Assembly (NCBI GenBank): GCA_025352905.1
Contig: JANXRX010000187.1
Location: 1 to 32,038 of the forward strand
Reading direction: 5' to 3'
Length of the DNA: 32,038 bases
From: Bacteroidota bacterium
Lineage (GTDB): Bacteria > Bacteroidota > Bacteroidia > Chitinophagales > Chitinophagaceae
Below, piece by piece: positions 1-32,038 of this stretch. Every line of letters starts with the position of its first letter. The first letter of the stretch is position 1. Below the pieces are notes generated by a model. It saw only the letters and a list, made by a program, of their open reading frames with translations, had not been told where the DNA came from and did no database searches. The position numbers were made by a program, and so were the translations under genes.

Positions 1-70
1 CCCTGTAAGGGCTACCCTAACATTCCCGATCATTCACCGGTTCGATCACGTCAGGGTAGCCCTTACAGGG
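1..70. repeat. Inverted repeat with perfect 18-bp arms
   Basis: Bases 1-18 are the exact reverse complement of bases 53-70 (CCCTGTAAGGGCTACCCT against AGGGTAGCCCTTACAGGG), with a 34-bp spacer that itself carries CGATCA twice (27-32 and 43-48). The arms could form a very stable stem-loop. No T-tract follows, so it is not a standard intrinsic terminator. It may be a repetitive palindromic element, a small non-autonomous mobile element, or a contig-edge repeat, since the window begins exactly at its first base. The 8-mer GGGCTACC of the arm recurs at 130-137. Confidence 0.7.
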
Positions 71-310
71 CAAAATGAACATTCATCGCTTCATGGAAAA
101 AAATAAAAAACGGAACGAATGCCCGGGATGGGGCTACCGCCTTCATAATGCCCTTATTACCACTAATATTACTATCTTTCATATTTCAATAAACGTTCTT
201 ACGAATACTTTAATAGCTTATGCAAGGTTAGATGAAATAATAAATTTTTTAACGACTAATACTCCAGCAAAAAAAACAGGGCTATAAAAAGATAACATTA
301 AACAATAATT
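71..310. other. AT-rich intergenic region
   Basis: This gap leads into the cysteine-synthase-family gene. A 70-codon open frame starts at 75, but its product has no recognisable motif, signal peptide or membrane segment, and the frame is probably chance. I found no clear TAnnTTTG element and no Cys-rich leader peptide. The second half is strongly AT-rich and probably holds the promoter of the gene at 311. Confidence 0.4.
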
Positions 311-1243
311 ATGTTTCCTTCTTTTCACGCTACTATCCTCGAGGCCATCGGTAATACACCCATGGTAAAACTGTCTAAAATAGTTCCTGCTGACTGTGCA
401 GATATTTATGTTAAGCTGGAATACTTTAATCCAACCGGCTCATACAAAGACAGGATGGCGCTGGCCATTGTGGAAGAAGCAGAAAAACGGGGCGACATCA
501 AACCCGGTACCCGGATCGTTGAATATACGGGTGGCAGTACCGGTACTTCCCTGGCTTTTGTTTGTGCGGTGAAGGGCCATCATTTCAGGGCCATTACTTC
601 TGATGCGTTTGCGAAAGAAAAGCTGCAGACCATCAAACTATTTGGTGCCGAACTTGAGATTGTTCCTTCAGTGGATGGAAAAATAACTCCCGATCTGTTC
701 CTTAGAATGGAAGAACGTGTTTTACAGTTACAGGAAGAGGGCTGTTACTGGACGGAGCAATTTGAGAACAGGGATGCATTGATCGGTTATGGTTATCTCG
801 GGAGAGAGATCATAGACCAGCTTAACAGGCCCATTGATGTTTTCTGCGCAGCCGTTGGCACAGGAGGGATGATGACCGGTGTAGCAGCCGTACTGAAAAA
901 AGTAAATGATTCCACCCGCATCATCGCACTCGAACCCGCCGGTTCTCCCATATTAACCAAAGGTGAAAAAGGAAGTCACCGCGTAGAGGGAACCGGTACC
1001 GGTCGGATTGTGCCATTATTGCAAAACCGCCATGACTATGAAGCAAGGGCCATTGACGAAGATAAAGGAAGAGAAATGGCCCGGCTCCTCGCTAAACAGG
1101 AAGGCATATTTGCCGGCACTTCCAGCGGATTAAATGTATTTGCTGCGATAGAATTGGGCAAAGAACTCGGTCCCGGCCATACCATTGTTACCGTTGCTGT
1201 TGATTCGGGAATGAAATATCTGGCCGGAGATCTTTTTGGTTAA
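311..1243 (+). CDS. PLP-dependent cysteine synthase family protein
   Basis: A 310-residue fold-type II PLP enzyme of the cysteine synthase / cystathionine beta-synthase superfamily. Such enzymes replace the beta-substituent of an activated serine with sulfide or another nucleophile in the cytoplasm. Visible motifs are IGNTP near residue 13, NPTGSYKDR with the presumed PLP lysine K46, the phosphate/substrate loop GGSTGTS at about 74-80 (classical CysK has TSGNTG), GTGG near 187-190 and GTSSG towards the C-terminus. The altered loop means the substrate may not be O-acetylserine, so no cysK symbol is given. The ATG at 311 places the IGNTP motif at the usual distance from the N-terminus. It stands alone, but the methionine locus at 7.7-13.1 kb is a metabolic neighbour. 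Confidence 0.85.
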   Translation: MFPSFHATILEAIGNTPMVKLSKIVPADCADIYVKLEYFNPTGSYKDRMALAIVEEAEKRGDIKPGTRIVEYTGGSTGTSLAFVCAVKGHHFRAITSDAFAKEKLQTIKLFGAELEIVPSVDGKITPDLFLRMEERVLQLQEEGCYWTEQFENRDALIGYGYLGREIIDQLNRPIDVFCAAVGTGGMMTGVAAVLKKVNDSTRIIALEPAGSPILTKGEKGSHRVEGTGTGRIVPLLQNRHDYEARAIDEDKGREMARLLAKQEGIFAGTSSGLNVFAAIELGKELGPGHTIVTVAVDSGMKYLAGDLFG

Positions 1244-1330
1244 GTAATCGGTGAATCGCCCCCTGCCCTGCTAAAAACCTTTCCGCTGAACGCGTTTCAG
1301 TCGTTAACTTTAGTGCTCAACCAATACTAC

Positions 1331-2686
1331 ATGAGAAAATATATTCTTCCGGCGTTTATGCTTGTCATTCTATCCCAGGCTGGCTTTGCACAAACCACTA
1401 TCAACCGTGATCCGGAAATTGAACAGATGGTGAAAGAGGTTTCATCCGATTCGCTGCAGTCTTATATCCTCAAAATGGTTAGCCTTGGCACCCGCAACAC
1501 GCTGAGTACGCAATCCAATACGAGCCGTGGCATTGGCGCGGCCAGAGTTTGGGTGCTTAGTAAATTCAATGAATTTGCCAGGCAAAGCAATGGCAGGCTC
1601 TCTGCTTTTATTGATACAACCATTTACAAAGGCGATAACCGCCGGGTAAGCCGCGATATAGTATTAGGTAATGTAGTGGCTACTTTAAAAGGAACTGACC
1701 CGAATGACAAACGCATTTTCCTGATCAGCGGGCACCTGGATAATATGCGCAGCAGCCCAACCGACAGTACAGGCGACGCCCCCGGTGCCAACGATGATGG
1801 AAGCGGGTCTGCTGCCGTGCTCGAGTGTGCCAGGATCATGAGTAAACACTCCTTCTCCGCCACGATCATATTTATAACCGTAAGCGGTGAAGAACAGGGT
1901 CTGCTAGGTGCCGATTACAATGCCAAGAAAGCAAAAAGAGATGGCTGGAATATTGAAGCTGTTTTGAATAATGATATCATGGGTAGCAATAACAGCAGCG
2001 AAACAAAGATCGTAGACAATACCCGTATCCGTGTTTTTAGTGAAGGATTATCTGTGCTGGATACGGGACGGGTTGCTACCAATATCCGTAACCTTGGTCT
2101 CGAGAATGACGGCAAAGCAAGACAACTGGCCCGCTATGTAAAAGAGATCGGCGAACGGTATATTGAGAATCTGGAAGTGGTGCTGATATACCGTAACGAC
2201 AGGTTCTTACGCGGCGGCGATCATACGCCTTATGTACTGAACGGTTACGCTGCTGTGCGTATCACAGAAATGAATGAAAACTATTATCACCAGCACCAGG
2301 ATGTACGTATGGAGAAAGGTCTTCAATATGGCGACCTGCCTGAATTCATGGACTTTGAATACCTGCGTAAGAACACCGGTATGAATTTGTCTAACCTGGC
2401 CAATTTAGCTAAGGCCCCTGCCATGCCGGAAGAAGTAAGGGTGGAAGCAAGAAGGTTAAGCAATTATACTTCTCTCAGTTGGAAGGCCCCAAAGACCGGG
2501 AAACCAAAAGGTTACTATATCCTGATGCGGGAAACGACCAGCGCTTTCTGGCAAAAGAAATTCTTTACAACACAAACCGAATACGTATTGCCCTATTCAA
2601 AAGACAATTATTTCTTTGCCGTACAATCGGTTGGCGAGACGGGAAATGAAAGTTTAGCAGTTGTTCCGGGAGTACTGGGAAGATAA
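1331..2686 (+). CDS. Secreted M28 family metallopeptidase with C-terminal beta-sandwich
   Basis: Zinc-dependent aminopeptidase-type exopeptidase, 451 residues from the ATG at 1331. An upstream in-frame GTG at 1313 is possible, but the ATG start directly gives a clean signal peptide (residues 1-20, ending GFA before QTT). M28 metal ligands are visible: H135 and D137 in SGHLDN, D155 in GANDDGSG, the general base and ligand pair E187/E188 in SGEEQG, D215 in NNDIMG, and a late histidine in GGDHTPY. The last ~90 residues, with a LSWKAP segment, look like a fibronectin-type-III-like domain. Probably exported to the periplasm or outside and degrades peptides. TAACTTTA at 1305-1312 is close to a -7 element but imperfect. 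The stop codon abuts the stop of the opposing gene with no base between. Confidence 0.85.
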   Translation: MRKYILPAFMLVILSQAGFAQTTINRDPEIEQMVKEVSSDSLQSYILKMVSLGTRNTLSTQSNTSRGIGAARVWVLSKFNEFARQSNGRLSAFIDTTIYKGDNRRVSRDIVLGNVVATLKGTDPNDKRIFLISGHLDNMRSSPTDSTGDAPGANDDGSGSAAVLECARIMSKHSFSATIIFITVSGEEQGLLGADYNAKKAKRDGWNIEAVLNNDIMGSNNSSETKIVDNTRIRVFSEGLSVLDTGRVATNIRNLGLENDGKARQLARYVKEIGERYIENLEVVLIYRNDRFLRGGDHTPYVLNGYAAVRITEMNENYYHQHQDVRMEKGLQYGDLPEFMDFEYLRKNTGMNLSNLANLAKAPAMPEEVRVEARRLSNYTSLSWKAPKTGKPKGYYILMRETTSAFWQKKFFTTQTEYVLPYSKDNYFFAVQSVGETGNESLAVVPGVLGR

Positions 2687-4156
2687 CTATTTTATTTTTT
2701 CCGGCACCAATCTCTCCGATACTTTTTCAGCTCCGCGCAATCCGCCTTCGTGGTACTCTGCATCTTCATTCACGTCCCAGAGATCATACAGTTCCTTGCC
2801 GGCAATAATATTTTTTGCGGCCAGCATGGCTGTCATCATGCTATGGTCCTGGTTATTGTATTTATGCATTCCGTTGCGGCCCACAAGATAGAGTCCGGGA
2901 TAATTTTTTAATGCCTCACGAACGTCTTCAACATTTTCTTTATAAGAATGATCATACACAGGATACGCTTTCTGCTGGCGTACCACGTATCCATCCACCA
3001 CGGCGCTGTCTTTGGTTAACCCGATCTGCTCAATCTCTTTTTTAGCAAGGTTGATCAGTGTTTCATCGCTGCTTGTCCATAAACCATCCCCTTCAAAACA
3101 AAAATACTCCAGTCCATAACAGGCCATATTGGGATCGGGCACCATATACGGACTCCAGGATTTAAAATTCTGTATCCTGCCCACTTTTACACTCGGGTCG
3201 TGAATATAGATCCAGTTATCACTGAATGCGTCTTCATCTTTACAGATCAATACCACGGTTAAAAAATCACGGTAACCGAGGTGTTGCGATGAGCTAAAAG
3301 CTTTTTCAGGGAAACGTGGTGTAACAGAAGCGATCATTTCACGCATCGGCGCTGAAGACAATACATGGTCAAACCCATCAAACGTTCTTCCATTTGTTGT
3401 ATGAACCGTCCATTTACCATCGGCCATATGGATATCTTTTACACCGCAATTCATTTCTACCTGCACACCCATGGCTTTGCATTTATCCCGGCATGTTTCC
3501 CACATCATTCCAGGGCCATATTTGGGATAGCGGAAAGAATCGATCAGCGTCTTGATCACTTTATCTTTATTACCGCCACCCTGTTTAGGTTTGAACAAAG
3601 CGTTCCATATCGCGCTGCTCAGAGATAATCCTTTGATACGCTGCGCCGCCCAATCGGCAGAAATCTCCCGGCAGGGAATACCCCATACTTTTTCAGTATA
3701 GGTTTTGAAGAAAATATTAAAGAGTCGTTTCCCAAACTGGTTGATTACCCAATCTTCGAAATTCGCAGGGTTCTTAACGGGAAACATTTTAGCTTTAAGA
3801 TAACTCAGTACACATAATGTACTTTCAACAATACCCAGTTTTCTCAATGCCTCGAAAGCAGCCAAGGGGTAAGCAAAGAATTTTTTATTATAATAGATCC
3901 GTGAACTGCGTGGGCGTTCCAGCATTTCATCACCCAGGATCTCCGTCCAGAAATCTTCCACTTCTTTTGATTTGGAAAAAAACCGGTGACCGCCAATATC
4001 AAAATGATATCCTTTATACGATTCCGTACGCGAGATCCCACCTACATATTTCGGGTCCTTTTCAAATACGATTACTTCCTGTTTTGCTTTGCCTAAGAGG
4101 TAAGCAGCCGTTAGTCCCGCCGGCCCTGCACCAATAATAGCTACTCGTTTTGTCAT
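2687..4156 (-). CDS. NAD(P)/FAD-dependent oxidoreductase, UDP-galactopyranose-mutase-like
   Basis: A 489-residue flavoprotein. The N-terminus carries the Rossmann FAD motif GAGPAG (residues 9-14), an acidic residue ending strand 2 (E32 in FEKD) and the GG-S-R-T segment at 39-44 typical of amine-oxidase / protoporphyrinogen-oxidase / UDP-galactopyranose-mutase-type proteins. The C-terminal GRNGMHKYNNQDHSM segment is the second FAD-contact block typical of this family. Relatives are common in Bacteroidota, often near polysaccharide genes, but no glycan cluster is visible here and the substrate is unknown. It is convergent with the M28 peptidase, stop codon to stop codon. It is divergent from the acetyltransferase at 4275, with a 118-bp gap that must hold both promoters. 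Confidence 0.8.
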   Translation of the reverse strand: MTKRVAIIGAGPAGLTAAYLLGKAKQEVIVFEKDPKYVGGISRTESYKGYHFDIGGHRFFSKSKEVEDFWTEILGDEMLERPRSSRIYYNKKFFAYPLAAFEALRKLGIVESTLCVLSYLKAKMFPVKNPANFEDWVINQFGKRLFNIFFKTYTEKVWGIPCREISADWAAQRIKGLSLSSAIWNALFKPKQGGGNKDKVIKTLIDSFRYPKYGPGMMWETCRDKCKAMGVQVEMNCGVKDIHMADGKWTVHTTNGRTFDGFDHVLSSAPMREMIASVTPRFPEKAFSSSQHLGYRDFLTVVLICKDEDAFSDNWIYIHDPSVKVGRIQNFKSWSPYMVPDPNMACYGLEYFCFEGDGLWTSSDETLINLAKKEIEQIGLTKDSAVVDGYVVRQQKAYPVYDHSYKENVEDVREALKNYPGLYLVGRNGMHKYNNQDHSMMTAMLAAKNIIAGKELYDLWDVNEDAEYHEGGLRGAEKVSERLVPEKIK

Positions 4157-4228
4157 GATGTATATCCTCTGTAAATAATAGTTACCCGATTATCGCGCCA
4201 AAGGTGTGAAATAATTGTGGTATACTGC

Positions 4229-4236
4229 TATTTTTG
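4229..4236 (+). promoter_or_regulatory. Bacteroidota -7 promoter element
   Basis: TATTTTTG matches the Bacteroidota sigma-A -7 consensus TAnnTTTG and lies 39 bp before the start codon of the elaA-like gene. No TTG was found at the expected 19-21 bp upstream, so the -33 half is missing or degenerate. Confidence 0.4.
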
Positions 4237-4274
4237 CCCCGCTAACTTAACAGATCGTTTGTAAATACTATAAA

Positions 4275-4730
4275 ATGGCGCAACCTGACCTTACTATTTA
4301 TTACAGATCTTTCGCAGATCTGACCCCGATAGAACTATACACCATTATGCGCCTTCGCAACGAGGTGTTTGTAGTGGAGCAAAAATGCGTTTACCAGGAT
4401 GCGGATAATAAAGACCTGCCATCTTATCACCTGATGATATGGGATACAGAAAAGCTGGTGGCCTATGCGCGTTTATTACCTAAAGGATTGTCTTTTGAAC
4501 AGGTATCCATCGGCCGTGTGATCAGTTCTCCTGCATACCGGAACAGGGGTATCGGAAAAATACTGGTAGCACAGGCAATCACTGCCTGTAGGGAATTATT
4601 CGGAACAAGCGAGATCAAGATCGGTGCCCAGTTATACCTGAAACGTTTTTATGAATCTTTTGGCTTTGTTCAGTCGGGCGAACATTATATGGAAGATGAT
4701 ATTGAACATATCCCCATGATATTAGTATAG
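4275..4730 (+). CDS. elaA: GNAT family N-acetyltransferase, ElaA-like
   Basis: A 151-residue acetyl-CoA-dependent acetyltransferase. It follows the ElaA pattern closely: LRNEVFVVEQ at about 27-36 followed by YQDADNKD, then AYARLLP, IGRVISSPAYRNRGIGKIL (the acetyl-CoA pyrophosphate loop R-x-x-G-I-G-K) and the C-terminal FYESFGF before EDDIEHI. Length matches ElaA (about 153). The natural substrate of ElaA is not established. It is convergent with uvrA, with only 20 bp between the stop codons. Confidence 0.85.
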   Translation: MAQPDLTIYYRSFADLTPIELYTIMRLRNEVFVVEQKCVYQDADNKDLPSYHLMIWDTEKLVAYARLLPKGLSFEQVSIGRVISSPAYRNRGIGKILVAQAITACRELFGTSEIKIGAQLYLKRFYESFGFVQSGEHYMEDDIEHIPMILV

Positions 4731-4750
4731 CCACAGATCGCACAGATTAA
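4731..4750. repeat. Half of a CCACAGA-type extragenic repeat
   Basis: The entire 20-bp gap between the convergent elaA and uvrA stop codons is CCACAGATCGCACAGATTAA. From memory, strings of this type (CCACAGAnnnCACAGATTA) recur between genes in many Bacteroidota genomes. Only one arm is present here. It resembles the left arm of the palindrome at 20948-20986 in its CCACxGAxxxCACxGA spacing. Confidence 0.35.
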
Positions 4751-7612
4751 TTATAATCCCAATTCGACCTTAAGAAATTTAGAAGTGTGGCTGGCTACAA
4801 CATTGACCATTTTTTCAGGCACCCCTTCAAATAAAATAGTTCCTCCTCCGTCTCCACCCTCCGGACCGAGATCAATAATATGATCGGCTACTTTGATCAC
4901 ATCGAGGTTGTGCTCAATCACCAGCACACTGTTGCCACGGTCGACCAATTTATTCAACACATCCAGTAAGTGCTGGATATCCTGGAAGTGCAGACCGGTG
5001 GTGGGTTCATCCAGGATATAAAATGTTTTACCGGTATCTTTTTTACCGAGTTCAGTGGCCAGTTTTACACGCTGTGCTTCTCCCCCGCTAAGGGTTACCG
5101 CCGATTGGCCAAGGGTGATATATCCCAAGCCAACATCCTGTAATACTTTTATTTTCCGGTACAGGAAAGAAATGGGTTGAAAAAATTCACAGGCCTCATC
5201 AACCGTCATATTCAGTACATCACTGATCGATTTGCCTTTATACCGGATTTCAAGTGTTTCACGATTATATCTTTTGCCATTGCATTTTTCGCAGTGCACA
5301 TATACATCCGGTAAAAAATTCATTTCTATTACGCGCATCCCGCCACCCTCACAAACATCGCAGCGGCCTCCTTTTACATTAAAAGAAAAACGCCCGGCAT
5401 TATAACCCCGGATCTTCGCTTCGGGTACGGCCGCAAATAATGTCCTGATCTCTGTAAAGAAACCACAGTAGGTAGCTGGGTTACTGCGCGGTGTGCGCCC
5501 GATAGGCGATTGATCTATCTCGATTACTTTATCAATATGTTCCAGTCCACTGATACCTTTAAAAGGCATCGGTGTTACGCGGCTGTTATAACAATGTTTG
5601 GAAAGAAGCGGATATAAGGTTTCATTGATCAGGGTAGATTTACCACTGCCGCTTACACCGCTTACCACGATGAGTTTACCCAGTGGGAATTTCACGTTCA
5701 CATTCTTCAGGTTATTGCCTGATGCGCCTTTCAGTTCCAGTATCTTTCCATTACCCTGTCTTCTTTCTGCAGGAATAGCGATACTTTTTTTGCCGCTCAG
5801 GTATAAAGCCGTTTCTGATTTGCTTTGCAACACTTCTTTGGGCGTGCCGGCGGCAACCACGTAACCACCATAGATTCCCGCTTTGGGGCCTATATCTACG
5901 AGGTGATCGGCAGCCATCATAATATCCTTGTCATGTTCAACCACCAATACGCTGTTGCCGATATTTCGCAGGTTTTGCAGGGCCAGTATCAATTGATGGT
6001 TATCGCGCTGGTGTAACCCGATAGAAGGTTCATCAAGAATATACGTGATACCCTGTAACTGCGATCCGATCTGCGTGGCCAAACGGATCCTTTGCGATTC
6101 GCCGCCGCTTAACGACCTGGATGGCCTGTTCAGCGAAAGATACGTAAGACCCACATCCAGCAAAAAACTGACGCGTTCCCTGATCTCTTTCAGAATATCC
6201 TTTGCGATCAGATTTTGTTTTTTACTCAGCCTGTCTTCCACATCCGTAAACCATACATATAGTTTATCCAGGTTAAGATTACTTAGCTCTGCAATATTTT
6301 TCCCGTCGACTTTGAACCAAAGACTTTCTTTTTTTAAACGTTCGCCGTTGCAGCTGCCGCACACTTTCAGTTCCATGAATTTCTCAACCCATTCATGCAG
6401 GCTCTCCGTGCTGTTGCCACCTGAGAACCAGCGCTTCAACATGGGAATGATACCTTCGAACTCGCCCTCATAAGGCTGGCCTGTCGGGATCTCATCAGAG
6501 TCGGTCACTTCTAAGGAGCTGCCTTCTTCATTACCGTATAACAGGATATTCAGCGCGGGTTCAGGGAGGTCCTTAATGGGTTTGCTTAAATTGATCCGAT
6601 GTTTTTTAGCCAATACTTCCACGCTGCGGAAAAGATAGGCGTCTCTCTGTTCGCCCAATGGCGCGATACCGCCTTCATTCACACTTAGCTTGGTATCGGG
6701 CAATACCGCTTCCATACTGATGGTATATACGCTGCCCAATCCCTTACAGGTGGGGCAGGCGCCGTAGGGTGAGTTAAAAGAGAAGGCATTCGGAGAAGGT
6801 TCTTCATAACTGATCCCCGTATCCTCGCACATTAACTGTTTCGAATACTGGATCAGTTTCTGCGTATCATTCACCAGCATGAACATCAGGTCCTTACCCA
6901 TGCGCAGGGATTGCTGAACGCTCTGGCTCACACGTGTCTTCATATCATCCGTTACCGGCAGCCGGTCGATCACCACTTCAATATCATGTATTTTATACCG
7001 GTCAACCTGCATTTTAGGCGTAAGGTCCAGGATCTCTCCATCTACCCTCACTTTTACAAAACCCTTTTTTCGTACATCCTCGAACAGTTCACGGTAATGT
7101 CCTTTTCGTCCCCTTACCAGCGGCGCAAGTAAGGTGATCTTTTTATTTTTGAAACGGGTAAAAATATTTTCTACGATTTCCTCTTCACTGAACTTCACCA
7201 TTTTCTTCCCGGTATTATAACTGTATGCCTCTCCTATTCTCGCAAACAGCAGGCGCATAAAATCATATACTTCCGTAACCGTACCCACCGTAGAACGCGG
7301 ATTTTTATTAGTGGTTTTCTGTTCGATGGAAATGACAGGGGATAAGCCGGTGATCTTGTCTACATCAGGCCGTTCCATATCGCCGATGAATTGTCGCGCA
7401 TACGCGCTGAAGCTTTCCATATAGCGGCGCTGCCCTTCATTATAGATCGTATCAAAGGCTAAGGATGATTTTCCGCTGCCGCTTACCCCGGTAAAAACAA
7501 CCAGTTTGTTTTTAGGAATGGAAATATCAATATTCTTAAGGTTATGTTCTCTCGCTCCGGATACCTCTATAAATTCTTTCGGCGCACTGCCGGGTTTTAC
7601 TGTCTTTGCCAT
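4751..7612 (-). CDS. uvrA: Excinuclease ABC subunit UvrA
   Basis: Damage-recognition ATPase of nucleotide excision repair; a UvrA dimer scans DNA and loads UvrB. 953 residues from the ATG at 7612, which matches normal UvrA length. An upstream in-frame start at 7669 would add 19 hydrophobic residues ahead of the conserved IEVSGAREHNLKN block and is less likely. Two ABC ATPase halves are visible: Walker A GVSGSGKSS at about 42-50 and GVSGSGKST in the second half, signature motifs LSGGESQRIRLA and LSGGEAQRVKLA, and Walker B ILDEPSIGLH and ILDEPTTGLH. Zinc-binding cysteine pairs are CPTC, CGSC, CDVC and CEKC. All motifs appear intact. It stands alone, with no uvrB or uvrC nearby. Confidence 0.97.
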   Translation of the reverse strand: MAKTVKPGSAPKEFIEVSGAREHNLKNIDISIPKNKLVVFTGVSGSGKSSLAFDTIYNEGQRRYMESFSAYARQFIGDMERPDVDKITGLSPVISIEQKTTNKNPRSTVGTVTEVYDFMRLLFARIGEAYSYNTGKKMVKFSEEEIVENIFTRFKNKKITLLAPLVRGRKGHYRELFEDVRKKGFVKVRVDGEILDLTPKMQVDRYKIHDIEVVIDRLPVTDDMKTRVSQSVQQSLRMGKDLMFMLVNDTQKLIQYSKQLMCEDTGISYEEPSPNAFSFNSPYGACPTCKGLGSVYTISMEAVLPDTKLSVNEGGIAPLGEQRDAYLFRSVEVLAKKHRINLSKPIKDLPEPALNILLYGNEEGSSLEVTDSDEIPTGQPYEGEFEGIIPMLKRWFSGGNSTESLHEWVEKFMELKVCGSCNGERLKKESLWFKVDGKNIAELSNLNLDKLYVWFTDVEDRLSKKQNLIAKDILKEIRERVSFLLDVGLTYLSLNRPSRSLSGGESQRIRLATQIGSQLQGITYILDEPSIGLHQRDNHQLILALQNLRNIGNSVLVVEHDKDIMMAADHLVDIGPKAGIYGGYVVAAGTPKEVLQSKSETALYLSGKKSIAIPAERRQGNGKILELKGASGNNLKNVNVKFPLGKLIVVSGVSGSGKSTLINETLYPLLSKHCYNSRVTPMPFKGISGLEHIDKVIEIDQSPIGRTPRSNPATYCGFFTEIRTLFAAVPEAKIRGYNAGRFSFNVKGGRCDVCEGGGMRVIEMNFLPDVYVHCEKCNGKRYNRETLEIRYKGKSISDVLNMTVDEACEFFQPISFLYRKIKVLQDVGLGYITLGQSAVTLSGGEAQRVKLATELGKKDTGKTFYILDEPTTGLHFQDIQHLLDVLNKLVDRGNSVLVIEHNLDVIKVADHIIDLGPEGGDGGGTILFEGVPEKMVNVVASHTSKFLKVELGL

Positions 7613-7750
7613 ATGTTGGGTCGTAAAGATAAGAACAACCGGGAAGCCGAATAGTTGTATTTCCGCCAATTTTAAGATTATTTTTTTTGCCCCGAAACCT
7701 TTACTGGATAAGCATTCCAGGAAACAGGGTTCTGAATTTTAAAATTAGAA

Positions 7751-7783
7751 TTTGGAATTGTAGAATTTTCCGTTATACATTTG
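7751..7783 (+). promoter_or_regulatory. Promoter of the SAM-riboswitch transcript
   Basis: TTTG at 7751-7754 and TACATTTG at 7776-7783, with 21 bp between them, match the Bacteroidota -33/-7 arrangement (TTG, about 19 bp, TAnnTTTG). Transcription would begin near 7790, just upstream of the riboswitch P1 strand at 7804, which supports the assignment. Confidence 0.65.
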
Positions 7784-7800
7784 TAGCAGTTCTTTTCAGC

Positions 7801-7915
7801 ATACTTATCAAGAAAGGCAGAGGGATTTTGGCCCGTTGAAGCCTTGGCAACCCATACAGTTTACTCAATTGTATGAAGGTGCCAACTCCGACCACGAAAG
7901 TGGAGAGATAAGTCA
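7801..7915 (+). promoter_or_regulatory. SAM-I (S-box) riboswitch
   Basis: The S-box core is readable in order. P1 5' strand CTTATC (7804-7809) is followed by AGAAAGGCAGAGGGA, then TGGCCCGTTGAAGCC, then TTGGCAACC. A variable P3 hairpin comes next, then AAGGTGCCAACTCC, a P4 hairpin CCAC-GAAA-GTGG, and GAGAGATAAG, whose GATAAG (7907-7912) pairs with P1. These are the conserved kink-turn and SAM-pocket elements of SAM-I. It senses S-adenosylmethionine and should reduce expression of the downstream trans-sulfuration gene, and perhaps the whole met locus, when SAM is plentiful. Confidence 0.93.
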
Positions 7916-7940
7916 GAGTCCCCACCCACCCCCGGCCCCT

Positions 7941-7995
7941 GGAAGGGGGAGTTAGATAAGTTATCTGACTGTGGTTCCCCCTCTTACTTATTTTT
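7941..7995 (+). terminator. Candidate riboswitch expression platform (terminator)
   Basis: AAGGGGGAG (7943-7951) can pair with the TTCCCCCTCTT stretch at 7975-7985 through one bulge. Inside it is a second hairpin, AGATAA/TTATCT, at 7954-7966. A T-rich tail, ending in TTTTT, follows at 7984-7995. The inner ATAAG repeats the P1 3' strand GATAAG (7907-7912), and TTATCT could pair with either copy. That is the logic expected of a terminator/antiterminator switch. The T-tract is imperfect, so efficiency is uncertain. Confidence 0.45.
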
Positions 7996-8067
7996 CCTGT
8001 TCCTGTTAGAAGTTTTTTGTTAAGTCACCCGAAAAGGTCTTAACCAGATTATTAATTCTCTAACCCT

Positions 8068-8093
8068 TGCGCCGGCGCTAAAGCTATGGCGCA
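8068..8093 (+). promoter_or_regulatory. Small GC-rich hairpin in the met leader
   Basis: TGCGCC (8068-8073) pairs perfectly with GGCGCA (8088-8093), and part of the loop can pair further (GCTAAAGC). It lies 27 bp before the start codon of the trans-sulfuration gene, so it could affect translation initiation. Its function is not supported beyond the pairing. Confidence 0.3.
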
Positions 8094-8120
8094 GACACTG
8101 GGCGGGATAAAATTTTTTAC

Positions 8121-9302
8121 ATGAGCAGTGCTACTGAATTGATCCACAGCATCCCGGTTGACCCGTTAACGGGTGCCATTTCTGTTCCGATCTACCAAAC
8201 CTCCACCTACGTGCAGGATGCACCGGGGGTAAACAAAGGATATGATTATGCCCGTTCCAACAACCCTACCCGTGGTGTTCTGGAACAACTGATCGCAGAA
8301 CTCGAAAAAGGGGAAATGGGTATTGCCTTTGGCAGCGGGCTCGCGGCGATCGATGCGGTGGTAAAACTGCTGAAATCGGGCGATGAGATATTGGCGGTAG
8401 ATGATATCTATGGCGGGGCCTTCCGCTTATTCGGCAGCATCTATGAAAAGTTCGGGATAACCGTTACGTATACCGACACATCAAATATTGAAAATGTGTT
8501 CAATGCACTCAGCTCCAATACAAAACTTATCTGGCTCGAATCGCCTACCAATCCTACTTTAAAGATCTCTGATATTGAAGCCATCGCCAGGATCGCAAAA
8601 GCGCAGGGATGCTTGTTATGTGTTGACAATACTTTTGCCTCACCCGTATTACAGCAACCGATCGCTTTGGGGGCGGATATTGTGGTACACAGTGCAACCA
8701 AATACCTGGGCGGACACAGCGACCTGATAGCCGGGCTGGTGGTAACAAAAACAAAGGAACTGGGTGAAAAGATTAAATATATTCAAAACGCCTGCGGGGC
8801 CATACTGGCGCCGTTCGACAGCTGGCTGGTGATCCGTGGGATTGAAACACTGCATCTCAGGATAAAACAACATTGTGCCTCTGCCCTGGAAGTAGCCAGG
8901 TTCCTGGAAACACACCCGGCGGTAGAAAAAGTATTTTATCCCGGCCTGGCCACACATCCTAATCATACTGTTGCTAAAAAACAATCCAAAGGCTTTGGCG
9001 GGATCGTATCTTTTACCCTGAAAAATGATTCGGAAGAAGCGGCGGTTCAATTAGTTACTCAAACGAGGCTATTCAAATTAGCAGAAAGCCTGGGGGGTAT
9101 TAAAAGCCTTGTGTCGCACCCGGCTAATATGACGCATAAATCCATTCCCGCTGCAAAAAGAAGGGCCGCGGGTGTTGCCGATAGCCTGATCCGGTTATCA
9201 GTAGGACTGGAAGATGCTGAAGACCTGGTGGCCGATCTTGAGCAGGCTTTTGAAAAAGCAACGGGTGCAAAAAGCAAGCAATCAACCGTATTATCATATT
9301 AA
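8121..9302 (+). CDS. Trans-sulfuration PLP enzyme (cystathionine gamma-synthase / beta-lyase family)
   Basis: Fold-type I Cys/Met metabolism PLP enzyme, 393 residues. Motifs: PIYQTSTY (24-30), YARSNNPTR (43-51, cofactor-phosphate Tyr/Arg), FGSGLAA (70-76), DDIYGG (94-99), VDNTFASP (168-175), the PLP Schiff-base lysine K194 in HSATKYLGGHSD, and SLGGIKSLVSHP near the C-terminus. Family members make cystathionine from acylated homoserine and cysteine, cleave it, or act as gamma-lyases; sequence alone does not separate these, so no symbol is assigned. It is the first gene after the SAM-I riboswitch, which points to methionine biosynthesis. A 217-bp gap containing a Cys-rich leader peptide separates it from metY. 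Confidence 0.88.
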   Translation: MSSATELIHSIPVDPLTGAISVPIYQTSTYVQDAPGVNKGYDYARSNNPTRGVLEQLIAELEKGEMGIAFGSGLAAIDAVVKLLKSGDEILAVDDIYGGAFRLFGSIYEKFGITVTYTDTSNIENVFNALSSNTKLIWLESPTNPTLKISDIEAIARIAKAQGCLLCVDNTFASPVLQQPIALGADIVVHSATKYLGGHSDLIAGLVVTKTKELGEKIKYIQNACGAILAPFDSWLVIRGIETLHLRIKQHCASALEVARFLETHPAVEKVFYPGLATHPNHTVAKKQSKGFGGIVSFTLKNDSEEAAVQLVTQTRLFKLAESLGGIKSLVSHPANMTHKSIPAAKRRAAGVADSLIRLSVGLEDAEDLVADLEQAFEKATGAKSKQSTVLSY

Positions 9303-9310
9303 AATAAAAA

Positions 9311-9341
9311 TTGGTAACACAACGAAAGTCTATTAGTTTTA
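9311..9341 (+). promoter_or_regulatory. Candidate internal promoter before the Cys leader peptide
   Basis: TTG at 9311-9313 and TAGTTTTA at 9334-9341, spaced by 20 bp, approximate the Bacteroidota -33/-7 promoter; the last base of the -7 element is A instead of G. Transcription would start a few bases before the leader-peptide ATG at 9353. The metY-metX-hom unit could thus be expressed independently of the SAM riboswitch. Confidence 0.4.
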
Positions 9342-9352
9342 TAGGATAAAAT

Positions 9353-9436
9353 ATGCGAACAACCTGCAACACATATCATCACCTGCTTCTGTCAGCAGAA
9401 AGCTGTTGTTGCGGTATAAGTTATTATATGCCATAA
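9353..9436 (+). CDS. Cys-rich leader peptide upstream of metY
   Basis: A 27-codon frame (ATG at 9353, TAA at 9434) reads MRTTCNTYHHLLLSAESCCC then GISYYMP. Three consecutive Cys codons (TGT TGT TGC, 9404-9412) follow an earlier Cys5. Cysteine is rare, so CCC in a 27-residue peptide just before a sulfhydrylase gene is the hallmark of a ribosome-mediated attenuator: a ribosome starved of Cys-tRNA would stall there. The outer arm of a hairpin (9413-9453) starts right after the Cys codons, and the TAA lies in the loop of its inner stem. A candidate promoter sits immediately upstream. The peptide itself probably has no function after synthesis. Alternative: a chance frame, which the position and composition make less likely. 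Confidence 0.65.
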   Translation: MRTTCNTYHHLLLSAESCCCGISYYMP

Positions 9437-9453
9437 GGCATATACTGTTATCC
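9413..9453 (+). promoter_or_regulatory. Hairpin overlapping the Cys leader peptide (putative attenuator)
   Basis: Inner stem TATATGCC (9425-9432) pairs perfectly with GGCATATA (9437-9444) around loop ATAA. An outer stem pairs GGTATAA (9413-9419, one bulged T) with TTATCC (9448-9453). The outer 5' arm begins at the first base after the Cys codons, so a ribosome paused on them would cover it and change the fold. A second hairpin, TTCTG-TCAG-CAGAA (9387-9400), lies inside the peptide frame and could be the alternative partner. No long T-tract follows, so control by translation or Rho is as plausible as intrinsic termination. Confidence 0.5.
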
Positions 9454-9480
9454 TCCAAACCATAGGCCCCCTTTATTTAA

Positions 9481-10833
<1,353 letters not shown>

Positions 10834-10845
10834 ACCGCAGGTAAA

Positions 10846-11856
10846 GTGACGAAAATATTTCAGTACAGCGAGCCATTCCTGCTTGAATCGGGTATCCGTT
10901 TACCAGGATTTCATTTAGCATACACTGTGTATGGTGAACTGAATGAGCAGAAGAATAATGCGGCGTGGATTTTTCATGCATTGACCGCTAATAGTAATGC
11001 AGTAGAATGGTGGCCCGGACTGGTAGGTGAAAACACTTTCTTTGACCCTGCAAAATATTTCATCGTTTGTGCGAATATGCCGGGCAGTTGTTATGGCAGC
11101 CTTGGCCCGTTTGATGCGGATCCGCTTTCGGCCGAAACGTATTACCATCATTTCCCGGTTTTTACAACAAGGGATATGGTACGCGCTTACCGGCATTTGC
11201 AGGCGTTTTTAGGAATAGAACATATCCATATCGGGATAGGCGGTTCTATGGGCGGGCAGCAATTGCTCGAATGGGCAGTGGAAGATCCTTCCGTTTTTGA
11301 ATACATCATTCCGCTGGCCACCAATGCGTTTCATTCTCCCTGGGGAATTGCTTTCAATGCCACACAAAGACATTGTATCGAAAAAGATCTTAGCTGGAAA
11401 GAAAAAGACGAGCGGGCCGGTCTGGAAGGGATGTCATTGGCCCGGGAGATCGCGCTGCTTTCCTACCGTAATTACCATACCTACCTGCTAAACCAGTCGG
11501 AAACCGATATTGAAAAAACGGGCGCGTATAAAACGGAAACCTATCAGCAATACCAGGGGCATAAGCTGGCAGCCAGGTTCAATGCATTCAGTTATTTTTT
11601 TCTGAGCAGGGCTATGGACGCACATCATATAGGCAGGGGCCGCGGGTCGGCCATCAGCGCATTAGAGCGGATCACGGCCAAAACACTGGTATTGAGCATC
11701 AGTTCCGATCTGTTGTTCCCCGTTGAAGAACAGGTATTCCTGGCAACGCATATTAAAAACGCTGTGCATACCATCATTGATTCAGATTATGGTCATGATG
11801 GTTTTTTACTTGAGTTTACACAGATCGAAAAAGCGATCAGGCTATTTATTTCTTAA
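10846..11856 (+). CDS. metX: Homoserine O-acetyltransferase
   Basis: Alpha/beta-hydrolase-fold enzyme that transfers acetyl from acetyl-CoA to homoserine, giving O-acetylhomoserine for MetY. 336 residues from a GTG start at 10846, 12 bp after the metY stop. Family motifs: LTANSNA (46-52), CANMPGSCYGSLGP (75-88), nucleophile elbow GGSMGGQQ with catalytic S134, then D288 in SSDLLFP and H317 in GHDGFL completing the Ser-Asp-His triad. Slightly shorter than many MetX proteins but with all catalytic parts. Substrate preference (acetyl versus succinyl) is inferred from the MetX-type motif set and the adjacent metY. Confidence 0.94.
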   Translation: MTKIFQYSEPFLLESGIRLPGFHLAYTVYGELNEQKNNAAWIFHALTANSNAVEWWPGLVGENTFFDPAKYFIVCANMPGSCYGSLGPFDADPLSAETYYHHFPVFTTRDMVRAYRHLQAFLGIEHIHIGIGGSMGGQQLLEWAVEDPSVFEYIIPLATNAFHSPWGIAFNATQRHCIEKDLSWKEKDERAGLEGMSLAREIALLSYRNYHTYLLNQSETDIEKTGAYKTETYQQYQGHKLAARFNAFSYFFLSRAMDAHHIGRGRGSAISALERITAKTLVLSISSDLLFPVEEQVFLATHIKNAVHTIIDSDYGHDGFLLEFTQIEKAIRLFIS

Positions 11857-11866
11857 AAGAATTATC

Positions 11867-13123
11867 ATGGAAACACACAAACAGTTAACAATAGGTTTAT
11901 TTGGTTTTGGCGTAGTAGGCGAAGGTCTATACAAGGTTTTACAACAGACCCCGTCGCTCAAAGCCTCCATCAAAAAGATCTGTATCAAAAATCCGGGGAA
12001 GAAAAGAGATGCCCCTGCGTCTTTATTTACAACCGATAAGGATGAATTACTGTTTGATGAAGAGATTAATGTGATTGTTGAAGTGATAGATGATGCCAAT
12101 GCGGCTTTTACGATCATATCAACCGCCCTGCGAAACGGAAAGGCCGTTGTGAGCGCCAGTAAAAAGATGATTGCCGAACATTTGCCGGAAATACTACAGT
12201 TACAGCGGGAAACCGGGTTGCCCTTCCTGTGCGAGTCTGCCGCCTGTGCTTCCATCCCTGTGATACGCAATCTCGAAGAATATTACGACAACGATCTTCT
12301 TCATTCGATCAAGGCGATCGTAAACGGGTCAACAAATTTTATCCTTACAAAAATGTTCGAGGATAAACTGGATTTTACTTCGGCATTATTGCTGGCCAAG
12401 CAACTGGGCTTTGCGGAAAGCGATTCCAAATTAGATGTGGAAGGATATGATGCCGTTAACAAGTGGACCATCCTGCTGAACCATGCATATGGTATTGTGG
12501 AACACCCTGATCATATTTTATTTACCGGGATACAGAATATCCAGTTGAGCGATGCGGTAGTTGCCAAAGAGAAAAATTTTGATATCAAGCTGATAGCGCA
12601 GGCAAAAAAACTGGGTAATGGTAAAGTGGCTGCTTTTGTTCTGCCCCAGTTCATAAAACTGGATGAGCCGCTTTCCTTTGTAAAAAATGAGTACAATGGC
12701 GTAGTGATCGAAAGTGGTTTTGCCGATAAACAATTCTTTTATGGCAAGGGCGCAGGCAGTTTCCCTACCGCCTCCGCGGTATTAAGTGATATTTCAGCAT
12801 TGCGGTATAATTACCGTTATGAATACAAAAAATTGTATCACCACCAGCCGCATCAACTCACAGACGATTATTACCTGAAAGTATACCTGAGTTTTGATGA
12901 CTGGAAATACATACCACGCGAAAAATTTGAATGGATAGAAGAATGGCACGCAGATGCCGAAAGAAAATACCTGGTAGGCGTTCTGCATGTCCGCAACCTA
13001 ACAGAAGCCACCTGGTGGAAAGAGAATAATACTTCTCTCATCCTCACCACGGAGCCCATTATCGACAACCTCGATATCATTAACCTGAAGAAAAGGAGTC
13101 TTGAGCTGGCGGGGATTGTATAA
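11867..13123 (+). CDS. hom: Homoserine dehydrogenase
   Basis: NAD(P)-dependent reduction of aspartate semialdehyde to homoserine, feeding MetX and threonine synthesis. 418 residues from the ATG at 11867, 10 bp after the metX stop; the frame is open further upstream, but that extension overlaps metX and encodes no conserved sequence. Motifs: GFGVVG (13-18) nucleotide-binding loop, SASKKM with K99/K100, NGSTNFILTKM (153-163), and AESDSKLDVEGYDAVNKWTI-type catalytic segment with E184, D195 and K199. No fused aspartokinase domain. The C-terminal ~110 residues are not an obvious ACT domain. It is the last gene of the metY-metX-hom cluster, with short spacers indicating one transcript. Confidence 0.93.
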   Translation: METHKQLTIGLFGFGVVGEGLYKVLQQTPSLKASIKKICIKNPGKKRDAPASLFTTDKDELLFDEEINVIVEVIDDANAAFTIISTALRNGKAVVSASKKMIAEHLPEILQLQRETGLPFLCESAACASIPVIRNLEEYYDNDLLHSIKAIVNGSTNFILTKMFEDKLDFTSALLLAKQLGFAESDSKLDVEGYDAVNKWTILLNHAYGIVEHPDHILFTGIQNIQLSDAVVAKEKNFDIKLIAQAKKLGNGKVAAFVLPQFIKLDEPLSFVKNEYNGVVIESGFADKQFFYGKGAGSFPTASAVLSDISALRYNYRYEYKKLYHHQPHQLTDDYYLKVYLSFDDWKYIPREKFEWIEEWHADAERKYLVGVLHVRNLTEATWWKENNTSLILTTEPIIDNLDIINLKKRSLELAGIV

Positions 13124-13148
13124 AAGACCTACTGACTTAATAATCCAT

Positions 13149-13156
13149 TAGATTTG
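13149..13156 (+). promoter_or_regulatory. Bacteroidota -7 promoter element
   Basis: TAGATTTG matches TAnnTTTG exactly, 18 bp before the ATG of the PAP2 phosphatase. It implies a very short 5' leader. No TTG sits at the expected -33 spacing. It also indicates that the phosphatase is transcribed separately from the met operon. Confidence 0.45.
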
Positions 13157-13174
13157 CATAGCTTATTCCCTACT

Positions 13175-13798
13175 ATGCAATCCCTACACACCCGCAATTT
13201 CCGGATAGGTATTCTGATCAGTTTTTGTGCTGCACTGTACTTATTATTGTCGTGCTGGTTTATTGGCAGAGTAAGGTTTTTTCTTCTGCTGAACACAGAC
13301 GGCGGCCCCGTTGCAGATATGTTTTTCAGGTACTGGACCTATCTTGGCGACGGCATCGCATGGGTGATTGTAGTGATACTTGTTTTTATTTACCGGAAAC
13401 AATATTTGCCGATGATCTTTTCGGCGATCCTGGTCTCTACCCTGATCACGCAGGTGACAAAGAATTATATCTTCCCCAACGAACCCAGGCCCATGTTCGG
13501 ATTGATAGACAGCAACAAGATCCACACCGTTCGCGGCGTGGAGTTATATACGGTTAACAGTTTCCCATCCGGGCATACGGGTACTGCTTTCACTATTTTT
13601 TTGTTAGCCTGTTTATTGATAAGAAACCGTTGGGTAATACCGGCTGGGTTTTGTTATGCGCTGTTGGTAGGGTATTCGAGGATATACCTTGCAGAGCATT
13701 TTCCGCTGGATGTTGGCGCCGGCATCATAACCGGTATCCTAACGGTATTGTTATCAGTTGACATTCAAAAAAGATGGGCGCTGCGGCATAGAAAATGA
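13175..13798 (+). CDS. PAP2 family membrane phosphatase
   Basis: A 207-residue integral membrane protein with about five to six hydrophobic segments (near residues 10-30, 60-75, 78-95, 135-150, 155-170 and 180-195). The three PAP2 phosphatase motifs are present: K96 to R105-P106 (KNYIFPNEPRP), S132-G133-H134 in SFPSGHTG, and SRIYLAEHFPLD with R169 and catalytic H175. Such enzymes dephosphorylate lipids such as undecaprenyl pyrophosphate, phosphatidate or phosphatidylglycerophosphate on the outer face of the inner membrane; the substrate cannot be fixed from sequence. The ATG at 13175 is preferred to the TTG at 13154 because the latter lies inside the -7 element. A separate gene follows after 63 bp. 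Confidence 0.88.
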   Translation: MQSLHTRNFRIGILISFCAALYLLLSCWFIGRVRFFLLLNTDGGPVADMFFRYWTYLGDGIAWVIVVILVFIYRKQYLPMIFSAILVSTLITQVTKNYIFPNEPRPMFGLIDSNKIHTVRGVELYTVNSFPSGHTGTAFTIFLLACLLIRNRWVIPAGFCYALLVGYSRIYLAEHFPLDVGAGIITGILTVLLSVDIQKRWALRHRK

Positions 13799-13812
13799 TC
13801 CCGCCATTCGTA

Positions 13813-13830
13813 ATAAAAGCCCTCTTTTAT
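13813..13830 (+). terminator. Weak terminator-like hairpin
   Basis: ATAAAAG (13813-13819) and CTTTTAT (13824-13830) form a perfect 7-bp stem with loop CCCT, just after the PAP2 gene. The stem is AT-rich and no T-run follows, so termination would be weak. Confidence 0.25.
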
Positions 13831-13861
13831 CGTTTACTGTTCAACGAATAATATTTTTCTT

Positions 13862-15133
13862 ATGCCCCCCGTAAAAATTACTGTTTGTACCCTTTCCTGT
13901 ATTTTCCTGTTTTCTGCTCTTATGGCCCAGGACACGAGCCAGCAGGTGGTTCCCGGCAGAACTAACCACAAAGCACAACTAAGCAAACCCTATGTAATAT
14001 TGATCTCGGCGGATGGTTTCCGTGCCGACCTGGTTGATAAATACCATGCGGTTAACCTGGCCCGGTTACGAAAACAGGGTGTAGCGGCCAGCTATATGCT
14101 GCCTTCCTTCCCTTCGGTTACTTTTCCAAACCATTATTCCATCATTACCGGCCTCTATCCCGCCCATCATGGATTGGTAGATAATTCTTTCTACGATTCT
14201 GTACGGGATACTACCTATAGTATGGCCAATAAAAAACAGGTAACAGAAGCTTACTGGTATGGCGGTACCCCTTTATGGGTGCTGGCAGAAAAACAGTATA
14301 TGCTTTCGGCCAGTTTTTACTGGGTAGCTTCTGAAAGTAATATCCAGGATACAAAGCCTACGTATTACTATAACTACAATGATAAGATTCCCATTGATTC
14401 CCGCATACAAACCGTAAAGAACTGGCTGCAATTGCCGGAGAATAAGCGGCCGCATTTTATTACTTTTTATTTCCCGGAAGTTGACCATGCAGAACATATC
14501 TATGGCCCTGATTCAAAAGAAACAGCTGCGTCTGTGCATTTTGTGGATGAAAGTGTAGGCAGGCTGGTGGCCATGACAGACTCATTGCACCTGCCTGTTA
14601 ATTTCATCTTTGTTTCGGATCATGGAATGACAGCGGTGGATACCAAAAATACCCTGAAGCTACCCGCTGCGGTGGATACCACTAAATTCTATATTCCCCA
14701 GGGGGATGCCCTGGTGCACCTGTACGCGAAAGATAAAAAAGATGTAATGCCTACCTACCAGGCATTGCAGAAAGAGGCAAAGGATTTTGATGTGTACCTG
14801 GCGGAGGATATGCCCGCAAAATGGCACTATAGCCGGAAAGATGATCATTATAACCGCATAGGCGATATATTGCTGATACCCCATTTGCCAAAAGTGTTTA
14901 ACCTAAGCAGGCGCGCACCCTCTCTCGGCAAACATGGCTTTGATCCTGCACTCCGGGATATGCATGCAAGCTTTTATGCATGGGGGCCCGCATTTAAACA
15001 ACATCTGCAGATTAAAGGATTTGAGAACATACATGTATATCCATTGATTGCCACTATTCTCGGATTGACCTATTCCAAAAACATGATCGATGGGAAACCG
15101 GAGGTCCTGAAACCGGTTTTACAGAAAAAATAA
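13862..15133 (+). CDS. Secreted nucleotide pyrophosphatase/phosphodiesterase (alkaline phosphatase superfamily)
   Basis: A 423-residue exported metal-dependent phosphodiesterase of the NPP/ENPP type. Signal peptide at residues 1-22 (ending LMA before QDT). Metal and catalytic residues are visible: D51 in ISADGFR, nucleophile T87 in PSVTFPNHY, FPEVDHAEHIYGP with the D and H ligands, VSDHGM with D-H, and a late KHGFDP histidine. ENPP-type bacterial enzymes hydrolyse nucleotides or phosphodiesters in the periplasm. Downstream, after 16 bp, a small frame and a secreted hypothetical follow in the same direction. Confidence 0.9.
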   Translation: MPPVKITVCTLSCIFLFSALMAQDTSQQVVPGRTNHKAQLSKPYVILISADGFRADLVDKYHAVNLARLRKQGVAASYMLPSFPSVTFPNHYSIITGLYPAHHGLVDNSFYDSVRDTTYSMANKKQVTEAYWYGGTPLWVLAEKQYMLSASFYWVASESNIQDTKPTYYYNYNDKIPIDSRIQTVKNWLQLPENKRPHFITFYFPEVDHAEHIYGPDSKETAASVHFVDESVGRLVAMTDSLHLPVNFIFVSDHGMTAVDTKNTLKLPAAVDTTKFYIPQGDALVHLYAKDKKDVMPTYQALQKEAKDFDVYLAEDMPAKWHYSRKDDHYNRIGDILLIPHLPKVFNLSRRAPSLGKHGFDPALRDMHASFYAWGPAFKQHLQIKGFENIHVYPLIATILGLTYSKNMIDGKPEVLKPVLQKK

Positions 15134-15149
15134 AAAACAGGGCCACTCT

Positions 15150-15290
15150 ATGAAAAAGCTATACGCAAACGATAGGAAATACGCTAAACCCGGAGAAAAA
15201 AAGTATTATATTGGACCACCCGATTTGCTTGACCGGCCCTTCCCTCCAGAGCCTGCCTGCATTTCAATGCATAGAAAAGAAGCCTTTTAA
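15150..15290 (+). CDS. Possible 46-residue small protein coupled to the next gene
   Basis: ATG at 15150 opens 46 codons ending in TAA at 15288-15290, and the last A of the stop is the first base of the next start codon (TAATG). The peptide begins MKKLYANDRKYAKPGEKKYY and ends ACISMHRKEAF. It is basic at the N-terminus and Pro-rich in the middle, with one Cys and no signal peptide or membrane segment. The one-base stop/start overlap suggests translational coupling to the secreted protein at 15290. No family is recognised. It could be a chance frame in a 156-bp gap. Confidence 0.4.
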   Translation: MKKLYANDRKYAKPGEKKYYIGPPDLLDRPFPPEPACISMHRKEAF

Positions 15291-15919
15291 TGAAAGCAAT
15301 ACGAAAAGTTATCTGTCCCTTTTTATTCATGTCCTTTTCGGTATGTACCGGTATTGCCCAAAGCCCATTATATAAACTGCCTTACGATATCAATATCGGT
15401 GTTACTAAAAACCAGGAAATAGAAGGAAAGGGAGTTTGTGTTGCGAAGATAAAAAAATCCGACTCCAGCTTTAAATGTGCCCGGTATAATATGGGCGATA
15501 AATTTTACGCGTATTCAAATGTTGATGAGGTAGTCACTAAAATAAGTTTTCTATCGGTTTCACACCATGTATTGCCGCAAAACTGGTTGGCCCTTGGCCT
15601 GCGGCTGGCTTCCAGTTACCGGTACAGGAAGATCAAGACCACCAATGAATTGAATCCAAAGACACAGGAAAACGAAGGAGGTAATTCCCAAAAAGAATTT
15701 ATTGATATCATTACCGCCAACGGCGCAACCAACATCACCAGAAACCTGAGTTATTCCAGCGATTACCAGATAGGCGAAGTGATCTCCTTTGTGATCGGCA
15801 AACTTCATTATGATGCAGAGTTCATTAAATGGGTCAAACCCAAATGGTGCGAAAACTGCCCAACGTATACGGATTATGATAATGGACTCGTGTCTATTGA
15901 GGTCATTGAGTCTTATTAA
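15290..15919 (+). CDS. Secreted hypothetical protein
   Basis: A 209-residue protein with a clear signal peptide (residues 1-23, ending GIA before QSP). The mature part is mixed alpha/beta in appearance and contains four Cys (two early in GVCVAKI and FKCARY, two in WCENC near residue 186). The WCENC pair resembles a thiol or metal motif, but no thioredoxin context is present. No family recognised. It overlaps the small frame upstream by one base and is convergent with the M28 peptidase gene, with a terminator hairpin between. Confidence 0.7.
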   Translation: MKAIRKVICPFLFMSFSVCTGIAQSPLYKLPYDINIGVTKNQEIEGKGVCVAKIKKSDSSFKCARYNMGDKFYAYSNVDEVVTKISFLSVSHHVLPQNWLALGLRLASSYRYRKIKTTNELNPKTQENEGGNSQKEFIDIITANGATNITRNLSYSSDYQIGEVISFVIGKLHYDAEFIKWVKPKWCENCPTYTDYDNGLVSIEVIESY

Positions 15920-15928
15920 AAAGAATAA

Positions 15929-15961
15929 CGGATGACAGAAAACAATTCATGCTGTCATCTG
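15929..15961. terminator. Bidirectional terminator-like hairpin
   Basis: CGGATGACAG (15929-15938) pairs with CTGTCATCTG (15952-15961) over 10 bp including one G-T pair. It lies in the 46-bp gap between convergent stop codons (15919 and 15966), the expected place for a shared terminator. No strong T-run on either side. Confidence 0.5.
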
Positions 15962-15965
15962 TCAT

Positions 15966-17429
15966 CTAATCCTTCCACCGCCACTCCCCTGCGATCTGCA
16001 ATGGCTCCTTCAAATTATTCTTTAACAGGAAAGCCCGTGTTTCGGTATCCGTAAAATGTTTGGCGCTGATCTCTTTTGCATCAGCAATACCATACAGCAA
16101 CATTGCGCTAAAACGAACAGTGTTTTTCAATCCCCGCTCATCCACCAGTTTAAAATTATCACAGTCGGCATGATAGCATGGCCCTGCATTATTTGGTAAA
16201 CCACCACCCATTCCGCCGCCGGTAGGAACTCCATACAGCATAAAAGGCTGGTGATCGCTATGCAAACCGGCGCCACTGCGGAACGTATTCTTAAAACTGG
16301 TATCAAGGTTATTAGCAATAGCGCCGATCGACTGGAACAATTCCTTACTTTCTTCAGCCGTACTGGAATATCCTTTCGGGTCATTGGTCATATCGTAGTT
16401 GAGCATATAACGAAGCTGATCGATATGTTTTTCTTTTACAGCAAGATCCACATAGGCTTTGGATCCCAGCAGGCCCTCTTCCTCGCCCATGAACAGCACA
16501 AATTCTACGGTTCTTTCAGGTTGAAGTTTTAATACTTTAAAAGTCCGTGCAATATCCAGTACCGCGAAAGAGCCGATACCATTGTCAATGGCACCGGTTG
16601 CAAGGTCCCAGCTATCTAAATGCCCGCCTATCACCACTTTCTCATCCGGAAGTTTTTTACCTTTGATAGAAGCAACCACGTTCCTGGCTTTGATCAGGCC
16701 TGAGAAATTGGTCATGGTAATATGACTGTATAATTTCCCTGCTGTCAATTGTTCTTTTAACTGCAGGCCATCTTCCCTGCCAATGCAAACGGCCGGAATT
16801 GGTATGAGTTTACCCGTTACCGATGCAGTACCTGTTAACAGGATACCACCCGGCGGTGTATTAATGATGATGATCCCTTTTGCCCCGTATTTGGTAGCGA
16901 TCGCTGTTTTTTCGGATCTGTGTAAAGTCTTTGTACCCGGTTTGGAACCAGGCAGAACACCCAGGAACACAAGGGCGATCTTACCTTTCACTTTATCATT
17001 GCTTACTGCATAATCTTCTTCCAGGCCGTTACCCATATCCACTACTTCCAGCATTACATCTGCTTTCACAGGTGAGTGGGCAAGGGTAACTGCTTTGATG
17101 GGTTGCTGTTTATTTTCTTCGCCTATTGATACCGACAGTTTTCCACGGCTCCAGCTTTCCACTTCAAAAGGCTGGTAATGCACATTGGTATAACCGTAGG
17201 AAGTCAGAAGATTGAAAGCATATTCTTCTGCCTTCTTTCCATTGGCAGATCCGGTTAAGCGGTGGCCAATGGTTTCGGTAGCAGTTTTAAGGGTGCTATA
17301 GGCTTTAGAATTTGTCAACACTTCCTGGTTGATATTACTAAAAACCGTGTTCCATTCCCGCTTTGCCTGTGCCATACTCATGGCGGCGCAGAAAATAAGG
17401 ATCCCTAAAAGCAGTGTTTGTTTTTTCAT
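15966..17429 (-). CDS. Secreted M28 family peptidase with PA domain (carboxypeptidase Q-like)
   Basis: A 487-residue exported zinc exopeptidase. Signal peptide 1-20 (ending SMA before QAK). A protease-associated (PA) insert spans roughly 110-240 (KGKIALVFLG, TKYGAKGIIIIN, IPAVCIGREDG). The catalytic M28 domain follows with H270 and D272 in GGHLDSWD, D282 in GAIDNGIGS, E316/E317 in MGEEEGLLGS, D346 in NYDMTND and a late YHADCDNF histidine. The PA-M28 order and the HLDSWD / GEEEGL motifs are those of carboxypeptidase Q-type dipeptidases. It lies 48 bp downstream of a small secreted protein gene on the same strand, probably cotranscribed. A second M28 enzyme is at 1331-2686 with a different domain layout. 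Confidence 0.9.
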   Translation of the reverse strand: MKKQTLLLGILIFCAAMSMAQAKREWNTVFSNINQEVLTNSKAYSTLKTATETIGHRLTGSANGKKAEEYAFNLLTSYGYTNVHYQPFEVESWSRGKLSVSIGEENKQQPIKAVTLAHSPVKADVMLEVVDMGNGLEEDYAVSNDKVKGKIALVFLGVLPGSKPGTKTLHRSEKTAIATKYGAKGIIIINTPPGGILLTGTASVTGKLIPIPAVCIGREDGLQLKEQLTAGKLYSHITMTNFSGLIKARNVVASIKGKKLPDEKVVIGGHLDSWDLATGAIDNGIGSFAVLDIARTFKVLKLQPERTVEFVLFMGEEEGLLGSKAYVDLAVKEKHIDQLRYMLNYDMTNDPKGYSSTAEESKELFQSIGAIANNLDTSFKNTFRSGAGLHSDHQPFMLYGVPTGGGMGGGLPNNAGPCYHADCDNFKLVDERGLKNTVRFSAMLLYGIADAKEISAKHFTDTETRAFLLKNNLKEPLQIAGEWRWKD

Positions 17430-17477
17430 GAAGATTCTTTAGATAAGAAAACGGAAAATAAGGATAAAATCGCGGTT

Positions 17478-17975
17478 TTAAGGCGCGAGGCAGCCAATCG
17501 CGGTTTTTAAAACAGAATTATGCTGTTTCAACTCGATGGCTTTATAAGAATCGTCCGACATCCGGTAAACAACCGTACCGATAGATCGCGTTCTGAGCAG
17601 GCTTACATATTTATCCAGCACAATATAACTGCAGGTGATAACCGTACTATTTTGCAGGCCAGCTGTATTACTGCAATTGGTAAGGGGAACATTGATGGAA
17701 GAATTATCAATGAACCGGACCACCAGGTCGCCATCCATTTTTTTAAGGGCAGTTTTAAAGAAAAACGAAAGAGTGATATAATTATAACTGCCTACATTTT
17801 CCATGCCGATGGCGCATTTATAATCGCTGGTACTGTCGATACTTTCTGAAGAAATATATTTGATGGGCCTGCCATCGCTTGAGTATTTGGTCAGGATATT
17901 GCAATTCGCCGGAGGTTGCCCCGATGCTGTTTTGATCAAAAGGATGCATATAAAAACAGCTAACCATTTCATCAT
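17478..17975 (-). CDS. Small secreted hypothetical protein
   Basis: A 165-residue protein from the ATG at 17975. A start at 18011 would add 12 residues before the signal peptide. Residues 1-19 form a signal peptide (MMKWLAVFICILLIKTASG). The mature part is beta-rich with Cys residues in NCNIL, YKCAIG, TNCSN, ITCSY and IGCLAP, suggesting disulfides in the periplasm. No family recognised. It is followed after 48 bp by the M28 peptidase on the same strand, so it may be an accessory of that enzyme (inference from position only). Confidence 0.6.
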   Translation of the reverse strand: MMKWLAVFICILLIKTASGQPPANCNILTKYSSDGRPIKYISSESIDSTSDYKCAIGMENVGSYNYITLSFFFKTALKKMDGDLVVRFIDNSSINVPLTNCSNTAGLQNSTVITCSYIVLDKYVSLLRTRSIGTVVYRMSDDSYKAIELKQHNSVLKTAIGCLAP

Positions 17976-18396
17976 TTTAGGAACCCGAAACTCATTATTT
18001 ATTAGGTACATCCTCGATCGCTGTATTACTAAATATCCATACCGGGCGCGAAATTACGTTGCTATAATTACTATTTCTGGGGGTAACAGCCCTAAAACTG
18101 ATAATAATATCCTAAAAATCAATCTTTTATGGACTGCTTACAGAAAGCCGGTAAAATACATCCTGAGCCCGGTCATTGTATACTGATTCAAACGTTTGTT
18201 AGCCCTTTTTATTGTCTTTTCGGGATGGAACCCGGCTACTATAAATATAACATTTATAGTATGTGTAATAATGCTATAGCTATCAGTAGTTATTTGTAAA
18301 TTGAATTGGTTATCCGGGTATTGCCGCAGGAAGCAACCTTTTTATGCATTCCATAGTATTACTGCAAAAATAAAACCACCATTTAAAAATACGCAT
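17976..18396. other. 421-bp divergent intergenic region
   Basis: This gap separates the minus-strand secreted protein gene from the plus-strand gene at 18397 and must hold both promoters. TAATTTCG on the minus strand (18049-18056) is a possible -7 element without a matching -33. It contains an AT-rich 10-bp-arm dyad at 18237-18261 and a short CGGG-ATGGAA-CCCG hairpin at 18221-18234. No coding frame was convincing. Confidence 0.5.
18237..18261. repeat. AT-rich operator-like dyad
   Basis: TACTATAAAT (18237-18246) and ATTTATAGTA (18252-18261) are perfect 10-bp inverted arms around ATAAC. The position, 136 bp upstream of the gene at 18397, suits a protein-binding operator; the regulator is unknown. 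Confidence 0.35.
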
Positions 18397-19506
18397 ATGA
18401 AAAAGAATTGGCTCTACCCATTCCTGTTCCTCACCCTGATCGTGCTGTTGGCAGCTACAAAACCATTCACGGTAAATTCTCCTTACGGTTTCACAAAAGG
18501 AACACCGGAGATCAAATCCATCAGCGCCCTATCCTTTGGTAAGGATGGCATTCTCTTTATCGGCGATTCAAAAGGCGCTTCTGTTTTTGCACTCGATACA
18601 AAGGATGCAAAAAATACCGAAAAGGCAGGCGCCATCAGTATGACCAATATTGATCAGAAAATCGCTGCCGCTTTAGGTACGCAGAAAGAAAATATTACCA
18701 TTACCGATATGGCGGTTAACCCGGTATCCAAAAAATTATATATCGCTATTCAGAATACAGATGGAACACCTGTACTGCTGAAAATAGATAATGAAAAGAT
18801 AGACGCCGTATCGTTAAAGGATGTGTACTTCTCAAGTATAGCCCTGAACGATGTATATGCAGAAGATGCAAAAGATGCGAGGGGCCGGCTCCTGCGCATA
18901 TCTACTATTTCGGACATGAGTTTTTATGACGGTAAGCTCTATATCAGTGGCCTGTCTAATAAAGAATTCAGTTCTACTTTCCGTAGCATTCCGTTTCCTT
19001 TTACCAGTAGCCAGGATGAGGCTTCGCTTGAAATATACCACGCTTCACATGGCCGGTATGAAACCACCTCTCCCGTACGTACGTTTACCATCAGCAAAAT
19101 CAATGGCAAGGATTATGTAATAGCCAGTTATACCTGCACGCCGCTGGTTCTTTTTCCGCTGGATGAATTAAAAGCCGGTATGCATGTGAAAGGCAGAACC
19201 GTTGCAGAAATGGGAAGCGGAAACACGCCGATTGATATGATCACTATTAAAAATGGCAATGAAACCATGCTGGTAATGGCCAACACCGCCCGGGCCGCAT
19301 CAAAAGTGAACTATAAGAATATCGAGGCATTTGAAGGCACACTAACAGAAAGGGTTGCCGGTACAGCAGGTACTCCTTTTGTATTGCTCCCTTCTTTAAC
19401 AGGAATTGTACAGATGGATAAATTGGATAACAACCAGATCGTGATGATACAGAAAAAGCAGAATGGGGATATTGACCTGCTTACCGTGAACGATGATGTA
19501 CAATAA
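18397..19506 (+). CDS. Secreted beta-propeller-like hypothetical protein
   Basis: A 369-residue protein from the ATG at 18397, where an N-terminal signal sequence begins (MKKNWLYPFLFLTLIVLLAA). The open frame extends upstream to 18301, but that part lacks export character. The mature protein has repeated blocks such as SALSFGKDGILFIGDS, ITDMAVNPVSKKLYIAI, ISDMSFYDGKLYISGLS and IDMITIKNGNETMLVMAN. These look like propeller blades (a hydrophobic strand, a turn with G/D, then a strand ending in a small residue). No enzyme motif is seen. The last 14 bases overlap the start of the lipoprotein gene, and an intrinsic terminator follows 19 bp after the stop. Confidence 0.65.
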   Translation: MKKNWLYPFLFLTLIVLLAATKPFTVNSPYGFTKGTPEIKSISALSFGKDGILFIGDSKGASVFALDTKDAKNTEKAGAISMTNIDQKIAAALGTQKENITITDMAVNPVSKKLYIAIQNTDGTPVLLKIDNEKIDAVSLKDVYFSSIALNDVYAEDAKDARGRLLRISTISDMSFYDGKLYISGLSNKEFSSTFRSIPFPFTSSQDEASLEIYHASHGRYETTSPVRTFTISKINGKDYVIASYTCTPLVLFPLDELKAGMHVKGRTVAEMGSGNTPIDMITIKNGNETMLVMANTARAASKVNYKNIEAFEGTLTERVAGTAGTPFVLLPSLTGIVQMDKLDNNQIVMIQKKQNGDIDLLTVNDDVQ

Positions 19507-20608
19507 AAAAACAAAGCATTTTACTAACAGGTTATACCATGCGTATAACCTGTTATTTTTTTTTATACTGATGCTTCCCGCCTGTAATGAAACACAGTCA
19601 CCCGGCATCCAGGTTCTTTGGAACAGGAAGCAGGCAGTGAGTGTGCGTATTCCCACAACACTCCTTCCTGATTCAGCAGATTCTATTCCCCGGTTCCTGC
19701 AGGTACGTGCAGCAGGCGATACAACCGCAACAGCTATTATGGGAACGTACCTGGTCGGCAAGGATATTTTATTCGAACCACTCATCCCTTTCTCACACGG
19801 GATGCAGTATGAAATATTTTTCAAAACAAAAAAACTGGGTGTGTTTTCAATACCGCTCACTGATACCACCGACCTGCCCAAACTCACAGAAATATATCCC
19901 GGGGTGGATACGGTACCGGAAAACTTATTAAAGATCTACCTGCAATTTTCTCACCCGATGCAGGAAGGCCGTTCGGCCGGCTTTATCAGGCTTGTCAGGA
20001 ATACAACGGATACCCTGCAGAATGTATTTCTTGACCTGCAGCCTGAATTATGGAACGAAGACAGGACCGTACTTACCATCTGGCTGGATCCCGGCAGAAT
20101 TAAACGGGCGCTGCAACCCAACCTCCGTTTGGGGATCCCGATACACGAAAAAGAAAATTATCGTCTGGTCATTTCGCGCCGGTGGAAAGATGCGCAGGGC
20201 ATTCCTCTGCAAAAAGATTATATCCATTCTTTTGTAGCAGGCAGCCGCGACAGTCTCGGCCCAGACCCCTCCAAATGGATCATCCAGGTAATCACGGTGG
20301 CACCAAAACAGGTGATCGAAATTGATCTTACTAAACCACTGGATCATTTTTTAGTAGCAGAGTGTTTGCATATTTCCGACCCTAAAGGAACCCCGGTGAA
20401 AGGAAATTTTGAGATCACCCGCAAGGATGACCGATGCCGCTTCTTCCCCGAAAAACCGCTTCGCCCCGGAACGTATACACTCCGCGTAGAAACCAAACTG
20501 GAGGACCTCGCCGGTAACAATATTAACCGCCCCTTCGACCGCGACATCAACCACTCAAAGCAACCCTCTACCAACACCGGTTATACCCGGTATTTCAAAA
20601 TAAATTGA
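19493..20608 (+). CDS. Putative lipoprotein with Ig-like (Big_5/SbsA-type) domain
   Basis: A 371-residue protein with a type II signal peptide: basic N-terminus, hydrophobic LLFFFILMLPA, then lipobox cysteine C31 (LPAC). The mature part has beta-sandwich features. LQFSHPMQEG (residues ~148-157) and DLAGNNINRPF near the C-terminus are phrases of Big_5 / SbsA Ig-like domains. Start is ATG 19493 or 19496, because a later in-frame ATG (19571) would delete the signal peptide. It overlaps the preceding gene by 14 bp, so translational coupling is likely. The embedded terminator at 19525-19564 may limit its expression. Probably anchored in a cell-envelope membrane. Function unknown. Confidence 0.72.
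   Translation: MMYNKKTKHFTNRLYHAYNLLFFFILMLPACNETQSPGIQVLWNRKQAVSVRIPTTLLPDSADSIPRFLQVRAAGDTTATAIMGTYLVGKDILFEPLIPFSHGMQYEIFFKTKKLGVFSIPLTDTTDLPKLTEIYPGVDTVPENLLKIYLQFSHPMQEGRSAGFIRLVRNTTDTLQNVFLDLQPELWNEDRTVLTIWLDPGRIKRALQPNLRLGIPIHEKENYRLVISRRWKDAQGIPLQKDYIHSFVAGSRDSLGPDPSKWIIQVITVAPKQVIEIDLTKPLDHFLVAECLHISDPKGTPVKGNFEITRKDDRCRFFPEKPLRPGTYTLRVETKLEDLAGNNINRPFDRDINHSKQPSTNTGYTRYFKIN
19525..19564 (+). terminator. Intrinsic terminator inside the lipoprotein signal-peptide codons
   Basis: TAACAGGTTATA (19525-19536) and TATAACCTGTTA (19544-19555) form a perfect 12-bp stem with loop CCATGCG, followed directly by nine T (19556-19564). This is a textbook Rho-independent terminator for the gene ending at 19506. 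Yet it falls within codons 11-24 of the next gene, and the T-run encodes the Phe run of that signal peptide. If ribosomes translate the start of the second gene, they would melt the stem and permit read-through. Confidence 0.8.
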
Positions 20609-20699
20609 TGAATTGCCTCCAAATCAACCCTAAACCTTACATTCTAAACCATAGACCGTTCTTTGGCATAGTTTTTTGGGTTCTTATATAAACAACTAT

Positions 20700-20897
20700 A
20701 TGAAAAATTTATTTATGGAGGTCCAGGATCCCAGTCTAAAAACAGAAACCGAAGAAGATGAAGTTCCTGAAGAAGAGCCCACTGAAGAAGACCTGGAAGA
20801 TGATCTGGATGATGGGGAAGAACATGAATTTACTAACCCCGGGGATCTGGATGCGGTTGACCCCGATGAAATAGCGCTGGGGGAAGAATACTTATAA
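20700..20897 (+). CDS. Highly acidic 65-residue protein
   Basis: From the ATG at 20700 the protein has 65 residues, of which 28 are Asp or Glu (43 percent) and only two are Lys with no Arg. The core around residues 16-43 is almost continuous acid with Pro and Thr; the end reads PDEIALGEEYL. No signal peptide or membrane segment. Likely disordered; it could bind cations or a basic partner such as a DNA-binding or ribosomal protein, but no family is recognised. A TTG at 20676 and an ATG at 20715 are alternative starts. It appears monocistronic, followed by a palindrome. Confidence 0.6.
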   Translation: MKNLFMEVQDPSLKTETEEDEVPEEEPTEEDLEDDLDDGEEHEFTNPGDLDAVDPDEIALGEEYL

Positions 20898-20947
20898 ACG
20901 ATTAGTCGGTTTAGATGTCTCTTTGCTACCTTGTTGGTAGAAAATTA

Positions 20948-20986
20948 CCACTGAGGCACTGAGAAAGTTTCTCTGTGCCTCAGTGG
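20948..20986. repeat. REP-like palindrome
   Basis: CCACTGAGGCAC (20948-20959) and GTGCCTCAGTGG (20975-20986) are perfect 12-bp arms, and the middle continues as GAGAAA-G-TTTCTC, separated by one T-T mismatch on each side. Nearly the whole 39 bp is self-complementary. From memory, CCACnGAGGCACnGAGAAA palindromes are dispersed between genes in many Bacteroidota and some other genomes. It lies 18 bp before the monooxygenase start codon and could cap the upstream transcript or occlude initiation. Confidence 0.75.
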
Positions 20987-21004
20987 CAACAAAACATAAC
21001 CCAG

Positions 21005-22531
21005 ATGAGATCAGATGTCTTAATCTGCGGTGCTGGTCCAACAGGTCTGGTGCTCGCGCTATGGCTCACAAAAACAGGCGTAAAGGTCCGGATCATTGAT
21101 AAATCTGAAAAGCCCGGCACTACTTCCCGGGCTATTGTCATTCATGCCAGGACCCTGGAATTTTATCACCAGATGGGCATCGACCAGGAGGTTTTAAACC
21201 GAGGCATTGAATTCAGGGCCGCAAACTTTTGGGTAAGAAGAAAAAAATTGGCGCATGCCCCATTTGGAGACGGAGGTGCGGGTATCAGCCCTTATCCCTA
21301 TGGCATTATTTTTCCCCAGGACCTGCACGAAGAAATGCTTGTAGAAGAATTAGTTAAACTCGGTATTACGATTGAACGGAATACAGAACTGACAGCATTT
21401 AAAGAAACCGAAACCGGTGTGCGGGCTTTTCTGAAAACGCCAGTGGGTAGTGAAGAATGTGAAGCCGTTTTCCTGGCTGGATGCGATGGCGCACATTCGA
21501 TCGTTCGTAAGCAGTCGGAGTTCAGTTTTGAAGGTGGCACCTATGAAAATGTTTTTTATGTAGCCGACCTGGAAGCAGAAGGCACAGTAACCAATGGAGA
21601 AATGCATGCCCTTATGGACGATGCGGATTTCCTCGCCATCTTCCCGATGAAAGGAGAAGGACGCATACGATTGGTGGGCGCCATCAAACCCTCATCAAAA
21701 GACAAAACAGCTTTTACCTGGGAGGATGTCAGCCAAAGTATTCTCACCCGGTCAGATATAAAAGTGAAACAGGTAAACTGGTTCTCTACCTATAAAGTAC
21801 ATCACCGTGTGGCTTCACATTTTCGGAAAGCAAATATTTTTATTCTCGGAGATGCGGCGCATGTACACAGTCCGGTTGGCGGCCAGGGAATGAATACAGG
21901 TATCGGTGATGCCGTTAACCTTGCCTGGAAGATCGGCGCCATCATACAGGATCAGGCGCCTGCCGCCATCCTTGACACCTATGAACCGGAAAGGATCGCA
22001 TTTGCCCGGCGCCTCGTGGCCACAACGGATAGGGCATTTGAATTTGTGAGCCAAAGAAGTTTTGCGGCCACACAGGTCAGAACACGGATCTTTCCTTACC
22101 TGGCCGCTTTTCTTTTCCGTTTCAATTTTATTCGCAGTATCCTGTACAAAACACTTTCACAAACACAGATACATTACCGGGGCAATGCCCTGGCCCGGGG
22201 AACTGCGGGTAAGTTAAGTGGCGGCGACCGGTTACCATGGGTCAGGTTACCAAACGGATCCGATAATTATGCATCGTTAGCATCCATGCATTGGCAGGTG
22301 CATTGTTATGGGGCCCTTTCTGCTACCTGCCAGGATATTTTTACAAAAAGGAAGCTGCCTGTGCATGTTTTTCCGTGGAGCGATGAATTAAAGAGTACAT
22401 GCTTACAGAGAAACAAGGTCTATCTCATAAGACCCGATGGTTATATCGGGCTGATCGCCGGGCAGGACGAAATCAATCCCATCAGCACTTATCTGAATCA
22501 TTGGAATATTGGTATAGTATACTATCCCTGA
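21005..22531 (+). CDS. FAD-dependent aromatic-ring-hydroxylase-type monooxygenase
   Basis: A 508-residue class A flavoprotein monooxygenase (PheA/TfdB/MhpA-like). From the ATG at 21005 the FAD motif GAGPTG is at residues 9-14 with IIDKSEKPGTTSRA following; a start at 20975 would run into the palindrome. GCDGAHSIVRK is the DG motif contacting FAD and NADPH, and LGDAAHVHSPVGGQGMNTGIGDA (from about 279) is the second FAD block. The C-terminal ~100 residues correspond to the thioredoxin-like tail of this family. Such enzymes hydroxylate phenolic rings, but the substrate here is unknown. A YjlB-like cupin gene follows after 81 bp in the same direction, possibly cotranscribed. Confidence 0.88.
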   Translation: MRSDVLICGAGPTGLVLALWLTKTGVKVRIIDKSEKPGTTSRAIVIHARTLEFYHQMGIDQEVLNRGIEFRAANFWVRRKKLAHAPFGDGGAGISPYPYGIIFPQDLHEEMLVEELVKLGITIERNTELTAFKETETGVRAFLKTPVGSEECEAVFLAGCDGAHSIVRKQSEFSFEGGTYENVFYVADLEAEGTVTNGEMHALMDDADFLAIFPMKGEGRIRLVGAIKPSSKDKTAFTWEDVSQSILTRSDIKVKQVNWFSTYKVHHRVASHFRKANIFILGDAAHVHSPVGGQGMNTGIGDAVNLAWKIGAIIQDQAPAAILDTYEPERIAFARRLVATTDRAFEFVSQRSFAATQVRTRIFPYLAAFLFRFNFIRSILYKTLSQTQIHYRGNALARGTAGKLSGGDRLPWVRLPNGSDNYASLASMHWQVHCYGALSATCQDIFTKRKLPVHVFPWSDELKSTCLQRNKVYLIRPDGYIGLIAGQDEINPISTYLNHWNIGIVYYP

Positions 22532-22612
22532 TTGGGGATTTTTTTCCTTATCTACCGGTTCTTTTATTGGCAGGGTATTTTCATCGGTATCATAAACCGA
22601 TCCCGGATCACC

Positions 22613-23152
22613 ATGCCCTATTCAGAACCTTTGATCCATGAGTATTTTATTAAAGACAATGGTATATTTCCCAATAGTCTGTTGCCTGTATTGTTGTATA
22701 AAAGGGTATTAAAGCTGCCGGTTCTATTTGCGGCTTCGCATATAGAAAGGTTGTTTGCTAAAAATGGCTGGACCAATAACTGGTATAACGGGATCTATAC
22801 CTATCACCACTATCACAGTATTACCCATGAGGCTTTTGCGGCTGTTAAGGGCCATACCGTTTTATTATTGGGAGGCGAAAATGGCAAACTGATCAAATTT
22901 GAAAAAGGAGATGTGATCATTATCCCCGCAGGCGTGGCGCATAAAAATTTGGGTAAACAAAACGAAGTATGCTGCGTTGGCGGCTACCCGGAGGGTAAAG
23001 ATTTTGATATAAATACCGGCGAGGAGGGTGAGCGGCCCGCCACAGATCAGAATATCTCCAACGTGTCTATTCCCAAATCCGACCCGGTGTACGGCACCGA
23101 GGTAAATGGTTTATTAACAGCCTGGAAACAACCGGTTTCTGTACATATATAG
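22613..23152 (+). CDS. YjlB-like cupin protein
   Basis: A 179-residue single-domain cupin from the ATG at 22613. A non-ATG extension to 22532 encodes a hydrophobic stretch unlike the family. The first cupin motif YHHYHSITHEAF (residues 64-75) supplies histidines H66, H68 and H72 with E73; the second, GDVIIIPAGVAHKNLG (99-114), supplies H110. The VGGYPEGKDFD segment is typical of YjlB-like proteins. These bind a metal, and their reaction is not established. It follows the monooxygenase, suggesting a shared small-molecule pathway (inference). Confidence 0.8.
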   Translation: MPYSEPLIHEYFIKDNGIFPNSLLPVLLYKRVLKLPVLFAASHIERLFAKNGWTNNWYNGIYTYHHYHSITHEAFAAVKGHTVLLLGGENGKLIKFEKGDVIIIPAGVAHKNLGKQNEVCCVGGYPEGKDFDINTGEEGERPATDQNISNVSIPKSDPVYGTEVNGLLTAWKQPVSVHI

Positions 23153-23175
23153 CAATTGAAAACTTATTTTCTCTA

Positions 23176-23208
23176 TTTGGTACACAACAAATCAAATAAC
23201 TACCTTCG
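23176..23208 (+). promoter_or_regulatory. Promoter of the DUF3830-like gene
   Basis: TTTG at 23176-23179 and TACCTTCG at 23201-23208, separated by 21 bp, the same spacing as the met promoter at 7751-7783. The -7 element has C in place of the second T of TTTG. Transcription would start near 23215, a few bases before the ATG at 23224. Confidence 0.5.
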
Positions 23209-23223
23209 GATAGAATTTGAACT

Positions 23224-23646
23224 ATGGAATATTTCCTGATCAGGACACCAGATAATCAAACTATCCGGTTTAGATTATATCATGCCGAAGCGCCGGTAAC
23301 TTCAGAGGCGTTTTATAAGATGCTGCCTTTTTCAAGAACCTTTTTTCACGCAAAAACGTCCGGATCTGAGATCTGGATCGACGATTCTCCTGTTTTTGAT
23401 ATCATCCAGGAGAATGCTTCTGTTTTTACTGAACCCGGCGAGATTGTTTTGGGGCCCTTGAAACCTGCGCGCGCCAGAACAACCCATTGTATCGGCATCT
23501 ATTATGGAGAAGGAAAGGGTCTTGATTCCTGTAATATTTTTGGAAAGGTCTTTACAGAAGATCTCCCGTTATTAAAAGCACTTGGTGATAGCATTTGGAA
23601 GGATGGAACCAGGGAGCTGAGATTTGAACCGGCAGCCGGATCATAG
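23224..23646 (+). CDS. Cyclophilin-fold protein, DUF3830-like
   Basis: A 140-residue protein with the compact beta-barrel pattern of the TM1367/DUF3830 cyclophilin-like group: APVTSEAFYKMLPFSRTFFHAKTSG-type opening, GEIVLGPLKPARAR in the middle, IGIYYGEG, then CNIFGKVFTED-type strand and a C-terminal amphipathic segment. Prolyl isomerase activity is not shown for this group. No signal peptide; cytoplasmic. It has its own promoter and is followed by a DUF2911 gene after 70 bp. Confidence 0.65.
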   Translation: MEYFLIRTPDNQTIRFRLYHAEAPVTSEAFYKMLPFSRTFFHAKTSGSEIWIDDSPVFDIIQENASVFTEPGEIVLGPLKPARARTTHCIGIYYGEGKGLDSCNIFGKVFTEDLPLLKALGDSIWKDGTRELRFEPAAGS

Positions 23647-23716
23647 TGAAATATCTAATAATACCGCATCTTTGTTGAATATTTAACCGCCCCGGTAAAC
23701 CCTTAACTACCAAAAC

Positions 23717-24565
23717 ATGAAAACAGCTTTATTTTGCCTGCTTACTCTTTTGAGTTTGACTTTTGATGCCCGTGCCCAGGAATTAAAATTGAAAATACCC
23801 GCGTCCAGCCTGGGTCAGCGGATTGAGCAGGATTTTGGGTTGGGTACGATCTCGGTAAAATATTACAGGCCGAATACAAAGGGCCGGAAAATATTCAATG
23901 GGATGGAGCCTTATGGAATTGTTTGGCGTACCGGGGCCAATAATGCTACGGTAGTTACCTTAACAGATACAATAGAAGTAGAAGGTCATACACTGGCACC
24001 CGGCGCATACTCCCTTTTCAGCATACCCGGTGCCGATGAATGGACAATCATCTTTAATAAAAAAGTTGACCAGTGGGGCGCTTATTCGTATGATGAAAAA
24101 CAGGATCTTCTCCGTTTTAAAGTAAAGCCCGCTAAACTGGCAAGCAGGATGGAAACCCTGACTATACAGTTTGCCGATGTTCACCAGGAAGATTGCGTGC
24201 TCCAGATATTATGGGAAAATACAGGTATTAACCTGCATCTTAAAGCCGATGTAGATAACCGTATACTGGCCAATATACAGGAGGCAATGAAAGGCGAAAA
24301 GAAACCGTATTATATGTCGGCCATCTGGTGCTATAACCATAATCGGAACCTTGACCAGGCATTGACCTGGATACAGGAAGCCGACAAAGCGCAGCCGAAC
24401 AGGTATAACCTGAAGTACTGGTTGGCAAGGTTACAGCTGAAAACGGGTGATAAAAAATCTGCGATCATTTCTGCAAATGAAGGGCTGAAACTGGCTACTA
24501 CCGAAAAAAGCCCTGAGTACATCCGCATGAATAAAGAAGTATTACATGATGCAGGTATGAACTGA
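23717..24565 (+). CDS. Secreted DUF2911 domain protein with C-terminal helical repeats
   Basis: A 282-residue protein. Signal peptide 1-20 (ending ARA before QEL). DUF2911 spans roughly residues 25-175 with the recognisable SVKYYRPNTKGRKIFNG, PYGIVWRTGANNAT, LAPGAYSLFSIPG and W-T-I-I-F-N-K blocks. Residues ~195-280 look like one or two tetratricopeptide-like helix pairs (ALTWIQEADKAQPNRYNLKYW and SAIISANEGLKLA). DUF2911 is common in Bacteroidota and its function is not known. Start is clear from the signal peptide. Confidence 0.85.
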   Translation: MKTALFCLLTLLSLTFDARAQELKLKIPASSLGQRIEQDFGLGTISVKYYRPNTKGRKIFNGMEPYGIVWRTGANNATVVTLTDTIEVEGHTLAPGAYSLFSIPGADEWTIIFNKKVDQWGAYSYDEKQDLLRFKVKPAKLASRMETLTIQFADVHQEDCVLQILWENTGINLHLKADVDNRILANIQEAMKGEKKPYYMSAIWCYNHNRNLDQALTWIQEADKAQPNRYNLKYWLARLQLKTGDKKSAIISANEGLKLATTEKSPEYIRMNKEVLHDAGMN

Positions 24566-24737
24566 TTTTCATTTGTTATACCGGAGAAAAACAAGGAACG
24601 TACTGACAGCGCCGGGTGCGCTTACCACAAAAATAAATCCGCTTGTCAGTTAAAATATTGACCTTACATTAATAAATTCATACATTATAGCGTTTTTTCA
24701 TTTTCCTGGCTTTCTTGTTAACCGCAGATCACCTTAT

Positions 24738-25178
24738 ATGCCAAAACAATTTATATTATTTGCACTTTTGATGGGAGGCCTCCCAATGGTTATCGTATAT
24801 ATCATAGACTGGAGATATGAACTCCATCTGCAGCAAAATCACAGGCAATTACTTTTTCTCCTGAATACCAGTTTCGTGCTGCTTTTTGGTATGGTATATA
24901 TCAGTCAATTTAGAAAATGGGTCGAAGAATTAAGAAAAAATAATATCGGATTGACTGGATCGCCAGATGTACAGAAAAATATACCATCCATTCGAAGCGC
25001 AAAAATGATGGTCCTGGCTGTTATCGCCTTCCTCATTTCCATTTACCTGTTTTATTCGATTAATACAACATTAACGTTCATAGAAAAAAATAAAGAAGAT
25101 ATTATATTCGGCTACACCTTTGCAGGGATATTCTTACTGCACTATCTCGAAAAAAGAAGGGTTTCTATTGACCGATGA
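24738..25178 (+). CDS. Small four-helix membrane protein
   Basis: A 146-residue hypothetical. Hydrophobic segments near residues 5-22, 38-55, 90-108 and 122-136 suggest four membrane helices, with a charged loop between the second and third (about 58-88). No family recognised. The last 14 bases overlap, tail to tail, the end of the response regulator gene on the other strand. The 172-bp gap upstream holds a GCGC-CGGGT-GCGC hairpin (24609-24621) but no clear -7 element. Confidence 0.6.
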   Translation: MPKQFILFALLMGGLPMVIVYIIDWRYELHLQQNHRQLLFLLNTSFVLLFGMVYISQFRKWVEELRKNNIGLTGSPDVQKNIPSIRSAKMMVLAVIAFLISIYLFYSINTTLTFIEKNKEDIIFGYTFAGIFLLHYLEKRRVSIDR

Positions 25179-25512
25179 ACTGCTTAAGCTTCTGCATACT
25201 GATTGGTTTCTCCAATTGCGCAAATCCGGTTCCGTTGCCGGTAACCGCAAAGACAGAGGCTTCATGTGCGCTGATCAGTGTGATTAAAAGTGATGGATAA
25301 GCCATTTGTATTGCATGCGCTTTGCTCCACCCAAGACCATCCGGCAGGTTATCATCGAGAAAAAGGATATCGGGATGTCCTTCAGCGAGTTTTTGCATGC
25401 CTTCTGACAGGGAATACGCGCTATCCACATCAAAATTCCTGCGCATGAGCAGCCTGGATAAAAGCAGGCACTGGTCTTGTTCGTCGTCAATGATCAACAC
25501 TTTCCGGTTCAT
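25165..25512 (-). CDS. Single-domain response regulator
   Basis: A 115-residue receiver domain with no output domain. The acidic pocket is D9/D10 (IIDDEQD), the phosphoacceptor is D53 in FLDDNLPDG, the switch serine is S81 in ISAHE, and K102 in EKPIS is the conserved lysine. All receiver residues are intact, so phosphorylation is expected. No histidine kinase or phosphotransfer partner is in the window, making it an orphan. It is divergent from the DGPF gene at 25708 across a 195-bp gap and overlaps the end of the membrane-protein gene by 14 bp. Confidence 0.85.
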   Translation of the reverse strand: MNRKVLIIDDEQDQCLLLSRLLMRRNFDVDSAYSLSEGMQKLAEGHPDILFLDDNLPDGLGWSKAHAIQMAYPSLLITLISAHEASVFAVTGNGTGFAQLEKPISMQKLKQFIGQ

Positions 25513-25707
25513 ACCCGTATATCTGCAAAATCATGCCATTGGTGATTGTGGAAGATACTGCTCAACCTGTCGCCTGTTTAATGAAAATGGTTATAAATCA
25601 ACCAGTAATAGCTTTTTTTTACTGCAATGTCCGGTTTTTGATTGCATCGATGTCTTACTTTTATAGACAGGACAACCTGAACATCCACACTTTAACACGA
25701 CAAAATC

Positions 25708-26067
25708 ATGGAAAAATTTATGCTGATCATTCGGGAGGATTTGAGCAAGCTGGGTAAGATGACCGACGAAGAGCGGTTCGCTAATATACCCATGATGCTA
25801 AAGTGGGTTGATTCACTAATCGAAAGCGGCAACTATATTAAGGGAGAACCCTTGTTAATTAAAGGTAAATATGTTAGTAAGGATCAGATCCTTTCAGATG
25901 GCCCGTTCATTGAAGCGACCGAGGGAATCTCGGGATATGAAATTATCAGGGCGGAAAGTCTTGAGCAGGCAGCTGCCATTGCCCAAAATTGTCCGTTAGT
26001 GCAGAAGGGGTTGGCGGTGAGAGAAGTTCGCCCGATTGCCTCCATACACAGCGTGGATAATGAGTGA
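25708..26067 (+). CDS. DGPF (YCII-related) domain protein paired with ECF sigma factor
   Basis: A 119-residue ferredoxin-like-fold protein of the YCII/DGPF family. The name-giving DGPF is at residues 64-67 (LSDGPFIEATEGISGYEII), followed by the second helix SLEQAAAIAQNCPL and a C-terminal V-R-E-V-R-P-I strand. Proteins of this type are regularly encoded beside ECF42 sigma factors and were described as part of their regulon in actinomycetes; their biochemical role is unclear. The stop overlaps the sigma-factor start by 8 bp, implying coupled translation. Confidence 0.85.
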   Translation: MEKFMLIIREDLSKLGKMTDEERFANIPMMLKWVDSLIESGNYIKGEPLLIKGKYVSKDQILSDGPFIEATEGISGYEIIRAESLEQAAAIAQNCPLVQKGLAVREVRPIASIHSVDNE

Positions 26068-27196
26068 TGTTACCAAACATATCGAAGCTATTTATCGGGA
26101 AAAGTTCGGTCAGTTAATCGCCCTTACTCTACAAAGGTTCCCGGGTTTAGGTATTGAGTCGGTGGAAGATATTGTACAGGAAACTTTTGCTGAGGCACAG
26201 ACCCGGTGGCCAGAGCAGGGCTTGCCGGAGAATCCATCGGGATGGCTATATACAGCCTGCAAAAACAAATCTATCAATCTGCTTAAAAAAAATGCCAGGA
26301 TTGAAAATCTATCCGCCGCCGAAAACATGGCAGCGGATGAAGATGAGATTACTGAATATGGATTTAAAGATGCCCAATTACTGATGTTAGTGGCCTGCTG
26401 CCATCCACAGCTTCCTCCAAAAACACAAGTAATATTGGCCCTCAAATATTCCGCTAACCTGAAAGTTGAAAATATTGCTCTACAGTTTGGAGTAGGATTG
26501 GACTCGGTGGAAAAAACGCTGTATCGGGCAAGACAAAAATTAAAAACTGAGGCTTTGATTTTGTCGGCCGGAGGCTATGGCTATTCCCGGGAGCGGCTTT
26601 CGATCGTCCATAAAGTGATTTATCTCATCTTTAATGAAGGCTATAGACAACCGGGAGAAAAGATAAATCAGGGAAGGAGACTCTGCGAAGACGCGCTCAC
26701 GCTAAATAAATATTTGCTCGATAGCAAGTGGTGCAACCCTGAAACCAAGGCGTTACAATCGCTTATGTTGTTTAATATGGCCCGGTTTAATACCCGGTTT
26801 GATGTGGAAGGCAATGCCATTGAGTTGGAGTATCAAAACAGGGACCATTGGGACCGCACAGTGATCCAACTTGCGCATCAGTTATTGGTTGAGTCGGAAG
26901 ACACCCAGTTTTCGCCTTACCACCTGGAAGCCGCTATTGCCTTTGTACACTGTTCGGCAAAGAAGCTTGAAGACACGGACTGGGCGGCAATTTGTAAATA
27001 TTATGAAGTCCTGCTAAAAGTTTACCCAAGCCCTTTTGCCGAAATAAATTATGCGGTGGCCTTGCAATACAATCACCAGGACATAAAAGCATTCCGCATC
27101 CTGATGGACCTTAATCAAAATCCATATTTTAATAAACTTCCCATTCTTGCTACTTCCATTCACAAATATTATCTACGCATGGGCAAAAATCAATGA
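26060..27196 (+). CDS. ECF42-like RNA polymerase sigma factor with long C-terminal domain
   Basis: A 378-residue extracytoplasmic-function sigma factor from the ATG at 26060, which overlaps the DGPF stop. Region 2 lies at about 10-80 (ESVEDIVQETFAEA, NPSGWLYTACKNKSINLLKK), region 4 at about 113-170 (QVILALKYSANLKVENIALQF then SVEKTLYRARQKL). The extra ~200-residue helical C-terminal domain begins YSRERLSIVHKVIYLIFNEG and includes a tetratricopeptide-like part (AEINYAVALQYN). Fusion to this domain and the DGPF partner are the hallmarks of ECF42; there is no anti-sigma factor nearby. The C-terminal domain is thought to regulate activity in this group. The signal is unknown. Confidence 0.88.
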   Translation: MSDVTKHIEAIYREKFGQLIALTLQRFPGLGIESVEDIVQETFAEAQTRWPEQGLPENPSGWLYTACKNKSINLLKKNARIENLSAAENMAADEDEITEYGFKDAQLLMLVACCHPQLPPKTQVILALKYSANLKVENIALQFGVGLDSVEKTLYRARQKLKTEALILSAGGYGYSRERLSIVHKVIYLIFNEGYRQPGEKINQGRRLCEDALTLNKYLLDSKWCNPETKALQSLMLFNMARFNTRFDVEGNAIELEYQNRDHWDRTVIQLAHQLLVESEDTQFSPYHLEAAIAFVHCSAKKLEDTDWAAICKYYEVLLKVYPSPFAEINYAVALQYNHQDIKAFRILMDLNQNPYFNKLPILATSIHKYYLRMGKNQ

Positions 27197-27227
27197 GTAC
27201 AACATTTTCATCACTAAACCAAAGACA

Positions 27228-27674
27228 ATGAAAACAATGAAAATCTCAACTATCCTTTTTATGGTTTGGATAGCCATGTGTTCCTATCCCTGTTTTGCAC
27301 AAAAATCAGGGGATGTTTTGAAACACAAAAAGGCCATTAAAGAATATTATGCTGCTTATGAAAAAAAAGACTGGCATATAATGGAACAGATTCTGTCTCC
27401 GGGGTTTACTTTCACCAGTCCGGCCGGTGATGATCATATTAATCTGAAGCTATACAAAGAAAGGTGTTGGCCAAATGCGCTAAAAACCAAAAGGTTTGAA
27501 ATAGTAAACCTGATTGTTGAAGGCGATGATGCCTTTGCAACCTATAATGGCTGGACAACAGACGGCAAGCTGTTTCGGAACACAGAGCGTTTTAAATTTA
27601 AAGACGATAAAATAACAGAGAATGAATGTTTCTTTGGGCCAGGTGTAAGTTTTCCAAATAATACCAAAAAGTAA
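27228..27674 (+). CDS. Secreted NTF2/SnoaL-like protein
   Basis: A 148-residue protein from the ATG at 27228 (an ATG at 27237 is equally possible). Signal peptide to about residue 24 (CSYPCFA before QKS). The mature part follows the SnoaL/NTF2-like pattern: IKEYYAAYEKKDWHIMEQIL as the first helices, FTFTSPAGDDHIN, a strand EIVNLIVEGDDAFATYN and the final FKFKDDKITENECFFG. Members bind small molecules or act as isomerases or hydrolases; the role is unknown. It begins 32 bp after the sigma-factor stop and may be in the same transcript. Confidence 0.72.
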   Translation: MKTMKISTILFMVWIAMCSYPCFAQKSGDVLKHKKAIKEYYAAYEKKDWHIMEQILSPGFTFTSPAGDDHINLKLYKERCWPNALKTKRFEIVNLIVEGDDAFATYNGWTTDGKLFRNTERFKFKDDKITENECFFGPGVSFPNNTKK

Positions 27675-27857
27675 AATTGAAGCGTAAGATATCCCAGGCT
27701 GATTGCGTTTCAAGCATGTAGGACTGCTGATTTTTCTGATAATTCATTTGAATTCTACCCAAAAAAATATATGGGTTAGTTAAAGGATTATTTATCACCT
27801 TAGCTAAAAAGTACTGTAAAAGAGTCAATAGAAAAATCATTTTACAAGAATATTCTT

Positions 27858-30029
27858 ATGCCTACAAAAACAATCTCCCTGTTTACAGCATTTGCATGTA
27901 TGTTGATGCTATGCAGTTTCGTAATATCCTATTCATCTGATAAAAAAGAACAGGAGAATAAGATAGAGCAGAGAATTGTTTACAACAAGAAAAAACATAG
28001 CATAAAGTTATCATGGCAGGCATTCGGCTCTTCGGGAAATTATGTAGTCACAAGAGGGGGCAGCCGCCTCGCATCAGATTTTGTGTTGGTGGGTTCGACT
28101 TCCGGATTGGCATTTACCGATAGTAAGCCAAATGCAGATAAGTACGAGAACTACTATAAAATTACCCGTAACGCCATTACAATAATACTTTCATTAGAGA
28201 ACCAAATTTTTGGCGACAATATATATTTATACGATAGAAAATTTGAAAAAGCAGAAACCGCGAGAAACGAAATTAATTCGCACTTTAGTTCGATTGGTCT
28301 GAGCGGATCAAATGGCGAGTGGACCACAAAACGTCAGGCCTATTATTTCAAAGCAAATGTTGATGGTCAGACTTATGATCCGGGCGGGTCAGGTTCTGCA
28401 TCATCGGCAGAGGCGAACTCAATAGAATTGGGATTCTACGCTCACATTGGAGGCTTGGGCAAAGTACCGTCAGATGTTAAATTGGGTTCTATATTCACGA
28501 GACCGCACCTTTCGGGCGGGGCAAATGCTACGTGCACATTTTGGCGCTCTGTGGAAAATGTAACCGTGATGAGGGATTTTGCCTGGACAGTTTCCCAATC
28601 AACCAGTGCACGAAGAATGCTGATTGAAGGCACTTCGAAATATATTTCAGATGTTGGAAATACGAACTTTTGGGGCAGCGGTGGTTTTATTGCCGATACC
28701 CGTTACACATTATCCAGGCCAAACTGGGGTGGACAACAACAATGGTACACGAGAAATACTATTTTCCCCTCAGGCTCGGGAGCGATGGGCGGGGCATATA
28801 ATATGGTTTGGCAAGGTTGCATCAATCCTCCAGAAGCTGATAATAAAAATTCTCCGGTTCCTACTACACCTGTTATCAGAGAAAAACCTTTCCTTTTTAT
28901 AGATAAAGATGGCGAATACAAAGTGTTTGTTCCCACATGGCAAAAGGATAGAATAGGTGTTTCCTGGTCGTCAACAGACATCGGCGAAGGCAAAATTCAG
29001 GATTTGCTTACACACTGGTATGTTGCGAAAGAAGGCGACACCGATGTAGAAATCAATAGGGCACTAAAATCTGGCAAAAATATATTTTTCACCCCCGGAC
29101 ATTACTCACTAAATGCCCCTATTCAAGTAAATAGAACAGATGCAGTACTTCTGGGTGCCGGTATAGCCTCAGTAACGCTGGAGCCTACTGAGAAAAACAC
29201 CTGGGGATGTATTTATGCTGATGATAAGGATGGAATTATCATTGCAGGGCTTCTTATGGATTCATTCAATAGTACAACTTACCAGGTTAGAATTGGTAAC
29301 GAAGGAGCGGGCGCAGACCATTCTGCAAATCCTATCTTGCTCGCAGACATCACTTGCAGAGTGGGCGGGGTTCAATCAAAAAACATTCAGATACATACTT
29401 CTATGCAGATAAACAGCAGCCATGTGGTGGGCGACCACTTCTGGTTATGGCGTGCCGACCATGGTTCGCAACGCGGCGGAAGTGTACGTTGGGTAAGAGA
29501 CAGATGTAAAAACGGACTTATCGTTACGGGCAATGATGTTACGCTTTATGGCCTGTTTGCTGAACACTATCAGGAATATGAAGTGCTATGGCTGGGAGAA
29601 CGCGGCAGAACCTATTTCTTACAAAACGAACCTCCTTACGATGCCCCAAATCAAGCAAGTTGGAGCAGTCAGGGAAGCAGGGTTGATGGTTATGCATCAT
29701 TCAAGGTAGCCAATACTGTAAAAGAACATTATAGTATTGGAATGGGCTCATACGCAGTTTTCACAGGAACTGATGGCAATGTGAACAACAGAAATAGCTT
29801 TGAAATACCTAATAGCCCGAATGTGAAACTTGAGAAAATGTGTATCACTCGTTTTTCGGGTCCGGGTAATATTCAAAACGTTATCAATGGTGTCGGTGGT
29901 AGCACAGCAACTGGTGTAAAACGTGTGGCATCTTACAACAATGGAACGGGTACACAACCTTACAACGAAGAATTTGATTTGCCCAATCGTCAATCATATC
30001 CTGTGTATATTGTTATGGACAATAACTAA
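27858..30029 (+). CDS. Large secreted parallel beta-helix protein
   Basis: A 723-residue exported protein (signal peptide about 1-25). Residues ~37-104 resemble a fibronectin-III-like module (IKLSWQAFGSSGNYVV, YENYYKITRN). The rest reads as a beta-helix: TFWRSVENVTV, QQQWYTRNTIF, TPVIREKPFLFID (~337), HWYVAKEGDTDVEINRAL (~385), FWLWRADHG (~524), NDVTLYGLFAEHYQEYEVLW (~556) and GERGRTYFLQNEPPYD. These phrases match, from memory, a family of secreted proteins frequent in actinomycetes and often labelled adenylyl cyclase or coagulation factor 5/8 type, without a cyclase domain. Probably acts on extracellular polysaccharide (inference from fold). Its codons look more AT-rich than those of the neighbours, and it abuts a truncated VOC gene, both suggesting acquisition by transfer. 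Confidence 0.75.
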   Translation: MPTKTISLFTAFACMLMLCSFVISYSSDKKEQENKIEQRIVYNKKKHSIKLSWQAFGSSGNYVVTRGGSRLASDFVLVGSTSGLAFTDSKPNADKYENYYKITRNAITIILSLENQIFGDNIYLYDRKFEKAETARNEINSHFSSIGLSGSNGEWTTKRQAYYFKANVDGQTYDPGGSGSASSAEANSIELGFYAHIGGLGKVPSDVKLGSIFTRPHLSGGANATCTFWRSVENVTVMRDFAWTVSQSTSARRMLIEGTSKYISDVGNTNFWGSGGFIADTRYTLSRPNWGGQQQWYTRNTIFPSGSGAMGGAYNMVWQGCINPPEADNKNSPVPTTPVIREKPFLFIDKDGEYKVFVPTWQKDRIGVSWSSTDIGEGKIQDLLTHWYVAKEGDTDVEINRALKSGKNIFFTPGHYSLNAPIQVNRTDAVLLGAGIASVTLEPTEKNTWGCIYADDKDGIIIAGLLMDSFNSTTYQVRIGNEGAGADHSANPILLADITCRVGGVQSKNIQIHTSMQINSSHVVGDHFWLWRADHGSQRGGSVRWVRDRCKNGLIVTGNDVTLYGLFAEHYQEYEVLWLGERGRTYFLQNEPPYDAPNQASWSSQGSRVDGYASFKVANTVKEHYSIGMGSYAVFTGTDGNVNNRNSFEIPNSPNVKLEKMCITRFSGPGNIQNVINGVGGSTATGVKRVASYNNGTGTQPYNEEFDLPNRQSYPVYIVMDNN

Positions 30030-30031
30030 GT

Positions 30032-30067
30032 CAAACGGCACCATTTGAAGACAAATGCTGCCGTTTG
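30032..30067. repeat. Hairpin at the junction of the beta-helix gene and the truncated VOC gene
   Basis: CAAACGGCA (30032-30040) pairs with TGCCGTTTG (30059-30067), and CATTTG (30042-30047) with CAAATG (30052-30057) around AAGA, giving a 16-position stem with one C-C mismatch. The right arm is VOC coding sequence, so the left arm is an inverted copy of it. No T-run follows. It could be a terminator for the beta-helix gene or a palindrome formed at a recombination breakpoint. Confidence 0.65.
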
Positions 30068-30293
30068 CTTTGGCGGAACAGAAGTATTTTTCTGTAAAAA
30101 CGACCAAGGCAGTCCCGCAACATGGATCAGTCTGATGGTAGATGATGTGGACGCGTATTATGAGCAGATCAAATATACCGGCGCAAAGATTCTACATCAG
30201 CCGGATACAAAACCCTGGTCCATGCGCGAGATACTGGTAGAGTGTCCTGATGGACATATCTTTCGCATTGGTCATAACACAAACTGTGATTAA
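30045..30293 (+). pseudogene. 5'-truncated VOC (glyoxalase/bleomycin-resistance) gene
   Basis: The frame encodes AAVCFGGTEVFFCKN, WISLMVDDVDAYYEQIKYTG and the terminal CPDGHIFRIGHN, which are the second half of a VOC beta-alpha-beta-beta-beta domain. About 45 N-terminal residues usual for the family are missing, and there is no ATG: the only possible start is a TTG at 30045 inside a strong hairpin. Upstream, the same reading frame runs straight back to the stop codon of the beta-helix gene at 30027-30029, with no remnant of the missing part. Most likely a gene cut off at its 5' end by the event that placed the beta-helix gene here. An intact VOC gene follows after 9 bp. Confidence 0.7.
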
Positions 30294-30302
30294 AAAGGCA
30301 TC

Positions 30303-30674
30303 ATGAAAATAATTCCTCTTTTAAAAGTCCGCGATATGGGCGCAGCAATCAGGCATTATACGCAAGTGCTGGATTTTGTGATCCTGTGGAGCGATGAACC
30401 CGCCACGCCTACGCTCATGGACTTAGGGCATGAAGAAATAGAATTGCAGGTAACCACCGGCGAGAGTGACCGATTGTTCTGCGCGGTTGTGAACGTGTAT
30501 GTGGACGATGTGGATAGTCGTTTTGCAACATACAAAGCGCGTGGATTAAACACTTCTGCAAAACCTCAATCGCCTGTACATCAAGGGCCTGTTGACCAGA
30601 GCTGGGGGAGACGGGAATTTTATGTGACAGATGCAGACGGCAATACCTTGCGTTTTTCTCAACCCATCAATTAA
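30303..30674 (+). CDS. VOC family protein (glyoxalase/bleomycin-resistance-like)
   Basis: A 123-residue protein with one complete VOC module pair: IIPLLKVRDMGAAIRHYTQVLDF at the start, LMDLGHEEIELQV in the middle, VNVYVDDVDSRFATYKARGL opening the second half and REFYVTDADGNTLRFSQP at the end. Length and ends match bleomycin-resistance / glyoxalase-like dimeric VOC proteins, so it appears intact. E in REFYVTD and H in LGHEE are candidate metal ligands. Substrate unknown. It starts 9 bp after the truncated VOC frame. Confidence 0.88.
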   Translation: MKIIPLLKVRDMGAAIRHYTQVLDFVILWSDEPATPTLMDLGHEEIELQVTTGESDRLFCAVVNVYVDDVDSRFATYKARGLNTSAKPQSPVHQGPVDQSWGRREFYVTDADGNTLRFSQPIN

Positions 30675-30715
30675 TTAAGATAGATAAGCTTGTTTTCCCA
30701 CAAACTGATAAGGGC

Positions 30716-30817
30716 ATGACATACGAACTTGCCTTGGTCAAAGTGCCCGGCAATTACATCTGCCCGGGAAAAATGAAACTGGAAGAACTGTATGAAGATT
30801 TCCTACCTACCTTGTAA
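30716..30817 (+). CDS. Possible 33-residue ORF or gene remnant
   Basis: ATG at 30716 to TAA at 30815 encodes a 33-residue peptide beginning MTYELALVKVPGNY and ending LEELYEDFLPTL. The amino-acid composition looks protein-like, and the frame stays open upstream into the 3' end of the VOC gene without an obvious start. It may be the C-terminal remnant of a lost gene or a chance frame. No family recognised. The dipeptidase start is 4 bp after its stop. Confidence 0.25.
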   Translation: MTYELALVKVPGNYICPGKMKLEELYEDFLPTL

Positions 30818-30821
30818 CTTT

Positions 30822-32038
30822 ATGAAAACCGGGAAATCAAACGCTATGTATAGAATATATTCCAAACAAACCAGGAGAAGTTTTTTGAGCAATGTTACAG
30901 GCGCCGGAGCTGCAATAGCGTTAACTCCATTTGCTTCCTGGGCTTTAGACGATATTGACCCAAGAGTGGCCGCGATCATAGCCGGCATGATCAGCATCGA
31001 CTCGCACAATCATATCGACGTTCCTTTGGTTACGGCAGAAGTTCCCGGACCTGTTATTGATTTAGCCGGAGATATGAAGTTATCAGGTTTCTCTGCCGTA
31101 TGCATGACGTTTGCAGTTGATTATCAAAAACTCCCAAATCCCGAGGACGGCTATGAGCGGTTCAAAAACGGGTTGGCTTCCATGGATCAGCAATTGTTGA
31201 ACAATAACATCAAGCGGTCGCTGACTATGAAGGACCTGCGTGCCGCCCATGAAAAGCGACAGCCAACTGTTATTCAATCAGTGGAGGGTGGGCATTTTCT
31301 TAATGGGAAAATTGAGCGGATTGAAGAAGCTTATAAACGGGGATTAAGGCATATTACGCTGTTGCATGATAATGATGCTTCAGTCCCGCTGGGAGATATT
31401 TATACCAATCCGGCAAAATGGGGTGGCTTAACTGCTTTCGGTGCTGAAGTTATCAAAGAGTGCAACCGCCTGGGTATAGTTGTTGATCTTACCCATGCCA
31501 ATCCGGAGATGGTTACTGCCGCCATAAAATTGTCTGCCCATCCGGTGATCCTTTCCCATACCGGGCTTGATAGCCGCTTAGGTCAAAATGAAAATATGGC
31601 ACGTATGATGCGTCCCAGGCTGATCAGTAAAGAACAGGCCAAACAGGTAGCCGATGCAGGCGGCGTGATTGGTGTTTGGACCCACCTTGCAGATTCAGCC
31701 GAAGAGTATGTACTTAATATCCGGGCATTGGTAGATGTAGCGGGGATAGACCATGTATGTATCGGCACGGATACTAAGCTAACTCCTTCCTACAGGCCAG
31801 GTAGTTTTCCTGGTAAACCCGCTGACGCTGCACTCCAGTCCGGGGGTAATCGCCCAGATGGCAACGGACAAAACAAGCTAAGGGTAGGTGAACGTACCAA
31901 TCTTGTATGGAACGACCAGAAACTGGGATTCTATTATACTGTCGTGGATGCCATGTTAAAAGCCGGTTTTACAAAAGAAGAGATAGGAAAGATAGGTGGT
32001 GGCAACTTTTGCCGCATATTCGATGTAGTGACAAAGGG
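30822..32038 (+). CDS. Membrane dipeptidase (M19 family), Tat-exported, partial
   Basis: The frame is open to the window edge, giving 405 complete residues. Zinc dipeptidase of family M19 (renal-dipeptidase-like). A Tat signal is visible: R18-R19 in QTRRSFLSN followed by a hydrophobic AGAAIALTPFASWA. Metal-site segments: DSHNHID (H62, H64), SVEGG with the bridging glutamate, VDLTHAN and ILSHTGL with the two histidines, and CIGTDT. The first motif is HxH where the classical family has HxD. Start could be ATG 30822 or 30846; both keep the Tat motif. It probably cleaves dipeptides in the periplasm. The C-terminus lies beyond the window. Confidence 0.88.
   Translation, partial: MKTGKSNAMYRIYSKQTRRSFLSNVTGAGAAIALTPFASWALDDIDPRVAAIIAGMISIDSHNHIDVPLVTAEVPGPVIDLAGDMKLSGFSAVCMTFAVDYQKLPNPEDGYERFKNGLASMDQQLLNNNIKRSLTMKDLRAAHEKRQPTVIQSVEGGHFLNGKIERIEEAYKRGLRHITLLHDNDASVPLGDIYTNPAKWGGLTAFGAEVIKECNRLGIVVDLTHANPEMVTAAIKLSAHPVILSHTGLDSRLGQNENMARMMRPRLISKEQAKQVADAGGVIGVWTHLADSAEEYVLNIRALVDVAGIDHVCIGTDTKLTPSYRPGSFPGKPADAALQSGGNRPDGNGQNKLRVGERTNLVWNDQKLGFYYTVVDAMLKAGFTKEEIGKIGGGNFCRIFDVVTK

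Follow-up and report, generated by a model that had tools for sequence, protein, structure and literature searches.

The trp and his attenuators have their regulatory codons beside a first hairpin whose loop holds the leader stop codon; an antiterminator and a terminator come next, and attenuator switching is usually kinetic. For cysteine, mycobacteria reportedly possess polycysteine leaderless short ORFs (sORFs; said to be described by Canestrari et al. 2020), which are said to act by a translational mode of attenuation. In Actinobacteria, candidate cys leaders carry runs of Cys codons by the stop codon, and Rho has been proposed to act there (PMC1262725), while the uORFC-8-2 motif located before cysS in Rhodobacterales is predicted to function by ribosome-mediated attenuation (PMC8632094), in both cases according to the parts of these papers on which we draw. 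Within the phylum Bacteroidota, leader-peptide attenuation has been noted upstream of amino-acid operons in Flavobacterium, in a passage that does not name cysteine (PMC9723704); further related work, likewise drawn on in part, is found in PMC13236596, PMC9094748, PMC7366714, and PMC2965389. Among the matches listed in a literature search covering titles and the beginnings of abstracts, cysteine leaders in Bacteroidota were not found.

Here, we analyze a poly-Cys leader upstream of metY in a Bacteroidota genome. Like the trp and his attenuators, it has its codons by a first hairpin and the stop codon in the loop, and relatives located before a reductase gene also possess an antiterminator and a terminator; in contrast to trp and his, the metY branch is without a general antiterminator and mostly without a terminator. 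Judged by description, it resembles the mycobacterial sORFs in having a Cys-codon run within a short ORF that precedes sulfur genes and in being predicted to begin at or near the 5' end of the transcript, but it belongs to another phylum, has a conserved hairpin whose loop contains the stop codon, carries an inverted repeat at the promoter, and has SAM-I riboswitches nearby. Compared by description, the actinobacterial leaders share Cys runs near the stop, the lack of a conserved terminator hairpin and the proposed involvement of Rho, yet they precede cys and cbs operons and have no conserved hairpin reported in the part of the source used here (PMC1262725). The uORFC-8-2 motif, also compared by its partial description, has two tandem Cys codons in its first stem and the same predicted mode of action, but it precedes cysS in alphaproteobacteria and includes a terminator (PMC8632094). 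The SAM-I (S-box) riboswitch is an element apart from the leader, located further upstream, and its ligand is SAM rather than cysteine. The leader would represent a familiar general type, the cysteine attenuator, in a setting that is new and apparently spread across Bacteroidota.

The metY locus and its leader ORF

The window (i.e., the whole 32,038-nucleotide stretch analyzed) comes from a genome that is 93.6% complete, and all features described below are on its + strand. A SAM-I (S-box) riboswitch at 7802-7914 (Rfam RF00162, 83.4 bits, gathering score 44.4), the sole Rfam match in the window at gathering score, lies 5' of the first gene (8121-9302), which encodes a Cys/Met-metabolism PLP enzyme resembling cystathionine gamma-synthase/lyase (PF01053, 2.7e-154; the NCBIfam matches shown are all under their curated cut-offs). 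Between the end of this gene at 9302 and the next one is a gap of 217 bp, which is followed by metY (9520-10833), encoding O-acetylhomoserine sulfhydrylase (TIGR01326, 679.9 bits, cut-off 495.1). The nearest named relatives of this MetY, among the best 80 of 588 confirmed, are from Ferruginibacter and other Chitinophagaceae-type MAGs, on which basis we assign the window to the Chitinophagales. Next are a metX-like homoserine acyltransferase gene (10846-11856; TIGR01392, 1.1e-95, under its cut-off) and a homoserine dehydrogenase gene listed as an ORF at 11723-13123 (NF004976, 293.5 bits, cut-off 205), whose true start is probably later since the ORF overlaps metX.

An earlier sequence-only reading of this DNA described a 27-codon frame with three Cys codons in the 217-bp gap, and this is indeed what the sequence contains. 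The leader ORF (9353-9436; ATG at 9353, TAA at 9434-9436) encodes the peptide MRTTCNTYHHLLLSAESCCCGISYYMP, and its three Cys codons, TGT TGT TGC, occupy 9404-9412. As that reading also had it, the stop codon lies in the loop of a hairpin, TATATGCC(9425-9432)-ATAA-GGCATATA(9437-9444). When the window's own 300 bases were shuffled 2000 times, an equal Cys density in an ATG ORF was reached in 0.65% of cases (0.0065). We consider that the leader and its Cys run go beyond chance, with conservation as the decisive evidence.

Poly-Cys leaders recur upstream of metY

We defined a leader as a short ORF with at least three Cys within six residues. The named set comprised the metY loci of named Bacteroidota that ranked as the best 80 of 588 confirmed, together with the window, 81 in total; ORFs with ATG starts were sought in the 300 bases upstream of metY. 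A leader is present in 45 of these 81 loci, when 1.27 are expected from shuffles and one is found on the antisense strand. With at least four Cys, the corresponding figures are 35/81, 0.03, and 0. The leaders were found in Chitinophagaceae-type genomes, Chryseolinea, Pontibacter, Rufibacter, Mucilaginibacter, and Pedobacter; in this set, the seven Algoriphagus loci and the two Cyclobacterium loci have no poly-Cys leader before metY.

In the window's own family, MetY is encoded by 135 of the 294 sampled genomes (E≤1e-120). Five of the 134 other genomes were left out, four because they were cut short (G802, G655, G734, and G797) and one at 49% identity (G654), which gave 129 metY upstreams besides that of the window, some of them short. 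Allowing ATG, GTG, or TTG starts, 67/129 have a leader, with 3.40 expected from shuffles, and 54/129 have one with at least four Cys (0.15 from shuffles); 62/129 metY genes are without such a leader. On the antisense strand of the family upstreams, at least three Cys are reached in 16/129 and four in 4, which is above the shuffle expectation. Some members are shared between the two samples, named and family (for instance, L053 and L198). Dinucleotide-keeping shuffles were used for both leader counts and for the terminator-site counts given below, while hairpin strength, the antiterminator tests, the operator and composition work, and the reductase leader count relied on single-base shuffles only. 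Conservation of the Cys run upstream of metY in relatives, which had been put forward as a check of the attenuator proposal, is thus found in both sets. Like the window, 19 of the 67 family leader loci have a cystathionine-type gene upstream. The link between the Cys leader and metY also emerges from a gene-blind pattern combining Cys codons and hairpin, TGYTGYATGCCNNAAGGCAT, which matches in 12/298 genomes of the order (0 for the reversed control), and 10 of these 12 matches lie directly upstream of metY.

Five of the 67 family leaders, although retained in that count, were excluded from the hairpin, terminator, operator, and composition work, two because they were judged spurious (L167 and L235) and three because they have a different short form (L187, L249, and L250). 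The latter, from genus g315, end in MGCCCQ or MMGCCCE instead, and another TGTTGTTG stretch lies immediately 5' of this form. For the named loci, a 450-nt upstream search with the stop codon within 260 nt of metY yielded 44 leaders, in 26 of which the last Cys is the final residue. In the ten-residue stretch that the last Cys closes, 48-52% of residues are Cys, compared with 1.6-3.3% in the N-terminal rest, the N-terminal part being variable among relatives. Met is also more frequent in these ten residues in the 44 named leaders (9.9% vs 2.4% in the rest), at least one being present in 31/44, and this enrichment is weaker in the family (6.1% vs 3.4%; 27/62 leaders). Met codons can be seen within the Cys run itself, for example in L074, L085, L088, L107, and L110. 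Such codons may add methionine sensing to the device.

A conserved hairpin holds the leader stop codon

The window hairpin at 9425-9444 has all of its 8 pairs intact. When the window is taken together with 62 of the 67 family leaders (63 in all), 76.8% of cells are paired in this 8-pair helix, a level reached by 0/500 shuffles, and sliding the helix by 1 to 3 columns brings the paired cells to at most 49.5%. Changes on both sides are seen in 7 of the 8 helix pairs, which 8/500 shuffles equal. The core, TGCC-NNAA-GGCA, is kept across differing frames (..MP*, ..MPQGI, ..RKA). Judging from these alignments, the conserved hairpin is a feature of the RNA. Less favorably, hairpin strength exceeds the 95th percentile of shuffles in just 30/63 leaders, RNAalifold run on the gappy leader alignment predicted no pair, and the whole window leader folds no better than shuffles (z -1.03).

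In most relatives analyzed, the Cys codons abut this inner hairpin, whereas a few codons separate the two in the window. The locus thus displays a feature of leader-peptide attenuators, a conserved RNA hairpin by the regulatory codons. The sequence-only reading had in addition proposed an outer stem starting right after the Cys codons, which did not hold up. In the window, the outer helix (9413-9416 with 9449-9452) is weakly predicted (z -1.77 for 9404-9457), and when the fold is extended to 9490, 44/200 shuffles are equally good. Since the Cys codons adjoin the inner hairpin in most relatives analyzed, the outer helix is not a conserved feature.

Promoter-like element and inverted repeat

A near-consensus promoter had been placed at 9311-9341. 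A sigma-70 scan found no + strand promoter upstream of the leader in the window, and the sigma-70 reading was consequently rejected. What remains of the claim is a Bacteroidota-type pair, consisting of TTGG (9311-9314) and TAGTTTTA (9334-9341), the latter one change away from TAnnTTTG, which we take to be the Bacteroidota -7 consensus; the same layout is seen in relatives. This promoter-like -7 element is embedded in an inverted repeat, GTCTATTAGTTTTATAGGATA (9328-9348), whose 3' end is 4 bases upstream of the leader ATG. In many relatives, an inverted repeat around the -7-like element, GTCTAYTAnnTTTRTAGRRTA, likewise lies just 5' of the leader ATG. Its regex form occurs in 30/63 leader loci, with 0.00 expected from shuffles, and in 4/41 loci without a leader, and the window copy matches the pattern exactly. 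The next in-frame ATG comes 7-19 bases after the -7-like element in 27 of the 30 motif loci, and the spacing goes up to 40. Because the -7-like element is so near the leader ATG, the leader is probably carried by a separate, nearly leaderless transcript. The inverted repeat looks like a putative operator for a regulator. The window's own genome holds three such sites in total (≤2 mismatches), and no sulfur gene was recognized by eye downstream of the other two.

Co-occurrence with SAM-I riboswitches

S-box matches are found upstream in 81/129 family loci and 64/80 named loci. In the upstream DNA examined, 49 family loci have both a leader and an S-box, 18 a leader only, 32 an S-box only, and 30 neither, while the corresponding numbers for the named loci, counted with the 44 leaders, are 41, 3, 23, and 13. 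The two elements therefore often occur together, and each also occurs alone. Joint sensing of SAM and cysteine, as had been suggested for this locus, agrees with the common pairing (49/67 family and 41/44 named leaders). However, the S-box is also frequent at metY loci without a leader (32/62 family, 23/36 named), and since a promoter-like element precedes the leader itself, the two devices need not share one transcript. Six family loci without a Cys leader (L156, L170, L182, L199, L245, and L248) have an S-box and, between it and metY, a strong intrinsic terminator.

A putative cysteine attenuator and its termination step

The Cys run, the hairpin with its compensatory changes, and the promoter/operator layout are conserved. 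Recurrence of the Cys run supports the central idea of the sequence-only reading, and we think it likely, on this comparative evidence, that the element controls metY, and probably also the genes behind it, as a ribosome-mediated cysteine attenuator. We infer stalling of the ribosome and the direction of the response as follows. A short transcript, with its 5' end a few bases before the leader ATG, would be translated without delay. A lack of Cys-tRNA would make the ribosome stall at the Cys codons, close to the base of the hairpin; with ample Cys-tRNA, the ribosome would reach the stop codon in the loop and open the hairpin. The position of the ribosome would set whether RNA polymerase continues into metY, so that metY would be up when cysteine is short. 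The upstream SAM-I riboswitch would govern read-through from the first promoter, and with it both the end product and cysteine would be read.

The terminator and antiterminator implied by the attenuator proposal could not be demonstrated in the window, which has no intrinsic terminator between the leader and metY and no downstream hairpin qualifying for the antiterminator test. Terminator-like sites lie 3' of 17/63 family leaders (3.1 expected), most plainly to the eye in L203, L210, L190, and L218, and after 11/44 named leaders (3.6 expected). They are just as common at family loci without a leader, if not more so (16/41, 3.5 expected), several of these being S-box terminators. An antiterminator was found in 1/14 family metY leaders with strict terminators and 3/39 with any downstream hairpin, and in 0/6 and 0/25 named leaders, respectively. 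When the stalled and stop states of metY leaders were modeled, hairpin B was unchanged, with median probabilities of 0.75 and 0.74. Pairing of the Cys-codon segment with the downstream gap (p≤0.05) is above chance in the named leaders (12/44); in the family, it is seen in 6/63.

The termination step in the window would presumably be Rho-dependent or involve a terminator of an unrecognized kind. In the Rho-dependent form of the attenuator, which we find plausible though somewhat doubtful, ribosomes terminating at the leader stop would bare the C-rich gap, where Rho would load and stop transcription before metY, while a ribosome stalled on the Cys codons would keep the transcript covered or coupled. 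The window, with no intrinsic terminator, suits this form, and its C-rich, G-poor stretch at 9446-9519 (23 C, 3 G) is a possible Rho loading region. The gaps of 61 leaders show a greater C-over-G excess than 41 no-leader upstreams (p 5e-7), although the latter hold S-box terminators and other elements, and composition alone is a weak sign. Such C-rich, G-poor gaps fit Rho-dependent termination, a mode that has been proposed for the actinobacterial cys leaders in the part of that work used here (PMC1262725). The intrinsic terminator-like sites after 17 of the 63 leaders argue against it.

Poly-Cys leaders before other genes

A phylum-wide search with ATGTGY(TGY)3 matched in 29/247 genomes, with 32 places listed and 4 for the reversed control. 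At the 30 loci inspected (29 distinct sites), the next gene encodes MetY in 3 cases and PhyH in 3, a nitrite/sulfite reductase-family protein in one case, and OsmC with MetY behind it in another; for the other 21, the next gene was unrecognized by eye. A pattern of four TGY codons and a stop was discarded as uninformative, as it matches in 251/296 genomes of the phylum because TGCTGC repeats are common.

The reductase-family gene (PF01077, PF03460) has NCBIfam matches that are all under cut-off, the best being to the NirA family, so that its assignment as a sulfite rather than a nitrite reductase is presumptive. It is present in 21/61 genomes from the family of the genome in which it was detected (E≤1e-100), and the window's own genome has no match at E≤1e-20. 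Leaders precede it in 17 of the 20 genomes with upstream DNA (L315-L334; for example, L325 has one and L330 has none), with 0.37 expected; L335 has no upstream DNA. An intrinsic terminator follows 15 of the 16 leaders analyzed out of these 17 (12/16 under a stricter rule), and in 12/15 reductase leaders the stretch after the Cys codons is complementary to the 5' arm of the terminator (p≤0.05; median z -2.4). These reductase leaders have a complete cysteine-attenuator layout with the textbook order of elements. By eye, L320 and L328 have two leader-terminator units in tandem. In two-state folding at equilibrium, in which one hairpin (L316) was plainly misplaced, the terminator is dominant in every state (medians 0.96, 0.95, and 0.96 of 12), and the switch would therefore have to be kinetic.

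The reductase relatives also bear on a translational form of attenuation, in which translation of the leader would alter folding at the metY start and hence metY translation. The location of the hairpin between leader and metY agrees with this, and the mycobacterial polycysteine sORFs reportedly act in such a way. However, the layout in the reductase relatives is transcriptional, the single predicted fold of 9350-9522 leaves the surroundings of the metY ATG unpaired and, to our knowledge, Bacteroidota start sites are independent of Shine-Dalgarno sequences, all of which makes translational attenuation unlikely.

Among the other loci, three leaders ending in MRMCCCCCC, MRMCCCCCCC, and MRMCCCCA (L287, L289, and L295) lie ~50 bases 5' of a PhyH-family (PF05721) gene. 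By eye, the gene upstream of these leaders resembles a short-chain dehydrogenase, and a CTAY-N7-RTAG repeat is also found 5' of these leaders, which are from other genera. Among 60 family genomes, the sole match to a PhyH query (E≤1e-60) was the genome from which the query came. At L286:1633-3018, a leader precedes an OsmC-family gene, which is followed by metY, with what by eye is an S-box-like end just 5' of the leader.

The leader copy in the window

The window copy departs from the family pattern in several respects. It has three Cys and several codons between the Cys run and the hairpin, and for the latter reason it fails the gene-blind pattern. It is also without the TGYTGYATGCC join usual in relatives and without a terminator, and one relative (L157) has kept the hairpin with only one Cys. 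The family might thus possess the device while the window copy is degenerate or has lost its function. In view of the exact match to the operator pattern, the intact 8-pair hairpin and the rarity of its Cys run among shuffles (0.65%), we regard such decay as quite improbable. That the peptide itself is active, for example as a small Cys-rich metal- or thiol-binding protein, would agree with the conserved Cys-rich C-terminal part but is highly improbable, as the N-terminal part is freely variable while the hairpin is maintained across reading frames and the position upstream of metY is kept.

Implications for Bacteroidota

More broadly, Bacteroidota could have a cysteine-attenuation regulon of their own, encompassing metY, sulfite reductase, the OsmC-metY operon, and perhaps a PhyH-type oxygenase. 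Within it, the metY leaders, often with Met codons among the Cys codons, would read cysteine via a stop-in-loop hairpin without a classical antiterminator, mixed with SAM-I riboswitches and a palindromic operator. We put this forward tentatively, the case for and against being nearly balanced. The loci themselves are concrete: those before a sulfite reductase-type gene show the whole attenuator layout, and those before metY a form that is less well understood. If this is true, cysteine-sensing leader peptides would be widespread in a phylum where leader-peptide attenuation has been little studied, one sulfur gene would read SAM and cysteine by separate RNA devices, and short Cys-rich ORFs upstream of such genes would gain meaning.
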